This document shows, piece by piece, positions 1-64,000 of a stretch of 64,000 bases of DNA. The stretch lies in the NCBI RefSeq assembly GCF_027532945.1, contig NZ_JAPZTZ010000001.1, forward strand, positions 62,001 through 126,000, in the 5' to 3' direction. A program made the translations under genes and the position numbers. Under the pieces are notes generated by a model. That model had not been told where the DNA came from, ran no database searches, and saw only the letters and a list, made by a program, of their open reading frames with translations. Each line of letters begins with the position of its first letter. The first letter of the stretch is position 1. This stretch comes from Phreatobacter sp. (lineage in GTDB: Bacteria > Pseudomonadota > Alphaproteobacteria > Rhizobiales > Phreatobacteraceae).

Positions 1-1579
1 AGCCCCTCACCCGCGGCGACAGCCCGCGCGGATTGAGGTCATGCACCACGAAGAGCGCCGCCGCGTCGTCCACCAGCAGCGTGTGCAGCTGGCCCATGGC
101 CGCGTTCTGGGCGGCGGGGTCGAAGGCCTCGCGCATCACCTTGATCTGCGCGTCCACGGCCGGGTTGTTGTACCAGCCCCAGTTGACGCCGCGGGGCGCG
201 GTCAGCGTCGAATCGTAGATCACCCAGCCTGTCGTCGGATCGATGGAGGGGATGGCGATGTTGAGGGCGTGGAAGCCGCGCTGCTGCTCGGAACGGGTTC
301 CGCCGCGCAGCATGTTGATGATGGTGGTGAAGTCGACCACCTCGAACTTCACGTCGATCCAGATCTCCTTGAGGTTCTCCTGCATCATCTCGTTCATCGG
401 CAGCGGCACCATCTGCCCGCCGCCGCCAGACGCGATCACCGCCACCACCTCCAGCCGCTTTGTCGGTCCATAGCCGGCTTCCTGCATGAGCTTCTTCGCC
501 GCGGCGACATCGTAGCGGATGTCGAAGCTCGGCTTGCCGAACCAGGGATCGGCGGGAAGCACCTTGCCCTTGGCCGGCAGCGCCGTGCCGGACAGGAGCT
601 GCACCATGGCGTCGCGGTCGATGGCGAGATTGGCGGCGCGGCGCACGCGGACGTCGCCGAAGGGCGTGCCCGGATTGACGTTAAGCCGCCAGGCCCAGAT
701 ATGCGGATAGGAGTTCTGCACCACCTGGAAGCCCGCGCCCTTCAGCGAGGGAATGGCATCCGGCGGCAGGGTCTCGGCGATGTCGATCGTGCCGGCGCGC
801 AGTGCCGCAATACGGGCATTGCCGTCGGGGATAGGCAGCAGCACGGTGCGCATCGTCTTCGGCACGCGGGCCTTGTCCCAATAGGCCGTGTTGGCCTCGA
901 GCTCGACGCGCTCGCGCGGCGTCACCGACACGACCTTGTAGGGGCCGGTGCCGGCCGGACGCTGGGTGAAGCGCTGCCAGTCGCCGCCGAGCTCAGCATG
1001 GCGGGCGGGGCTGACGAACCACAGGAAGGAGAGCTGGTAGGGCAGCATGCCGTCGACCACGTTGGTGGCAATGGCGATGGTCCTGGCGTCGATCTTCTCG
1101 TAGCTGGCGACCGAGGAGAGGCGGGAGCGCACGAGGCCGACGCGCGGCTGGTGGAACTGCGGCGCGTCGGACTTGAAGATGGAATCGAAGTTCCAGATGG
1201 CCGCGTCGGCATTGAAGGGCGTGCCGTCGTGGAAGGTCACGCCCTCGCGCAGCGTGATGATCCAGCGCTGCTTGTTGGCGGGGTCCACCTCCCACTTGGT
1301 GGCGAGGCCGGGCGTCAGGCCGGAGGGCTGGTCGGCCTTGGAGAGGTCCCAGTTCACCAGCGCGTCGAAGACCATGTAGCCGCCGAAGCGGATGCCCTCG
1401 AAGCCGCCCTCCGGACCGCCCCACATGCGCGGCACGTCGGAGAGCGAGATGCCGATCCGGAGCGGCGCTGCGGCCTGGGCGAAGGCGCCTGAGGGGAGTG
1501 CGAGGGCGCCGGCGGTCGCGGCTGCGCCCTTCAGCACGGTGCGGCGGGAGAAGGCACTGCGGGACGGGTTGCGCGCCAT
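1..1579 (-). CDS. ABC transporter substrate-binding protein, family 5 (peptide/opine type), 3' end outside window
   Basis: Periplasmic solute receptor of the SBP_bac_5 (DppA/OppA-like) class. About 526 codons are visible and the frame is still open at base 1, so nearly the whole protein (usual length 500-540) is present and only the stop is missing. The start at 1579 gives MARNPSRSAFSRRTVLKG followed by an Ala-rich hydrophobic stretch ending in AFAQA; the SRR plus hydrophobic core looks like a Tat-type signal peptide. The family hallmark is visible about 100-130 residues in: a W-x-I-T-L-R-x-G-V-x-F-H-D-G-T-P-F-N-A-D run. It follows the carbamoylase gene on the same strand after 176 bp, so it may belong to the same catabolic unit with partner permeases to the left. 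Substrate cannot be read from sequence. Confidence 0.88.
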   Translation of the reverse strand, partial: MARNPSRSAFSRRTVLKGAAATAGALALPSGAFAQAAAPLRIGISLSDVPRMWGGPEGGFEGIRFGGYMVFDALVNWDLSKADQPSGLTPGLATKWEVDPANKQRWIITLREGVTFHDGTPFNADAAIWNFDSIFKSDAPQFHQPRVGLVRSRLSSVASYEKIDARTIAIATNVVDGMLPYQLSFLWFVSPARHAELGGDWQRFTQRPAGTGPYKVVSVTPRERVELEANTAYWDKARVPKTMRTVLLPIPDGNARIAALRAGTIDIAETLPPDAIPSLKGAGFQVVQNSYPHIWAWRLNVNPGTPFGDVRVRRAANLAIDRDAMVQLLSGTALPAKGKVLPADPWFGKPSFDIRYDVAAAKKLMQEAGYGPTKRLEVVAVIASGGGGQMVPLPMNEMMQENLKEIWIDVKFEVVDFTTIINMLRGGTRSEQQRGFHALNIAIPSIDPTTGWVIYDSTLTAPRGVNWGWYNNPAVDAQIKVMREAFDPAAQNAAMGQLHTLLVDDAAALFVVHDLNPRGLSPRVRG

Positions 1580-1692
1580 GACGGCCTCCGGACGTTGTCT
1601 GGAGGCATTGCATACAAGTCACGTGCCAGCCGCACGATGAAGCGAAGTAGCTGATTCAAATCATGATATTGAAAGGTCTAGCCAACGCGTGA

Positions 1693-1716
1693 GCGGCGCG
1701 AAATCCATCGCGCCGC
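1693..1716. other. perfect 8-bp hairpin in the spacer between carbamoylase and SBP genes
   Basis: GCGGCGCG (1693-1700), an 8-base loop and CGCGCCGC (1709-1716). A second small stem (GCCTG/CAGGC) lies just beside it towards 1730. On the minus strand the hairpin follows the carbamoylase stop (1756), but no U-run follows, so it is not a classical terminator. It could be a processing or 3'-protecting structure. The rest of 1580-1755 shows nothing definite. Confidence 0.3.
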
Positions 1717-1755
1717 CTGTCAATCAGGCAGGGATCGGTTCTGCCCGTCCGCTCA

Positions 1756-2691
1756 TCAGCGGCCCAGCGGCTCGCCCACGCCGACGCGCTCGGTGATGAG
1801 CTTGTAATGCTCGATGCGGCGGTGGCGCTTGAAGTCGAAGATCGTCTCCTTGCCGAAGACGGTCTCGTCGAGGTCGCAGGGGTGGACCAGCACGCCATCA
1901 TCCTCATGCGGCAGTTCGCCGACGATCTTGCCGTTGGGATCGACGATCAGCGTGCCGCCCATGAGGTGGTTGCCGTCTTCCGAGCCCGCCTTCGCCACCG
2001 CCACGACCCAGGTGGCGTTCTGGTAGGCGCCGGCCTGGCAGGAGAGGCGATGGTGGAACAGCCGGTCCTCGATACCCTCGGCGCCGCGCTGCGAATTGAC
2101 CGACGGCGTGTTGAAGCCGAGCACAACTATCTCGACGCCCTGCAGGCCCATGACGCGGTAGGTCTCCGGCCAGCGGCGGTCGTTGCAGATCGCCATGCCG
2201 ACGAGGCCGTCCAGGAAGCGCCAGACCGGGAAGCCGGTATCGCCCGGCTCGAAATAGCGCTTCTCCAGATGCTGATGCGTGCGCTCGGGGTCGAACTCCA
2301 CATGGCCCGGCAGGTGGGTCTTGCGGTACTTGCCGACGATGGTGCCGGCCTTGTCGACGAGGATCGAGGTGTTGAAATGGTGGCCGTCGGGGGTGAGCTC
2401 GGCATAGCCGAAGCTCATCGCCATCCCCAGCGCCTTGGCCTTGTCGAAGAGGGCCTGCGTGTCCGGGCCCGGCATCGAAGCCTCGAACCAGTGGTCCATC
2501 TTCGCCCGGTCTTCTTCATAGAAGCGCGGGAAGAAGGTGGTCAGCGCCATCTCCGGATAAACGATGAAATTGGCGCCCTTCGTCTTGGCCTCTTCCATCA
2601 GCTTGATCATGCGCGCGATGACGCTGGCGCGGTTCTCCGCCTTCTGGATGGGGCCGAGCTGGGCGGCGGCGACGGTGACGATGCGGGCCAT
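1756..2691 (-). CDS. N-carbamoyl-D-amino-acid hydrolase (nitrilase superfamily)
   Basis: Cytoplasmic amidohydrolase of 311 aa that splits N-carbamoyl-D-amino acids to the D-amino acid, CO2 and ammonia, the last step of the hydantoinase pathway. The nitrilase triad is intact: Glu47 in VYPEMALTTFFPR, Lys124 in GKYRKTHLPGH, Cys169 in ICNDRRWPETYRVMG. These segments, together with HLEKRYFEPGD, resemble Agrobacterium D-carbamoylase much more than generic nitrilases, and length fits (about 304-311). The gene is last in a tight operon behind an amino-acid ABC transporter (24 bp from the permease), suggesting that the imported compound or its derivative is the substrate. No hydantoinase is seen in the window; one could lie to the left, or the cell may import carbamoyl compounds directly. 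D-selectivity is inferred from family similarity. Confidence 0.87.
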   Translation of the reverse strand: MARIVTVAAAQLGPIQKAENRASVIARMIKLMEEAKTKGANFIVYPEMALTTFFPRFYEEDRAKMDHWFEASMPGPDTQALFDKAKALGMAMSFGYAELTPDGHHFNTSILVDKAGTIVGKYRKTHLPGHVEFDPERTHQHLEKRYFEPGDTGFPVWRFLDGLVGMAICNDRRWPETYRVMGLQGVEIVVLGFNTPSVNSQRGAEGIEDRLFHHRLSCQAGAYQNATWVVAVAKAGSEDGNHLMGGTLIVDPNGKIVGELPHEDDGVLVHPCDLDETVFGKETIFDFKRHRRIEHYKLITERVGVGEPLGR

Positions 2692-2715
2692 GGCGATGCT
2701 CCTGGGGCGAAGGCC

Positions 2716-3381
2716 TCAATGTCCCAGCCGGTGCTCGAGCCGGCTGACGAGCCGGACTACGGGCCAGAGGACGATGAGGTAGAGGACAGCGGCGAGGACG
2801 ATGGGCGAGGTGTTGTAGGTGACGCTGCGCGCCATGTCGGCGGCGTAGAGAAGCTCGGTGAAGGAGACCACCGAGGCGATGGAGGTCAGCTTGATGACCT
2901 CGACCGTGTTGGAGACGAGGTCGGGCAGCACGTTGCGGCTCGCCTGCGGCAGGACCACGAAGCGGTAGGTCTGCAACCAGGTGAGTCCGGTGGACCGCGC
3001 CGCCTCCCATTGCCCGCGGCCGACGGATTCGACGCCGGCGCGGAAGATCTCGCCATAGAAGGACGAGGCGTTGAGGAAGAAGGCGATGCACACCGCCATG
3101 AACGGCGACATGCGGATGCCGGCAAAGGGCAGGCCCGAATAGATGACGATGAGCAGCACCAGCGGCGGCACGGCCCGGAAGAAATCGACATAGGCCTTGG
3201 TGGCCCAGCGCAGCGCCCGCCACTGGGAGATCGACCCCGTCGCGACGAGAAGCCCGCCGAAAAGGCCGAGCGGGATCACCGCCAGGCACAGCAGCACCGT
3301 CATCTGCGCGCCGCTCAGAATCAGCGGCCAGGCCTGCCGCATGATGTCTAAGTTGAGGAACTGGAAGAGGAAGATCTCCAT
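2716..3381 (-). CDS. amino-acid ABC transporter permease (HisM/GlnP family)
   Basis: Inner-membrane permease of 221 aa with several hydrophobic segments and the EAA-type loop for ATPase contact (EAARSTGLTWLQTYRFVVLPQA). The start MEIFLFQFLN at 3381 is chosen because its ATG overlaps the stop of the preceding permease in a TGATG arrangement (3379-3383), typical of translational coupling. A longer open frame extends upstream but only antisense to the other permease. Belongs to the polar amino-acid uptake family; partners are the other permease, the ATPase and the binding protein immediately upstream. Confidence 0.9.
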   Translation of the reverse strand: MEIFLFQFLNLDIMRQAWPLILSGAQMTVLLCLAVIPLGLFGGLLVATGSISQWRALRWATKAYVDFFRAVPPLVLLIVIYSGLPFAGIRMSPFMAVCIAFFLNASSFYGEIFRAGVESVGRGQWEAARSTGLTWLQTYRFVVLPQASRNVLPDLVSNTVEVIKLTSIASVVSFTELLYAADMARSVTYNTSPIVLAAVLYLIVLWPVVRLVSRLEHRLGH

Positions 3382-4064
3382 CACGCCCTCTTCCAGGCGA
3401 AGCGCCGCTCGATCCACGAGCCGAGGGCGACCACCGGCACGAAGATGACGACATAGGCGACGGCGGCCATCATCAGCGGCGTGGCATTGCCCGACAGCGA
3501 CATGGCGGAGGTGCCCTGGTTCATGATCTCGCCGACGCCGATCACCGTGCCGAGCGCGGTGTTCTTGGTCACCGCGATGGTGCGGTTGGTCAGCGGCGGC
3601 ACGCAGATGCGGATGGCCTGCGGCAGGATCACCGAGGTCAGCGTCTGCCAGTGGTCGAGACCGGTCGAGCGGGCCGCGTCCCACTGGCCCTTGCGCACCG
3701 AGACGATGCCGGACCAGAAGATCTCCTCGGCGAAGGCCGCGAGGACGAGGGACAGGACCAGCCAGAGCACGGCGAAGCCGGGAATGTTGATGCCGAGATT
3801 GGGCAGGCCGAAATAGACGATGAGGATCACGACGAGGGGCGGCAGCGCCCGGAAGATGTCGACGAAGACGATGATCGGCAGGTTCAGGAGGCGGATGCGA
3901 TAGCTGCGGATCACCGCCAGAAACAGTCCGAGCGCCAGGCCCGTGACGACGACGGCCACGGCGATCTGCAGCGTCACTGCGATGCCCGAGACGATGTCCG
4001 GCCAGTAGCGCTCGATCAGCTCCGGCTTCAGGAAGGCGTCCTGGAAGCGCTCGAGGCCGGTCAC
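3381..4064 (-). CDS. amino-acid ABC transporter permease (HisQ/GlnP family)
   Basis: Second membrane subunit of the same importer, 227 aa. An N-terminal hydrophobic helix (residues about 23-50) is followed by further membrane segments and the EAA loop WDAARSTGLDHWQTLTSVILPQA. Its start overlaps the ATPase stop by 4 bp (ATGA, 4061-4064) and its stop overlaps the next permease start. Two different permeases imply a heterodimeric channel as in His or general L-amino-acid transporters. Confidence 0.9.
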   Translation of the reverse strand: MTGLERFQDAFLKPELIERYWPDIVSGIAVTLQIAVAVVVTGLALGLFLAVIRSYRIRLLNLPIIVFVDIFRALPPLVVILIVYFGLPNLGINIPGFAVLWLVLSLVLAAFAEEIFWSGIVSVRKGQWDAARSTGLDHWQTLTSVILPQAIRICVPPLTNRTIAVTKNTALGTVIGVGEIMNQGTSAMSLSGNATPLMMAAVAYVVIFVPVVALGSWIERRFAWKRA

Positions 4065-4795
4065 CGCGACAACTCCCCGACGAAGTCGCGGGTGCGCGGA
4101 TTCTGCGGATTGCCGAAGATCTCCGCCGGAGAGCCCTGTTCGAGGATCTGCCCGTCCGCCATGAAGACGATCCGGTCGGCGGCGTCGCGGGCGAAGCGCA
4201 TCTCGTGGCTGACGACCACCATGGTCATGCCGGCCTCTTTTAGGTCGCGCATGACGCCGAGCACCGCGCCGACGAGTTCCGGGTCGAGCGCCGAGGTCGG
4301 CTCGTCGAAGAGCATGATCTTCGGCTCCAGCGACAGGGCGCGCGCGATGGCGACGCGCTGCTGCTGGCCGCCGGAAAGTTCGGAGGGGTAATTGCCGGCC
4401 TTCTCCTTCAGCCCCACCCGGTCGAGGGCGGCGATGCCGATGGCCTCGGCCTCCTCGCGGCCCTTGCCGAGCACCTTGCGCAGCGCCAGCGTGACGTTCC
4501 CCAGCGCCGTCATGTGCGGGTAGAGATTGAAGGCCTGGAACACCATGCCGATGCGCCGCCGCATGGCGTTGATGTCGGTGCCCTTGGCCATCAGGTCGAC
4601 GCCGTCGACGAAGACGTGCCCCGCCGTCGGTTCCTCCAGACGGTTGCAGCAGCGCAGCATGGTGGACTTGCCCGAGCCCGAGGGCCCGATGACGAAGACG
4701 AGCTCCTGCGCAGCGACGGAGAAGTCGATGCCGCGCAGGATTTCGGTGGTCCCAAAGCTCTTCCTCAGGCCCCGGACGTCAAGCAAGGCAGACAT
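4061..4795 (-). CDS. amino-acid ABC transporter ATP-binding protein (GlnQ/HisP family)
   Basis: Energising subunit of the importer, 244 aa. All nucleotide-binding motifs are visible: Walker A GPSGSGKST (residues 37-45), Q-loop region VFQAFNLYPHMTALGNV characteristic of polar amino-acid ATPases, signature LSGGQQQRVAIARAL, Walker B plus D-loop MLFDEPTSALDPEL, and the switch His in VVSHEM. The ATG lies in a TGATG overlap with the end of the binding-protein gene (4793-4797), so the four transport genes form one coupled operon. Confidence 0.95.
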   Translation of the reverse strand: MSALLDVRGLRKSFGTTEILRGIDFSVAAQELVFVIGPSGSGKSTMLRCCNRLEEPTAGHVFVDGVDLMAKGTDINAMRRRIGMVFQAFNLYPHMTALGNVTLALRKVLGKGREEAEAIGIAALDRVGLKEKAGNYPSELSGGQQQRVAIARALSLEPKIMLFDEPTSALDPELVGAVLGVMRDLKEAGMTMVVVSHEMRFARDAADRIVFMADGQILEQGSPAEIFGNPQNPRTRDFVGELSR

Positions 4796-5628
4796 CAGCA
4801 GCGCGGCTCGCGCGGCGTCGCGTCATAGCCCCCCATGCCGGGCACGCCCGAACCCGGGAAGATGGTCACGGCGGCGGAATCCGGCCGCGGCGCGATGCCG
4901 AACCACTTCTCGTAGATCTTCGCCATGGTGCCGTCCTTCTTGATGCACTCGATGGCGTTCTCCAGCAGACCGCGCATGGCGGTATCGCCGTTGCGCGCCG
5001 GCGTCGCCCAGACGAGGCCGGTCTTGTGGAGGTAGTCCAGCTTGATCTGCGGGTTGTTGCGCACGGCGAAGGCGGCGACCGTCTCGGCGGTGATGTTGGC
5101 CACCGCGCGACCGGCGATGACGGCCTGCACGGCGTCCGTCTGGGTGCCGAAGGCCTCGACCTTCCAGCCGACCTGCGCCTCCATCGACTTCGCCCAGCTC
5201 TCATAGGCCGAGCCGCGGTTCACCGAGACGACCTTGTCGCGCAGGCTGGCGAGGTCGGTGATGGCTGCGTCGCCGCGGCGGGTCACGAGGCGAAAGTCGG
5301 TGTCGAGATAGCCCTCGGCGAAGAGCAGGCTCTCGGAGCGCTCGCGCGTCACCGTCACCGGCGCCATGATGAAATCGTAGGTCCCGGCATTCAGCGCCGG
5401 GATGATGCCGGAGAACTGCGTCGAGGTGATCTCGATGGGACGGCCAAGGCGCTTGGCGATTTCCTGGGCGAGATCGATGTTGAAGCCCTGAACGCCGCCC
5501 CCCTGGAGGTTCGGGAAGGCGTGGGGGGCGAAGGTGCCGTCGACCGCGGTCTTGAGCGGCGCCTGGGCCATGGCGGGCGCGGCGAGCATGGCCGCGAGGC
5601 CGGCTGCGGCGATGATGGTGCGGAACAT
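4795..5628 (-). CDS. amino-acid ABC transporter substrate-binding protein, family 3
   Basis: Periplasmic receptor, 277 aa. Start MFRTIIAAAGLAAM at 5628 is preceded by a GAGGGG Shine-Dalgarno; residues 1-22 form a signal peptide cut after PAMAQA. The SBP_bac_3 pattern is clear: FNIDLAQEIAKRLGRPIEI, FDFIM-type core (YDFIMAPVTVTRERSESLLFAEGY) and a C-terminal KKDGTMAKIYEKWFG. First gene of the operon SBP-ATPase-permease-permease-carbamoylase. Divergent from the LysR gene across 163 bp, which makes LysR control likely. Exact ligand unknown; an N-carbamoyl or free amino acid is inferred from context. Confidence 0.92.
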   Translation of the reverse strand: MFRTIIAAAGLAAMLAAPAMAQAPLKTAVDGTFAPHAFPNLQGGGVQGFNIDLAQEIAKRLGRPIEITSTQFSGIIPALNAGTYDFIMAPVTVTRERSESLLFAEGYLDTDFRLVTRRGDAAITDLASLRDKVVSVNRGSAYESWAKSMEAQVGWKVEAFGTQTDAVQAVIAGRAVANITAETVAAFAVRNNPQIKLDYLHKTGLVWATPARNGDTAMRGLLENAIECIKKDGTMAKIYEKWFGIAPRPDSAAVTIFPGSGVPGMGGYDATPREPRC

Positions 5629-5736
5629 GGTGGGACCCCTCTGTTGGGATGCCCGCTCTTGCGGCGGGAGAGGGTCATGCAATCACGGGTGGCCGGCCCT
5701 CTCAATATCAGCGTCGATCAATAATGGCGGCGGGCA

Positions 5737-5753
5737 TATAATCAGCAATTATA
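5737..5753. promoter_or_regulatory. putative LysR operator in the divergent promoter region
   Basis: Perfect palindrome TATAAT-CAGCA-ATTATA within 5629-5791, the spacer between the transporter operon and the LysR gene. It contains the LysR-type T-N11-A pattern (T5739 to A5751) and lies 38 bp before the LysR start codon. It stands out as AT-rich in a GC-rich region. Binding is inferred. Confidence 0.5.
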
Positions 5754-5791
5754 CATGCCACGCCATTGGGCAGCCAGGAGCGGAACAGACC

Positions 5792-6700
5792 ATGCTGAAC
5801 CTCCGCCAGCTCGAAATTTTCCGCGAGGTCATCCGCTGCCAGACGACAGTGGGTGCCGCGGAAGCCCTCGCCATCTCGCAGCCGGCGGTGTCCAACGCCA
5901 TCCGTCAGATCGAGAGCCAGCTCGGCATCCCGCTCTTCGATCGTGTCGGCAACCGCCTCGTCCCGACCGACGAGGCGCGCGAGGTGATGCGCGGCTCCGA
6001 GCCCATTTTCTCGCTCTATCGCGCCTTCTCGGAGAAGCTGAAGGACCTGCGCGACACCAAGACCGGCAGCCTGCGCGTCCTCTCCACACCGGCGCTCGCC
6101 AATGCGCTTGTGCCGCGGGCGCTGAAATCCTTTCTCGCGGCCCGGCCGGACATGCGGGTGTTCTTCGACGTCAGGCGTACGCCCGGCGTGGTGGAGGGCG
6201 TCGAGTCAGGCTTCGTCGACCTCGGCTTCTCGCTCTCGCCGCAGCCCCGCGCCGGCATCGAGGCGACACCCATCTGCACCGGCCAGATGGTCTGCGTCTG
6301 TCCGCCGGATCACCCCCTCGCCAGCCGCTCCGAGATTTCCGCGGCCGACCTTGCCGCCCATCCGCTCGTCGGCTTCGAACCGGGCACGCCGCTCGGCGTC
6401 GCGCTCTCGCGCGGATTCTGGACGCAGGCGCTGCAGGAGCGCGTCATGGTCGAGACCCGCTACAGCGGCACGGCCTGCCTCCTCGCCGAGAGCGGCGTCG
6501 GCGTTGCCGTGGTCGACAGCTTTGCCGTGGTCGGCGGCCGCTACGACCTCGTTTTCCGCCCGCTCACCCCGCGTGTGCCGATCGAGGCCTTTGCGCTCAC
6601 CGCCCGCGGCCGCCCGCAGAAGCGGCTCGTGCGCGCCTTCCTCGATGAGCTGCGTCGAAGCGCCGTGCGTTTCGCCGACCCCTTCCGCGACCCGGAGTGA
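5792..6700 (+). CDS. LysR-family transcriptional regulator
   Basis: 302-aa regulator with an N-terminal winged HTH (MLNLRQLEIFREVIRCQTTV..., residues 1-60, including the family pattern AISQPAVSNAIRQIESQLGIPLFDR) and a C-terminal periplasmic-binding-like effector domain. The start at 5792 has AGGAG at 5776-5780; a longer frame begins at 5534 but runs antisense to the binding-protein gene. Divergence from the amino-acid transporter/carbamoylase operon suggests it controls that operon, probably with an amino-acid-like inducer. It may also affect the lyase gene 115 bp downstream. Confidence 0.92.
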   Translation: MLNLRQLEIFREVIRCQTTVGAAEALAISQPAVSNAIRQIESQLGIPLFDRVGNRLVPTDEAREVMRGSEPIFSLYRAFSEKLKDLRDTKTGSLRVLSTPALANALVPRALKSFLAARPDMRVFFDVRRTPGVVEGVESGFVDLGFSLSPQPRAGIEATPICTGQMVCVCPPDHPLASRSEISAADLAAHPLVGFEPGTPLGVALSRGFWTQALQERVMVETRYSGTACLLAESGVGVAVVDSFAVVGGRYDLVFRPLTPRVPIEAFALTARGRPQKRLVRAFLDELRRSAVRFADPFRDPE

Positions 6701-6815
6701 CGGGCATGGCATGGCCGACGGCATGGAAGCTCTGCGGCGCCCGCCTTTGACCGGCGCTGGCCTTTCGTGTCATCGCCTCTGACCGAAACGCCCTTCTCGA
6801 AGAGGACCAACGGCC

Positions 6816-7763
6816 ATGAAGGCGAACGGCACCGATCTCACCACCGCCAGCGGCGTCTACGTGATCGCGGCGACGCCCTTCCACGACGACGGCCGCATCG
6901 ACGAGACATCGACGGATTCGATGGTCGATTTCTACCGCGCCTGCGGCTGCGATGGCATGACCATCCTCGGCGTCATGGGCGAGGCGCCGAAGCTCGCCGC
7001 CGAGGAGTCGGTGGCGATCTCCAAGCAGATCATCAAGCGCGCCGGCCCCTCGATGCCGGTCATCGTCGGCGTCTCGGCCCCCGGTTTTGCCGCCATGCGC
7101 TCGCTCGCCCGCACGGTGATGGACGCGGGCGCCGCCGGCGTCATGATCGCCCCGCCCAACACCCTGCGCACCGACGACCAGATCGTCACCTATTACAAGC
7201 AGGCTGTGGACGCGATCGGCGACGACATCCCCTTCTGCATCCAGGACTTCCCGCTGACCTTCTCGGTGGTGATGAGCCCCAGGGTCATCCGCTCCATCAT
7301 CCAGGAGCTGCCCTCCTGCGTGATGCTGAAGCACGAGGACTGGCCGGGCCTTGAGAAGATCTCGACCCTGCGCGGCTTCGAGGCCGATGGCTCGATGCGC
7401 CATGTCTCGATCCTCTGCGGCAATGGCGGCCTCTTCCTCGATTTCGAGTGCGAGCGCGGCGCCGACGGCGCCATGACCGGCTATGCTTTCCCCGACATGC
7501 TGGTGGACGTCGTCCGCCTGCAGAAGGCCGGCAAGCGCGACGCCGCCCATGACCTCTTCGACGCCCACCTGCCGATGATCCGCTACGAGCAGCAGCCGGG
7601 CGCCGGCCTCGCCGTGCGCAAGTATCTGCTGAAGAAGCGCGGCGTCATCGCCTCCGAGGCGCAGCGCAAGCCGGGCGCGCCGCTCTCGGCCAAGGCCCGC
7701 GCCGAGGTGGACTACCTGTTCGACCGCCTCGCCAAGCTCGACTCCCGCGCCAAGGCGGCGTGA
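6816..7763 (+). CDS. DHDPS/NAL-family aldolase-like protein with substituted active-site tyrosine
   Basis: 315-aa TIM-barrel protein of the dihydrodipicolinate synthase / N-acetylneuraminate lyase superfamily. Seen: GVMGEAPKL (residues 52-60, the GxxGE-type pyruvate-binding loop) and the Schiff-base lysine Lys172 in CVMLKHED. The segment that normally reads YNxP with the catalytic Tyr reads CIQDFP here, putting Phe145 in its place. It is therefore unlikely to be the lysine-pathway DapA and more likely a catabolic lyase/dehydratase on a 2-oxo acid. A terminator follows the stop. Located behind the LysR gene on the same strand, so co-transcription with the catabolic regulator is possible. Confidence 0.82.
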   Translation: MKANGTDLTTASGVYVIAATPFHDDGRIDETSTDSMVDFYRACGCDGMTILGVMGEAPKLAAEESVAISKQIIKRAGPSMPVIVGVSAPGFAAMRSLARTVMDAGAAGVMIAPPNTLRTDDQIVTYYKQAVDAIGDDIPFCIQDFPLTFSVVMSPRVIRSIIQELPSCVMLKHEDWPGLEKISTLRGFEADGSMRHVSILCGNGGLFLDFECERGADGAMTGYAFPDMLVDVVRLQKAGKRDAAHDLFDAHLPMIRYEQQPGAGLAVRKYLLKKRGVIASEAQRKPGAPLSAKARAEVDYLFDRLAKLDSRAKAA

Positions 7764-7795
7764 GCCTGCGGGCTAACTGAACTTTTCTATCGAAG

Positions 7796-7821
7796 GGCCG
7801 CCGGGACACCGGCGGCCTTTT
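7796..7821 (+). terminator. Rho-independent terminator of the aldolase-like gene
   Basis: Stem GGCCGCCGG (7796-7804), loop GACA, complementary CCGGCGGCC (7809-7817), then TTTT. Perfect 9-bp GC stem 32 bp after the stop codon. Confidence 0.9.
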
Positions 7822-7848
7822 GCTTTGAGCCAATGCTGCACGGGGGAC

Positions 7849-7893
7849 GTGCGTCCTTCGAGGCTCGCTTCGCTCGCACCTCAGGATGAGGTG
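7849..7893 (+). repeat. interspersed palindromic repeat, copy 1
   Basis: Begins GTGCGTCCTTCGAGGCTCGC and ends CACCTCAGGATGAGG. The inner part forms a short hairpin (GCGAG/CTCGC with variants). The same elements occur at 7974-8041 in reverse orientation and, shortened, at 11333-11376. Such REP-like elements are common between genes in Hyphomicrobiales. Confidence 0.75.
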
Positions 7894-7973
7894 GGTTGAG
7901 ACGTGCATGGAGGGCATTCACCGGTCGCTGACGCGCTACTTTGGCTGACCTCTGGATTGCCAGACACCACCTC

Positions 7974-8041
7974 CCTCATCCTGAGGTGCGAGCACTCGGC
8001 GATGCGCAGCATCGTCCGAAAGCGAGCCTCGAAGGACGCAC
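7974..8041 (-). repeat. interspersed palindromic repeat, copy 2 (inverted)
   Basis: Reads CCTCATCCTGAGGTGCGAG at one end and GCGAGCCTCGAAGGACGCAC at the other, the reverse complement of copy 1, with about 23 extra bases in the middle (including GATGCGCAGCATC, itself palindromic). Copies 1 and 2 face each other across 80 bp and could pair into a long stem. Confidence 0.75.
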
Positions 8042-8104
8042 TTCGGTCCTGCAGCGCGCCTCGTCTTGCCGATGTCGCCCCGCGGCTGCGACAATGCCGG
8101 CATC

Positions 8105-8533
8105 ATGGCCGATCCGATCCCCGTCACGCCCTTCCTCGACCTCAACCCGGATGACGTGAGCTACAGCTTCGTCCGCGCTTCCGGCCCCGGTGGCCAGAAC
8201 GTCAACAAGGTCTCGACCGCCTGCGAGCTGCGCTTCAACCTCGCCGGCTCAGGTCTGCCGCCCGACATCAAGGCGCGGCTCGTACCGCTGGCCGGGTCGA
8301 AACTCACCAAGGATGGTGTCATCGTCATCCAGGCTGACCGCTTCCGCTCGCAGGACATGAACCGCGAGGATGCCCTGGCTCGCCTCGTCGAGATGGTGGC
8401 CAAGGCGGCGGTGAGGCCGAAGCGCCGGATCGCCACGAAGCCGACGCGGGCCTCGAAGGAGCGGCGGCTGGAGGGCAAGCAGAAGCGCTCGGGCGTGAAG
8501 AAGATGCGGCAGGGCAAGCCGGGGATGGACTGA
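8105..8533 (+). CDS. arfB: ArfB/YaeJ alternative ribosome-rescue release factor
   Basis: 142-aa peptidyl-tRNA hydrolase that frees stalled ribosomes lacking a stop codon. The catalytic loop SGPGGQNVNKVST carries the GGQ tripeptide, and the C-terminal third is the lysine/arginine-rich tail (RPKRRIATKPTRASKERRLEGKQKRS) that ArfB threads into the empty mRNA channel. There is no codon-recognition domain, so it is not RF1/RF2; length matches ArfB (about 140). ATG at 8105 gives the usual short N-terminus; an in-frame ATG at 8066 would add 13 residues and lies beside the repeat. Monocistronic, convergent with dgoK. Confidence 0.93.
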   Translation: MADPIPVTPFLDLNPDDVSYSFVRASGPGGQNVNKVSTACELRFNLAGSGLPPDIKARLVPLAGSKLTKDGVIVIQADRFRSQDMNREDALARLVEMVAKAAVRPKRRIATKPTRASKERRLEGKQKRSGVKKMRQGKPGMD

Positions 8534-8573
8534 GCCCGAGGGCCGGCCCGGCAAGCCATCGGGCGCAGACCTC

Positions 8574-9482
8574 TCACACCAGTCCCGCGGCCCTCGCGAT
8601 CCGCACCTGCCCCGCGAAGGCCGCATCGGCCGGCGCCGTCTCATGGGCGATCCCCAGCGCTGCCAGCGCTGCCGCATAGCGGGCCGCCAGAGCTTCGCCG
8701 CCGACGATCACCACCGGCCCGTCCACATCCGGCGCGAAATGGCGGGCCTCGGTGATCTCGGTGCCGATGAGCAGGCCCGACAGCCGCTCGGCCGTCTCGT
8801 TCGCCGGAAAATCGCCGAGCAGGCTCCCCGCCCGCTGGCGGAACAGCTTGCCGAGGAGGCCTGCGCCCCCCTCCGCCGCTCCGAGGATCACGCCGGCGCG
8901 AAAAGCATCCGGCGCCTCGGCGCGATCCGTCGTGGTGAGCTTCAGGACCGTGTGGTCGCGCAGCGCCGCGAAGGCGTCCCCGGTCATGGCCGTGCGGAAG
9001 CCGGTGATGCGGCCCGCTTCCACCTGCACCCATTTCGAATGGGTGCCCGGCATCACGGCGAGCCGGGTGCCCGAAAGGGCGAGCCCGGCGATCTGCGTCT
9101 CTTCGCCACGCATCACATCGGGCGCGCCATCGGCATGGCGGAACGACAGACCGGTGACCAGCGCGATCCGCCGCCCGCCGTCGGTCGTGAAGCGCCGCAG
9201 CGCACCGGCGAGTTCGGCGGCCCCGGCCGGGCAGGGCAGGTAGGCCGTCTCCACCCAGCCGCTGCGGCTCGTCACCATGCCCGAGGCGATGACGGGCAGG
9301 GCGCGGGCCGTGTCCCAACCGCCGATGGCGCGCTCCAGCACGGCCTCGAAGCCACCATCGGTGACCGACAGCAGCCCGTCGCTGCTCGCCGTCCGGTCGA
9401 GGATCGCGCCCTCGCCGTCCATCAGCACGGCGCGAAAGGAGGTCGTGCCCCAATCGACGCCGATCAGCCGCGGTTCCACCAT
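8574..9482 (-). CDS. dgoK: 2-dehydro-3-deoxygalactonokinase (DgoK)
   Basis: 302-aa sugar-acid kinase phosphorylating 2-keto-3-deoxy-galactonate in the De Ley-Doudoroff galactose route. Family markers: N-terminal phosphate loop [25 protein letters not shown], and [21 protein letters not shown] in the middle. Start MVEPRLIG at 9482 is supported by GGAGG six bases upstream; an in-frame ATG 39 bp further upstream is less likely. No KDPGal aldolase (dgoA) lies beside it here. Divergent from fhs across 140 bp. Confidence 0.9.
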
Positions 9483-9622
9483 GTCATGCCTCCGGAAAAC
9501 GCCCGTCCTGCGATACGGCAACCGCTCACAAGACCTGTCCCCTTGCCAGCGCGCCCGCGCTCGCTTTAATCGCGCCCCGCACGATCACCAAGTCACCCGT
9601 CCTCCAGCGCGGATCATCGCTC

Positions 9623-11296
9623 ATGTCCCATGACCTCGCCGTTGCCCGCGCCGCGACCCTCCGCCCCATCGCCGAGGTCGCCGCGACGGCGGGAATCCCG
9701 GCTGATGCGCTGGAGCCCTATGGCAAGCATATCGCCAAGCTCGATGCCGGCTACCTCGCCGGGCTGAAGGGCCGCCCGGACGGCAAGCTCGTCCTCGTCA
9801 CCGCCATCAACCCGACGCCGGCCGGCGAGGGCAAGACCACCACCACGATCGGCCTCGGCGACGGCCTCAACCGCATTGGCAAACGGGCGGTCATTGCCCT
9901 GCGCGAGCCCTCGCTCGGCCCGGTCTTCGGCACCAAGGGTGGCGCCACCGGTGGCGGCAAGGCGCAGGTCCTGCCGATGGAGGCGATCAACCTCCACTTC
10001 ACCGGCGATTTCCACGCCATCACCTCGGCGCACAACCTGCTCGCCGCCCTGGTCGACAACCACGTCTATTGGGGCAATGCGCTGGGCATCGACACCCGCC
10101 GTATCGTCTGGCGCCGCGTGCTCGACATGAACGACCGGGCGCTGCGGGCCATCGTCAACGGCCTCGGCGGCGCCGGCAATGGCTATTCCCGCGAGGACGG
10201 CTTCGACATCACCGTCGCTTCCGAGGTCATGGCTTGTTTCTGCCTCGCCGATGACCTCGCCGACCTCGAGGCGCGGCTCTCGCGCGTCGTCGTCGCCTAT
10301 ACCCGCGAGAAGAAGCCGGTCACCGCCGGCCAGCTCAACGCCGCCGGCGCCATGACGGCGCTGCTCAAGGACGCCATCAAGCCGAACCTCGTCCAGACCA
10401 TCGAGGGCTCGCCCGCCCTCATCCATGGCGGCCCCTTCGCCAATATCGCCCATGGCTGCAACTCGGTCATTGCCACGCGCACCGCGCTGAAGCTCGGCGA
10501 CTATGTGGTCACCGAGGCTGGCTTCGGCGCCGATCTCGGCGCCGAGACGTTCTTCGACATCAAGTGCCGCAAGGCTGGCCTGAAGCCTGACGCGGCGGTG
10601 GTCGTCGCAACCGTCCGCGCCCTCAAGATGAACGGCGGGGTGGCCAAGGCCGACCTGTCACGCGAGAACCTCGCAGCGCTCCGCGCCGGCATCGTCAATC
10701 TCGGCCGCCATGTCGAGAATGTCCGCGCCTTCGGCGTGCCGGTGGTCGTCGCCATCAACCACTTCACCACCGACACCGCGGCCGAGCACCAGCTCATCGC
10801 CGACATCTGCCGCGACGAGTTCGGCGTCGAGGCGGTGCAGTGCCGCCATTGGGCGGACGGCGCAGCGGGGGCCGAGGAACTGGCGCAGAAGGTGGTTGCG
10901 CTCTGCGAGGCTGGCACGGCGCATTTCCAGCCGCTCTATCCGGACAATCTCTCGCTGGAGGGCAAGATCCTTTCGGTCGCGACCCGCATCTACCGCGCCG
11001 ACGACATCGCCGTCGCGCCGAAGGCCGCCGCCGACCTCAAGGCCTTTGAGGCGGCGGGCTACGGCCACCTGCCGGTCTGCATGGCCAAGACGCAGGTATC
11101 GTTCTCCGCCGATCCGAGCCTCCTTGGCGCGCCGACCGGCCATACCGTGCCGGTGCGCGAGGTCAGGCTCTCCGCCGGCGCCGGCTTCGTGGTGGCGATC
11201 TGCGGAGACATCATGACCATGCCGGGCCTGCCCAAGCTGCCGGCGGCCGAGGCGATCCATGTCAGCGGGGAAGGGCTGATCGAGGGGCTGTTCTGA
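9623..11296 (+). CDS. fhs: formate--tetrahydrofolate ligase
   Basis: 557-aa cytosolic enzyme making 10-formyl-THF from formate, THF and ATP. The nucleotide-binding loop [13 protein letters not shown] spans residues 65-77, and other conserved blocks are clear ([53 protein letters not shown]). Length is standard. It supplies one-carbon units for purines and fits formate assimilation or detoxification. Start [10 protein letters not shown] has no strong Shine-Dalgarno. A palindromic repeat follows the stop. Confidence 0.97.
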
Positions 11297-11332
11297 GGGG
11301 CGTCGACCTGGGCCGGGTGGCCTGCACGACCC

Positions 11333-11376
11333 AAGTGCGTCCTTCGAGGCTCGCCGCAGCATCGAAGGACGCACTT
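11333..11376. repeat. interspersed palindromic repeat, copy 3, perfect 15-bp arms
   Basis: AAGTGCGTCCTTCGA (11333-11347), 14-base centre, TCGAAGGACGCACTT (11362-11376). The left part matches copy 1 at 7849. It sits between the convergent fhs and 11396-12010 genes and could act as a bidirectional transcription barrier. Confidence 0.8.
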
Positions 11377-11395
11377 GAGATCTGCTGTGCCTTCT

Positions 11396-12010
11396 TCAGT
11401 CAGCTGTCGGATGCCAGACCGGCGCGAAGCCCTCGGATAGCACGGCGACGATACTCGGCGGCGTGAGGACATCGATCGGTCCCGAAGGCAGGGGGCTCAC
11501 TGGCCCATAACCACCGAACGACCAGAACAAAGCCCTGCCGCCCCTCACCGCGAAACCCTGACCCCGGACCGCAACCATCGTCCCATCAGGCAACGCCGCC
11601 GCCTCGGCGCGCCACGTCCGCTTCGTCCGCCCGTCCAGCCGCTCCTGATGCAGCACCACATCCATCTCCGGTGCCTTCGGCGGCACGCACAGCCCCTTTG
11701 CCCGCGCCCAGGCGGCGGCGAAGCGCGTGGCATCGGCCCGCCGACACTCGAAGCACGGCCGGTGCCCGGCGGCGAGCGCCGTCACCTCGTCGAGGAAGAA
11801 GAGTTCGGTGTAGCCGCGCCCCATCAGCGGCGTGCGGCGGCGACCCTTGAAGGCCAGCACGCAGCAGATCCACTGCCGCGATGCCCAAGGACGCGGCCCG
11901 ATGGTGCGATCGTCACGGTGGAAGCGGCCGCCGCGATTGCCGAGGAAGAGCCCGCGTTCAGGCACCGCCGCGATCGCTCCGAAAGGATCGACGCGGTTCG
12001 GCAGCGGCAT
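11396..12010 (-). CDS. conserved hypothetical protein
   Basis: 204 aa from MPLPNRVDPFGAIAAVPERG at 12010; not assigned to a function. Visible features are an N-terminal RGLFLGNRGGRFH block, WICCVLAFKGRRR, and a CFECRRADATRFAAAW segment with a C-x2-C pair. No signal peptide or membrane helix. It starts 4 bp after the transpeptidase stop (12015) on the same strand, so the two genes are probably co-transcribed. Function cannot be inferred beyond that. Confidence 0.7.
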   Translation of the reverse strand: MPLPNRVDPFGAIAAVPERGLFLGNRGGRFHRDDRTIGPRPWASRQWICCVLAFKGRRRTPLMGRGYTELFFLDEVTALAAGHRPCFECRRADATRFAAAWARAKGLCVPPKAPEMDVVLHQERLDGRTKRTWRAEAAALPDGTMVAVRGQGFAVRGGRALFWSFGGYGPVSPLPSGPIDVLTPPSIVAVLSEGFAPVWHPTAD

Positions 12011-12014
12011 GGGC

Positions 12015-13490
12015 TCAGTAGCGCGCGTCGGCCGACGGCCCGCGCTGCGCGCCGAAAAGGCTCTCGAAGAAGTTCGGCGGCGGGGGCGGGGCCTGCTGCA
12101 CCTGCGGCGCGACCTCCACCGGCGGCGGCGCCTGCCGCTGCACCGGCCGGACGATGGCCTGCGGCGGCGCGCCGGGCGCGTCCCAGCCATAGATGTCGTC
12201 GCGGAACTGCACGGTGCCGTCCGGCGCCGACCAGCCGGTGAGATAGACACAGGCGACGGGCACGGCCTGCGTCAGCCTGACGTCGCGCCGCTGCGTCTGC
12301 GTCATCCCCTCGACCACCTGCTCCTTGGTGAAGCCTTGGGGGCCCAGCAGCCAGGTGACGAAATCCGACACGTCCGCGACGCGCACGCAGCCCGACGAAA
12401 GCGTCCGGCTGTCGGACTGGAACAGCCCGCGCGACGGCGTGTCATGCATGAACACGGCCTCCGTGTTCGGCATGTCGATGCGCACGCGTCCCAGCGAATT
12501 GCCGGGGCCGGCATCCTGCCGCAGCGTGTAGTTCACCGCGCGCTCGGTCGACCAGTCGATGGCCGCCGGGTTCACCTCGTTGCCCGAGCGGTCAAGGATG
12601 CGCACCCGCATGCTGGCGAGCGTCGCCGGGTTCCGGCGCATGCGCGGGATGATGTCGCGCTTGATGATCGAGGTCGGGATCGTCCAGGTCGGGTTGAAGT
12701 TCACCACCGTGAGCCGCGTCTCGACCATGGGCGAGGCATGGGCCTGCTTGCCGACGATGACCACGTGGCGGCGCTTGACCACGTCGCCCTCGATGGCCTC
12801 CGCCGCGGCAGCGGGGATATTGACGATGACGTAGCGCGGGCCAAAGGCGAAACGGCTTTCGCCGAGCCGCTCAAGCGACTTCTCCAGCGAGCGGATGCGC
12901 GCCTCGACGGGGATGTTGAGCTGGCGGATGGTCGCCGCTGCCACAATGCCCGACGGCAGGAGTCCGACGCGGCGCTGGAAGCGCTGCACGGCGGCGAAGG
13001 TGGTGTCGTCGAAGAGATCGCCGCTGGCGAACTGGGCCGGAAGGTCCCCCTCGGCGGCGAGGCGCTGCTTCAGCCGCAGGACCTCTGCGCCGCGCTGGCC
13101 CTTGGTGAGACGCGCGGTCGGGGGCAGGGTGCCCCAGCCGCCGCGGCGGGCGATCTGCTGGTACTGGGCGAGCGCCGAACGGGTGACGGCGACGGTCTGC
13201 GGCCCGTAGGTCGGCTGCGGATCGGTCGAGAGGGCGGTGACGCGCGGCGGCGGTGGGGGCCGCGGCGGGCGCGGCCGCGCGGGAGGCGCCGCGGTCGCCG
13301 GCTGCGTGCCATCGGCAGGCGCCTGCGCTGTCGGGGCGGCCGGAGGCGGTGCGGCGGGAGCAGCAGCCGGAACCGCGGGCGCTTCAGTGGCCGCCGGAGG
13401 CGTCTGCGCCTCGGCCAGCGACGGCGCGAACGCCGTCATGGCACTGAAGAGCGCGGCGCGGGCCAGCCGGAGGGCGTTCAGGTGAATCAT
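12015..13490 (-). CDS. L,D-transpeptidase (YcbB/LdtD type) with peptidoglycan-binding domain
   Basis: 491-aa exported enzyme that makes 3-3 crosslinks in, or attaches proteins to, peptidoglycan. Signal peptide (residues 1-28, ending SLAEA), then a long Pro/Ala-rich linker (30-85), a PG_binding_1 domain (about 128-192, RLTKGQRGAEVLRLKQRL) and a YkuD catalytic domain (about 220-410). Catalytic residues are visible as His349 in FMHDTPSRGLF and the nucleophile Cys368 in TLSSGCVRV. A second Pro/Gln-rich tail follows after about residue 445. The extended catalytic domain places it with YcbB rather than with short ErfK-type enzymes. Confidence 0.92.
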   Translation of the reverse strand: MIHLNALRLARAALFSAMTAFAPSLAEAQTPPAATEAPAVPAAAPAAPPPAAPTAQAPADGTQPATAAPPARPRPPRPPPPPRVTALSTDPQPTYGPQTVAVTRSALAQYQQIARRGGWGTLPPTARLTKGQRGAEVLRLKQRLAAEGDLPAQFASGDLFDDTTFAAVQRFQRRVGLLPSGIVAAATIRQLNIPVEARIRSLEKSLERLGESRFAFGPRYVIVNIPAAAAEAIEGDVVKRRHVVIVGKQAHASPMVETRLTVVNFNPTWTIPTSIIKRDIIPRMRRNPATLASMRVRILDRSGNEVNPAAIDWSTERAVNYTLRQDAGPGNSLGRVRIDMPNTEAVFMHDTPSRGLFQSDSRTLSSGCVRVADVSDFVTWLLGPQGFTKEQVVEGMTQTQRRDVRLTQAVPVACVYLTGWSAPDGTVQFRDDIYGWDAPGAPPQAIVRPVQRQAPPPVEVAPQVQQAPPPPPNFFESLFGAQRGPSADARY

Positions 13491-13579
13491 GCAATCGGTT
13501 CGTCAAGGCAGTGGATAAGCGCCGTCCATAGCCGAATTGTGGCGCCCTGTCCCATAATCTGACCGAAGGGCACCCCGTC

Positions 13580-14014
13580 TCAGCGCGCCCGGGCAATGGC
13601 CGCCTTGAGGCTCTCGGGAAGCGGGATCGGCCGGCGGCTCGCCGCATCCACATAGACATGGACGAAGTGGCCGTGGGCGAGCGTGGTGTCACCGCCTTGT
13701 CTGAAGATCCCGATCTCGTAGCGCTGGCTCGACGAACCGCTCTCGGCAAAGGCGATGCCGGCCTCCAGCGGCTCAGGGTAGCTCGCCGGCGCGAAGAACG
13801 AGCAGCGGGTATCGACAACGAGCCCCATCCACGCACCCGTGACCGGCACCAGGCCCGCCTCGCCGATCAGGAAGGCGTTCACCACCGTGTCGAAATAGGC
13901 GTAGTAGACGACGTTGTTGACGTGGCCGTACTGGTCGTTGTCCGACCATCGGGTCTGGATGTCTGAGAACCAGGTGAAATCGCTGCGCGGGAGGGGCGTC
14001 GGGCGGGTGCTCAT
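13580..14014 (-). CDS. acyl-CoA thioesterase, 4HBT hotdog family
   Basis: 144-aa single hotdog domain. The conserved 4HBT N-terminal segment is seen as TRWSDNDQYGHVNNVVYYAYFDT, with the Asn-Asp-x-Tyr-Gly-His active-site motif typical of YbgC/FcbC enzymes. Hydrolyses acyl-CoA thioesters; substrate not deducible. Start MSTRPTPLPRSD at 14014 follows the stop of the 14029-14499 gene by 14 bp, so they are likely cotranscribed. Confidence 0.87.
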   Translation of the reverse strand: MSTRPTPLPRSDFTWFSDIQTRWSDNDQYGHVNNVVYYAYFDTVVNAFLIGEAGLVPVTGAWMGLVVDTRCSFFAPASYPEPLEAGIAFAESGSSSQRYEIGIFRQGGDTTLAHGHFVHVYVDAASRRPIPLPESLKAAIARAR

Positions 14015-14028
14015 CACAGGGGGCTCCG

Positions 14029-14499
14029 TCAGCGGAGGGCGTCGGCGTCGAGGGGGCGGATGTCCGGGGCGAGCCATGCGAGCCGCGCCTCGGGCGTCAG
14101 CAGGCGCTCCTTCGTCCAGAAGGTGAAGATGCCATCCTTGGCGCCGAAGGGTCCCTCGACATAGGCATTGGCCCGCGCCGCGAGCCCGGTGCCGGAGAAG
14201 CGCGCGAGGAAGCGCGCCGCCGACCAGACGAAATACATCGTCACCGTCTCGTGGTAGCCGCGCATCTCGTCGTTCACCCGGCCGACCGCTTCGTTGTAGG
14301 CGCGGATGCCATCGCGCAGCAGGTCCTTCGCTGCCTCTTCGCCATGGGTCGCGACATGCCACAGGCCGGTGGCGAGATGCGCCTGATGCGACCAGGCGGC
14401 GAAGGGCAGGGTGCGGGCGCGGAAGGCCTCGACGATGGCGATCACGGCGGCGTCGTCCGCCAGCGGCGCGAAGTGTTTCGGCGGCGTGTCCATGGCCAT
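14029..14499 (-). CDS. conserved hypothetical cytosolic protein
   Basis: 156 aa. No recognised catalytic family; the conspicuous segment is LPFAAWSHQAHLATGLWHVATHG near residue 30-52, with three His residues and Trp, and a later YHETVTMYFVWSAARFLA. The protein appears all-helical. It lies 20 bp downstream of the GtrA-like gene and 14 bp before the thioesterase. Function unknown. Confidence 0.65.
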   Translation of the reverse strand: MAMDTPPKHFAPLADDAAVIAIVEAFRARTLPFAAWSHQAHLATGLWHVATHGEEAAKDLLRDGIRAYNEAVGRVNDEMRGYHETVTMYFVWSAARFLARFSGTGLAARANAYVEGPFGAKDGIFTFWTKERLLTPEARLAWLAPDIRPLDADALR

Positions 14500-14519
14500 G
14501 GGCAGGGCCCCTTCGCGGC

Positions 14520-14978
14520 TCAGCGGCCGCCGGAAAAGACGAAGATCCGTGCCATCGCGAAATTGGCGACGAAGGCGAGACCGATGGGTACGATAGCCGC
14601 GAGCGACAGGGGGAGGTAGCGCACGGCGAAGAGGAAGCTCAGCACTTCGATGGTGAGCCCCACCGTGCCCGAGGCGACGAAGCGCCCGTAGGTCGGCCAG
14701 CTCAGACGGCGGCCGCTCTCGGCGGCGAAGGTGAAGAGCGTGTTGAAGAGGTAGGAGTTCGACACGGCCACCATCCAGCCCAGCGCCTTGGCGGCGCCGA
14801 GCGCGACGTCGTTGGTCGAAAGCGCCAGCGGAGCCAGCGCCAGCAGCGTCACACCGACGGTGATCGCATAGTTGACGACGCCATTGACCGCGCCGATGAG
14901 CCCGAAGGACAGCATCTTGCGGCCTTCGCTGGCCAGCCGGGCTGCCAGGGGCGGGGGAATCTGTTGTCCGTCATTCAT
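14520..14978 (-). CDS. GtrA-like membrane protein (putative lipid-linked sugar flippase)
   Basis: About 152 aa with four hydrophobic segments and the GtrA-family beginning MLSFGLIGAVNGVVNYAIT, plus SNSYLFNTLFTF in the middle and a C-terminal FVANFAMARIFVF. Family members move undecaprenyl- or polyprenyl-linked sugars across the inner membrane together with a GtrB/DPM1-type glycosyltransferase, which here is the divergent gene at 15120. Start uncertain: ATG at 14978 is used, while in-frame ATGs at 15011 and 15056 are possible. Confidence 0.82.
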   Translation of the reverse strand: MNDGQQIPPPLAARLASEGRKMLSFGLIGAVNGVVNYAITVGVTLLALAPLALSTNDVALGAAKALGWMVAVSNSYLFNTLFTFAAESGRRLSWPTYGRFVASGTVGLTIEVLSFLFAVRYLPLSLAAIVPIGLAFVANFAMARIFVFSGGR

Positions 14979-15119
14979 CTCAGCGCCGTCGTCTACACGC
15001 TTTTGGGTCATCAAACAGCCGGTGCCGGTTGACCATGATGGCGACTGAGACTTCACGGGGCCGTGAACTGCGGTATCATGGGCCTCTTATCCAGGAGCGG
15101 CTCTCCGCCGTCGACCTTC

Positions 15120-16169
15120 ATGAACAGTGACCGGCGCGTCATCGCCTTCCCCGGTAGCGAGCCCCCGCCCTTTGGCCTGACCATCGTCGTGCCGGCCTAT
15201 AATGAGGCGGAGGCCCTGCCGCATACCCATGCCAAGCTCTGCGCTTTCGGCCGCAAGCTGAAGGAGGAACGCGGCCTCGCGGTCGAGATCCTCTATGTCG
15301 ATGACGGTTCGCGCGACGGCACGCTGGCGGTGGCCCGCAGCCTCAAGGCCGAGGGCGTCGACGTTCAGGTTGTCGGCTTCTCCCGCAATTTCGGCAAGGA
15401 GGCGGCCCTTCTCGCCGGCCTCGACAATGCCCGCTATGGCGCCGTCATCTTCATGGATGCCGATGGCCAGCATCCGACCTCCGTCGCCGAGACCCTGGTC
15501 TCCCGCTGGCTCGACGACGGCTACGACGTCATCTTCACCTACAAGGCCCATCGTCGCGATGAGCCGCGGCTGCGGACCCTCTTCGTCAACGCCTTCTATT
15601 CCCTGGTGAATGCCGGCGTGCGCCACAAGATCCCGGCTGATGCCGGTGATTTCCGCCTGCTCTCGCCCCGCGCCGCGGCGGCGCTGCGCCGCCTGCCCGA
15701 GCGCGGCCGCTTCTTCAAGGGCCTGTCGAGCTGGGTCGGCTTCCGCCAGATCGGCATTCCCTACGAGCCGGACCCGCGCGAGCAGGGCGAGGCCAAATGG
15801 AGCTTCTGGGGTCTCATGGCCTTCTCTATCGAGGGCCTGACCTCCTTCTCGATCGTTCCGCTGCGCCTCGCCAGCCTTCTCGGTGCAGGCCTCGCCGCCT
15901 GCGCCTTCCTCTATGGCCTCTACATCGTGGCGGAGACCGTGTTCCTCGGCCGCGCCGTTCCGGGCTACCCTTCCGTCTTCGTGGCGGTGACCTTCATCGG
16001 TGGCGTCCAGCTTCTGATGATCGGCGTCCTCGGTGAGTACATCGGCAAGATCCTCTCCGAGCTGAAGGGACGGCCGGTCTATCTCGTCGCCGAGCAGAGC
16101 CTCATCCGTGCGGCCGAGCAGTCCGCTGGCCAGGCGGATGCCGGCGCGCCGCTGGCACCCGGCGAATGA
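15120..16169 (+). CDS. GT2 glycosyltransferase, GtrB/DPM1-like, membrane-anchored
   Basis: 349 aa. N-terminal GT-A domain with TIVVPAYNEAEALP, the ILYVDDGSRDGT nucleotide-binding motif, and FMDADGQHP carrying the DxD-like metal site. Two C-terminal hydrophobic hairpins (after LTSFSIVPLRLASLLG and YPSVFVAVTFIGGVQLLMIGVLGEYIGKI) are the usual membrane anchors of polyprenyl-phosphate sugar transferases. ATG at 15120 is preferred over 15063, which would add 19 poorly conserved residues. Pairs logically with GtrA on the other strand and with the deacetylase 16 bp downstream. Confidence 0.9.
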   Translation: MNSDRRVIAFPGSEPPPFGLTIVVPAYNEAEALPHTHAKLCAFGRKLKEERGLAVEILYVDDGSRDGTLAVARSLKAEGVDVQVVGFSRNFGKEAALLAGLDNARYGAVIFMDADGQHPTSVAETLVSRWLDDGYDVIFTYKAHRRDEPRLRTLFVNAFYSLVNAGVRHKIPADAGDFRLLSPRAAAALRRLPERGRFFKGLSSWVGFRQIGIPYEPDPREQGEAKWSFWGLMAFSIEGLTSFSIVPLRLASLLGAGLAACAFLYGLYIVAETVFLGRAVPGYPSVFVAVTFIGGVQLLMIGVLGEYIGKILSELKGRPVYLVAEQSLIRAAEQSAGQADAGAPLAPGE

Positions 16170-16185
16170 CGCGCCTTCTCGCGGC

Positions 16186-16980
16186 ATGAAGCGCCTGATC
16201 CTCTGCGCCGACGATTACGCGCTGGCGCCGGGCGTCTCTCGCGCCATCCGCGACCTCGCCGCTGCGGGCCGGCTCAACGCCACCTCGGTGATGACGCCGG
16301 GTCCGGACCTGTCCGAGGAGGCCGCCCGTCTGCTCGCCGTCGCCCCGCCGGGCTTCCAGATCGGCCTGCATGTGACGCTCACCGGCGGGCTGACGCCTCT
16401 CACCGCGCCGTCGATCGCCTTCGCCGAGGGCATCGGCTCGCTGCTGGTGCGGTCCCATCTTCGCCGGCTGGACCGGCCGGCCATCGCCGTCGAGATCGCG
16501 GCGCAGATGGCGGCGTTCCTCGCCGCCTTCGGCCGGCCCCCCGATTTCGTCGATGGGCACCAGCACGCCCATCTCCTGCCGGGCATCCGTGACCTCGTCG
16601 TCTCGGCCGTCGAGCGCCACGCGCCGTCCGCATGGATCCGCCAATGCTCCGGGCCGCGTGGGGCCGGCGAGGGGATCAAGGGCCGCATCATTGCCGGCCT
16701 GTCGCGGGGGCTGAAGCGGCTCGCCGCGCGCCACGGCATCCCGACCAACCCCGCCTTTTCTGGCGCCTACGATTTTGCCAGCGGCGATTTCGCCGCGATC
16801 TTCCCGCGCTTCCTCACGGGCTTGCCGGACGGCGCCGTCGTCATGGTCCATCCCGGCGTGGTCGACGCGGCGTTGAAACAGGTCGATCCGGTCCACGCCC
16901 CCCGCGAACGCGAGCGGGACTATCTCGCCGGCGATGATTTCCCGCAGGCGCTTGCCGCCGCCGGCTTCCATCTCGCCTGA
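16186..16980 (+). CDS. YdjC/ChbG-family carbohydrate deacetylase (HpnK-like)
   Basis: 264 aa. Metal-site residues of the family are visible: LCADDYALAPG near the N-terminus (Asp-Asp), LHVTLTGG (His), and DGHQHAHLLPG (His-x-His cluster), with a late VMVHPG. Family enzymes remove acetyl groups from oligosaccharides or are associated with hopanoid sugar modification. Start MKRLILCADD at 16186 is the family-conserved N-terminus; it lies 16 bp behind the glycosyltransferase, forming a two-gene unit for making or modifying a lipid-linked sugar. Confidence 0.87.
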   Translation: MKRLILCADDYALAPGVSRAIRDLAAAGRLNATSVMTPGPDLSEEAARLLAVAPPGFQIGLHVTLTGGLTPLTAPSIAFAEGIGSLLVRSHLRRLDRPAIAVEIAAQMAAFLAAFGRPPDFVDGHQHAHLLPGIRDLVVSAVERHAPSAWIRQCSGPRGAGEGIKGRIIAGLSRGLKRLAARHGIPTNPAFSGAYDFASGDFAAIFPRFLTGLPDGAVVMVHPGVVDAALKQVDPVHAPRERERDYLAGDDFPQALAAAGFHLA

Positions 16981-17065
16981 GCCTCCGCACAGTCCCGTGA
17001 GGCCCTGCCGGGGTGCTTTCGCCTTCGCCACGGATCGGCCATAACTCCTGCCGACAAGGCGGACC

Positions 17066-17356
17066 ATGGCACGCTTCTTCTTCAATCGCAGGGGACAGGA
17101 CCCGGAGACCGCGGACGTTTCGCGCCGTCTCACCGCGCTTGTCCGCGAGGTCTTGCAACTCGGCGAGGACGATGGCGTCACGGTGAGCGAGATCGCCTGC
17201 TCCCATCCCGAATGCGGTGATGCCGAAACCGTCGTGCTGATCATGCGGCTCGGCCGCAAGACCGAGGCGGTGAAGGTCCTCAAGGCCATGCGGCTCGTCA
17301 CCGAGGACGATCTGCGCCGGGCGCTCGCCGATGCGCCGTCGGACATTCTCTCGTGA
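17066..17356 (+). CDS. small conserved hypothetical protein
   Basis: 96 aa, MARFFFNRRGQD onward. No known domain recognised. The central segment VSEIACSHPECGDAETVVLIM contains C-x5-C and looks structured, followed by an amphipathic KAMRLVTEDDLRRALAD helix. No membrane segment. Lies between the deacetylase and the ABC exporter, 85 bp from each; ownership by either operon unclear. Confidence 0.65.
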   Translation: MARFFFNRRGQDPETADVSRRLTALVREVLQLGEDDGVTVSEIACSHPECGDAETVVLIMRLGRKTEAVKVLKAMRLVTEDDLRRALADAPSDILS

Positions 17357-17441
17357 CATGACCGCGGCCGTGACCGTTCGCTCCCGTTCCTCCCTTTCCG
17401 GTGCGCCCGCACCCGTCTGACACCACCTCCGGGGTTCCCTC

Positions 17442-19541
17442 ATGCTTCCCATCGCCCTCGCAGCAGGTCTCGCCGGCGTCGCGACCGTCGGCGCCAGGCT
17501 CGCCGGCCTGATCGACCTGCCGGTCTATGTCTTCGCCCTGACGCTTGCCGCGGCGGTCGTCGCCTTCCTGGCGCGCGGGACCAGCACGCTCATCCGCGCC
17601 ATCATCGGCTTCCTCGTCGTCTGGCACCTCACCGCCCTTGGCATCCTGCTGCTCAACGAGGCGGGCCGCATTCCCGAGGCGCTCGGCCCCTACCTGCCGA
17701 CGCGCGCCAGCATCCTGCTCTCGGTGATCTTCGGCATCGCCGTCTATGCGCTCAGTTTCGTCGGCACGATCCAGCAGATCACCCGCCTCGCCGACCCCTT
17801 CTTCGAGGCCCGCGACATTGGCGAGGTGAGGCTGCCCTTCGGCCTCTCGTTCCGCTTGCAGGAGCGTTTCATCGCCCACGGCCTGCTCTACATTCTCCTG
17901 GTGATCAACATCGCCCAGGTGCTGGCGACCGTCCTGCTCAACCAGTGGAACAACCGCTTCTACACGGCGCTGCAGCAGCGGGCCGAGGCGACCTTCTGGA
18001 TCGAGCTCCAGTATTTCACCATCGTCGCCTTCCTGTGGGTGATCCTCGCCGTCTACGAGCTCTATCTCACCCAGTTCACCCAGATGCGCTGGCGCACCTG
18101 GATGACCAACCGCATGACCGGCCACTGGCTCGACCGCGGTGGCCATTACCGGATGCGCCTCACCGGCTCGCAGGCCGACAACCCCGACCAGCGCATCGCC
18201 GAGGACATCCGCCTGTTCACCGAGAACACGCTGGGCCTGATGATCCGCTTCTTCTCGGCGATCCTGTCGCTCTATGCCTTCGTGCTGATCCTCTGGGGCC
18301 TGTCGGCGAGCTTCAAGTACAACGTGCTCGGCATCGACCTGGAATCGATCCCCGGCTACCTCGTCTATGCGGCGCTCTTCGTCGCCATCTTCGGCACGGT
18401 CTGTGCCCATTTCATCGGACGCAAGCTGATCGGGATCAACTTCCTGCGTCAGCGCTATGAGGCCGATTTCCGCTACAGCCTGGTGCGGGTTCGTGAGAAC
18501 GACGAGCAGATCGCCCTGCTCAAGGGCGAGCCGGCGGAGGCGCAAGGCCTCAACCGCCGCTTCGCCAATGTGGTCGCCAACTGGTTCGACTATATGAAGT
18601 ACACCAAGCGGCTCACCTGGTTCACGAGCTTCGTCAACCAGGCCTCGATCATCTTCCCCTTCGTGCTGCTGGCGCCCGCCTATTTCTCCGGCGCCGTCCA
18701 GCTTGGCTCACTGACCCAGACGGCCGGCGCCTTCGGGCGGGTGGAATCGGCCCTGTTGATCTTCACCAACCTCTACGCCTCGCTCGCCGACTACAAATCG
18801 GTGATCGACCGCCTCACCGGCTTCGTTCGCTCGGCCGATACGGCCCGCGAGACGCCGCCGGCCGCCATCGCCGGGGCGAAGGATGGCGAGGCCCTGCGGC
18901 TGTCGAACCTCACCGTCACCCTTCCCGACGGCAAGGCGCTGGTCTCAGCCCCCGACATCACGGTCGGCCCCGGCGAGCGCGTGCTCGTCACCGGCCCGTC
19001 CGGTTCGGGCAAGTCCACTCTGTTCCGCGCCATTGCCGGCATCTGGCCGCACGGCTCGGGTGCGGTCAGCGGCCCGGCCGGCGCCGATATCATGCTGCTG
19101 CCTCAGCGGCCCTATTTCCCCGTCGCGACGCTGCGTGACGCGGTGACCTACCCGGCCGAGCGCGGCGCCTATTCGGATGCCGAGATCGTCGCGGCGCTCG
19201 AGGCCATGAACCTGCCCGGCCTCGTCTCCCGTCTCGACGAGGAGGCCGCCTGGCACCAGATCCTCTCCGGCGGCGAGCAGCAGCGCCTGGCGCTGGCCCG
19301 CGCCCTCCTGTGCAAGCCCGACTGGCTCTTCCTCGACGAGGCGACGGCGGCTATCGACGAGGTCGGCGAGGCGGCGCTCTACAAGGCCATCGTCGAGGCC
19401 TTGCCGAAGGCGACCATCGTCTCCATCGGCCATCGCTCGACGCTGGTGAACTTCCATGACCGCCGCGTCCATCTCACCAAGGACGATAACGGCCTGCACG
19501 TTGCCGCCGACGCGCCGCTCATGCCGCTGGCGAAGGCCTGA
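17442..19541 (+). CDS. SbmA/BacA-like ABC transporter (ABC_membrane_2 permease fused to ATPase)
   Basis: 699-aa half-transporter. The first 100 residues add extra hydrophobic helices, then a six-helix ABC_membrane_2 domain with family patterns LLNQWNNRFYTALQQRAEATFW and RMTGHWLDRGGHYRMRL...ADNPDQRIAEDIRLF. The C-terminal ATPase has Walker A GPSGSGKST, LPQRPYFPVATLRDAVTYP, signature LSGGEQQRLALARALL, Walker B LFLDEATAAID and GHRS switch. Members (YddA, BclA, Rv1819c) carry peptides, antimicrobial peptides or cobalamin; BclA relatives in rhizobia import host peptides. Substrate unknown here. Dimer needed for function. Confidence 0.9.
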   Translation: MLPIALAAGLAGVATVGARLAGLIDLPVYVFALTLAAAVVAFLARGTSTLIRAIIGFLVVWHLTALGILLLNEAGRIPEALGPYLPTRASILLSVIFGIAVYALSFVGTIQQITRLADPFFEARDIGEVRLPFGLSFRLQERFIAHGLLYILLVINIAQVLATVLLNQWNNRFYTALQQRAEATFWIELQYFTIVAFLWVILAVYELYLTQFTQMRWRTWMTNRMTGHWLDRGGHYRMRLTGSQADNPDQRIAEDIRLFTENTLGLMIRFFSAILSLYAFVLILWGLSASFKYNVLGIDLESIPGYLVYAALFVAIFGTVCAHFIGRKLIGINFLRQRYEADFRYSLVRVRENDEQIALLKGEPAEAQGLNRRFANVVANWFDYMKYTKRLTWFTSFVNQASIIFPFVLLAPAYFSGAVQLGSLTQTAGAFGRVESALLIFTNLYASLADYKSVIDRLTGFVRSADTARETPPAAIAGAKDGEALRLSNLTVTLPDGKALVSAPDITVGPGERVLVTGPSGSGKSTLFRAIAGIWPHGSGAVSGPAGADIMLLPQRPYFPVATLRDAVTYPAERGAYSDAEIVAALEAMNLPGLVSRLDEEAAWHQILSGGEQQRLALARALLCKPDWLFLDEATAAIDEVGEAALYKAIVEALPKATIVSIGHRSTLVNFHDRRVHLTKDDNGLHVAADAPLMPLAKA

Positions 19542-19557
19542 CGCGATACAGGCATCC

Positions 19558-19577
19558 GGTCCGATTTTTGGACCGGA
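19558..19577. promoter_or_regulatory. putative HxlR operator, site A
   Basis: GGTCC-N7-GGACCGGA within a 9-bp-armed palindrome (ATCCGGTCC 19554-19562, GGACCGGAT 19570-19578), 30 bp before the HxlR start. The same motif with identical spacing recurs at 20277-20296 before the LysE gene. It overlaps a TTGGAC hexamer (19568-19573) that could be a -35 element. It could alternatively be the ABC gene's terminator, but no U-run follows. Confidence 0.6.
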
Positions 19578-19607
19578 TCGCTTGCGGGATTGTGCTAGCA
19601 TCGGGCC

Positions 19608-20273
19608 ATGGCGATGCATGGTCAGTTCTGCGCGGTGGCGCGAGCCCAGGATCTCCTTGGCGGACGATGGTCTCTTCTCGTCGTCCGCGAGCTGCTGTGC
19701 GGCGCGCGCCGGTTCAACGACATCCGGCGCGGAATTCCCCGTATATCCCGCACCATGCTGTCGGAACGCCTACAGACCCTGGCGGCCGAGGGCGTCGTGC
19801 ATCGCAGCGAAGGACCTCATGGCCCCGAATATGATCTCACGGAAGCCGGGCGCGAGCTGAACGAGGTGGTGAAGGCCCTGGGTGTCTGGGGCCAGAGGTG
19901 GCTGCCACGCCATGCCGATCGCGAGGAGATCGACCTCGACCCGCTGCTCCTCGACATGCAGCGCCGGGCTCGCCCCGACAGGCTGCCCGCCCAGCCCTTC
20001 GTCATCCGCTTCGACCTCAAGCATTGCCCAGTGCGCTTCCTGCTCCTGAAAGACAGTGACATTGCTCTCTGCGCGCACAATCCCGGCTTCCCGGAGCCTC
20101 TTTGCCTCGGCGGGCCGGTTTCGGCCCTTGCCGGCTGGTGGCGCGGCGACAGCACTTTCGCCGAGGCGCGGCGCCGCGGGCTTACTCTCACCGGGACAAA
20201 GACGCTCGTCGTGGATTTTCCCACGTGGTTCGAGCGCTATCTCTTCGCCGACGTGGCCGCGGCCACGTCCTGA
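19608..20273 (+). CDS. HxlR-family regulator with C-terminal ligand-binding-like domain
   Basis: 221 aa. Residues 1-100 are a winged HTH of the HxlR/MarR-like type: CAVARAQDLLGGRWSLLVVRELLCGARRFNDIRRGIPRISRTMLSERLQTL. HxlR proteins are usually about 110-130 aa; the extra 100 residues (from about LDPLLLDMQRRARPDRLPAQPF) resemble the SCP2-like extension seen in some HxlR proteins and may bind a hydrophobic effector. Palindromes before this gene and before the next one suggest autoregulation and control of the LysE exporter. Confidence 0.88.
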   Translation: MAMHGQFCAVARAQDLLGGRWSLLVVRELLCGARRFNDIRRGIPRISRTMLSERLQTLAAEGVVHRSEGPHGPEYDLTEAGRELNEVVKALGVWGQRWLPRHADREEIDLDPLLLDMQRRARPDRLPAQPFVIRFDLKHCPVRFLLLKDSDIALCAHNPGFPEPLCLGGPVSALAGWWRGDSTFAEARRRGLTLTGTKTLVVDFPTWFERYLFADVAAATS

Positions 20274-20276
20274 CTG

Positions 20277-20296
20277 GGTCCGGATTTCGGACCGGA
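20277..20296. promoter_or_regulatory. putative HxlR operator, site B
   Basis: GGTCC (20277-20281), seven bases, GGACCGGA (20289-20296): same half-sites and spacing as site A. Located 4 bp after the HxlR stop and 58 bp before the LysE start, so positioned to control lysE independently. Confidence 0.58.
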
Positions 20297-20354
20297 CGCG
20301 ACGGACCGGGCGAGGCATCAAACGGCGACACTCTCACCAGTCGAACCCGTCGCC

Positions 20355-20954
20355 ATGTCCAGCACAACGCTTCTGGCCGTCCCGGCCTTGGCCTTCGTCA
20401 CCTCCATCAGCCCTGGCCCGAGCAACGTCATGCTGCTCGCCTCGGGTGTGAACTTCGGCTTCAGGCGCACGATTCCGCAGATCCTCGGCATCACAATCGG
20501 CTTCAGCACGCTGCTGGTCGCGGCGGGGCTGGGGCTTGGAGCCGTACTTCGAGCGGTTCCGCCACTGGAACTCGCCCTGAAAGTCGTAGGTGGCGCCTAC
20601 CTGCTCTATCTCGCGTGGCGGATCGCCTCGGCCCGGTCCATGGGGCCGGAGGCTGCCGGTGGTACCCGGCCGCTGACCTTCCTCGAATCGGCGGCCTTCC
20701 AGTGGATCAATCCGAAGGCCTGGGTTGTCGCCCTGACCGTCATGGCGGTGCATGCCGACCCGGTCGCGCCCATGGCATCGGCTATGCTCGTGGCCGCCGT
20801 TTTCGCTCTCGTGAACCTGCCGTCGATCTCCGTCTGGGCAGCCTTCGGAACCGCAATGCGCGGCTTCCTTGCCGATCCGGCGCGTCTTAAATGGTTCAAT
20901 ATCGGGATGGGACTTCTGCTGGCAGCGTCGCTCTGGCCGATGCTGCGGACCTAG
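20355..20954 (+). CDS. LysE/RhtB-family amino-acid exporter
   Basis: 199-aa inner-membrane protein with five to six hydrophobic helices. The family N-terminus is clear (LAVPALAFVTSISPGPSNVMLLASGVNFGFRRT, where SPGPN-like motif marks LysE translocators), followed by GAYLLYLAWRIA and FQWINPKAWVVALTV. Exports amino acids or homoserine-lactone-like compounds. Ends 13 bp before the convergent META gene. Likely controlled by HxlR through site B. Confidence 0.92.
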   Translation: MSSTTLLAVPALAFVTSISPGPSNVMLLASGVNFGFRRTIPQILGITIGFSTLLVAAGLGLGAVLRAVPPLELALKVVGGAYLLYLAWRIASARSMGPEAAGGTRPLTFLESAAFQWINPKAWVVALTVMAVHADPVAPMASAMLVAAVFALVNLPSISVWAAFGTAMRGFLADPARLKWFNIGMGLLLAASLWPMLRT

Positions 20955-20967
20955 ATCCAATCCGCCG

Positions 20968-21444
20968 TTAAAAGGCCGGCGCGAAGCTCACCGTGCCGCG
21001 GACGCCGGAGAAGGTCATGCCGCCCCGGCCGTTTGGCCGCCAGCGGTTGGCGCCCTGGATCGCCCAGAAGATGGCGCGCTCCTGCCGGTCCACCTCGCCG
21101 CCGCAGCGCCGCTCGACGAAGTTCAGCGGTCCGAAGCGGATGTCGCTCGGTCCGGTGCGGCGGTAGTCGGCATTGACCGGGTTGCAGCCGCCGAAACCGG
21201 CCATGCGGAAACCCGGCGTGAAGGTGAAGGCGGGGCGGTCGGTGGCGACCGGACGGCGGCCGTTGACGGACGTCACCGCAAGACGGACCCCGGCCGGGAA
21301 GCTGTTGTAGAGCAGGATATCGGCCCGCGAGAGACGCTGCGGACGCGGCTCCTCACGGCGGCGCTGGGCTTCGGCGGAACTGGTCGCGACGAGGAGGGCT
21401 GCGACAGCCAGCGCGGCGGTATGGGAGGCGAGGGCGCGGATCAT
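20968..21444 (-). CDS. secreted META-domain-like protein
   Basis: 158 aa with a signal peptide (residues 1-27, ending SSAEA). The mature part has the HslJ/META signature: FRMAGFGGCNPVNADYRR, then IRFGPLNFVERRCGGEVDRQERAIFWAIQGANRW, with the two conserved cysteines. Family members are linked to envelope stress or heat resistance but biochemical activity is unknown. First 50 residues are Arg-rich. Monocistronic, 50 bp from the sigma-54 regulator's 3' end. Confidence 0.75.
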   Translation of the reverse strand: MIRALASHTAALAVAALLVATSSAEAQRRREEPRPQRLSRADILLYNSFPAGVRLAVTSVNGRRPVATDRPAFTFTPGFRMAGFGGCNPVNADYRRTGPSDIRFGPLNFVERRCGGEVDRQERAIFWAIQGANRWRPNGRGGMTFSGVRGTVSFAPAF

Positions 21445-21493
21445 GCCCCGGGTTTAGGGCAGGAACGCCAGCCGCTTCAACCCTTCACACGCC

Positions 21494-22918
21494 TCAGCCC
21501 GTGGCGGCGAGCCCCTCGCGCGCCCAGGCCTCGCGCTTGCGATAGATAGTGGAGGGGCTGATCTCCAGGGCCGCGGCGGCGCGGGACAGGTTGCCGTCGA
21601 AGGCGGCGAGCGCATCCTCGATGATCCGCTTCTCCTGGACCCAGAAGGGCTCGATCTGGGTCGGTGCCAGGAGGGTCTGCGCGGGAGCGACCACGGCCGG
21701 CGCGGCTGCGACCGGCTGCGAGCCATGCGCGAGCGCCAGCGGCAGCATCGCCGCGGTCACGCGATCGCCGTCATGCATCACCACCAGGCGGCGAATGACG
21801 TTCTGCAGCTGACGGACATTGCCCGGCCAGGCGAAGCCGGAGACGATGGCCAGCGCCGCCATGTCGAAGCCGCGGAAATGCCGGCCCTCCTCCGCGGAGA
21901 AACGGGCCAGGAAGGCCTCGGCCAGGGCGACGACGTCGTCGCCGCGCTTGCGCAGCGGCGGCAGGTGCAGCGGCAGCACGCAGAGCCGGTAATAGAGATC
22001 CTCGCGGAAGCGCCCGGCGGTGACATCGGCCAGCGGATCGCGGTTGGTGGCGCAGACGAAGCGGACATCGACCTTGCGGAGCTTCGTGTCGCCGACGCGG
22101 CGGACCTCGCCGGTCTGGATGAAGCGCAGCAGCTTGGTCTGCAGCGCGAGGTCCATCTCGCAGATCTCGTCGAGGAAGAGCGTGCCGCCATCGGCGAGTT
22201 CGGCGGCGCCCGGCCGGTCCTCGGTGGCGCCGGTGAAGGCGCCCTTCACATGGCCGAAGATCTCGCTCTCCATGAGATCCTTGGGGATCGCGCCGCAATT
22301 GATGGCGACGAAACGGTCGCGCAGTCGTCCCGAGCGGCCGTGGATCGCCTGCGCCGTGACCTCCTTGCCAGTGCCGCTCTCGCCGGTGACGAAGACCGGC
22401 GCCTTCGAGGGGGCGACGCGGCGGATATGCTCATAGAGCTCGCGCATGGCGGGCGAAGAGCCGATGAAACCTTCAAAATCAGCGAGGCTGCCGGCCTCTC
22501 GCGCCACCGGCTTCACGGCCGGCCGCTCGTCGGCCATCAGCCGCTCTGCGCGCCGCACCCATTCGGCCGGGGACAGCGGCACGGCGGCGACGTCGCTGGC
22601 GCCTGCCCGCATCGTGTTGACGGCGAGGCCGAGCGACAGGCGGGCGCTGGTGGCGAGGATCGGGCCCTCGTAGCCGGTGAAGCGGATGAGATCGATCGCC
22701 TCCTCCGGTGTGCCGCCGGCGCCGTCGAGGCCGAGGACGAGGAGGTCGGGGTCGCGATGGTCGAGGGCGGCGAGGCCCTCGTCGAGGCTCGCTGCCTCGT
22801 CACAGGCCGCAATCGTCGCGAGCGCCTTGCAGGCGGTGCGACGGGCGGCAGGTTCCGACTCGATCACGAGAACGCGACGCGGAGGCGCGGGCTCTTCTGG
22901 GCCCTCGAAAGGCATCAT
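21494..22918 (-). CDS. sigma-54-dependent transcriptional activator with degenerate receiver domain
   Basis: 474 aa from ATG 22918, preceded by GAGGGG; a GTG at 22936 is an alternative. Residues about 15-130 resemble a response-regulator receiver, but where the phospho-acceptor Asp belongs the sequence reads PDLLVLGLDG (Gly63), so phosphorylation is unlikely. The AAA+ domain is intact: Walker A GESGTGKE (179-186), sigma-54 contact loop GAFTGA (226-231), Walker B GGTLFLDEI, and ATNRD sensor. A C-terminal Fis-type HTH (AAAALEISPSTIYRKREAW) completes it. Similar to flagellar or LuxO-like activators. No cognate kinase is adjacent. Confidence 0.92.
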   Translation of the reverse strand: MMPFEGPEEPAPPRRVLVIESEPAARRTACKALATIAACDEAASLDEGLAALDHRDPDLLVLGLDGAGGTPEEAIDLIRFTGYEGPILATSARLSLGLAVNTMRAGASDVAAVPLSPAEWVRRAERLMADERPAVKPVAREAGSLADFEGFIGSSPAMRELYEHIRRVAPSKAPVFVTGESGTGKEVTAQAIHGRSGRLRDRFVAINCGAIPKDLMESEIFGHVKGAFTGATEDRPGAAELADGGTLFLDEICEMDLALQTKLLRFIQTGEVRRVGDTKLRKVDVRFVCATNRDPLADVTAGRFREDLYYRLCVLPLHLPPLRKRGDDVVALAEAFLARFSAEEGRHFRGFDMAALAIVSGFAWPGNVRQLQNVIRRLVVMHDGDRVTAAMLPLALAHGSQPVAAAPAVVAPAQTLLAPTQIEPFWVQEKRIIEDALAAFDGNLSRAAAALEISPSTIYRKREAWAREGLAATG

Positions 22919-23029
22919 GGCCGGGCGACCCCTCACACGGACCGGTATGGAGACCCCACTGTGGGCGATCAGGGTAAACGCCGGGTTTCAACTCCCTTGC
23001 CGGAACCTTTCATCGCGTCCCGAAACGGA

Positions 23030-23054
23030 ACGGGCCCGCGCATGGCGGGCCCGT
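23030..23054 (-). terminator. hairpin after the Spy-like gene
   Basis: ACGGGCCCGC (23030-23039), 5-base loop, GCGGGCCCGT (23045-23054): perfect 10-bp GC stem 22 bp beyond the stop at 23077. On the minus strand it is followed by only a weak U-rich tail (TTCCGTTTC), so termination strength is uncertain. Confidence 0.5.
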
Positions 23055-23076
23055 GAAAAAGCGATGACACCAAGGG

Positions 23077-23712
23077 TCAGAGCCGGCCGCCCTCGCCGCC
23101 ACGGCCTTCGCCGCGACCACCATGGCCACCGTGGCCGCCCCAGCCGCCACCCATTCCACCGCTCATGCCCATGCCCGGGCCCCAGCCCATCCGGCCGCCG
23201 CGTTCCATGACGCGTTCGACCCGTCGCTTCTGGGCCTCGTCGAGAGAGGCGTAGAGCGGGCCCGCCGCATCGGCGAGCTTGCGCATGGTGGCAGCGTTGG
23301 CCGCCATGCGGTCGGCGGCGGTGCGCAGGCGCTGCACCGGGTCCGGGCGCGCCGCGTCGCGGTTCTCCCGCATCTCCCGCCAGCGCTGCATGCGCTCGGT
23401 CATCCGGGCATCGCGCTGGCCGGCCGCCTCGCGCAGCGCGGTTTCAAGGGCGGGCCAATGCCGTTCCTGCTCGGGGGTGAGGCGCAGCATGGCCTTGAGC
23501 CCGGCGATCCGCGCGTCGGTCATGGCGGCGCGGTCCTCGGGGTTCATCATGCGACGCCAGCCGGGGCCGCGCGGGCCATCGGCGCCGGGGCCGGCAGCGT
23601 CAGGGCCGGGGGGGCCACCCGGCCCCCGCGGACCGGGAGCGGGCTGGGCAAGGGCGGCGGCGGCGAGCGCCATACTGGCGACAACGCCCGCGGCGATGAT
23701 CCTGGTCTTCAT
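23077..23712 (-). CDS. Spy/CpxP-like periplasmic protein (LTXXQ motif)
   Basis: 211 aa. Signal peptide 1-22 (ending ALAQA), a Gly/Pro-rich low-complexity stretch, then a helical region with LRLTPEQERHWPALETALREAA, the LTxxQ pattern of Spy/CpxP proteins, and a second helical part with YASLDEAQKRRVERV. The last 40 residues are Gly/His/Arg-rich. Related proteins are periplasmic chaperones or metal-stress sensors. No CpxAR-type pair is adjacent. Confidence 0.8.
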   Translation of the reverse strand: MKTRIIAAGVVASMALAAAALAQPAPGPRGPGGPPGPDAAGPGADGPRGPGWRRMMNPEDRAAMTDARIAGLKAMLRLTPEQERHWPALETALREAAGQRDARMTERMQRWREMRENRDAARPDPVQRLRTAADRMAANAATMRKLADAAGPLYASLDEAQKRRVERVMERGGRMGWGPGMGMSGGMGGGWGGHGGHGGRGEGRGGEGGRL

Positions 23713-23796
23713 GGTGAAGTCTCCTCGTGGGTCGGCCCCCCGATCCGTTGAGGAGAATCTAGGAGCGCGCGCCCCGCGCCCCTAGTTAAACTTCGT

Positions 23797-24630
23797 TCAT
23801 GTGGGTTCGGAGCCCAGTGCCTTGCCGAACTGGGCGAACAATGTCTCCAGCTGGGCGAGCTGCTGGTCCTGCACCTCGCGTCCCGCCTCGAACATCCGCC
23901 CCATCGTCGCGGTCCAGGTGTCGGCGGCCTGCTGGCCGAGACTGCGCGGGCCGGCGGCCTCGCCGCTGGTGGGTGGCGGCGGCGCCATCGCGGCGGCGAG
24001 CAGCGGATTGGCGGCCTGCATCTGGCGGCCGAGCTCCATCATCTGCTCAAGCCCGGGAATCGGCGGCATGGCGCCGGCGGTCTTGCCCGCCTGCGGGAAG
24101 AAGTTGCCGAACATGCCCATCATGCCGCCGACCGGATCGGCGGCGGCCGTCGCTTGCGGCGGCATCATCTTCGCCACCATGGTGGTGATCATCTCGCCGA
24201 GCGGGTTCTGCCCACTCATGGCGCCCTTCATCAGCCCGCCCATCAGCATCGAGGCCATGACCGGCATGACCTGCTTCATGGCCTCCTGCTGCAAGCCGGT
24301 GGCGAGCGCCGTCTGCTGGGCAATCGCCTGGGAGAGCTCGGGGCCGAAGATGCGGCCGAGCGCCTGCTGGCCCGCCGTCATCATGGTCTGGCCCGCGGCC
24401 ATGGGCTGCTCGAACATCTGCGCGTAATTGGTGCCGCCGGCGAAGAGACCGAAGAGCTGCGCCATGTCCATGGGAGACTGGGTGGCACGGTTAAGGCCGA
24501 GGGAGAAGGCCGGCAGCAGGGCGTCCATCGCCGCCTTCATTTGCTGGGCGCCCATGCCGAACTGGGCCGCCATCTGGTCGAAGCCCTGCTGCTTCTGCGC
24601 CTGGGCGAGGATCTCGGCGAGGTTGAACAT
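23797..24630 (-). CDS. DUF937 domain-containing protein
   Basis: 277 aa from MFNLAEILAQAQKQQGF at 24630; an upstream in-frame start at 24675 is less likely. Met/Gln/Ala-rich, with an N-terminal helical repeat-like segment (FGMGAQQMKAAMDALLPAFSLGLNR) of DUF937 type and short Gly/Met-rich linkers (MLMGGLMKGAM, GGMMGMFGNFF). No signal peptide or catalytic motif. Function unknown. Confidence 0.75.
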   Translation of the reverse strand: MFNLAEILAQAQKQQGFDQMAAQFGMGAQQMKAAMDALLPAFSLGLNRATQSPMDMAQLFGLFAGGTNYAQMFEQPMAAGQTMMTAGQQALGRIFGPELSQAIAQQTALATGLQQEAMKQVMPVMASMLMGGLMKGAMSGQNPLGEMITTMVAKMMPPQATAAADPVGGMMGMFGNFFPQAGKTAGAMPPIPGLEQMMELGRQMQAANPLLAAAMAPPPPTSGEAAGPRSLGQQAADTWTATMGRMFEAGREVQDQQLAQLETLFAQFGKALGSEPT

Positions 24631-24698
24631 GGTCGTGGCGCTCCCCTGACGCGGCGATTCCCGCCTGCCGGACATCTAACCACGCCCTCCCGGCCCCG

Positions 24699-26141
24699 TC
24701 ACGGGCCGGCGGTCGCGCCCTTTCCGGAGGTGAAGGGCGATTGCGCGGCCGGCGGTGGTGCCGGCTGCGGGGGTTCGGCGGGGGGACGTTCCGCCATCCG
24801 GTCGATGACGCGGAAGCAGATCGCCATGGAGAGGATGCCGAAAAGGATGCCGCCCGCCGCCTGGCCGGCGATGATGCCCTCCGCGCCGTGCTGGGGACCT
24901 GCGATCCAGGCCCCCGCCATGGCGAAGGGCACGGTGCCGACCGTCGCCCGTGCCCAGTTGAGGGCGGTGGAATAGGTGGGGAAGCCGAGATTGTTGAAGG
25001 CGGCGTTGCCGACGAAGACCGCGCCGTTGAAGGCCCAGGCGAGCGAGGCATAGACGCAGAAGAAGGCGATGACCGCCGCCGCCGCGCCGCTGGCGTCGAA
25101 GAGGCGCACGACCTGGTCGGAGAGCAGGAGCAGGATCAGCCAGACGGCGATGCCGTAGCAGCTCATGAAGACGAGGCTGTCGACCAGAACCTGGCGCACC
25201 CGGTCGTAGCGGCGGGCGCCGACATTCTGGCCCATGATCGGCCCGACCGAGCCCGACAACGCGAAGAAGGCGCCGAAGGCCACCGGCACGAGCCGTCCGA
25301 GCACCGCCCAGCCGGCGACCGCCCCGTCGCCATAGCGGGCGATCATGGCGGTGACGATGCCGTTGCCGACGGGGGTGGCGACATTGGTGAGCACCGCCGG
25401 CACGGCGATGGCCGCGAGCGGCCGGACATCGTCGATGATGGACTTGATGTGCGGCTTCGCGGTGAGCTGGTGCACGACCGTCACCCCACGCCAGCCGACG
25501 ATGGCCATGGCGATGCGGGAGATGATCGAGGCGATCGCCGCGCCGTCGACCCCCAGGCCGAGGACGAAGATGAACAGCGGGTCCAGCCCGGCGGTGACAA
25601 GGCCGCCCACCAGCGTCACCCACATGGCGCGCCGCGCGTCGCCGACCGCGCGCAGGATGCCTGAATACATCATGCCGAGTCCGAGGAAGACGGTGGCGGG
25701 CACGACCATCCAGAGGAAGCGGTCGGCGATGGCGTGGGTGCGGCCGCTGGCGCCGAGCGCTGAGAGGATCTGGCCGGAGACCGGCAGCATCGCCGCCGAC
25801 AGCACGATCATCACCAGCGCCATCAGCACCAGGCTCGAGGTGGCGAGCCGCCGCGCCTTGTGCCGGTCGCCGGCCCCCAATGCGCGGGAGACGAGGGCCG
25901 TCCCGGCGATGGAGAAGCCGATGCCGAAGGAGGTGAGGAAGAACAGCACGGTGCCGGCATAGCCGATGGCCGCCGCCAGCTCCTGTTCGCCGAGCTGGGC
26001 GATGTAGAAGAGGTTGAGCAGGTCGACGACGAAAATTGCCATGAGGCCGACCGATCCGGTCAGCGTCATGACGATGACGTGGCGCATCGTCGAGCCCTGC
26101 GTGAAGGCTCCGGGCACCCGCGCGGGGGGTGCGGCACTCAT
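24699..26141 (-). CDS. MATE-family multidrug/toxin efflux protein
   Basis: 480 aa with twelve predicted hydrophobic helices in two halves typical of MATE/NorM proteins (first half ELAAAIGYAGTVLFFLTSFGIGFSIAGTALVSRALGAGD, mirrored later by SGSVGPIMGQNVGARRYDRVRQVL). Cation-coupled export of drugs or metabolites across the inner membrane. Its start overlaps the stop of the antiporter gene by 4 bp (26138-26141, ATGA), indicating co-translation. Confidence 0.92.
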   Translation of the reverse strand: MSAAPPARVPGAFTQGSTMRHVIVMTLTGSVGLMAIFVVDLLNLFYIAQLGEQELAAAIGYAGTVLFFLTSFGIGFSIAGTALVSRALGAGDRHKARRLATSSLVLMALVMIVLSAAMLPVSGQILSALGASGRTHAIADRFLWMVVPATVFLGLGMMYSGILRAVGDARRAMWVTLVGGLVTAGLDPLFIFVLGLGVDGAAIASIISRIAMAIVGWRGVTVVHQLTAKPHIKSIIDDVRPLAAIAVPAVLTNVATPVGNGIVTAMIARYGDGAVAGWAVLGRLVPVAFGAFFALSGSVGPIMGQNVGARRYDRVRQVLVDSLVFMSCYGIAVWLILLLLSDQVVRLFDASGAAAAVIAFFCVYASLAWAFNGAVFVGNAAFNNLGFPTYSTALNWARATVGTVPFAMAGAWIAGPQHGAEGIIAGQAAGGILFGILSMAICFRVIDRMAERPPAEPPQPAPPPAAQSPFTSGKGATAGP

Positions 26142-27985
26142 CCCGAGAACCGCGTCTCGTCGCTGAGCACGTCCTCGGCCTCGGGGTTGAGGGGCTTGGC
26201 CCGACGCTTGGGCTCGGTCAGCGGCACGGGCGTCGGCTTCTGCTGGTGCATGAGGTGGACGCCAGCGAGGATGCCTTCGTGCATCTGGAGTTCCAGTCGC
26301 GCTGCGTCGCGCTTGCGCAGGTCGGCGGCGATCTCGCTGGCCGCATCGGGGTCGACGCCAAGGCTCGCCAGCGCCTCCTGGCCGAAGACGAGGGCACTTT
26401 CGAAGACCTCCCGCATCTCGTAATCGACGCCCTCGTTGCGCAGGTGGATTGTGTGGCCGCGGTCGAAGGAGCGCACGAAGAGCTTGGCGAGCGGGAATTC
26501 GGCTTTGACCAACTCAACGATCTTGTCGGCGGCCTCACGCTTGTCGACGCAGACACAGATGAGGCGCGCCTTGTCGGCGCCGGCCGCGTGGAGAACGTCG
26601 AGCCGCGTGCCGTCGCCATAATAGATGCGGAAGCCGAAATTGCCGGCCGCCTGGATCATCTCGACATCGTTGTCGATGATCGACACCTCCGCCTTCTCGG
26701 CCAGCAGGCATTGCGAGACCACCTGTCCGAACCGGCCGAAGCCGATCATCAGGACCTCGCCGGTGAGCCCGTCCGCAACCTCGACGCCGTCGAGCGAGGG
26801 GCTCTCGTCCTTCGGCATGAGATATTTCAGCCCCATCAGCGCCAGCGGGGTCAGCACCATGGAGATGATCACGATGGCGGTCAGGGTCGCATTGGCGCGC
26901 CCGTCGATCAGGCCGGCGCTGGTCGCTGCGGCATAGAGCACGAAGGCGAATTCGCCGCCCTGCGCCATCATCACCGTCCGCTCGACGGCTTCCGCATGGT
27001 TCGAGCGGGTGAGCCGGGCGACCGCATAGATGCCGATGGCCTTGGCGACCATGTAGGCGGCGACATAGGTCACGACGAGCCGCCATTCAGCCGCCACCAC
27101 CGACAGGTCGAGCGACATGCCGACCGCCATGAAGAAGAGCCCGAGCAGGATGCCGCGGAAGGGTTCGACATCCGCCTCCAGCTGGTGGCGGAACGTCGAT
27201 TCCGACAGAAGCACGCCCGCGAGGAAGGCGCCGAGCGCCATGGACAGGCCGCCCGACTGCAGCGCCAGAGCCGATCCGAGCACCACCAGCAGGGCGGCTG
27301 CGGTCATCACCTCGCGCGCGCCTTGAGCGGCCAGGAAGCGGAACAGCGGGTTGAGCAGATAGCGCCCGGCGACGATCAGCGCCGCGATGGAGCCCATGCC
27401 GATGGCGACAGCCGTCAGCCGCGAGGCGAGGTTGCCGTCCGCAACGCCCGTCACCGCCGGTGCGAGAAAGGCGACGAGCGCCAGCAGCGGCACGATGGCG
27501 AGATCTTCGAGCAGCAGGATGGAGACCATCTTCTGCCCCGGCGGCGTGTTGATCTCGCCGCGCTCCTCCAGCGTCTGCATGACGATGGCGGTGGAGGTGA
27601 GGACGAAGCCAGCACCGGCGACGAAGGAAACGGCCGGCGGAAAGCCGCCCGCCATGCCGACCAGCGTCAGCAGGCCGGCGCAGACCCCGACCTGCAGGAG
27701 GCCGAGCCCGAAGATCTGCTTCCTGAGGCTCCACAGCCGCGCAGGCCGCATCTCCAGTCCGACGATGAACAGGAACATGACGACGCCGAGTTCGGCGATG
27801 TGCAGGATCGCTGCCGGGTCAGAGATGAGCCGCAGGCCGAAGGGGCCGATGACGAGGCCCGCGGCGAGATAGCCGAGGATCGAGCCGAGTCGCGCCTTGC
27901 GGAAGAGCGGCACCGCCACCACCGCCGCAGCCAGCAGCGTGACCGCGGGGACGACGAAGGCGGCGGGGGAATGGGCGTCGGCCAT
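26138..27985 (-). CDS. CPA2-type monovalent cation:proton antiporter (KefB/KefC-like) with TrkA-N domain
   Basis: 615 aa. Residues about 1-390 are a twelve-helix Na+/H+-exchanger fold with LGYLAAGLVIGPFGL, GAFLAGVLLSE, and MAQGGEFAFVLYA. Residues 410-530 are a TrkA-N/RCK domain with the Rossmann loop MIGFGRFGQVVSQCL and acidic turn IIDND. KefB/C antiporters export K+ under electrophile stress, and the NAD-binding domain gates them. A charged C-terminal tail follows. The MATE gene is translationally coupled downstream. Confidence 0.92.
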   Translation of the reverse strand: MADAHSPAAFVVPAVTLLAAAVVAVPLFRKARLGSILGYLAAGLVIGPFGLRLISDPAAILHIAELGVVMFLFIVGLEMRPARLWSLRKQIFGLGLLQVGVCAGLLTLVGMAGGFPPAVSFVAGAGFVLTSTAIVMQTLEERGEINTPPGQKMVSILLLEDLAIVPLLALVAFLAPAVTGVADGNLASRLTAVAIGMGSIAALIVAGRYLLNPLFRFLAAQGAREVMTAAALLVVLGSALALQSGGLSMALGAFLAGVLLSESTFRHQLEADVEPFRGILLGLFFMAVGMSLDLSVVAAEWRLVVTYVAAYMVAKAIGIYAVARLTRSNHAEAVERTVMMAQGGEFAFVLYAAATSAGLIDGRANATLTAIVIISMVLTPLALMGLKYLMPKDESPSLDGVEVADGLTGEVLMIGFGRFGQVVSQCLLAEKAEVSIIDNDVEMIQAAGNFGFRIYYGDGTRLDVLHAAGADKARLICVCVDKREAADKIVELVKAEFPLAKLFVRSFDRGHTIHLRNEGVDYEMREVFESALVFGQEALASLGVDPDAASEIAADLRKRDAARLELQMHEGILAGVHLMHQQKPTPVPLTEPKRRAKPLNPEAEDVLSDETRFSG

Positions 27986-28063
27986 CGTGAGCGGACCTGC
28001 GTCGGTGAGCGGCGTTTTAGCAGCTTAAGGCGGTGGGGAGCAGAATGCCTACCCCAAACGGGC

Positions 28064-29479
28064 TCAGCCAGTGCCGCCGACGGTGATCCGTTCCATCTTC
28101 AGCGTCGGTTGGCCGACGCCGACCGGTACCCACTGCCCCGCCTTGCCGCAGGTGCCGATGCCGGTGTCGAGGCTCATGTCGTTGCCGACCATGGTGACGC
28201 GCTTCATGTCGGCGGGGCCGGAACCGATGAGCATGGCGCCCTTCACCGGCGCGCCGACCTTGCCGTTCTCGATGCGGTAGGCCTCGGTGCACTCGAAGAC
28301 ATATTTGCCGGACGTGATGTCGACCTGGCCGCCGCCGAAACTGACGGCGTAGAGGCCGTTCTTCACGCTGGCGATGATCTCCTCGCGGGTATGGCTCCCC
28401 GACAGCATATAGGTGTTGGTCATGCGCGGCATGGGCGCATGGGCGTAGCTCTCGCGCCGTCCGTTGCCGGTGGCCGCGACCCCCATGAGCCGGGCGTTCT
28501 GCCGGTCCTGCATGTAGCCGACGAGGCGGCCGTTCTCGATGAGCACGGTACGGTGCGAGGCCGTGCCCTCGTCGTCGATGGAAATGGAGCCGCGGCGGTC
28601 GGCGATGGTGCCGTCATCGACGACGGTGACGCCGGGGGCGGCCACCATCTCGCCCATCAGGCCGGCGAAGGCCGACTGGCCCTTGCGGTTGAAGTCGCCT
28701 TCCAGGCCGTGGCCCACGGCCTCGTGCAGCATGACGCCCGGCCAGCCTGGCCCGAGAACCACATCCATCTCGCCGGCGGGGGAGGGGATGCTCTCCAGAT
28801 TGACGAGCGCCTGGCGCAGCGCCTCGTCGACCGCATGCTGCCAGCGTCCCTCGGTGATGAACTCGGCATAGCCGGCGCGCCCGCCAAAGCCGTGGCTGCC
28901 CACCTCCTGCCGGTCGCCGGAGCCGGCGACGATGGACACGTTGAGGCGGACCAGCGGACGGATGTCGCGGAAGAGCTCGCCGTCGGGCCGGATGATCTCG
29001 ACCACCTGCCAGGACGCGGCAAGCGACGCCGTCACCTGCCGCACCTTCGGATCCTTCGCCCGCGCATAGGCGTCGATGGTCTCCAGCAGCTTCACCTTCT
29101 CGCCGAAGGCCGGGGCGGACAGCGGGTTGTCGTCGGCATAGAGCCGCACATTCGAGCGGGCGGGCCCCGCAGCGAGCGTCCCGGAATAGCCGCCTGCGAC
29201 CGCCCGTACCGTTTCCGCGGCGCGCTTCAGCGCGGCTTCCGAGACGTCGGAGGAATGGGCATAGCCCACCGCCTCGCCCTTGACCGAGCGCAGGCCGAAG
29301 CCCTGGGCGTTGTCGGTGCCGGCCTGCTTCAGCCGGCCATTGTCGAAGAGCAGCGATTCGGACTGGCGATATTCGAGGAAGAGCTCGCCGTCATCGGCGC
29401 CGGTGAGCGCATCGGCCAGCACGGTGCGGGCGATGGCGGGATCGAGCCCGGCGCGGGCAAGGAGGGACTGGTCGGCCAT
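28064..29479 (-). CDS. tldD: metalloprotease TldD
   Basis: 471 aa, a full TldD. The zinc motif HExxxH is seen as LHEAVGHGLEGDF (His252, Glu253, His257). TldD works with TldE/PmbA to degrade unfolded peptides, mature microcins and process CcdA; the partner gene is not adjacent. A GGAG at 5 bp before ATG 29479 supports the start. In related genomes tldD often lies near cox genes, as here. Confidence 0.95.
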   Translation of the reverse strand: MADQSLLARAGLDPAIARTVLADALTGADDGELFLEYRQSESLLFDNGRLKQAGTDNAQGFGLRSVKGEAVGYAHSSDVSEAALKRAAETVRAVAGGYSGTLAAGPARSNVRLYADDNPLSAPAFGEKVKLLETIDAYARAKDPKVRQVTASLAASWQVVEIIRPDGELFRDIRPLVRLNVSIVAGSGDRQEVGSHGFGGRAGYAEFITEGRWQHAVDEALRQALVNLESIPSPAGEMDVVLGPGWPGVMLHEAVGHGLEGDFNRKGQSAFAGLMGEMVAAPGVTVVDDGTIADRRGSISIDDEGTASHRTVLIENGRLVGYMQDRQNARLMGVAATGNGRRESYAHAPMPRMTNTYMLSGSHTREEIIASVKNGLYAVSFGGGQVDITSGKYVFECTEAYRIENGKVGAPVKGAMLIGSGPADMKRVTMVGNDMSLDTGIGTCGKAGQWVPVGVGQPTLKMERITVGGTG

Positions 29480-29557
29480 GACGGCTCCGTCGCGGGAGGA
29501 ACGGGGTTCTGACCGGCTATCTAATGCGAAGGCGGCCCGGGCGCGAGGGGCAGCCCG

Positions 29558-30097
29558 TCAGGGCAATGCGTCAAAGCCCGGCTTGAAGCCGTTGAGCGAC
29601 ACCGGCACGCCGATTCCCTCTTCCGGCGTCTGGAAGATGATGAAAGTGGCGGTCTGGCCGGTGGAGAGCTGGTTGAGCAGGTTGTCGTCCATCACGACCT
29701 CGGCGACGCAGCCCGAGGGCAGGCAGCGCACGAAGCCCGCACGGCCGATATCGGCCGTATCGATCTTGAGGCCGAGGCCGGAGGGCAGCAGCACGCCGAG
29801 CGGGGCCAGAACGCGCAGGAGCCGCGCCTTGCCGTCGGCGGTCTTCAGGGCAATCACCGTGAGCGCGACATTCGGCCGGTCCTCGGCGGCGACGTTCTGG
29901 ACCAGCGCACACTGATCCGAGCGGGAGCCGGGCGGCGTGTCGCAGCGCACCTGCCAGTCGCCATGGGTCGCCCGGACGGCGCCCTGCGCAGCTGCGGGCG
30001 CTGAGCCGGCAAGGCCAGCGCACAGCGCCAGGGCCGCGATCCCTCCGGCGAGGGTTGCGCGGTCGAGCGTCCTGCGGGCGATCTGGAACGGCGACAT
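29558..30097 (-). CDS. IalB-family periplasmic protein
   Basis: 179 aa from the ATG at 30097, chosen because AAAGGA lies about 8 bp upstream; an ATG two codons earlier (30103) is also possible. Signal peptide to about ALAAQ (SAPAAAQG), then the invasion-associated-locus-B fold: THGDWQVRCDTPPG, CALVQNV, GLKIDTADIGRAGFVRCLPSGCVAEVVM with paired cysteines. Common in Hyphomicrobiales; the name comes from Bartonella erythrocyte invasion but most bearers are non-pathogens and the true role is unclear. Divergent from the oxidase cluster. Confidence 0.88.
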   Translation of the reverse strand: MSPFQIARRTLDRATLAGGIAALALCAGLAGSAPAAAQGAVRATHGDWQVRCDTPPGSRSDQCALVQNVAAEDRPNVALTVIALKTADGKARLLRVLAPLGVLLPSGLGLKIDTADIGRAGFVRCLPSGCVAEVVMDDNLLNQLSTGQTATFIIFQTPEEGIGVPVSLNGFKPGFDALP

Positions 30098-30103
30098 CGG
30101 CAT

Positions 30104-30619
30104 CGTCCTTTGTTGCGGAACTTTCGATCGGAGCCTCAGGCGGCTCCCGGGCGTCACCCTTGCACCCCTGCGGACGCGGGAACGCCCTGCGACGGCACGC
30201 GAATCGCCCGGACCGCCAAGCGTCGGAACGGACAGCGCGAGGGACCATTCCAAGATCATGGTGTCAAGATTATGCAGCAAATCGCCGAAAGACGGTTGCG
30301 TCCAGGTACCGCCGCGCCAGTCGCTGGCGGGGTTTTCGCCCGCGGCTACGGGTTCGGCCTTATGCCGCGGCGGAAGGCCCCAGCCTCTCGTTCGAAAGGC
30401 TCTAAAGGGCGCATTGCGAGCATGGCGTTTTTGTGTTTCAAGGGGGCGCACCCCCCGGCCCCTCCCGTTTGGATGAGGCTCTGATCGGAGAGACGTCTCG
30501 GATCGTATCGAGGGGAGCCGAAGCCCGGGCGTGCGGTCCTCCGACCCGCCTGGACTGCGACCGGCAGGATCGGGACCGAATGCGACGATTTTCGGTCCAT
30601 GGATATGGAGCGAAGGACC
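30104..30619. other. 515-bp intergenic region upstream of the oxidase operon
   Basis: Separates divergent ialB and coxB, so promoters for both should lie here. I see no strong -35/-10 pair. The only clean structure is the 10-bp palindrome GAGACGTCTC (30490-30499), about 120 bp before coxB. Several short open frames are present but none has a ribosome site or protein-like composition. Confidence 0.5.
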
Positions 30620-31552
30620 ATGGGTTTGGCGATGCGGAACAGCGCGTCGACGGGTCGGGGCGGCAACGTCTCGCTCGGGATGCGCATGTCGGGCGCCGCG
30701 GCGCTCGCGGCCGTTTTGGTGGCGATGCCGGGCGCTGTCCAAGCGCAACAAGGCATGGGCCAACCTGCGCCGGGCGCCCTCGGGTTCCAGGAATCCGCCT
30801 CGCCGATCATGGACTTCATCCACTGGTTCCATAACGGCTTCCTGCTGCCGATCATCACCGTGATCTGCATCTTCGTGGCCGGCCTCTTGGGCTACTGCAT
30901 CTATCGCTTCTCCGAGAAGCGGAACCCCGTCCCCTCGAAGACCACGCACCATGTCGGTCTCGAAGTGGCCTGGACGGTCATCCCGGTCCTCATCCTGATC
31001 GTCATCGCGATCCCCTCCTTCCGCCTGCTCTACCAGCAGCAGGTGATCCCGCGCGCCGACATGACCATCAAGGCGACCGGCTCGAGCTGGCGCTGGACCT
31101 ACGACTATCCGGACCACGGCAATTTCAGCTTCGTGTCGAACATGCAGACGGATGACGAGCGCCGTCAGCGCATCCAGGCTGGAGCGCCGGCGCGCGATGT
31201 TCCGCGCCTCCTCGCCGTCGACAACGAGGTCGTCGTTCCCGTGAACAAGACCGTCCGCGTGCAGGTCACCTCCTCCGACGTGATGCACGCCTTCGCGGTG
31301 CCCGGCTTCGGCATCAAGGTGGACGCCGTTCCCGGCCGCCTCAACGAGACCTGGTTCCGCGCCACCCGCGAGGGCATCTTCTACGGCCAGTGCTCCGAGC
31401 TCTGCGGCAAGGACCACGCCTTCATGCCGATCGCGGTGCGCGTCGTCTCCGAACAGGCCTTCGCCGCCTGGGTCGAGGACGCCAAGAAGAAGTTCGCCGA
31501 TACCGGCCGGTCGACCACCGTCGCCGCCAACGAGATCGCCACGGCGCGCTGA
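30620..31552 (+). CDS. coxB: cytochrome c oxidase subunit II
   Basis: 310 aa from ATG 30620 (GGAG 9 bp upstream); ATG 30599 would add 7 residues. Signal peptide (about 1-42, ending AVQAQQ), two transmembrane helices, and a periplasmic cupredoxin domain. CuA ligands are all present: His223 (SSDVMHAFAVP), then Cys258, Glu260, Cys262, His266 and Met269 in YGQCSELCGKDHAFMP. Accepts electrons from cytochrome c. There is no fused cytochrome c domain, so this is the caa3-less aa3 type. First gene of the operon. Confidence 0.97.
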   Translation: MGLAMRNSASTGRGGNVSLGMRMSGAAALAAVLVAMPGAVQAQQGMGQPAPGALGFQESASPIMDFIHWFHNGFLLPIITVICIFVAGLLGYCIYRFSEKRNPVPSKTTHHVGLEVAWTVIPVLILIVIAIPSFRLLYQQQVIPRADMTIKATGSSWRWTYDYPDHGNFSFVSNMQTDDERRQRIQAGAPARDVPRLLAVDNEVVVPVNKTVRVQVTSSDVMHAFAVPGFGIKVDAVPGRLNETWFRATREGIFYGQCSELCGKDHAFMPIAVRVVSEQAFAAWVEDAKKKFADTGRSTTVAANEIATAR

Positions 31553-33208
<1,656 letters not shown>

Positions 33209-33224
33209 TCGGACCCCGCGAACC

Positions 33225-33252
33225 GAGGCCCGGAGCCACCGCCCCGGGCCTC
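33225..33252 (+). other. perfect 9-bp hairpin between coxA and ctaB
   Basis: GAGGCCCGG (33225-33233), 10-base loop, CCGGGCCTC (33244-33252), 17 bp after the coxA stop, without a following U-run. Its place suggests mRNA processing or partial attenuation that keeps coxBA transcripts more abundant than the downstream assembly genes. Confidence 0.45.
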
Positions 33253-33313
33253 GTCACCGACCAGGGGAGCCGCTATCCCGCGGCTTCCGCCCCTTCCTGA
33301 CCCCGAGCCCGCC

Positions 33314-34246
33314 TTGTCCCTCGTCGACGACAGCACCGCAGCGAACCGCGCCGCCCTGGTCAGCCAGGCCGGGCCGCAGGATTTCATCGCGCTCCTGAAG
33401 CCGCGGGTGATGTCGCTGGTGGTCTTCACCGCCTTGACCGGCCTCGTGATCGCGCCGGGCGGCCTGCATCCGGTTCTCGCTGCCGTCAGCCTGCTCTGCA
33501 TCGCCGTCGGCGCCGGCGCCTCGGGCGCCCTCAACATGTGGTACGACGCCGACGTCGACGCGCTGATGTCGCGCACCGCGACCCGTCCGATCCCCTCCGG
33601 CCGCGTCGCGCCGGCCGAGGCCCTCGGCTTCGGCCTCGTCCTCTCCGTCCTGTCCGTGTTGATGCTCGGCCTTGCCGCCAACTGGCTGGCGGCCTTCCTC
33701 CTCGGCTTCACCATCTTCTTCTATGCCGTCGTCTACACGATGTGGCTGAAGCGCTGGACGCCGCAGAACATCGTCATCGGCGGTGCTGCTGGTGCCTTCC
33801 CGCCGATGATCGGCTGGGCCGCGGTGACCGGCTCGGTGTCGCTCGAGTCGATCATCCTGTTCCTCATCATCTTCATCTGGACGCCGCCCCATTTCTGGGC
33901 GCTCGCGCTGCTGAAGTCCGAGGATTATGCCCGTGCCGGCATTCCGATGATGCCGGTCGCCTACGGCGAGGCCGAAACGCGCAAGCAGATCCTGCTCTAC
34001 AGCATCGTGCTGGCGCCGGTTGGCGTCGCGCCCTCCCTTCTCGGCTTTGCCGGACTGACCTACGGCCTCGTCGCCGCTGCCGGTGGCCTCGGCATGATCT
34101 GGTGCGCCATCGGGATCATGCGCCACCGCGAGGGTGGGGCGGCCCGCAAGGCCTCCGGCCGCATGTTCGGCTTCTCGATCCTCTATCTCTTCGGCCTCTT
34201 CGCGGTGCTCCTTGTGGAGCATCTCGTCCTGGCCCGGTTCTGGTGA
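33314..34246 (+). CDS. ctaB: protoheme IX farnesyltransferase (heme O synthase)
   Basis: 310-aa UbiA-superfamily membrane enzyme that adds a farnesyl group to heme b, the first step to heme A. The Asp-rich loops are seen as [24 protein letters not shown], and [30 protein letters not shown] and [11 protein letters not shown] are ctaB signatures. The frame begins at TTG 33314; no ATG nearby gives the conserved N-terminus. Co-located with coxBA as usual. Confidence 0.95.
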
Positions 34247-34253
34247 GGGCGCC

Positions 34254-34433
34254 ATGAGCGAACCGTCCACCACCCAGCCGACCTCCGCACCCGGCATCAT
34301 CCTCACCCCCGAGGAGAAGCGCCGCCAGCGGCAGCGCAATATCGCCATCGCCTTCGGCCTCGGGGCGCTCTGTGTCCTTTTCTGGGTGGTCACCCTGGTC
34401 AAGGGTTCGGCCATCCTGCAGCGTCCGATGTGA
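34254..34433 (+). CDS. coxF: CoxF-like small membrane protein of the oxidase operon
   Basis: 59 aa: hydrophilic N-terminus (LTPEEKRRQRQRNIAIAF) followed by one transmembrane helix (about 30-50). Starts 8 bp after ctaB with GAGG upstream; ends 8 bp before ctaG. Position, size and topology match CoxF of alphaproteobacterial oxidase operons; role in assembly not well defined. Confidence 0.8.
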   Translation: MSEPSTTQPTSAPGIILTPEEKRRQRQRNIAIAFGLGALCVLFWVVTLVKGSAILQRPM

Positions 34434-34440
34434 GGCCGGC

Positions 34441-35043
34441 ATGAGCGTCACGACAACCACGCCCCGGAACTGGAAGCGCGACGTCAAGGTGGCGCTGTCC
34501 GCCTTCGCCTTCGGCGCCACGATGTTCGGCGCGGCTTATGCCGCGGTGCCTCTCTACGACCTGTTCTGCCGCGTCACCGGTTTCGGCGGCACGACCATGC
34601 GCGCCGAGCGCCCCGCCGACCGCGTGATCGACCATCCGATCGATGTCCGCTTCGATTCGAACATCGGCGCCGGCCTTCCCTGGCGCTTCCAGGTGGACAC
34701 CGCTCGCCAGAGCATCAAGGCCGGCGAGACCCACACGATGACCTATACGGTCACCAACCGGTCGAACGAGGCGGTGACGGGCATGGCGACCTACAACGTC
34801 GCGCCCAACGAGACCGGTCGCTACTTCAACAAGCTGCAATGCTTCTGCTTCACCGAGCAGACCCTCGCCCCCGGCGAGACGCGCGAGTTCACGGTGGTGT
34901 ATTTCGTTGATCCGGCCATCGCCGACGATCCGAACGCCAACACCGCGAACACCATCACGCTGAGCTACACCTTCTACCGCCAGGCCCAGCCGAAGCCGGT
35001 CGCCCAGACGACCAGCCCGGCCACGACCCAGCGGACAAACTGA
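34441..35043 (+). CDS. ctaG: cytochrome c oxidase assembly protein CtaG/Cox11
   Basis: 200-aa copper chaperone that helps form the CuB centre of CoxA. N-terminal membrane anchor (residues about 15-38) followed by LYDLFCRVTGFGGT (Cys43) and the copper-binding pair CFCF (Cys134, Cys136) in KLQCFCFTEQ, then EFTVVYFVDPAI. Full length for Cox11. 8 bp behind coxF; the stop is followed 48 bp later by coxC. Confidence 0.95.
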   Translation: MSVTTTTPRNWKRDVKVALSAFAFGATMFGAAYAAVPLYDLFCRVTGFGGTTMRAERPADRVIDHPIDVRFDSNIGAGLPWRFQVDTARQSIKAGETHTMTYTVTNRSNEAVTGMATYNVAPNETGRYFNKLQCFCFTEQTLAPGETREFTVVYFVDPAIADDPNANTANTITLSYTFYRQAQPKPVAQTTSPATTQRTN

Positions 35044-35090
35044 CCAATCGCCGCGGCGCCTGGCGTCGCGGAGAGGAGACGGAGACTTCC

Positions 35091-35969
35091 ATGGCCGAGG
35101 CCCACGCCAAGCATCACGACTACCACCTGGTGCCACTCAGCCCCTGGCCCTTCCTGGGCTCGATGTCGGCCTTCGTCATGGCGGTCGGCGCCGTGATGTG
35201 GATGAAGCACATGCCGGTCGCCGGCCTGCAGCTCGGCTGGGTGGTGTTCTTCGCCGGCCTGATCGGCGTGCTCTACACCATGTTCGGCTGGTGGTCGGAT
35301 GTGATCCGCGAGGGTCAGGAGGGTCACCACACCCGCGTCGTGTCCCTGCACCTGCGCTACGGCATGATCATGTTCATCGCCTCCGAGGTGATGTTCTTTG
35401 TCGCCTGGTTCTGGGCCTATTTCGACGCCGCCTTCTTCCCCGGTGAGGCGATCCAGTACCAGCGCACCGAGCTGACCGGCGGTCACTGGCCGCCGAAGGG
35501 CATCGAGACTTTCAACCCGTTGCAGCTCCCGCTGCTCGGCACCCTCGTCCTGCTGCTCTCGGGCACCACGGTCACCGCCGCCCACCATTACATCGTCACC
35601 GGTGAGCGCGAGCAGGCCAAGATGTACCTGTGGTTCACGGTCATCCTCGGCGCCCTCTTCACCTGCCTCCAGGTCTATGAGTACAGCCACGCTCATTTCG
35701 CCTTCTCGGGCAACATCTACGGCGCCACCTTCTTCATGGCGACCGGCTTCCACGGTTTCCACGTCGTGGTCGGCACCATCTTCCTGTTGGTCTGCGTGAT
35801 GCGCCTCTACAAGGAGACGCACCTGACCGCCGAGAAGCATTTCGGCTTCGAGGCGGCGGCCTGGTACTGGCACTTCGTCGACGTGGTCTGGCTGTTCCTT
35901 TTCGCCGCCATCTATGTCTGGGGCCACGACTGGTCGGGCCGCGCGCTCGCCGGTGCCGTCGGCCACTGA
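35091..35969 (+). CDS. coxC: cytochrome c oxidase subunit III
   Basis: 292 aa, seven hydrophobic helices, no redox centre; stabilises subunit I and may guide O2/proton entry. Hallmarks: YHLVPLSPWPFLGSM, GLRYGMIMF-like LRYGMIMFIASEVMFFVAWFWAYFDA, FHGFHVVVGTIFL, AAAWYWHFVDVVWLFLF. A GGAG precedes ATG 35091. A strong terminator follows, so this is the last gene of the transcription unit. Confidence 0.97.
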   Translation: MAEAHAKHHDYHLVPLSPWPFLGSMSAFVMAVGAVMWMKHMPVAGLQLGWVVFFAGLIGVLYTMFGWWSDVIREGQEGHHTRVVSLHLRYGMIMFIASEVMFFVAWFWAYFDAAFFPGEAIQYQRTELTGGHWPPKGIETFNPLQLPLLGTLVLLLSGTTVTAAHHYIVTGEREQAKMYLWFTVILGALFTCLQVYEYSHAHFAFSGNIYGATFFMATGFHGFHVVVGTIFLLVCVMRLYKETHLTAEKHFGFEAAAWYWHFVDVVWLFLFAAIYVWGHDWSGRALAGAVGH

Positions 35970-35993
35970 CGCCGCATCACCTGAGATCGATGA

Positions 35994-36016
35994 GGGCGGC
36001 CGCGGGCCGCCCTTTT
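35994..36016 (+). terminator. Rho-independent terminator of the oxidase operon
   Basis: GGGCGGCC (35994-36001), GCG loop, GGCCGCCC (36005-36012), then TTTT and CGTTT. Perfect stem 25 bp after the coxC stop. Confidence 0.93.
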
Positions 36017-36104
36017 CGTTTGGCAGTCGGCTCACGGCCTTGTCATATGGCCGGCGCTGGCTTCCGTGCCTTGATGGCCAGCCGACCCGCAGCGAGGACC
36101 GCCG

Positions 36105-37466
36105 ATGGAGCTGACGCGCCGCATGTTCACCCTGGGTCTCACCGCGCTCGCAGCGCCCGCCGTCCTGCCGTCGGCCGCCTTCGCGCGTATCCCGGTCGAA
36201 CGCGCCTATCGTCATGTCCTCGCCAACGGCATGGAGGCGATCGCGATTCCCGATCACCGCGTGCCGGTGGTCACCCACATGCTCTGGTACAAGGTCGGAT
36301 CGGCGGACGAGGAGAAGGGCAAGTCCGGCCTCGCCCATTTCCTCGAGCACCTGATGTTCAAGGGCACGCACAGGAACCCCGCTCCAGTCTTCTCCCGCGC
36401 CGTGACGGCGGCGGGCGGCCAGGAGAACGCCTTCACCTCCTATGATTATACCGGCTATTTCCAGCGCATCGTCGCCGACCAGCTCCCCGCCATGATGGGT
36501 TTCGAGGCCGATCGCATGAGCGGCCTCGTCCTGACCGATGCCGTCGTCCTGCCTGAGCGCGACGTGGTGCTGGAGGAGCGCCGCCAGCGTATCGACAACG
36601 ATCCCGGTGCGCGCCTCGGCGAGCGCATGCAGGCCCGCCTTTGGGGAGAGGACCACCCCTACGGCATCCCGATCATCGGCTTCGAGTCAGAGATCCGGAA
36701 GCTGAACCTCGACGACGCCATGACCTTCTACCGGCGCCATTACGCACCGAACAACGCCATCCTCGTCATCGCCGGCGACGTGACGCCGGAGACCGTCTTC
36801 CGCCTCGCCGAGGAGACCTACGGCAAGGCCGACGCCAACCCCGCCATCCGGTCGCGCAGCCGCCCGCCGGCTGCCGCACGTGAGGCCCGCGAGACGGTGC
36901 GCCTGGCCGATCCGCGGGTGCGCCAGCCGAGCCTCAGCCTCAGCCAGGTCGTGCCATCCTACATGACGGCCAAGCCCGGCGAGGCCGAGGCCTTCGAACT
37001 CCTGTCGCAAGTGGTCGGCGCCTCGCCCAACGGGCGGCTCTACAAGACCCTCGTCAGCGACCGCGGCCTCGCGGTGAGCGCCGGCTGCTGGTACGCCGGC
37101 ACCGCACTCGGCGATGGCCGTTTCGGCATCCATGCCTCGCCGCGTCCCGGCGTCGCGCTCGATGCGCTGGAGACCGGCCTGCTCGAGGTCGCCGCCCGCA
37201 TCGCGGCCGAGGGAGTCACTGACGAGGAGCTGGAGCGCGCCCGCACCCGGATCATCGCCGATACCATCTATTCCCAGGACAGCCAGGCCTCGATGGCGCG
37301 CATGTATGGCGCGGCCCTGTCGTGCGGTGGCACCCTCGCTGACCTCCAGCAATGGGTCGAGCGGGTGCGTGCTGTCGATCGCCGGCAGGTCAACGATCTC
37401 GCGCCGCGCGCCTTCGATTTCAGCCGCGCCGTGAGCGGCGAACTCATCCGGGCGGAGCGCAGCTGA
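36105..37466 (+). CDS. M16 zinc peptidase, active subunit
   Basis: 453 aa. Inverted zinc motif HxxEH present as LAHFLEHLMFKG (His78, Glu81, His82), followed by AFTSYDYTGYFQR and the downstream Glu in ERDVVLEERRQRIDND. N-terminus MELTRRMFTLGLTALAAPAVLP with twin Arg suggests export. Relatives are processing-peptidase/pitrilysin-type peptidases that act as heterodimers with an inactive partner; here the next gene is that partner, starting in a TGATG overlap at 37464-37468. Confidence 0.93.
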   Translation: MELTRRMFTLGLTALAAPAVLPSAAFARIPVERAYRHVLANGMEAIAIPDHRVPVVTHMLWYKVGSADEEKGKSGLAHFLEHLMFKGTHRNPAPVFSRAVTAAGGQENAFTSYDYTGYFQRIVADQLPAMMGFEADRMSGLVLTDAVVLPERDVVLEERRQRIDNDPGARLGERMQARLWGEDHPYGIPIIGFESEIRKLNLDDAMTFYRRHYAPNNAILVIAGDVTPETVFRLAEETYGKADANPAIRSRSRPPAAAREARETVRLADPRVRQPSLSLSQVVPSYMTAKPGEAEAFELLSQVVGASPNGRLYKTLVSDRGLAVSAGCWYAGTALGDGRFGIHASPRPGVALDALETGLLEVAARIAAEGVTDEELERARTRIIADTIYSQDSQASMARMYGAALSCGGTLADLQQWVERVRAVDRRQVNDLAPRAFDFSRAVSGELIRAERS

Positions 37467-38815
37467 TGCGGCCCGCCCTCGCCTGGCTCGCTGCCGGAAC
37501 CCTTGCCATGCTTGCCTCGCTCTCGCCGACCCCGCCCGCCCAGGCCCAGCCCCAGGGGGGCAGGGACCAGGGGAGCCGCGTCCAGCGTGTCACCTCGCCC
37601 GGCGGCATCGAGGCGTGGCTCGTCCGGCAGACGCATCTTCCGGTCCTCGCCCTGTCCTTCGCCATGAAGGGCGGCACGGCCCAGGACCCGCAGGGCCGCG
37701 CGGGCACGGCCAACATGGTCGCCGCCATGATGGACGAGGGCGCCGGCGATCTCGATGCCGAGACCTTCAGCGCCCGCCTTCAGGACCGGGCCATCGAGAT
37801 CAGCTTCGCCGCGAGCCGCGACACCTTCTCCGGCTCGATGCGCACCCTCACCGACAACCGTGCCGAGGCCGCAGCGCTCCTGCGGATGGCGCTCACCGTC
37901 CCGCGTTTCGACGCCGCCCCGCTGGAGCGCATCCGTCAGGCCGTACTCGCCTCCATCCGCCGCGGCTCGACCACGCCCGGCACGATCGCCAGCGACCTGT
38001 TCTGGTCGACGGCCTTTCCCGGCCATCCCTATGGCCGCCGGTCCGCCGGAACCGTGGACAGCGTCGAGGCCATCACCGTCGAGGACCTGCGCGACCTCCA
38101 CGGCCGGGTGCTGGCCCGCGAGCATCTGAAGGTCGCGGTGGTCGGCGATATCACGACGGAAGAGCTCGGACCTCTGCTCGACGAGATCTTCGGCGCGCTG
38201 CCCGCCAAGGCGCGGCTGACGGCCGTGCCCTCCGTCGCCATGGCCGGCCTCGGCGAGCGCCGCGTCGTGCCCCTCGACGTGCCGCAGGCGACCATCTCCT
38301 TCGGCTTGCCCGGTGTCACCCGCGAGGACCCGGATTTCATCACCGCCTTCGTGCTCAATCATATCCTCGGCGGTGGCGGCTTCTCCTCGCGGCTCTACCA
38401 GGAGGTCCGCGAGAAGCGGGGCCTCGCCTATTCCGTCTCCTCCGGCATCGCCGCCCTGGACGCGGCCGGCATGGTCACCGGCGGCACCTCGACGCGCAAC
38501 GACCGCGCCGCCGAGAGCCTCGCCGTTATCACCGCCGAGCTGAAGCGCATGGGCGCCGAGGGGCCCACGGCGATCGAGCTCGAACAGGCCAAGCGCTATC
38601 TCATCGGCTCCTGGGCCCTGCGCTTCGAGACCTCCATCCAGATCGCCTCGAACCTCATCCGGATCCAGCTCGACGGGCTCGGCATCGACTATCTCGATCA
38701 GCGCAACGCCCTCATCGAGGCGGTGAGCCTCGACGACGTGAAGCGGGTGGCGAAGCGCCTCTTCGCCGACCCGCGGATGCTGGTCGTGGTGGTGGGCAAG
38801 CCCGAGGGCATGTGA
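37466..38815 (+). CDS. M16-family protein, catalytically inactive partner
   Basis: 449 aa with a signal peptide (about 1-28). It has the same two-domain M16 fold (FSARLQDRAIEISFAASRDTFSGSM; HILGGGGFSSRLYQEVREKRGLAYSVSSG) but the zinc site is lost: where HxxEH should be, it reads TANMVAAMMDEG (Asn83, Ala86, Ala87). The late glycine-rich loop GGGGF and R-Y-type substrate-grip residues remain, as in alpha-MPP or other non-catalytic subunits. Translationally coupled to the active subunit, implying a 1:1 heterodimer. Confidence 0.92.
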   Translation: MRPALAWLAAGTLAMLASLSPTPPAQAQPQGGRDQGSRVQRVTSPGGIEAWLVRQTHLPVLALSFAMKGGTAQDPQGRAGTANMVAAMMDEGAGDLDAETFSARLQDRAIEISFAASRDTFSGSMRTLTDNRAEAAALLRMALTVPRFDAAPLERIRQAVLASIRRGSTTPGTIASDLFWSTAFPGHPYGRRSAGTVDSVEAITVEDLRDLHGRVLAREHLKVAVVGDITTEELGPLLDEIFGALPAKARLTAVPSVAMAGLGERRVVPLDVPQATISFGLPGVTREDPDFITAFVLNHILGGGGFSSRLYQEVREKRGLAYSVSSGIAALDAAGMVTGGTSTRNDRAAESLAVITAELKRMGAEGPTAIELEQAKRYLIGSWALRFETSIQIASNLIRIQLDGLGIDYLDQRNALIEAVSLDDVKRVAKRLFADPRMLVVVVGKPEGM

Positions 38816-38829
38816 GGCCCCGTCAGCCC

Positions 38830-39108
38830 TCACGGGCGCTGCCCAAGGATCATCCTGACGAGGCCAGCCGTCCAGCGACCGCGGCCCCAGCAGGGCAGGC
38901 CACGACGATTCAGCGCTTCCGCGACTGCGTCATGGCTCAGCCCTGACCGCATCATGCCGGTGACGAGCGGATGGATCGCATCCACATAGGCCTCGAAGAT
39001 CGCGGCCGTTTCCGCCCTCCGGTGTTTGGCCGTCTGGTGCTTGGCGGTCCGGCAGGCCGCGGAAGGGCTCGCGGCGCGGGACTGGGCGCGAGCCTCCCGT
39101 TCAGTCAC
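38830..39108 (-). CDS. small protein with serine-recombinase-like C-terminal helical motif
   Basis: 92 aa from a GTG at 39108 that overlaps the TGA of the preceding small gene (GTGA, 39105-39108). N-terminus is Ala/Arg-rich; the last 50 residues (MMRSGLSHDAVAEALNRRGLPCWGRGRWTAGLVRMIL) resemble the recombinase C-terminal pattern 'IAxxLNxxGxPTxxGxxWxxxxVxxIL'. No catalytic domain, so not an active recombinase; could be a small DNA-binding protein. Identity low certainty. Confidence 0.5.
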   Translation of the reverse strand: MTEREARAQSRAASPSAACRTAKHQTAKHRRAETAAIFEAYVDAIHPLVTGMMRSGLSHDAVAEALNRRGLPCWGRGRWTAGLVRMILGQRP

Positions 39109-39332
39109 CGGCCGCCGCGGTCGCGCCAGGACGGGCAGGCCGCGGTGTCGCTGAGGCAGACCATGTTCTCCGTCCCGCCCTCGCTCATGGCGAAGCGGAC
39201 GGCATCGCGGCGCTGCGTGAAGAGGCCTTCCGCAAGGCCGTGCGTTTCCCGCGCGATCCACAACCCGTCCTCCGATGGGCAGACGATGAAGATCTTGGCG
39301 CCGGGGCTTTGGCGATGGGGCATGGCGGTCAC
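39105..39332 (-). CDS. small hypothetical protein, DUF2188-like pattern
   Basis: 75 aa. Contains GLWIARETHGLAEGLFTQRRDAVRFAMSEGG, reminiscent of short DUF2188-type proteins (W-x-V/I ... F-xT-xxxA-xxxA). Two Cys pairs are spread out (VCPSEDG; VCLSDTAACPSW). Coupled by 4-bp overlaps both upstream (ATGA at 39329-39332) and downstream (GTGA). Function unknown. Confidence 0.5.
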   Translation of the reverse strand: MTAMPHRQSPGAKIFIVCPSEDGLWIARETHGLAEGLFTQRRDAVRFAMSEGGTENMVCLSDTAACPSWRDRGGR

Positions 39333-39514
39333 CCCTGCCAGGTCAGGGTGACGCGTGCCGCGACGACCCCGATGACGAGGAGCGCGAGGCCGATGGCGAC
39401 CAGGAGGCTGTGGCCGACCTCACGCCAGAGGCCGGGTGACGCCGGCTGGTTACGGGTGCGGATGACGGGCCTCATGGCCCTCAGAACGATGCGGTGACGT
39501 GCGATGGGGATCAT
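39329..39514 (-). CDS. small single-pass membrane protein
   Basis: 61 aa from ATG 39514, backed by GGAGG 8 bp upstream. One transmembrane helix at about residues 36-54 (SLLVAIGLALLVIGVVAARV) after a basic N-terminus. Leads the three-gene micro-operon 39514-38830. No family recognised. Confidence 0.5.
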   Translation of the reverse strand: MIPIARHRIVLRAMRPVIRTRNQPASPGLWREVGHSLLVAIGLALLVIGVVAARVTLTWQG

Positions 39515-39609
39515 GGCGGTGCCCTCCTCAGGGACCGCCGTGACCATCGCCGCGCCAGGCGCCAAGGCGCCATATCGATGGGGCCGGCAAGCGCAAAGGC
39601 TGCGTAAAG

Positions 39610-40401
39610 TCAGCGCCCCTTGAGACGCTGCCGCGCGAAGACGACGAAGACGCCGACGAGCGTCAGGGCGAGGCCGTACCAGGTGACGGCATATTCGAGA
39701 TGGCGGTTCGTAAAGCTCAGCCGCGTCTCGCCGCCGACCGGCCAGCCGCCCGCCACCGCTGTCGCGTCGGCGTCCACGGAGAAGGGCGCTGTCGTGGTTG
39801 CGGCCAGCCCCTGCGTCCGCGCGATCACCGCGAGGTCGCGGGTGTAGAAGATGCGCCGCACCGTGTCGTCCACCGCCGCGAAGGCGCTGCGCGCCTCGGG
39901 GAAGCGAACCAGCCCGGTAATGGTCACATCCCCCGCGGCAAGCCCCTCCCTGCGGGATGCGGGATCACGGCGCTCGGTCGGCACGAAGCCGCGATTGACG
40001 ATGACGCTGGACCCGTCGGCGAGGACCAGCGGCGTGAGCACGAAATAGCCCTGGCCGGTTGGGCGGTTCCGGTCGGCCTGGCGGCTGTCGCCGGCCACGT
40101 GGAAGAGATAGGCCTCGGCCTCGTGGCGAAAGCGGCCCGACACCGTGACGCGCCGATATTCGTCGCGCTCGGCGCTCATCGTCGCCCAGGCCTCGCGGCC
40201 CGGCACCAGCACGGGCGCGGCGCGGCTGCGCTCCTCCACCTGCGCGATAAGGCTGGTCTTCCAGGCAAGGCGCGTGAGCTGCCAGGTGCCGAGTGTCACC
40301 AGGATCGCGAGGGTCACGAGGGCAACCACCCCCGGCACCACCAGGCTTTTCAGCCGCTCGGCGCGCGGACGGTCGGGAGCGGACATGTCGGATACGGTCA
40401 T
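39610..40401 (-). CDS. SURF1-family cytochrome oxidase assembly protein
   Basis: 263 aa with two transmembrane segments flanking a periplasmic domain. Family marks: GTWQLTRLAWKTSLIAQVEER (GxWQxxRxxWK), YRRVTVSGRF, GYFVLTPLVLADGSSVIVNRGFVP, and C-terminal TNRHLEYAVTWYGLALTL. Assists heme a insertion into CoxA. It belongs functionally to the oxidase block but is on the opposite strand, behind DUF983 by 15 bp. Confidence 0.93.
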   Translation of the reverse strand: MTVSDMSAPDRPRAERLKSLVVPGVVALVTLAILVTLGTWQLTRLAWKTSLIAQVEERSRAAPVLVPGREAWATMSAERDEYRRVTVSGRFRHEAEAYLFHVAGDSRQADRNRPTGQGYFVLTPLVLADGSSVIVNRGFVPTERRDPASRREGLAAGDVTITGLVRFPEARSAFAAVDDTVRRIFYTRDLAVIARTQGLAATTTAPFSVDADATAVAGGWPVGGETRLSFTNRHLEYAVTWYGLALTLVGVFVVFARQRLKGR

Positions 40402-40416
40402 TCCGGTCAGATAGGG

Positions 40417-40794
40417 TCAGGCATCCCCGCTGTCGAGCCGGCCTTCTCGCGCATTGTTGCGATACTGGAGCGCGATCATCAGTCCCTTCATCGGCCGCAG
40501 CAGCCCAAGGCAGACGATCAGCACCATCGGCCCGAAGATCAGCGCATGGACCCAGAAGGGCGGCGTGTACTTCACCTCCACCACCAGGGCTGCGCCGCAA
40601 ATCAGAAATCCGGCGAGGAGGATGACGAAGACGGCCGGCCCGTCGCCGGATTCGGCGAAGGCGAAGTCGAGGCCGCAGGCGCTGCATCTGGGCTTCACCG
40701 ACAGGAAACCGTCGAACAGATGGCCCTCGCCGCAGCGCGGGCAGCGCCCTTTCAGCCCGGTCGAGACAGGCGACTGGTCCTGGTAATAGGTCAT
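40417..40794 (-). CDS. DUF983 membrane protein with zinc-ribbon head
   Basis: 125 aa. Four cysteines form a treble-clef-like site (Cys18, Cys21, Cys37, Cys40 in GRCPRCGEGHLF...KPRCSACG), followed by two transmembrane helices. DUF983 genes are regular members of alphaproteobacterial cox clusters, usually next to SURF1; a role in oxidase biogenesis is inferred from this linkage. Precedes SURF1 on the minus strand, forming a two-gene unit divergent from cheY (236 bp apart). Confidence 0.9.
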   Translation of the reverse strand: MTYYQDQSPVSTGLKGRCPRCGEGHLFDGFLSVKPRCSACGLDFAFAESGDGPAVFVILLAGFLICGAALVVEVKYTPPFWVHALIFGPMVLIVCLGLLRPMKGLMIALQYRNNAREGRLDSGDA

Positions 40795-41030
40795 GGGCGG
40801 CCTCCTGAAAGCCTTCTAGACCCCCGCGCGGCACAAACCAATTTGTAACCCTGCGGATGATCGGAGCCGATCCGCGGCAATATCGCCGGATTTTCACGGT
40901 CACCCAGACGCGGCGTTAACCGCTTCTTCAAGGCTCAACGGCATTTTCGTACCGAACGCCGCCTAGCGTGCGGTTCAACGTAACTTTCCCAGCGGTGCGC
41001 TGAAGCAGCGCCGGCGTTTGGAGCAGTGTG

Positions 41031-41414
41031 ATGGCTGTTGACCTCTCGATGCCGATCCTCGTGGTCGATGATTACAACACGATGATCCGCATCATCCGTA
41101 ACCTCCTGAAGCAGCTCGGCTTCGATGACATCGACGACGCGTCCGACGGCTCGGCCGCGCTCGCCAAGATGAAGGAGAAGAAGTACGGCCTCGTGATCTC
41201 CGACTGGAACATGGAGCCGATGACCGGCTACGAGCTCCTGAAGGAGGTTCGCGCCGACGGTTCCCTGTCCCGCACGCCCTTCATCATGGTCACCGCCGAG
41301 TCGAAGACGGAGAACGTCATCGCGGCGAAGAAGGCCGGCGTGAACAACTACATCGTGAAGCCTTTCAACGCCCAGACGCTGAAGGCCAAGATCGACGCGG
41401 TCTTCGCCGACTGA
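41031..41414 (+). CDS. cheY: chemotaxis response regulator CheY
   Basis: 127-aa stand-alone receiver domain. Acidic pocket Asp13/Asp14 (VVDDYNTM), phospho-acceptor Asp58 (LVISDWNMEPMTGYELL), Thr88 (IMVTAES) and Lys110 (YIVKPF) are all present. ATG 41031 is chosen over a GTG at 41028, with GGAG at 41020. Binds the flagellar switch when phosphorylated. Followed by cheZ, so signal termination is encoded alongside. Confidence 0.96.
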   Translation: MAVDLSMPILVVDDYNTMIRIIRNLLKQLGFDDIDDASDGSAALAKMKEKKYGLVISDWNMEPMTGYELLKEVRADGSLSRTPFIMVTAESKTENVIAAKKAGVNNYIVKPFNAQTLKAKIDAVFAD

Positions 41415-41520
41415 GAACGGCCCATTGGCGGTCAACGCCCCGTCGACTGCCCCTGAGGGCAGTCGGCACCCCGCCGGCGTGATGCCGCACCAAGCCGCTC
41501 ACCGCGAGGATCAGGCGACC

Positions 41521-42198
41521 ATGAAGAAAGTCTCCACCGACCACCTCGATCGCATCGTCCAGTTCATCCGGACGAAGGGCAACGGTGACGTGTCGCTTGG
41601 CGACGTGGTCGCTCTGGCCGAGGTCACCGTCGAGTCGCTGTCGAGCTTCTTCCGCTCCATCGACATGTCGGTCTACCGCGAGCTTTCCGACATCGCCTCC
41701 TTCATCACCAACATGAAGGTTGAGGTCGGCCGACTGCAGCCCAATGACCTCAAGCACAGTCGCATCCCGGCCGCCGGCATGGAGCTCGACGCTATCGTCA
41801 AGGCGACCGAGAAGGCCACCGACACGATCATGGGCGCCGCCGAGGAACTCATGGCGGCCGATGCCTCCGACCCCGTCGCCTACAAGGCCATGGTGGACGA
41901 GCGCATGATGCTCATCTTCGAGGCCTGTTCCTTCCAGGACATCACCGGCCAGCGCGTCGCCAAGGTCATCGATACGCTCAAGCATATCGAGATGCGCGTT
42001 ACCCGCTTCGCCGATGCGATCAACGCCGCCGATGCCGACGGCTACCTCTCCGAGGACGAGCGTCGCCGCGAGGAGCGCAAGATCAAGAACATCCTGCACG
42101 GGCCCCAGCTCGACGGCGAGGGTGTGGATCAGAACGACGTCGACGCCCTGTTCGCCAAGCCCGAAAAGAAGGGCAAGGACGCCGCCACCGCGAAGTGA
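41521..42198 (+). CDS. cheZ: CheZ-type CheY-P phosphatase
   Basis: 225-aa mostly helical protein. The catalytic segment ACSFQDITGQRVAKVIDTL carries Asp140 and the in-line Gln144, matching Asp143/Gln147 of E. coli CheZ. A C-terminal acidic tail with VDQNDVDALF is the CheY-binding end. ATG 41521 is used; earlier in-frame starts exist at 41425 and 41482 but the protein homology starts here. Together with cheY forms a minimal on/off pair. Confidence 0.92.
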   Translation: MKKVSTDHLDRIVQFIRTKGNGDVSLGDVVALAEVTVESLSSFFRSIDMSVYRELSDIASFITNMKVEVGRLQPNDLKHSRIPAAGMELDAIVKATEKATDTIMGAAEELMAADASDPVAYKAMVDERMMLIFEACSFQDITGQRVAKVIDTLKHIEMRVTRFADAINAADADGYLSEDERRREERKIKNILHGPQLDGEGVDQNDVDALFAKPEKKGKDAATAK

Positions 42199-42204
42199 CG
42201 GCCC

Positions 42205-42225
42205 GCCCGGCGGATGGCGCCGGGC
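42205..42225 (+). terminator. hairpin after cheZ
   Basis: GCCCGGCG (42205-42212), 5-base loop, CGCCGGGC (42218-42225), 6 bp after the cheZ stop and followed by a weak TCTGT tail. Between convergent genes, so it may terminate either way. Confidence 0.5.
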
Positions 42226-42231
42226 TCTGTC

Positions 42232-43113
42232 TCACCAGACCAGCTTGCGCATCACGTGCCGCGGATGCTGGCTGGTCTCGCCGATGAGCGCCGCGAGGCC
42301 ATCGCGCTTCAGGCCCTCGGGCCCCAGCAGCACCTCCGCGTGGATGCCCTCCGCCAGGAACAGGCAGTCGTAGCCCATGCGCACGGCACCGGCGACGTCG
42401 GTCCGCATGGCATCGCCGATGCACAGCACCCGCGAGGGATCGGGGCGCGTGCCGAGGATGCGCTCCGCATAGTCCCAGCAGGCCTCGTAGGCCGGCTCGT
42501 AGGGCTTGCCGGCATAGAGAACCTCGCCGCCGATGGACTGGTAGCGATCGCCGATGGCGCCGGCGCAGAAAATGAGGTCGTGGCCGACCTCCACCACCTT
42601 GTCGGGATTGCCGCACAGGAAGAACAGGTCGCGCGCCTTCATGCGCTCCAGCCGCTCCTGGTAGTCGTCCGGCGTCTCGGTGCGATCATCGACGAGGCCG
42701 GTGCAGACCACATAGGCCGCCTCCTCGATGGGGACGAGGCGCGTGTCGATGTCCTCGAACACGACGAGGTCGCGCTGTGGGCCGACATGGTGCACGGGCT
42801 CGCCCGGGCGCGTGCGCATGTAGGTGCGCGACACGTCCCCGGACGTGACGATGGCGTCATAGGCCGCCCGCGGTACGCCGAGCCGGTCGAGCTGGCCGAC
42901 CACCACCGGCGCCTGTCGCGGGGCGTTGGTGATGAGGATCACCGGCACGCCCCGCTGGCGGATGCGCACCAGCGCGTCGCAGGCCCCGGGATGGGCGCGC
43001 ATGCCGTTATGCAGCACTCCCCAGACATCGGAGAAGACGAGGTCATAGTCCCCGGCAATGGCGGAGAGCCCGTCGATGACCGGTGGCAGGGCGGAGGGAG
43101 CGAGCGCGTTCAT
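42232..43113 (-). CDS. HAD-IIA family phosphatase (TIGR01459-like)
   Basis: 293 aa. Motif I FSDVWGVLHNG (Asp29, with Trp rather than Asp two residues later, normal for this subfamily), motif II LITNAPRQ, and motif III/IV GAIGDRYQSIGGEVLYAGKPY plus CIGDAMRTDVAGA. Likely hydrolyses sugar or nucleotide phosphates; natural substrate not predictable. Convergent with cheZ. Confidence 0.9.
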   Translation of the reverse strand: MNALAPSALPPVIDGLSAIAGDYDLVFSDVWGVLHNGMRAHPGACDALVRIRQRGVPVILITNAPRQAPVVVGQLDRLGVPRAAYDAIVTSGDVSRTYMRTRPGEPVHHVGPQRDLVVFEDIDTRLVPIEEAAYVVCTGLVDDRTETPDDYQERLERMKARDLFFLCGNPDKVVEVGHDLIFCAGAIGDRYQSIGGEVLYAGKPYEPAYEACWDYAERILGTRPDPSRVLCIGDAMRTDVAGAVRMGYDCLFLAEGIHAEVLLGPEGLKRDGLAALIGETSQHPRHVMRKLVW

Positions 43114-43166
43114 GCCCGCCGGTTAAGGGCCGGGGCCCGGCGGGTCAAGCGCCGGGCCAGCAAGGC

Positions 43167-44078
43167 TCAAGCCGGAGGGGTCGCCGTCAGGAAGGGCAGG
43201 AGCGCCGCAAGGCAGCCGGCCGGGTTCTCCTCGGGCACGAAATGGCCGCTATCCACCGCCTCGCCGGTGGCCTTCGGCGCGAAAAGGCGCCAGGCATCCA
43301 GCGGACTGGACCCGGCCGAGGGGATGCCGGCATCGCCCCAGACCACATGGACGGGCGCGCCGATCGTGCGCCCCGCCGCCTTGTCCGCCTCGTCGGCGGC
43401 AAGATCGACGGTGGCGCCGGCGCGATAGTCCTCGCAGCAGGCATGGATGCGCGAGGGGTCGTTGAAGAAGTCGCGATAGTGCTGCAGCGCGCGGTTGTCA
43501 TAGGCCTCGAGCGTGCCGCTCTTGGTCCAGAGCGACAGCTTTGCCTCGAGATAGGCGGTGGGGTTGCGGCCGATCTCCGCCTCCGGCACCCCCTCGGGGC
43601 CGGAGAGAAAGATCCAGTGCTCGGTCTTCGGCGACGGTGCGACGCGAATGCGCTCCCACATGACGATGGTCGGCACGATGTCGATGAGCGCGAGGCGCTC
43701 CAGTCGTCCCGGATGGTCGAGCGCCATGCGATAGGTGACACGCGCGCCGCGGTCGTGGCCACAGGCCATGAACCGAACATGGCCGAGCCGCTCCATCACC
43801 TCGATCAGCGCTTTCGCCATGTCGCGCTTGGCATAGGGAAAGTGCTGACGGTCGCCGCGGGGCGCGGCCGACCAGCCATAGCCCGGCAGGTCCGGCAGAA
43901 CGAGGGTGAAGCGCTTCGCCAGCTCCGGGGCGATCTTGTGCCACTCGACATGGGTCTGCGGGAAGCCATGGACCAGGAGCAGCGGCGGGCCGGAGCCGCC
44001 CGATCGCGCGAAGATCTGCCCGGCCGAGGTGTCGAGCCAGTGGGATTCGAAACCGGGGAACAGGTCGTGGGTCGCCAT
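43167..44078 (-). CDS. alpha/beta hydrolase, haloacetate (fluoroacetate) dehalogenase type
   Basis: 303 aa, single alpha/beta-hydrolase domain. HGFPQTHVEWHK oxyanion region; nucleophile Asp109 in ACGHDRGARVTYRMALDHP with Arg110 and Arg113 as in fluoroacetate dehalogenase; acid/base residues toward the end (GDAGIPS; GHFVPEENP supplies His). The DRGxR pattern favours haloacid dehalogenase over epoxide hydrolase. Activity on a halogenated substrate is inferred, not proven. Confidence 0.85.
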   Translation of the reverse strand: MATHDLFPGFESHWLDTSAGQIFARSGGSGPPLLLVHGFPQTHVEWHKIAPELAKRFTLVLPDLPGYGWSAAPRGDRQHFPYAKRDMAKALIEVMERLGHVRFMACGHDRGARVTYRMALDHPGRLERLALIDIVPTIVMWERIRVAPSPKTEHWIFLSGPEGVPEAEIGRNPTAYLEAKLSLWTKSGTLEAYDNRALQHYRDFFNDPSRIHACCEDYRAGATVDLAADEADKAAGRTIGAPVHVVWGDAGIPSAGSSPLDAWRLFAPKATGEAVDSGHFVPEENPAGCLAALLPFLTATPPA

Positions 44079-44151
44079 CAGGGCCTCCTGCAGGTCATGC
44101 CGAGCATAACGCCGCAGGTGGTCGTTGGGTGTCAGCAGTTCGGCGGAGGCC

Positions 44152-45435
44152 TCAGGCCCCGGCCTTCTCCCGCGCCACAGCCTGCCAGCCGATGTCGCGG
44201 CGGCAGAAGCCGCCCGGCCAGTCGATGAGGTCGACGGCCTGGTAGGCCTTCTCCTGCGCCTCGGTCACCGTGGCGCCGGTGGCCGTCACCGCCAGGACCC
44301 GGCCGCCATTGGCGACCAGGGCACCGTCCTTCGCCGTCGTGCCGGCATGGAAGACCTCGACGCCCGCAAGCTCGCGCGCCCGCTCGATGCCGCGGATGAC
44401 GCTGCCCTTCTCCGGCGTGCCCGGATAGCCCTTGGCCGCCATCACCACGGTGAGCGCGACATCGTCGTACCAGCGCACGCTCATGGTCTTCAGCTGGCCG
44501 TCCGCTGCCGCCAGCAGCAGCGTCAGCAGGTCGTCCTTCAGCCGCATCATCAGCACCTGGCATTCCGGGTCGCCGAAGCGGCAATTGTATTCGATGAGCT
44601 TCGGCCCCTCGGCGGTGATCATCAGGCCGGCGAAGAGTACGCCCGTGAACGGATGGCCCTTGGCCTTCATCGCCGCGAGGGTCGGGCGGATGATCTCGGC
44701 CATGGTGCGCTCGACCATGGCGGGCGTCATGACCGGGGCCGGCGAATAGGCGCCCATGCCGCCGGTGTTCGGGCCGGTATCGCCGTCGCCGACGCGCTTG
44801 TGGTCCTGGGCGGTGGCGAGGGCGAGGGCATTGTCGCCGTCGCAGAGGGCGAAGAACGAGGCCTCCTCGCCAGTCATGAACTCCTCGATGACGACGGAGG
44901 CGCCGGCGGCGCCCATGCCGCCCTCGAACATCATGTCGACGGCGGCCAGCGCCTCGTCCAGCGTCATGGCGACCACGACGCCCTTGCCGGCGGCGAGGCC
45001 GTCGGCCTTGACGACGATCGGCGCGCCCATGCGGCGGACATAGTCCTTGGCCGGTTCGGCGGCGATGAAGCGCTCATAGGCCGCGGTGGGGATCGAGAAT
45101 GCCCGGCAGAGGTCCTTGGTGAAGCCCTTGGAGCCCTCGAGCTGGGCAGCCGCCTGCGACGGCCCGAAGACCTTGATGCCCGCGGCGGTCAGGTCATCGG
45201 CAAGGCCCGCCACCAGCGGCGCCTCCGGGCCGACCACGACGAAGGTGATGGCATGGCTGCGGCAATAGGCGATGACGGCGGCATGGTCGGCGACGTCGAT
45301 CGCCGCGAGGGTCGCGACCTCGGCAATGCCGGGATTGCCGGGAGCGCAATGCAGCGTGGTGAGCAGCGGGCTCGCGGAGAGGGCCCAGGCGAGGGCATGT
45401 TCGCGGCCGCCGCCGCCGATCAGAAGCACGTTCAT
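44152..45435 (-). CDS. purD: phosphoribosylamine--glycine ligase
   Basis: 427-aa ATP-grasp enzyme making GAR in purine synthesis. [19 protein letters not shown] start at 45435 has a GGGGGAG ribosome site. Visible: [53 protein letters not shown] (ATP-grasp loop), [40 protein letters not shown]. Full length. Divergent from xseA across 111 bp. Confidence 0.98.
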
Positions 45436-45546
45436 CGCTGTCTCCCCCGGGCTCGCGCGCGCACCGGCCACGGCCGATCGCCCCTTCAACCCGCGTCCCG
45501 CAGCGTCTAGACAAGAGCGCCCCGTCCGGCAACGGATTCGCTTCGC

Positions 45547-47151
45547 ATGGCCGATATCGTCCCGTCCAACACGCCCGAGATCTCCGTCTCGGACCTCTCC
45601 GCCGCCATCAAGCGGACGGTGGAGGACGCCTTCGGCTATGTGCGCCTGCGCGGCGAGGTCTCCGGCTTCAAGGGCCCCAGCGGCTCCGGCCATGTCTATT
45701 TCCGCCTCAAGGACGAGGGCGCCACCATCGAGGCGGTGATCTGGAAGGGCGTCTATGGCCGCCTCAAGGTGAAGCCCCAGGAGGGCCTGGAGGTCATCGC
45801 CACCGGCCGCGTCACCACCTTCCCCGGCTCGTCCAAGTACCAGGTCGTCATCGAGAGCCTGGAGCCGGCCGGCGTCGGCGCGCTCATGGCCCTTCTGGAG
45901 GAGCGCCGCCGCAAGCTCACCGCCGAGGGCCTGTTCGATCCGGCCCGCAAGCGCCCCTTGCCCTTCCTGCCGACGGTGATCGGCGTCGTCACCTCGCCCA
46001 CCGGCGCGGTCATCCGCGACATCCTGCACCGCCTGGAGGACCGCTTCCCCCGCACCGTTCTGGTCTGGCCGGTGCGCGTCCAGGGCGAGGGCAGCGCGGC
46101 GGAAGTCGCCGCCGCCATCCGCGGCTTCAACGCCATAGGCCCAGACGACGACCTGCCGCGGCCCGATGTCATCATCGTCGCGCGTGGCGGCGGTTCGCTT
46201 GAGGACCTCTGGGGCTTCAACGAGGAGATCGTCGTCCGCGCCGCCTTCGAGAGCGCGATTCCCTTGATCTCGGCGGTCGGCCACGAGACCGACACGACCC
46301 TCATCGACTTTGCCGCCGACCGTCGCGCGCCGACCCCCACCGCCGCCGCCGAAATGGCGGTGCCGGTGCGCGCCGACCTCGTCGCTGAGACGCAGGGCCT
46401 TGGCCGCCGCCTCGGCCTTGCCGTGGCGCGCGGCATGGAGGGCCGGCGGACCGAACTGCGCGCCGCCGCGCGCGCCCTTCCCGACGCGGAGCGGTTGCTG
46501 GAAACCGCCCGCCAGCGGCTCGATGCGGCCGGCGAGCGCCTGCCCAATGCGCTCGCCGCCAATGCCGGCGCCCACCGGGCGCGGCTGCTGCGGGCCGCGG
46601 GGCGCCTCGCGCCGGGCGTCCTGCGACTGAGGATCGACCGCTCCCGCGACCGTATCGAAGCGCTGTCCGGTCGCGCCGCTACGGCCCTGACGCGCGGCAC
46701 CGAAACCCGTCGACTGGGTTTCAGCACGCTCGCCGAGCGCCTGAAGCGCTCCCTCGGCGTCTATGCCCGCAGCCAGACCGACCGCATCGGCCGGGCCGGC
46801 GAGCGGCTGGCGGCGATCGAGGCGCGGTCGACGCGCGCGATGGACCTCGTGCTGCGCCGCTGCCGCGATCGGCTCGACGCCGCATCGAAGCTTCTCACGG
46901 CGCTGTCCTACCAGGGTGTGCTCGCCCGCGGTTTCGCGCTGGTGCGGGATGCGGAGGGCCGCCCGCTGCGCTCCGCCGCCGCGATCGGTCCCGGCAGGGC
47001 GCTGGCCATTGAATTTGCCGACGGTCGGATTGCCGCCACCGCCGAGGGCGAGGCGCCGCCCGCCTCGCCGAAGCCTGCTCCCCGCCCGGCCGAGCCGAAG
47101 CCGCGGAAGGCGGGGGAGGGCAAGACCGAAGGCCAGGGGACCCTGTTCTAG
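45547..47151 (+). CDS. xseA: exodeoxyribonuclease VII large subunit
   Basis: 534-aa nuclease. An N-terminal OB-fold (residues 10-110, [26 protein letters not shown]) is followed by the catalytic core ([73 protein letters not shown]) and a coiled-coil region that binds XseB. XseB is not nearby. Degrades single-stranded DNA. Ends 6 bp from the convergent hydrolase. Confidence 0.97.
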
Positions 47152-47157
47152 CGCCCG

Positions 47158-48150
47158 TCAGCGGGCCGGCGCCGCCTCGCGCAACCGTACCGCCGTCTCC
47201 GCAAGCCGTCCGAGAGCCTCCGGCTGAACGGTGCTGCCCATATGGTCGGTCCCCGGCAGCACCGTGACCTCGATCGCCGGGTTCGCCGCCTTGACCGCCG
47301 CCGAATAGGCGCTGGCCAGAAACATCTCGTCCTCCGCGCCGATGAGCACGGCCGCGGGCCGCCGGATCTGGCCCAGCGCGGCGCGCCAGTCACGGGGCAG
47401 GCTCATATTGGCGAGCAGCCGGTGCGAATAGATCCGCGCCCGCTTGCCCCGCGCATCGTCCGGCACGGCATAGGCGACGGCGGCGAGGCCGTCGAAGGCC
47501 GAAATGCCCATGCTGTTGAGGACGCTCAGGGCGATGATGCGCGGCACGGCGGCATCAGCCCAGCCGCCGGAGCCGGGGCGGCTGACAGTCGGATCGACAG
47601 ACAGGAAGGGCGATGTTGCGAGATAGGCGTGGAAGCGCTCGCCGATGGGACCTGCGCCGATGCGCAGGGCGAAGGCCCCGCCGAGGGAATGGCCGACGAG
47701 CATCCTTTTCTCCTTCGGATGCCGCTCTTCGATGATCTTGAGCAGGTCGGCCATGTCGTCTTCCAGCTGGCCGCGATAGCCGATGTCGCCGAGCGGACCG
47801 CTCTCGCCATGGCCGCGCAGATCGAGCGAATAGATCGTGAAACCCTGCCCGTTCAGGCTGCGCGCCACCCCGTCCATGCTGGCCGAAAATCCCGTCGAGC
47901 CGTGAACGAGAACCGCAACGCCCGCACCTGAGGCGCCCGGATAGAAGCGATAGGCGAGCGCCTGCCCGTCCCGCGCCGTGAAGGTCTGTTCGCGGGGCAA
48001 GCCCTGAATCCAGCCGCCGATCGTCCGCCCGGCGGCTTCCATCGCCGGCATGGCGGGCGGTGGCTTGGGGCGCGACAGGGCGAGCATGGCGCCGAAACCG
48101 GCGATGGGGAGCACGAGAGTGGCGAGAAGGGCGATACGGAGAATGCGCAT
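47158..48150 (-). CDS. membrane-anchored alpha/beta hydrolase (lysophospholipase-like)
   Basis: 330 aa from MRILRIALLATLVLPIAGFG at 48150, an N-terminal anchor/signal. The Hydrolase_4 fold is seen: VAVLVHGSTGFSASM, SLDLRGHGESG, nucleophile Ser in LVGHSLGGAFALRI, GAEDEMF (acid), and GTDHMGS (His). Likely a lipase/esterase acting in the envelope. Divergent from the LytTR regulator (91 bp), which could control it. Confidence 0.85.
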   Translation of the reverse strand: MRILRIALLATLVLPIAGFGAMLALSRPKPPPAMPAMEAAGRTIGGWIQGLPREQTFTARDGQALAYRFYPGASGAGVAVLVHGSTGFSASMDGVARSLNGQGFTIYSLDLRGHGESGPLGDIGYRGQLEDDMADLLKIIEERHPKEKRMLVGHSLGGAFALRIGAGPIGERFHAYLATSPFLSVDPTVSRPGSGGWADAAVPRIIALSVLNSMGISAFDGLAAVAYAVPDDARGKRARIYSHRLLANMSLPRDWRAALGQIRRPAAVLIGAEDEMFLASAYSAAVKAANPAIEVTVLPGTDHMGSTVQPEALGRLAETAVRLREAAPAR

Positions 48151-48241
48151 GACCGGGTCCTGAAGCAGTGACGCCGATTGCCTAGCCACAGGCCGGGCCC
48201 TAGTCTGCGGCCTCTTCGCGAACGGCACGAATTCTTCGCCA

Positions 48242-49048
48242 ATGACCGACCATTCTGACATGCCGAGCCTCGGCGAGCCCGGCGAAGCGCGTCTCGGTCT
48301 GGCGCTGACATTGCTGGGCTTCGGTGCCTTGCTCGGTGTTCTCGGCCCCTTCGGCTCCTATCTCGGCATCAGCCTACCGGTGCGCGTGCTGCACTACACC
48401 GCCAACATGGCCGTGATCAGCGCCATGGCGGTGGCGGCGAACGCCCTGGCGGCCCGGTACCTCTATCGTGGCCCGGTGCCGCTCTGGGGTTCACTGGTGA
48501 TTGCGCTCGTCATCGCGCCACCGGGCGCGCTGGTGGTGATGGCGCATCTCCGATTCTTCGCGCCGCAGGTCCTGCCTTACGTCACCTTCGTCGAACTGTG
48601 CTTTCAGACGGCGCTGATCAACGTGCTGGTCAGCCTTGTCGTGCGGGCCGTCCGCGCGCTGGTGCGCGCGCGCCATGTGGCCCAGCCGCAGACGACCGCC
48701 CCGGTCCCTGTAATTGCTGAGGATCGGCGATCCGACGACATCCTTCGCGAGAAGCTGCCGATGCCCTTGCGCCGCGCGCCGATCCTCGCCCTGTCGGCGG
48801 AGGACCACTATCTGCGCGTCCACACCGACCGCGGGCAGGCGCTGATCCTGATGAGCCTGTCGCAGGCGATCGACGCGCTCGGCGAGGAGGCCGGCCTCAG
48901 GATCCACCGCTCGCACTGGGTGGCTCGCAATGCGGTGATCGACAGCGCCCGCAAGGATGGCGGTCTCGCGGTGACCCTCGCCAATGGCCTCACCCTGCCG
49001 GCGAGCCGGAGCGGCAGGCGTCTCCTGGAAGACGCCCGCCTGGTCTGA
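48242..49048 (+). CDS. membrane-bound LytTR-family transcriptional regulator
   Basis: 268 aa. The first about 140 residues have four hydrophobic helices; residues 165-265 are a LytTR DNA-binding domain (PILALSAEDHYLRVHTDRGQALILMSLSQAI..., RIHRSHWVAR, LTLPASRSGRRLL). No receiver domain, so it probably senses a membrane signal directly. Divergent gene is the anchored hydrolase; a local regulatory pair is plausible. Confidence 0.9.
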   Translation: MTDHSDMPSLGEPGEARLGLALTLLGFGALLGVLGPFGSYLGISLPVRVLHYTANMAVISAMAVAANALAARYLYRGPVPLWGSLVIALVIAPPGALVVMAHLRFFAPQVLPYVTFVELCFQTALINVLVSLVVRAVRALVRARHVAQPQTTAPVPVIAEDRRSDDILREKLPMPLRRAPILALSAEDHYLRVHTDRGQALILMSLSQAIDALGEEAGLRIHRSHWVARNAVIDSARKDGGLAVTLANGLTLPASRSGRRLLEDARLV

Positions 49049-49051
49049 CCG

Positions 49052-50173
49052 TCACTGCAGGGTCTGCTGGGCGATCCAGGTCTTTACCGAGCGCAGCGCG
49101 TCGTGCGGCGTCTCGGCAAGGCCGAGCGCGGATTTCCACACGGTGAGCTGGCCATCGGCGCTGGTGCCGCGCAGGCAGATGTCGAGGCAGCGGCCGAGGT
49201 CGTCCTGACAGTCGAGCGCCTCGGCATCCTCCTCCAGCATCATCACCGTCTCGCGCACGAGGTCGGCAATGGACACCGTGGTGCGCCGTGCCTCGTCGAC
49301 GAAGGAGCCGTGGATGCCATAGCGCTGCGCCCGCCACTTGTTCTCCTGCGCCACCGCCCGCGACAGCGGCGACAGGTCGGCGCGGAACTCCGGATGGCGG
49401 ATGAGGTAACGCACCATGGAGCGGTAGAGCGCCGCGATGGCGAGGCTGTCGTCGAGATGGGTGCAGGAATCCGGCGCCCGCAGCTCCAGCGTCGGGAAGC
49501 GCCGCGAGGGACGCACCGCCCACCAGACATAGCTGGAATCCTCGATGACCCGGGCCTCCACCAGCAGCGAGACATAGTCGTCATACTCAGCCTGGGTCTT
49601 GAACATCTCCGGCAGGCCGGTGCGCGGCAGCTCGTCATAGGCGGCGAGCCGGTAGCCCATGAGGCCGGTTGCGCGCGACTGCCAGAAGGGCGAGGAGGTC
49701 GAGAGCGCGATGATCAGCGGGATGGTCGGCATGAGCCGGCCCATCACGTCGATGCGGCGCGACAGGTCGTCGAACTCGGCATGAACGTGCAGGCCGCAGA
49801 CGATGTTGCGCTGGCCGAGCATCTGCAGGTCATGCATGACGCTGTCATAGCGCGGCGCGTCGCTCGCCCGCTGCGTCGCCCACAAGGCGGTCGGATGCGT
49901 ACCCGAGGCGAGGATGGCGAGGCCGTGCCTGGCCGCCACCTCCCCGAGCGCGCCCCGCATGGCCTGGAGCTCGTTGCGGGCGCCGGTCGGCGTTGTGTGG
50001 ACCGACGAGGTGATCTCGATCTGCGACTGCAGCATCTCGCTGCCGACGCGGTCGCCAAGCCTTGCTTTGGCCGCGTCGAGGAAGCCCTGCGGCATCCGCC
50101 GCATGACTGCCTTGGTCTCTGCATCGACCACGAAGAATTCCTCCTCGATGCCGAAACGGCGCGTGTCGGACAT
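49052..50173 (-). CDS. YbdK-type glutamate--cysteine ligase-like enzyme
   Basis: 373 aa from ATG 50173 (GGAG 6 bp upstream); an ATG at 50185 is alternative. GCS2 family start: FGIEEEFFVVDAETKAVM, then LQSQIEITSSVHTTP, LHVHAEFD, and FPTLELRAPDSCTHLDDS. Members form gamma-glutamyl or other amide bonds from carboxylate and amine with ATP; YbdK itself has weak gamma-glutamylcysteine ligase activity. Converges on the LytTR gene with 3 bp between. Confidence 0.9.
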   Translation of the reverse strand: MSDTRRFGIEEEFFVVDAETKAVMRRMPQGFLDAAKARLGDRVGSEMLQSQIEITSSVHTTPTGARNELQAMRGALGEVAARHGLAILASGTHPTALWATQRASDAPRYDSVMHDLQMLGQRNIVCGLHVHAEFDDLSRRIDVMGRLMPTIPLIIALSTSSPFWQSRATGLMGYRLAAYDELPRTGLPEMFKTQAEYDDYVSLLVEARVIEDSSYVWWAVRPSRRFPTLELRAPDSCTHLDDSLAIAALYRSMVRYLIRHPEFRADLSPLSRAVAQENKWRAQRYGIHGSFVDEARRTTVSIADLVRETVMMLEEDAEALDCQDDLGRCLDICLRGTSADGQLTVWKSALGLAETPHDALRSVKTWIAQQTLQ

Positions 50174-50422
50174 GATCATCTCCATGAAACGGCTTTGGAA
50201 TTTGCTGGACGCGTCCTGCGCCTCAACGCGGCGCGGTCCGGGCCGTTCCCTGATGGGGAAGGGGTCACCGGCGGCGCAAAGCCTGGCGGGCCGGGGGGCG
50301 AAAATGTGGCCCGAACCGGTCACGCGCCGCCCCAATTCCGTAAGGCGTTGAAAGATGGCGTGAACTTAAAATGGTTGACTTGGGCGCCGTTCAGGGCAGG
50401 GGCGGCCGCCGCTGCGCTAGGC

Positions 50423-51169
50423 TCAGCGCCAGTCGCCAAGCACCGCCTGGACCACCGCCAGGGCCGCCACCGCCGCCGTATCGGCGCGCAGGATGCGGGG
50501 ACCGAGCGACAGGGCGAGGGCCCGCGGGTGACGCGCCACCAGCGTGCGCTCCTCGGGCGCGAACCCGCCCTCGGGGCCGATCAGCACGGTGATTCCCCCG
50601 GTGATCGGCCTTGCCGCCGCCAGGGCCTCCGCCGGATTGGCGAGCGCCGCATCCTCGTCGCAGAAGACCAGCAGCCGGTCGGCGGGCAGGGCGGCCAGCG
50701 CCTCCGGCAGGCCGGCCGTCTCGTCGCAGGCGGCGAGCGTCAGCACGCCGCACTGTTCCGCCGCCTCCACCGCATTGGCGCGCATCCGGTCGAGATTGAC
50801 CCGCGCGGCCTGTGTCCGCCGGGTCATCACCGGCTGGAGCCGCGTCACGCCCATCTCCACCGCCTTCTGCACCATGTAGTCGAGGCGGGCGTGCTTGAGC
50901 GGCGCGAACATCAGAGCGAGGTCGCCTGCCGGGGGTTGCGGCCGCAGCATCTCCTCGACGATCAGGTCGAGGCCCTTCTTGCCGGAACGGGCGAGACGCG
51001 CCCGCCATTCGCCATGCGCGCCGTCGAACACGGCGATGCTCTGGCCATCGCCGAGCCGCATGACGTTGAGGAGATAATTGGCCTGGTCGCGGTCGCAGCC
51101 GATGGTCGCACCCGCGGCGAGAGATCCCTCGACGCGAAGCCGGATGGCGCGGAAATCATAGGCCGCCAT
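50423..51169 (-). CDS. rsmE: 16S rRNA m3U1498 methyltransferase
   Basis: 248 aa from MAAYDFRAIRLRVEG at 51169. N-terminal PUA-like part (HANYLLNVMRLGDG-type NYLLNVMRLGDGQSIAVFDG) and a SPOUT knot with ALKHARLDYMVQKAVEMGVTRLQPV, TVLIGPEGGFAPEE and LSLGPRILRADTAAVAALAVVQA. Methylates U1498 near the decoding centre. Alone in its unit. Confidence 0.96.
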   Translation of the reverse strand: MAAYDFRAIRLRVEGSLAAGATIGCDRDQANYLLNVMRLGDGQSIAVFDGAHGEWRARLARSGKKGLDLIVEEMLRPQPPAGDLALMFAPLKHARLDYMVQKAVEMGVTRLQPVMTRRTQAARVNLDRMRANAVEAAEQCGVLTLAACDETAGLPEALAALPADRLLVFCDEDAALANPAEALAAARPITGGITVLIGPEGGFAPEERTLVARHPRALALSLGPRILRADTAAVAALAVVQAVLGDWR

Positions 51170-51354
51170 GCGGCATTCCTCCTCCTGCGGGCAGCCTCGG
51201 AGCCGGTGCCAGGGCCACACGCACCCGGCGGTGATGAACCTCGCCAGCCCGTCACATTGCCACGATGCCGTCGGATTGATATGTAACCTGCCGAATTCAC
51301 TCAACCTCGATTGCATCGTCGCTCGCCTTGCGGGCGGGTTCAGGGGCCGTCCAC

Positions 51355-51846
51355 ATGAGCCTTCGCCGCGTCAAGACCGTCCTCGCCGCGACCGCGCTCG
51401 CCGCCGGCCTCGCCATGGGCGGCACGGTGCGGGCGAACGAGATCTGCCAGGCCGAGTTCCAGCCGCTTGTCGCCGCCCACCAGGAGGTGATGAAGGAGAC
51501 CCAGGCCGGGATGCCGCGGGGCCGCCCGACCACCTTCGAACAGGCCAAGGCCAATGCCGAGCGGGCTTGCCGCCTGCTCACCAATGCCCGCGCCTCGTTC
51601 CTGCGCCTGCAGCAGTGGATGCAGAACAATGCCGATTTCTGCCGCCTGCCCGACCAGATCATCAACGACGTGAACACCGGCGTCACCAACATCACCCGCA
51701 ACCGCACCCAGGCCTGCAACGGCGTCGCCCAGATCGAGCGCCAGCGCCGCCAGGCCGAGGCTGGCGGTGACGGCGGCGCCAATCCCTTCGCGCCCAATGC
51801 CGGCCGGCGTCCGCAGCTCGACCTGCGCACACCCGGCGCCCTGTGA
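51355..51846 (+). CDS. periplasmic hypothetical protein with four cysteines
   Basis: 163 aa. Signal peptide (about 1-28, ending TVRAN). The mature part is helical with four cysteines (EICQAEF, ERACRLL, DFCRLP, QACNGV), probably two disulfides. C-terminus Gly/Arg/Pro-rich. No known domain recognised. Stop 24 bp before ubiA, same strand. Confidence 0.7.
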   Translation: MSLRRVKTVLAATALAAGLAMGGTVRANEICQAEFQPLVAAHQEVMKETQAGMPRGRPTTFEQAKANAERACRLLTNARASFLRLQQWMQNNADFCRLPDQIINDVNTGVTNITRNRTQACNGVAQIERQRRQAEAGGDGGANPFAPNAGRRPQLDLRTPGAL

Positions 51847-51870
51847 TCCGGCCGTGCCGCTGATCCGGTC

Positions 51871-52812
51871 ATGACGGCCACCGACGGACGCGTCGCAGAC
51901 GCCGTTCGCGGCTCCTGGGTCGACACGCTCGCCCCCGCCGCCTGGCGGCCCTATCTGCGCCTCGCGCGCGCCGACCGTCCCATCGGCTCCTGGCTGCTGC
52001 TGCTGCCCTGCTGGTGGTCGGCTGCCTATGCGGCGATCGCCGCAGGCCATGCCCTTCCCAATCTCTGGCACATGGCGCTTTTCGCCATCGGCGCGGTCGC
52101 CATGCGCGGCGCCGGCTGCACCTACAACGACCTTGTCGACCGCGACATCGACGCCATGGTCGAGCGGACCCGCTCGCGTCCGCTGCCCTCCGGCCAGGTG
52201 ACATCGCGCCAGGCCAAGATCTTCCTCATCGCCCAGCTCGCCGTCGGCGCCATGGTGCTGCTGGCGCTGTGGAATCCCTTCGCATGGGCCGTGGGCATCG
52301 CCTCGCTCTCGGTGGTGGTCATCTACCCCTTCATGAAGCGCATCACCTCCTGGCCCCAATCGGTGCTCGGCCTCGCCTTCTCCTGGGGCGCGCTGATGGG
52401 ATGGGCCGCAGCCTTCGGCCGCCTCGATGCGCCGGCCCTGCTGCTCTATGCCGCCTCCATCCTGTGGGTCATCGGCTACGACACGATCTACGCCCACCAG
52501 GACCGCGAGGACGACGCCATTGTCGGCGTCCGCTCCACCGCCCTGCTTTTCGGCGAGCGCACACCGCTCTTCCTGTCGCTGTTCTATGCCGGAACGGTCA
52601 CCTTCCTCGGCCTGTCGCTGTGGACCCTTGCCGCGCCGGCCCTCGCCTATGCCGGCCTTGCCGCCTTCGCCCTGCACCTCGCCTGGCAGGTGAGGAGCCT
52701 CGACATTGCCGATCCCGACGGCTGTTTGCGCCTGTTCAAGTCCAACCGCGACGCCGGGCTGATCTTCCTCGCCGGCCTGATGGCGGCGGCCCTCCTCCAG
52801 GCGTTCGGCTGA
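51871..52812 (+). CDS. ubiA: 4-hydroxybenzoate polyprenyltransferase
   Basis: 313-aa UbiA membrane enzyme for ubiquinone. First Asp-rich motif GAGCTYNDLVDRDIDAMVERTRSRPLPSG; second WVIGYDTIYAHQDREDD. Eight to nine hydrophobic helices. Attaches the polyprenyl tail to 4-hydroxybenzoate. Ends 3 bp before the convergent PaiB-like gene. Confidence 0.96.
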   Translation: MTATDGRVADAVRGSWVDTLAPAAWRPYLRLARADRPIGSWLLLLPCWWSAAYAAIAAGHALPNLWHMALFAIGAVAMRGAGCTYNDLVDRDIDAMVERTRSRPLPSGQVTSRQAKIFLIAQLAVGAMVLLALWNPFAWAVGIASLSVVVIYPFMKRITSWPQSVLGLAFSWGALMGWAAAFGRLDAPALLLYAASILWVIGYDTIYAHQDREDDAIVGVRSTALLFGERTPLFLSLFYAGTVTFLGLSLWTLAAPALAYAGLAAFALHLAWQVRSLDIADPDGCLRLFKSNRDAGLIFLAGLMAAALLQAFG

Positions 52813-52814
52813 CC

Positions 52815-53441
52815 TCAGCGGCGACGCTTCGCCGCCACCAGCTCCGCCACCGCCTGCTCGCCCGAGGCTGCGAGGCCGGTGATCACGCCCTCCACATCGG
52901 CGGCAGGCCGGTTCTGGCTCATCTTCATCTTGCCGTCGAAGCCGGTGACGCTGAACGCCATGCCGACAATGGCGCGCATCTGCATGGCGAGGAAATCCTC
53001 CGGCGCGTCATCCATGGCCCAGGGATGGTCGCGATGCGCCTCGTGGGCATCGGTCAGATCGGAGAGGTTCTGGCGCAGGAAGGCGGTGTCGTGGGGCCAT
53101 GAGACGGTGCCCCGCACATGGACGGCGGCATAGTTCCAGGTCGGGACGACCTTCCCGGTCTCCTTCTTGGTGGCATACCAGGATGGTGTCACATAGGCCT
53201 GCGGCCCCTGGAAGATCAGCAGCGCCTCCGATCCGTCGGGCGTCGTCGACCAGTGCGGATTGGCGCGGGCGAGATGGCCGAAGAAGGCGACGGTCTCCCC
53301 CTCCTGCTTCCAGATCACCGGCAGATGCGTCGCATAGAGGCCCTCGGCGCCCTGCGTCACCAGCGTGGCGAAGGGATGGGCGGCGCAGAAGGAGGCGATC
53401 TCACGGTCCTCGCCCATGGCGAAGAGCGGCGGAACGTACAT
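52815..53441 (-). CDS. PaiB-like FMN-binding protein
   Basis: 208 aa from MYVPPLFAM at 53441. PaiB/FMN-bind_2 family: FPA-like FATLVTQGAEGLYATHLPVIW, FFGHLARANPHW, QGPQAYVTPSWYATKKETGKVVPTWNYAAVHVRG. Named as a transcriptional repressor in Bacillus but the fold is a pyridoxamine-oxidase-like FMN split barrel; actual function here unknown. Confidence 0.87.
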   Translation of the reverse strand: MYVPPLFAMGEDREIASFCAAHPFATLVTQGAEGLYATHLPVIWKQEGETVAFFGHLARANPHWSTTPDGSEALLIFQGPQAYVTPSWYATKKETGKVVPTWNYAAVHVRGTVSWPHDTAFLRQNLSDLTDAHEAHRDHPWAMDDAPEDFLAMQMRAIVGMAFSVTGFDGKMKMSQNRPAADVEGVITGLAASGEQAVAELVAAKRRR

Positions 53442-53535
53442 CGGAACCCTCCCAGATATGACGAGGCCGGGACGATAGGGCATCGTCCCGGCCTGTCCAA
53501 TGCACAGCAATGATGGTGGAAATTCGCTCCGCTGA

Positions 53536-55254
53536 TCAGGCGGCGCGCACCTCCGTCACGAAGGTCTTCAGCGCCGCCTCGATGTTGCTGGAGCAGGCGG
53601 CGAGACGGTCGCGGGCCTGGCCGCCCTCCGCTGCCGAGCGGCCGGTGCCCTCGGCGGCCTGGCTCACATCGACGATGGACCGGCGGGCGTGGTCGGCATG
53701 GCCATTGGCCTCGCCGATGGCGCGGGAGATCTCGGCGGTCGAGGCCTGCTGCTCGTCCACCGCCGCGGCGATGGCCGTGGTGATATGGTCCATGGCGCCG
53801 ATGGTCTCGGTGATGACGCCGATGGCCTGGACGGTCGCCTGGGTGGCGGTCTGCATGCGGCTGACCTGCGAGGCGATCTCATCGGTGGCCTTGGCCGTCT
53901 GGCCGGCGAGCTGCTTCACCTCGGCCGCGACGACAGCGAAGCCCTTGCCGGCCTCACCGGCGCGGGCGGCCTCGATCGTCGCGTTGAGGGCGAGAAGGTT
54001 GGTCTGCTCGGCCACCGCATTGATGAGGCCGATGACCTCGCCGATCTTGCGGGCGGCGCCGTCGAGCTCGGCGACGCGCGAACCGGTGTCGCCGGCTTCC
54101 TTGACCGCCCGGCCGGCGACCTCCGAGGAGGCCGAGACCTGGCGGCCGATCTCGCTGATGGAGGCCGCCAGCTGGTGGGCGGCGCTCGCCACGGCGTTCA
54201 TGTTCTGCGTCGCCTGGTCGGTCGCGCCGGAGGCGGTGTCCACCTTCCCGCTCATGGCCGCCGCGGCGGAGGAGAGGCTGTCGGCGCTGACATCGAGGCC
54301 GCTCACCGCCGCATTGGCCTCGCTGATGCGCTGGGCCATCACCTTCTCATAGCCGACGATCGCCGTTTCGAGCCGGCGGCCGCGTTCGGCGCGGGTCTCG
54401 GCTTCCGCGAGGCGCTCGGCCTCGGCCGTCTTGGCAGCGCGGGCATTGTCGCGCAGCACGACGATGGCCCGGCTGAGATCGCCGATCTCGTCGCGCCGGG
54501 TGGAGACAGGGATGGCGCTGTCGAGGTCGCCGGCGGCGACACGCTCGAGGGCGCCGGTCGCGGCCACCAGCGGCTTCACCGCGCGCCGCACCACGAAGGC
54601 GGCGACGAGGCCGAGGACGACGACGATGCCGGTGAGCGCCGCGATCATCGCGTAGAGCGTCGACATGGCCTGTTCACGCAGCTGCTCGGTGGGGATGCCG
54701 ATGAACAGCACGCCGATCACCTTGCCGGCAGTGTCGATCACCGGGTGATAGGCGGTGAAGAAGGAACGGCCGAACAGGGTCGCCGGGCCGTAATAGGGCT
54801 GGCCGGCCTTCAGCGGCGCCTGCGCCGGATGGTCGGCGGCCAGCGCCGTGCCCACCGCGCGCTCGCCATTCTGCGTGCGCACATTGGTGGTGCGGCGGAT
54901 GAAGGCGCCCTTGTCGTCGGTGACGAAGATCGTGGCGACACCGCCGACCGCCTGCACCGTCCGGTCGACGATGGAATGGTCGGTGAAGGTCGGCATGGCG
55001 GGGGCCCTGAGGTCGTTGACCCGCTCGGCCACGATGCCGAAGCGGCTCTCCGGCTGACCCGCGGCGAAGAGCACGGTTAGTGTTCGCAGATTGGTCTGGG
55101 CATCCCCTGTCGCCGATTGAACGTTGCGGCTCTGGATCAGCTGCCAGCCGGCCCCCACGACGAGGGCGGCGGTCACGGCGAGGAGAAGAACAACGAAGCC
55201 GACCGACTTGGCGCCGATCTTGAGCCGCGGAAGACGTGAGAACATGGGGAGCAT
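53536..55254 (-). CDS. methyl-accepting chemotaxis protein with periplasmic Cache domain
   Basis: 572 aa. Helix 1 (about 18-38), a periplasmic single-Cache sensor (about 45-195, [32 protein letters not shown]), helix 2, HAMP ([28 protein letters not shown]), and the signalling hairpin with [19 protein letters not shown] then [20 protein letters not shown]. Likely ligand small carboxylate; not decidable. The ORF is alone; the upstream spacer 55255-55355 holds an AT-rich stretch. Confidence 0.95.
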
Positions 55255-55355
55255 CGTCCTGAGGGCGTAAGGTCCAGCCCTTATTCCGCGTGCAGACCGT
55301 TAAATTCCGCTGAATAGCGGTCTTGGAATGTGTAAAAAAATTGTATTACGTTAGG

Positions 55356-56306
55356 TCACCTACCGAGGCGGGAGCGCGCCTCGCGGCTGTCGGCGTCCAT
55401 CTGGTCGATGAGTGCCTCAAGAGAGGCGAACTTCGCCTCGCCTCTGAGGTAGGACGCGAAGGCGACGTCGACCTCCTTGTCGTAGAGGTTGCCGGCAAAG
55501 TCGAAGACATGCACCTCGAGCAGCGGCGCGCCATTGTCGAATTGCGGCCGCCGGCCATAGCTCGCGACGCCCTGGTGCCAGGTCCCGTCTAGGCCGACCA
55601 TGACGGCGTAGATGCCATGGGCCAGGCCGCAAGAGGCATCCAGCCGGATGTTGGCCGTGGGATAGCCGAGCTCCCGGCCGCGCTTTTCGCCATGGATGAC
55701 CGGGCCGGTGACGAACCAGGCATGGCCGAGCAGATCATTCGCCGTCTCGACGCGACCTGCCGCCAGCGCCGCGCGGATGGCGGAGGAGGAGATCGGTCCG
55801 TCAGGCCCGTCGAGGGCTGCGACCTCGATCACTGCGAAGCCACGGGCCTCGCCCGCCTGCCGGAGCGTCTCGGCATTGCCGGCCCGGCGCGCACCGTAGT
55901 GGAAGTCGCGCCCGACGACGACCGTGCCAGCCCCGAGCCAGTCGACCAGCAGGCGGTCGACGAAGGCCTCCGCGCTGGTTCCGGCCATGGTGGCGTCGAA
56001 GGGGAGCAGCGCGAGGCCGTCAGCCCCCGCCGCGGCGAGGAGCCGGGCCTTGCCGGCCGCATCGGTCAGCCGGAACAGCGGCACGTCCGGCTGGAAATAG
56101 CTGCGCGGGTGTGGCTCGAAGGTCAGCACGACCAGGGGACGGGTCGTGCGGCGCGCCATGGCGAGGACGTGGCGATGGCCGCGATGGACCCCGTCGAAAT
56201 TGCCGATGGCGACGGTGGGACGGGCAAGGGAGGCGGGAAGCACCTGCCCCGGGCCGAGCACCGGAAAGGCGGCGGAAGGCCGCGGCGGCGGCAGGATCAA
56301 CGGCAT
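55356..56306 (-). CDS. ribF: bifunctional riboflavin kinase/FAD synthetase
   Basis: 316 aa. N-terminal nucleotidyltransferase (VAIGNFDGVHRGHRHVLAMAR) and C-terminal flavokinase (GRELGYPTANIRLD; GVASYGRRPQFDNGAPLLEVHVFDF). Makes FMN and FAD. Its 3' flank is followed by an AT-rich segment and the MCP gene. Confidence 0.97.
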   Translation of the reverse strand: MPLILPPPRPSAAFPVLGPGQVLPASLARPTVAIGNFDGVHRGHRHVLAMARRTTRPLVVLTFEPHPRSYFQPDVPLFRLTDAAGKARLLAAAGADGLALLPFDATMAGTSAEAFVDRLLVDWLGAGTVVVGRDFHYGARRAGNAETLRQAGEARGFAVIEVAALDGPDGPISSSAIRAALAAGRVETANDLLGHAWFVTGPVIHGEKRGRELGYPTANIRLDASCGLAHGIYAVMVGLDGTWHQGVASYGRRPQFDNGAPLLEVHVFDFAGNLYDKEVDVAFASYLRGEAKFASLEALIDQMDADSREARSRLGR

Positions 56307-56395
56307 GTCGGACGGGATCGGAAAGGGGCCATGGCTATCGGGCGCGGACCCTGACCGCCAAGCCCTCCGCCGTCAAGCGTCGAGGCCGGTCGCGC

Positions 56396-56848
56396 TCAGG
56401 CCGCGGCCGCGATCTCGGCGCGCGAGGGTACCCGCACCCAGGCCTCACCCTCCAGCACCACCGCGGCATCGACCGCGCATTCGCAGACAAGCCGGGCCCG
56501 CTGGCGGGCCGGGATCAACTCGGCCACCTCGACATGGACCCGCACCACGTCGCCGATCTTCACCGGCGCCTTGAAGTTGAGGGTCTGCGACAGATAGACC
56601 GCGCCGGGCCCCGGCAGGCGGGTGCCGATCACCGCGGAGATCAGGCTCGCCGTGTAGAGCCCATGGGCGATGCGCTGCCCGAAACGGGTCTTCGCGGCAT
56701 AGACGTCCGACAGGTGGATAGGATTGTGATCCCCGGAAATATCGGCGAACCCGACCACGTCCTGGTCGGTCACGGTCTTCATCACCAGTTCCGACAGGCC
56801 AACGGACAGGTCCTCATAGGCCAGCGAACGGATGGAACGGATCGTCAT
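56396..56848 (-). CDS. MaoC-family enoyl-CoA hydratase-like protein
   Basis: 150-aa hotdog protein. Hydratase-2 motif is FADISGDHNPIHLSDVYAAKTRFGQRIAHGLYTASLISAVI, with Asp and His of the catalytic pair. Acts on (R)-3-hydroxyacyl-CoA or related thioesters. Lies 90 bp upstream of ribF on the same strand. Confidence 0.92.
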   Translation of the reverse strand: MTIRSIRSLAYEDLSVGLSELVMKTVTDQDVVGFADISGDHNPIHLSDVYAAKTRFGQRIAHGLYTASLISAVIGTRLPGPGAVYLSQTLNFKAPVKIGDVVRVHVEVAELIPARQRARLVCECAVDAAVVLEGEAWVRVPSRAEIAAAA

Positions 56849-57060
56849 GGGCGTCTCCTAAGGGGGCGCAACCTTCCGCAGGCCGATGGTGCAATGCAAT
56901 AGGACAATCTGCGTAATGCCGCCCCTGGGCGCCGGTTCCCGCCGTGCCTGTGGGCACCGACGCCGCGCGCCGTCCACAGGGGCTGGACGGCGAGACGAAT
57001 CACGGGCGCGCGTTGCATTCTCCCGCCTTGAACAGTCCTCGACGGATCAGCCGCCAGTCC

Positions 57061-58623
57061 ATGAACCGCCCCGGTTCCTTCCTCGTCGCCCTCAGCATGG
57101 TCGCCATTGCCGCGTCCGTGGCGGTGCTCGCCTTCACGCTCGGCGGCCTCGACGCGGGGACCGCCGCCGCCGCCGGCTGTGCGCTCCTGCTGGCGCTGGT
57201 CATCGGCCATCTCGGCGCGCAGCTCACTGCCGACCGCGCCGCGACGGACCGCCGGCTCGAGGCTCTCACCCGTGCCACCGGCGATCTGGCCCGTGACCTC
57301 GGCGACATCGCCGAGCGCATGGACCGCGTCGAGGTGCTGGCGGAGGAGAAGGCCCGCGAGGCGAGCGAGCCGCTCGGCGAGGAGATCCGCGAGCTCGGCG
57401 TGCTGGTGAAGCAGTTCGCCGAGACGCTGCAGGTTCACGAGGCGGCGATCATCGCTGCCGGCTCGCCGCAGATGGAGACCTACGCGCAGCCCGTGATGGC
57501 GGCTCCCCCGCCGCCTCCCCCGGTCCAGCCGCCGGTGTCCAAGGTCGCTCCGCCGCCGCCGCCGCCCGTCCAGGTGCTGCAGCGCCAGGCCGGCGCCCTG
57601 CGGCGTGGGGCCGAGGCGCGCATGTCATCCCCCGATCTTCCGGAGGCGCTGGCCGGCCTTGGACGGGCCGACGCCATCACCATCCTCGACGAGGCCATCA
57701 CCTCGAAGCGTTACGAGCTCTTCCTGCAGCCGATCGTGACGCTGCCGCAGCGCAAGGTGCGCTTCTACCAGGCCTCAGTCCGCCTTCGGACGGCCGACGG
57801 GCGCGTGCTCCTGCCGGAAGACTACCGGGCCCTCGCCGAGGATTCTGGCCTCATGCCCGGCCTCGATACCGAGGTGCTCGGCCGTTGCGTCCAGATCGTC
57901 CGCCGGCTCACCGCGCGCAACCGCGACGTCGGCCTCGTCTGCGACCTCTCGGGCTCATCGCTCACCGATGCCGCCTTCGCCACCGACCTTATCGCCTCGC
58001 TCGAGGCGTCCCGCGCCATTGCCGGCTCGCTCATGCTCGGCTTCAGCCAGCAGACACTGCGCGACATGAGCGCCCTGGACGTCGAGACCCTGCGCGCCCT
58101 CGCCGACAAGGGCTTCCGCTTCGCCATGGATGGTGTGCGCGACCTCGGGATCGAGCCGCGTGACGTGGCCGAAAAGGGCATCCGCCTCATCAAGGTGCCG
58201 GCGCCGCTGATGATCGCGCGGGCCGCCGACACCGGCGCCTCCATCCATGTCGCCGATCTTGCTGGGCTCTTTACCCGCTACGGCATGGACCTTGTGGTCG
58301 AGGATGTGGAGAGTGAGTCGGTGGTGGTCGACCTGCTCGATTACGAGGTGAAGTTCGCGCAAGGCGCGCTGTTCTCGCCGCCGCGCCCGGTCCGGGCTGA
58401 GGTCATGGCCGCCGCCGAGCCGGCCGGTCTCCAGCCGGCGCCCGCCCCGGCCACGGCGCCGCGCCAGCGCACCGAGCCGCGCGTCGATCCGCGGAGCCCC
58501 GCTGCCGCCGCGGCTGCACCGCAGACGCTGGGCGCTGCCGTGCTAGCGCAGGGTGCGGTCACCCGCGAGCCGCGCCGGCCCGGAAGCTCCGGCCTGCGCG
58601 CCCTCATCCGTGACCGCAGCTGA
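57061..58623 (+). CDS. TipF-like membrane protein with degenerate EAL domain
   Basis: 520 aa from ATG 57061. Two N-terminal membrane helices (about 5-50), a charged coiled-coil (60-130), a Pro-rich linker ([11 protein letters not shown]), then an EAL-type domain (about 215-440). Where active enzymes have the E-A/V-L-x-R signature this one reads [10 protein letters not shown], and the ELTE segment is LGFSQQ, so phosphodiesterase activity is unlikely. This layout matches Caulobacter TipF, a c-di-GMP-binding flagellar-assembly factor. A C-terminal Pro/Ala-rich tail follows. Adjacent to mutL. Confidence 0.8.
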
Positions 58624-58685
58624 CGATGGCCGCGCCCGGCGCTAGCATTGCGCCATCCGCCGCAGAGGCCGCCGCGACCCGTCCC

Positions 58686-60470
58686 ATGGCCATCCGCCAG
58701 CTTTCCGAAGGCATCGCCAACCGCATCGCCGCCGGCGAGGTGATCGAGCGTCCCGCTGCCGCCGTGAAGGAGCTGGTGGAAAACGCCCTCGACGCCGGCG
58801 CCACCCGCATCGACGTGATGATCGGCGCCGGAGGCCGGAGGCTGATCCGCGTCGCCGATGACGGCAGCGGCATGGTCAGGGACGACCTCGTCCTCTGCGT
58901 CGAGCGCCATGCCACGTCGAAGCTGCAGGACGAGGACCTGCTCGACATCCGCACCCTCGGCTTCCGTGGCGAGGCGTTGCCCTCTATCGGCGCGGTGTCG
59001 CGGCTGACCATCACCACCCGCCACGCCGATGAGCCCCATGCCTGGCAGCTCACAGTGGATGCGGGCCTGAAGGGCGAGGCGCGTCCCGCTGCCCTTGCCG
59101 CCGGCACCCGCGTCGAGATCGCCGACCTCTTCGCCGCGACCCCCGCGCGCCTCAAGTTCCTGAAGAGCGACCGGGCCGAGGCGGCGGCGGTCGCCGACGT
59201 GGTCAAGCGCCTCGCCATGGCCCATCCGACGGTCGCCTTCTCTCTCGCTGACGATGAGGGCACGACCCGCCACTTCCCTGCCCAGGCCTTCGGGGAGGCC
59301 GGCCTCCTCGCCCGCATCGGCGACGTGGCCGGCCGCGACTTCGCCCAGAACGCCTTGGCCCTCGACGTCTGGCGTGGCGAGGTCCGGCTCTATGGCTTTG
59401 CCGGGCTGCCGACCTTCGGCAAGGCGACGGGGGCGAGCCAGTTCCTCTTCGTCAACGGCCGCCCGATCCGCGACCGGCTGGTGCTTGGTGCCATCCGCGG
59501 CGCCTATGGCGACACCATGCCCCGTGACCGGCATCCGGCCGTGTCCCTGTTCCTCGAGCTCGACCCGCGCGAGGTCGACGTCAACGTCCATCCCGCCAAG
59601 ACGGAGGTGCGCTTCCGCGACCCGGCCCTCGTCCGCGGCCTGATCGTCGCGGCCATCCGCGAGGCTATCGCTGCCGCTTCGCCGACGACCTCCTCCACGC
59701 TTGGTGCGGCGACGGTGGCGGCTTTCCGCCCGGCGGCAGCGCGCGCGGGCAGCTATGACTGGCGATCCTCGCCCGCGCGGCCCTTCGTGCCCGGCCTGTC
59801 GGACGGCCCTCAGGCAGGTTTTGCCCTCGACCTGCCGCCGGCGGCGGATGCCCGCGCCGCCGAGGCGCCCGCCGCCGAGGACGACCTCGACCGGCCACTC
59901 GGTGCGGCGCGCGCCCAGATCCACGGCACCTATATCCTCGCCCAGACGCGCGAAGGCCTCGTCATCGTCGACCAGCACGCCGCACACGAACGGCTCGTCT
60001 ACGAACGGATGAAGCGGCAGATGGACGTGGCCGGCATCGCCCGGCAGGCGCTCCTCATCCCGGTTGTGGTCGAACTCGACCCGGCCGATGCCTCCCGCCT
60101 CGTCGATCGTGCCGACGACCTCGCGCGGTTCGGGCTGGTGGTGGAGGGCTTCGGGCCCGGCGCGGTCGTGGTGCGCGAGACCCCGGCCATGCTCGGCGAG
60201 GTCGATGCCGAGGCGCTGGTGCGCGACATTGCCGAACATCTCGCCGAATGGGACAGCGCTGCGCCGCTGGAGACGCGATTGCTGGCGGTTGCCGCGACCA
60301 TGGCCTGCCACGGCTCGGTCCGCGCCGGGCGGCAGCTTCGCCCCGCCGAGATGAACGCCCTGCTCCGCGAGATGGAGGCAACCCCGGCCTCAGCCCAGTG
60401 CAATCACGGCCGGCCGACCTCGGTCGCCCTGTCGCTCGCCGATGTCGAGCGCCTGTTCGGCCGGCGCTAG
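58686..60470 (+). CDS. mutL: DNA mismatch repair protein MutL (endonuclease type)
   Basis: 594 aa from [19 protein letters not shown]; the frame is open from 58626 but the conserved N-terminus starts here. GHKL ATPase motifs: [32 protein letters not shown]. The C-terminal dimer domain has [12 protein letters not shown], which fits the endonuclease pattern DQHA-x2-E-x4-E, plus ACHGS and CNHGRPT, so it nicks DNA itself. Ends in an overlap with the convergent patatin gene. Confidence 0.97.
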
Positions 60471-61369
60471 CGACCGCGCCGCGTCTCCCCCACCACGTCC
60501 GCCGGCACCGCCTCCAGCGCGATGGTAACGCGCCGCTTCACCTCGTCCTTCATCGGCTCGCAGGCCGTGAGGATCTCCCGCACCTTCAGGAAATCGAGCA
60601 CCCGGAACGGATCGACCGGCGGCCGCAGGTGGATGGTCGGCCGGTGTTCGGCGAGGCGCGCGGCGCTCAGCACCTGCATCATCAGCGTCACCGAGCCGAA
60701 CAGCGCGTCCCAGACATTGGGCACCACCTCGTCGATCTCCAGCGCCAATTCCGAGCCGTGCAGCACATCGACCGCGACAGTGACCGGCGCCGACACCTTG
60801 TCTACCGGCACCGGATTGATCGTGCCGCCGTCGATCAGCACGCGGCCGGCATGGCGCACCGGGCTGACAACGCCGGGAATCGCCATGGAGGCGGCGACCG
60901 CCGGCAGGAGCGGCCCCGTCGAGAAGGCGACGTCCACCCGCTCGTAGAAATCGGTCGCGACCACGGTGAGCGGCGTCACCAGCTCCGAGAAGTCCTTCGG
61001 CACCTGCGCCGGAAACAGAGCGTCGAGCAGCCGCTCCGGATCGACCAGCATGGGATTGGTGATCCCCTGGCGGAACAGGTCGGAGAAGCGGCCGACGCGG
61101 GCCGAGAAGATGGCCTTCAGCACGTCCGGCTTCACCTGCATGACGTCGAGCGCATAGGCGCGCATCTCCGCCCCGCTCATCCCCGCGCAGTAGCAGGCGC
61201 CGATGATGGCGCCGATGGAGGTGCCGGCAACCTCCCGCGGCCTGAGGCCGAGTTCGTCGAGCGCCTCGATCACCACGATATGGGCGAGGCCCTTGGCGCC
61301 GCCGCCCCCGAGGACAAGCGCGAAATCGTGGGGCGGATAGGGTGCGGGGCGGATGACGGCGGTGCTCAT
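60467..61369 (-). CDS. patatin-like phospholipase (RssA-type)
   Basis: 300 aa from [16 protein letters not shown] at 61369. Serine-Asp dyad: oxyanion loop [11 protein letters not shown] (20-30), nucleophile Ser51 in [12 protein letters not shown], and Asp of [12 protein letters not shown]. Hydrolyses membrane lipids or acyl esters. Its stop shares the palindrome CTAG (60467-60470) with the mutL stop. Upstream, the same frame has no stop all the way into the histidine-kinase gene (see findings). Confidence 0.92.
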
Positions 61370-61471
61370 GCCCCATCCTACCCTCACCGGCGCGGGACAG
61401 GGAGCCACCTGGCCGACTTGCGGTGGCATGGCCGGCGGGCTTTGATCGCAGGCCATTGCTCCGGACGATTC

Positions 61472-62329
61472 ATGACCGACCTGACCCCGACCATCGCCGC
61501 CGCCTTTGATCCCGCCCATGCGCCTGCCGATGCGCTGGCGGTCAATGCGGCCATCCTCAAGCGGCTGGAGAACTGGGACAACTGGGCCCATCCGCCCGAG
61601 ACCATCCGGCAGATGCGTCGCGAAGGCCGCGGCGCCTTTCCCGCGCCGGTCCTCTCGCCCCGGGCGCGGACCATGACCATTGACGGCCCGCATGGGCCTA
61701 TCGGGCTGAGGATCATCACCCCCGAGGGGCAGGCGAGGGGCGTTTATCTCCACATTCACGGCGGCGGCTGGGTGCTCGGCAGCGTCGACCAGCAGGACCA
61801 GTGGCTGGAGCGCTTCGCCGACAGGGCCGGCATGGCCTGCGTCTCCGTCGATTATCGCCTCGCCCCCGAAAATCCCTATCCGCAGGGCCCGGACGACTGC
61901 GAGGCGGCAGCGCTGTGGATCGCCCGCGAGGCCAAGGCGCTGTTCGGCACCGATCGCCTCATCATCGGCGGCGAGAGCGCCGGCGCGCACCTCTCGGCCA
62001 CCACGCTGCTGCGCCTGCGCGACCGGCACGGCGTCATGCCCTTCCGCGCGGCGAACCTTCATGCCGGCTGCTACGACCTCGCGCTGACCCCCTCGGTCCG
62101 CCGCTGGGGCACGGACAAGCTGGTGCTCAACACCCGCGACATCCAGATGTTCGTACGCCACTACCTGCTGCACACAGGCGCGGTGACCGACCCCGACGTC
62201 TCGCCGCTCCAGGCGGATCTGAAGGGCATGCCGCCGGCCCTCTTCACGGTCGGCTCGCAGGATCCGCTGGTGGACGACACGCTGTTCATGGCGCCGCGCT
62301 GGTCCGCCGCCGGCAACAAGGCCGACCTT
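61472..62329 (+). pseudogene. alpha/beta hydrolase, hormone-sensitive-lipase family, truncated at 3' end
   Basis: 286 recognisable codons. Oxyanion HGGG (residues 96-99, LHIHGGGWVLGS), nucleophile Ser169 in IGGESAGAH and Asp264 in GSQDPLVDD are present, but homology stops after RWSAAGNKADL. The final 35-40 residues with the catalytic His (normally YPGGxHGF) are missing. From about 62330 the frame continues to 63316 only as antisense to the histidine-kinase gene. As it stands it should be inactive. Whether it is a real deletion or an assembly error is discussed in findings. Confidence 0.8.
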
Positions 62330-64000
62330 GGACTTCACGATCAGCCGGTGCTCCAGCACGCGTGCGATGCGCTCGACGATGGACAGGCCGAGGCCGAGCC
62401 CGCGGGCGATCTTGGCACCCTGCTCCAGCCGCTGGAACTCCTGGAAGATGATGCGCTGCTTGGCCTGGGGAATGCCGGGTCCGGTGTCGTGCACCTCCAG
62501 CGACAGGCGCTTGCCGCGCCGCCGGCAGCCGACCAGGACGCCGCCCTTGCTGGTGTACTTGATGGCGTTGGACACGAGGTTCTGCAGCAGGCGCCGCATC
62601 AGCCGCCGGTCGGAATGGATGGCGAGCGAAGTCGGTACGAAGGTCAGCGTCAGGCCCTTCTGCGCCGCCATGGGGGCAAATTCCACCGCCAGCTGGCGGA
62701 ACAGCTCGTCGAGGCGGAAGCTGGCGATCTCCGGCTTCATCGCTCCCGCATCGAGGCGGGAAATGTCGAGCAGCGCGCCGAGGATCTCCTCCACCGCTTC
62801 CAGCGAGGCGTCGATATTGTCGACAAGCCGCCGCTCGTCGCTCTCCCCCTGCCGCTCGACGAGGCTCGTCGTGTAGAGGCGCGCGGCGTTCAGCGGCTGG
62901 AGGATGTCGTGGCTCGCCGCGGCGAGGAAGCGTGTCTTCGACAGGTTCGCCTCGTCCGCCTCCTGCTTCGCCTGGGCGAGCTCGCCGTTAAGCCGCATCA
63001 GCTCCTCGGTGCGCTCGCGCACGCGCCGCTCCAGCGTCTCGTTGGCCCGCTCCAGTTCCTCGGCCGCCGCCACCGAGGCGGTGACGTCCGTGTAGGTGGT
63101 GACGATGCCGCCGTCGGGCAGGCGCGCCGCGCGCACCTCGACCACGAGCCCGAGCATGGCGAGGCGTTCGATCTGCGGCTCCTCGGCGCGCAGCAGGCGA
63201 TTGGCACGCTCGGCGACCAGCGTATCGATGTCGCCGGGGCCGAACTCTCCGCGCGCGGCCAGCGCCCGCACCACCCGGTCGAAGCCGGCGCCGATATGCA
63301 GCGTCTCCGGCGGTAGCGCCAGCACCTCGGCGAAGGGCCGGTTCCACACCATCAGCTTGCCCTCGGCATCGAAGACGCTGACCCCCTGGCGGGCATGTTC
63401 GAGGGCCGTCTGAAGCACCTCGCGGTTGTACTGCATGGCGGCATTGGCGTCGTCGAGCAGCTTCAGCGCGTCGGTGGTCGAGACCGAGCGCTTCTTGAGG
63501 AGCAGCGACAGGACGAGGCGCGAGGAGGCCGTGCCGATGGCCGAGGCGAGCAGGCGCTCGGAATAGCGCAAGAGGTCGATGTCGGCTTCGGTCTGCGATT
63601 CCAGCGGCACGCCCCGCTCGAAGGCGTAACTGGAGAAGGCGGCATCCGTGCGCTCGGCGCCCAAATAGCGTGCCACCGTCGAGCGCACGTCCTCCACCGT
63701 CACGGCGCTGCGCCAGAGCCGGAAGCTCGGGGCGTAGTCCGATTGCGGCACCGGCACGAAGAGCTTGGACTGGACGATCTCGATGGCCGAGGGCCGGCGG
63801 ATCAGCGAGATGGCCACATAGAGCACGACATTGATGGCGAGCGACCAGACGACACCATGGGTGAGCGGCGCCATTTCGCCGAGGCCGAACAGGTGCTGCG
63901 GCTTCAGCGCGTCAATGCCGAAGGGGCCGTCCGTTGCGAAGGCCGTGGGCACCGCCCCCGTGGTCGCCAGCATCGGCAGCAGCAGCGTATAGGCCCAGAC
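62321..64000 (-). CDS. PAS-type sensor histidine kinase, both ends incomplete
   Basis: The frame enters from beyond 64000 with membrane segments (VWAYTLLLPMLA, VVWSLAINVVLYVAISLI) like the last helices of a sodium-solute-symporter-type sensor. Then a PAS domain (ALEHARQGVSVFDAEGKLMVWNRPF), a coiled coil, dimerisation helix FLAAASHDILQPLNAARLY with phospho-His, and HATPase (LVSNAIKYT; DTGPGIP; GLGLGLSIVERIARVL). The last HATPase strand and the receiver domain expected in this hybrid-kinase family are absent: homology ends at IVKSKVG at 62321, and the frame runs on as antisense of the hydrolase without a stop until the patatin stop at 60467. Confidence 0.82.

Follow-up and report, generated by a model that had tools for sequence, protein, structure and literature searches.

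The window analysed here is a stretch of 64,000 nucleotides (G000:C5:62001-126000, where G000 is the source genome), and towards its far end two convergent genes, a hydrolase and a sensor histidine kinase, both break off at a single point. The features of the locus are as follows.

61472 to 62329, plus strand: hydrolase of the HSL family (Abhydrolase_3), which keeps residues 1-286 of roughly 320; the tail with the presumed catalytic histidine is lost.
62321 to 62329, no strand: likely deletion junction; GGCCGA and CT are shared by the breakpoints, and the one base between them differs in G006.
62321 to 64000, continuing past the window, minus strand: hybrid-type sensor histidine kinase, probably SLC5/STAC; the last 159 residues are lost.
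61472 to 63316, plus strand: apparently accidental frame of hydrolase and antisense kinase, 614 amino acids.
60467 to 64000, minus strand: apparently accidental frame of kinase, antisense hydrolase and patatin, 1,644 codons including the part outside the window.
60467 to 61369, minus strand: patatin-like phospholipase gene; the closest NCBIfam model is RssA, below its cut-off, and the gene has about the same length in G006.

On the plus strand, the ORF list gives a frame open from 60248 to 63316, running across the hydrolase (start 61472) and beyond. The minus-strand frame stays open from 60467 past the window edge to the window-equivalent position 65401 (C5:122467-127401), and the patatin domain recognised by Pfam shares its frame with the kinase. 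Both frames thus read past the junction, to 63316 and through the patatin stop at 60467, as the original prediction had it. Its estimate of 1,168 codons for the fused minus-strand frame was right in that the frame is continuous through the patatin gene, but the frame is longer in fact, measuring 1,644 codons from stop to stop once it is followed beyond the window.

We compared the locus across 61 genomes, consisting of G000 itself and 60 others, 11 of which are other Phreatobacter genomes. The G000 assembly measures 4.13 Mb in 35 contigs, with a completeness of 97%. Its closest relative is G006, at about 91% identity; the 60 others did not include another genome of its species. The four named loci nearest to the hydrolase (83-84% identity) all come from genome bins, three of them Phreatobacter sp. 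and one a Rhizobiales bacterium.

The window copy of the hydrolase retains the Abhydrolase_3 domain (Pfam) and, in its translation, the GESAG nucleophile. The Pfam match reaches profile position 197 of 210 before it is cut at the junction, and homology to G006 stops at 62328, which bears out a predicted cut at 62329. The intact G006 homologue resembles the HSL-family esterases ORF30 (8q03) and MGS-MilE3 (5jd5) over nearly its whole length (phmmer E about 1e-106 to both), and its segment GCHVFIAFPG, lost in the window, aligns with GAHGFVAFPG of ORF30, the closest solved relative; the histidine segment was compared with 8q03 only, and 5jd5 scores equally well. Unlike ORF30, the window hydrolase ends before the conserved-histidine segment, and the histidine that an HSL-family enzyme carries near its C-terminus is gone with the tail. 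We take the lost histidine to be the catalytic one, as in the HSL family, and the 8q03 alignment agrees with this. Since the 34 residues that are lost include the histidine of the conserved segment, the remaining 286-residue hydrolase should, to judge from its sequence, be inactive.

The kinase carries PAS, HisKA and HATPase_c domains (Pfam), of which HATPase_c is incomplete in the window. Its match reaches profile position 97 of 111 and is cut at the junction, and homology to G006 starts at 62320-62321, in agreement with the proposal that the gene is cut at 62321 and lacks the last HATPase strand. A receiver domain had also been expected to be missing, and the window kinase indeed has no Pfam match to one, whereas the tail of the G006 kinase contains Response_reg (PF00072, residues 1094-1205 of 1216) along with the end of HATPase_c. 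The 159 residues lost from the window kinase comprise the last HATPase strand, a linker and the receiver.

With regard to family, the kinase is a probable SLC5/STAC hybrid histidine kinase. The literature describes a PAS domain and a C-terminal receiver in SLC5/STAC hybrid kinases (PMC9100948) and names CrbS, CbrA and RpuS among the SLC5/STAC kinases. By its kinase-receiver part, the protein sits close to the NahK/ErcS hybrid kinases: the model NF041832 scored 451 bits against a cut-off of 400, and the NahK model NF041831 scored 421, below its cut-off of 1500. The N-terminal part of the G006 kinase (residues 43-511) matches PDB 10ed_A, which is named only 'histidine kinase'. A Pfam scan of the same protein gave no match to STAC and none to an SLC5 symporter, and since the symporter match is missing, the SLC5/STAC label stays at probable. 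CbrA is a non-hybrid relative of the hybrid kinases CrbS and RpuS. The PAS, HisKA and HATPase_c domains of these two hybrids are also found here, and their C-terminal receiver is found in the Phreatobacter relatives, G006 included, but the window kinase has neither that receiver nor the last HATPase strand. Because its ATP-binding domain has lost the last strand and the receiver is missing, the truncated kinase should be inactive, or at least without an internal phosphate relay.

In all 11 other Phreatobacter genomes, the hydrolase and the kinase are tail-to-tail neighbours with an extra segment between the ends of the matches. The hydrolase runs 34-35 residues further in all 11 and the kinase 159 residues further in 10, and it is against these intact homologues that the missing lengths of 34 and 159 residues could be estimated, as had been proposed. 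The eleventh relative is G001: its hydrolase is complete, and in its kinase a gap of 25 bp, as compared with G008, shifts the reading frame of the receiver. Accordingly, 10 of the 11 relatives have the intact hydrolase, kinase and receiver in the expected order, and in none did we find a homologue with the same short C-terminus. The two stops lie 1 to 25 bases apart in the 10 relatives with both genes intact, and 1 base apart in G006. The lesion in the G001 receiver (L027, about position 4322) is independent of that in G000 and sits in a fragmented genome bin; the gap could be real or an error of that bin.

The wider neighbourhood is also conserved. C5 aligned to one G006 contig over the 41.4 kb that lead to the junction and the 7.8 kb that follow it, at about 91% and 89% identity on the two sides, and beyond the 7.8 kb the alignment resumes in further blocks almost to the contig end. 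Compared with G008, the blocks were shorter and more broken, with their order kept.

Relative to G006, G000 shows a net loss of 595 bp at the junction, and the length step relative to G008 is 603 bp. In G006, the 595 bp break down into 105 + 480 for the lost tails, stops included, 1 base that separates the two genes and the 9 bases of overlap. At the breakpoints, one flank in G006 is GGCCGAGCT and the other is GGCCGACCT, while the window carries GGCCGACCT; GGCCGA and CT are common to both flanks and the window, separated by one mismatched base. The flanks in G006 share a 7-base run, CGGCCGA, followed by one mismatch and then CT, and the window base preceding GGCCGA is unlike the one in this run. 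When pairs of points were drawn at random from the G006 stretch (200,000 trials), the two points shared 6 or more bases in a row in 0.41% of the trials and 8 or more in 0.06%. Given the 0.41% figure, the microhomology goes beyond the usual chance level. Judged against G006, its length would lie between 6 and 9 bases.

The locus thus has the features of a microhomology-flanked deletion: a segment present in the relatives and absent from G000 between collinear neighbours, and a short identical sequence at both ends with one copy kept. The shared breakpoint run and the 595 bp absent relative to G006 match the deletion considered in the original prediction, a single event that truncated both convergent genes and left a short overlap. 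The exact junction was present in 0 of 20 other genomes, a weak test given that the relatives carry substitutions there. We also found that the G006 segment folds somewhat better than its shuffles (z -2.26; 0 of 20 shuffles as good); a hairpin may have helped to drive the deletion, and our case does not lean on it.

Between G000 and G006, what remains of the hydrolase has a pairwise dN/dS of 0.060 and what remains of the kinase one of 0.044. G000 has 2 amino-acid changes of its own in the hydrolase and 5 in the kinase, compared to 0 and 3 unique to G006. Since dN/dS is low and both remainders are open with little decay, the event is either recent or artefactual, and the undecayed remainders are equally compatible with both.

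Together, these findings make it likely that a single recent 595-bp deletion at microhomology cut the facing 3' ends of the two convergent genes. The deletion would have taken place between the similar short sequences (GGCCGA.CT), with slippage during replication, or end joining, at this microhomology as the likely route, and the closeness of the two stops would explain why one event struck both genes. Its outcome would be two pseudogenes, both proteins having presumably lost their function, with each truncated gene reading on into antisense sequence in a phase that is often open in this G+C-rich DNA. Such a deletion is an ordinary kind of mutation and involves no new principle. It resembles the short-homology deletions that make bacterial pseudogenes in its short shared breakpoint sequence and conserved-looking remainders, and differs in that two convergent genes are hit together. 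If real, it means that one Phreatobacter lineage has recently lost the function of both genes.

An unlikely alternative, yet the one that survives best, is that the junction is a local artefact of library preparation, a chimeric read, scaffolding or gap closing and that the cells carry intact genes. Both remainders show strong purifying selection and still have open frames, which speaks for an artefact, as do the fragmentation and completeness of the assembly and a premature stop in another gene on the contig. However, assemblers normally need k-mer overlaps longer than 9 bases, and the overlap here is at most 9. Moreover, our searches located the missing piece neither at a contig end nor elsewhere. 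When the 589-bp segment of G006 was searched as DNA against the whole G000 assembly, at least 46 short matches had an E value no higher than 10. The top one, among the 40 of 247 first-look candidates that were scored, spans 40 bases with 42 bits. The hydrolase protein had a single match in the assembly, the truncated copy, and the next best of the 29 kinase matches was a 40% paralogue (residues 811-1209) in its own open frame. A second copy of the lost 3' ends, which the original prediction regarded as a sign of misassembly, was therefore sought by DNA and protein searches and not found, and we rejected intact copies elsewhere in the assembly.

We also compared C5 with G006 and G008 for an excess of gene-breaking deletions. 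Relative to G006, the length changes by 80 bp or more in 17 steps, which our reading of the two chains assigns to five apparent losses in G000 (1,017, 380, 80, 120 and 595), six changes in G006 (243, 218, 634, 1,403, 988 and 1,631) and two gains in G000 (1,235 and 1,290), leaving four (290, 144, 524 and 1,833) outside these classes. The four apparent G000-specific losses other than the 595-bp step show no clear mid-gene cut, which argues against a local artefact; the 1,017 and 380 junctions were judged by ORF maps only, and the 80 and 120 steps by their position between window ORFs. Turning to C-termini, the scope of our test of stop-to-stop frames, we found 132 frames of at least 100 codons on C5 that match G006 at 93% or more, and C-termini differed in 12 of them; in the reverse direction, from G006 to C5, they differed in 10 of 135. 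One of the 12 is the kinase frame, ten were scanned with Pfam and C5:4270-5109 lay outside the scan. Three of the ten had Pfam matches (LTXXQ, JmjC_2 and DUF2155) and seven had none, and the DUF2155 and LTXXQ genes have the same ends in G000 and G006 save for small differences in low-complexity tails. On these length-step and C-terminus controls, we rejected the idea that the contig as a whole has too many gene-breaking deletions, which would have pointed to a poor assembly. Returning to the deletion, we infer that the junction is probably present in cells.

The original prediction considered the long fused frames to be unusual, and this did not hold up. The kinase frame traverses the hydrolase in the codon-aligned antisense phase, which is free of stops in six of the 11 relatives (G006, G001, G002, G010, G011 and G005) and has one or two stops in the remaining five. 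Since this phase is open in so many relatives, the long frames need no selection; they are a by-product of G+C-rich coding that is ordinary for the genus. It is very doubtful that Phreatobacter repeatedly sheds the kinase receiver (2 of 12 genomes, with unrelated lesions) in favour of another signalling form, the deleted lineage making a kinase-patatin fusion. Hardly credible, too, is a functional fusion in which the kinase, the antisense stretch and the patatin form one selected protein. The frame is open as far as the patatin stop, but the relatives show that such openness arises without selection, the ATP-binding domain of the kinase is cut, and the fused frame is found in 0 of 11 relatives, with the segment present in all 11; a selected fused frame was rejected on the openness of the antisense phase in relatives. 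Annotation pipelines risk calling a spurious protein here, as long as 1,644 codons and composed of a transporter-like kinase, antisense filler and patatin; no protein should be annotated from the fused ORF.

A chimeric join of two distant loci or two organisms would also make both genes stop at one point, but it is extremely improbable, given that neighbours, order and orientation are identical in 11 of 11 same-genus genomes and that both sides match one and the same G006 contig. Of the two options originally offered, a recent deletion or a chimeric join, the deletion is favoured, and a join of unrelated places is contradicted by the synteny with the 11 relatives, which is long-range with G006 and G008.

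Elsewhere on the contig and outside the window, a JmjC_2 cupin gene (L118:1395-1913; G000:C5:21395-21916) has an in-frame TAG at codon 174 where G006 has TGG, and the remainder of its frame is open. This could be a second recent gene damage or a consensus error. Two segments of about 1.3 kb (G000:C5:33066-34386 and 41572-43028; L118 and L119) are absent from the corresponding places in G006 and G008, and the four ORFs tested in them had no Pfam match. Within the window, a 1.4-kb segment at 19541-20969 is present in G008 and missing in G006, and because G008 has it, the difference is probably a loss in G006.
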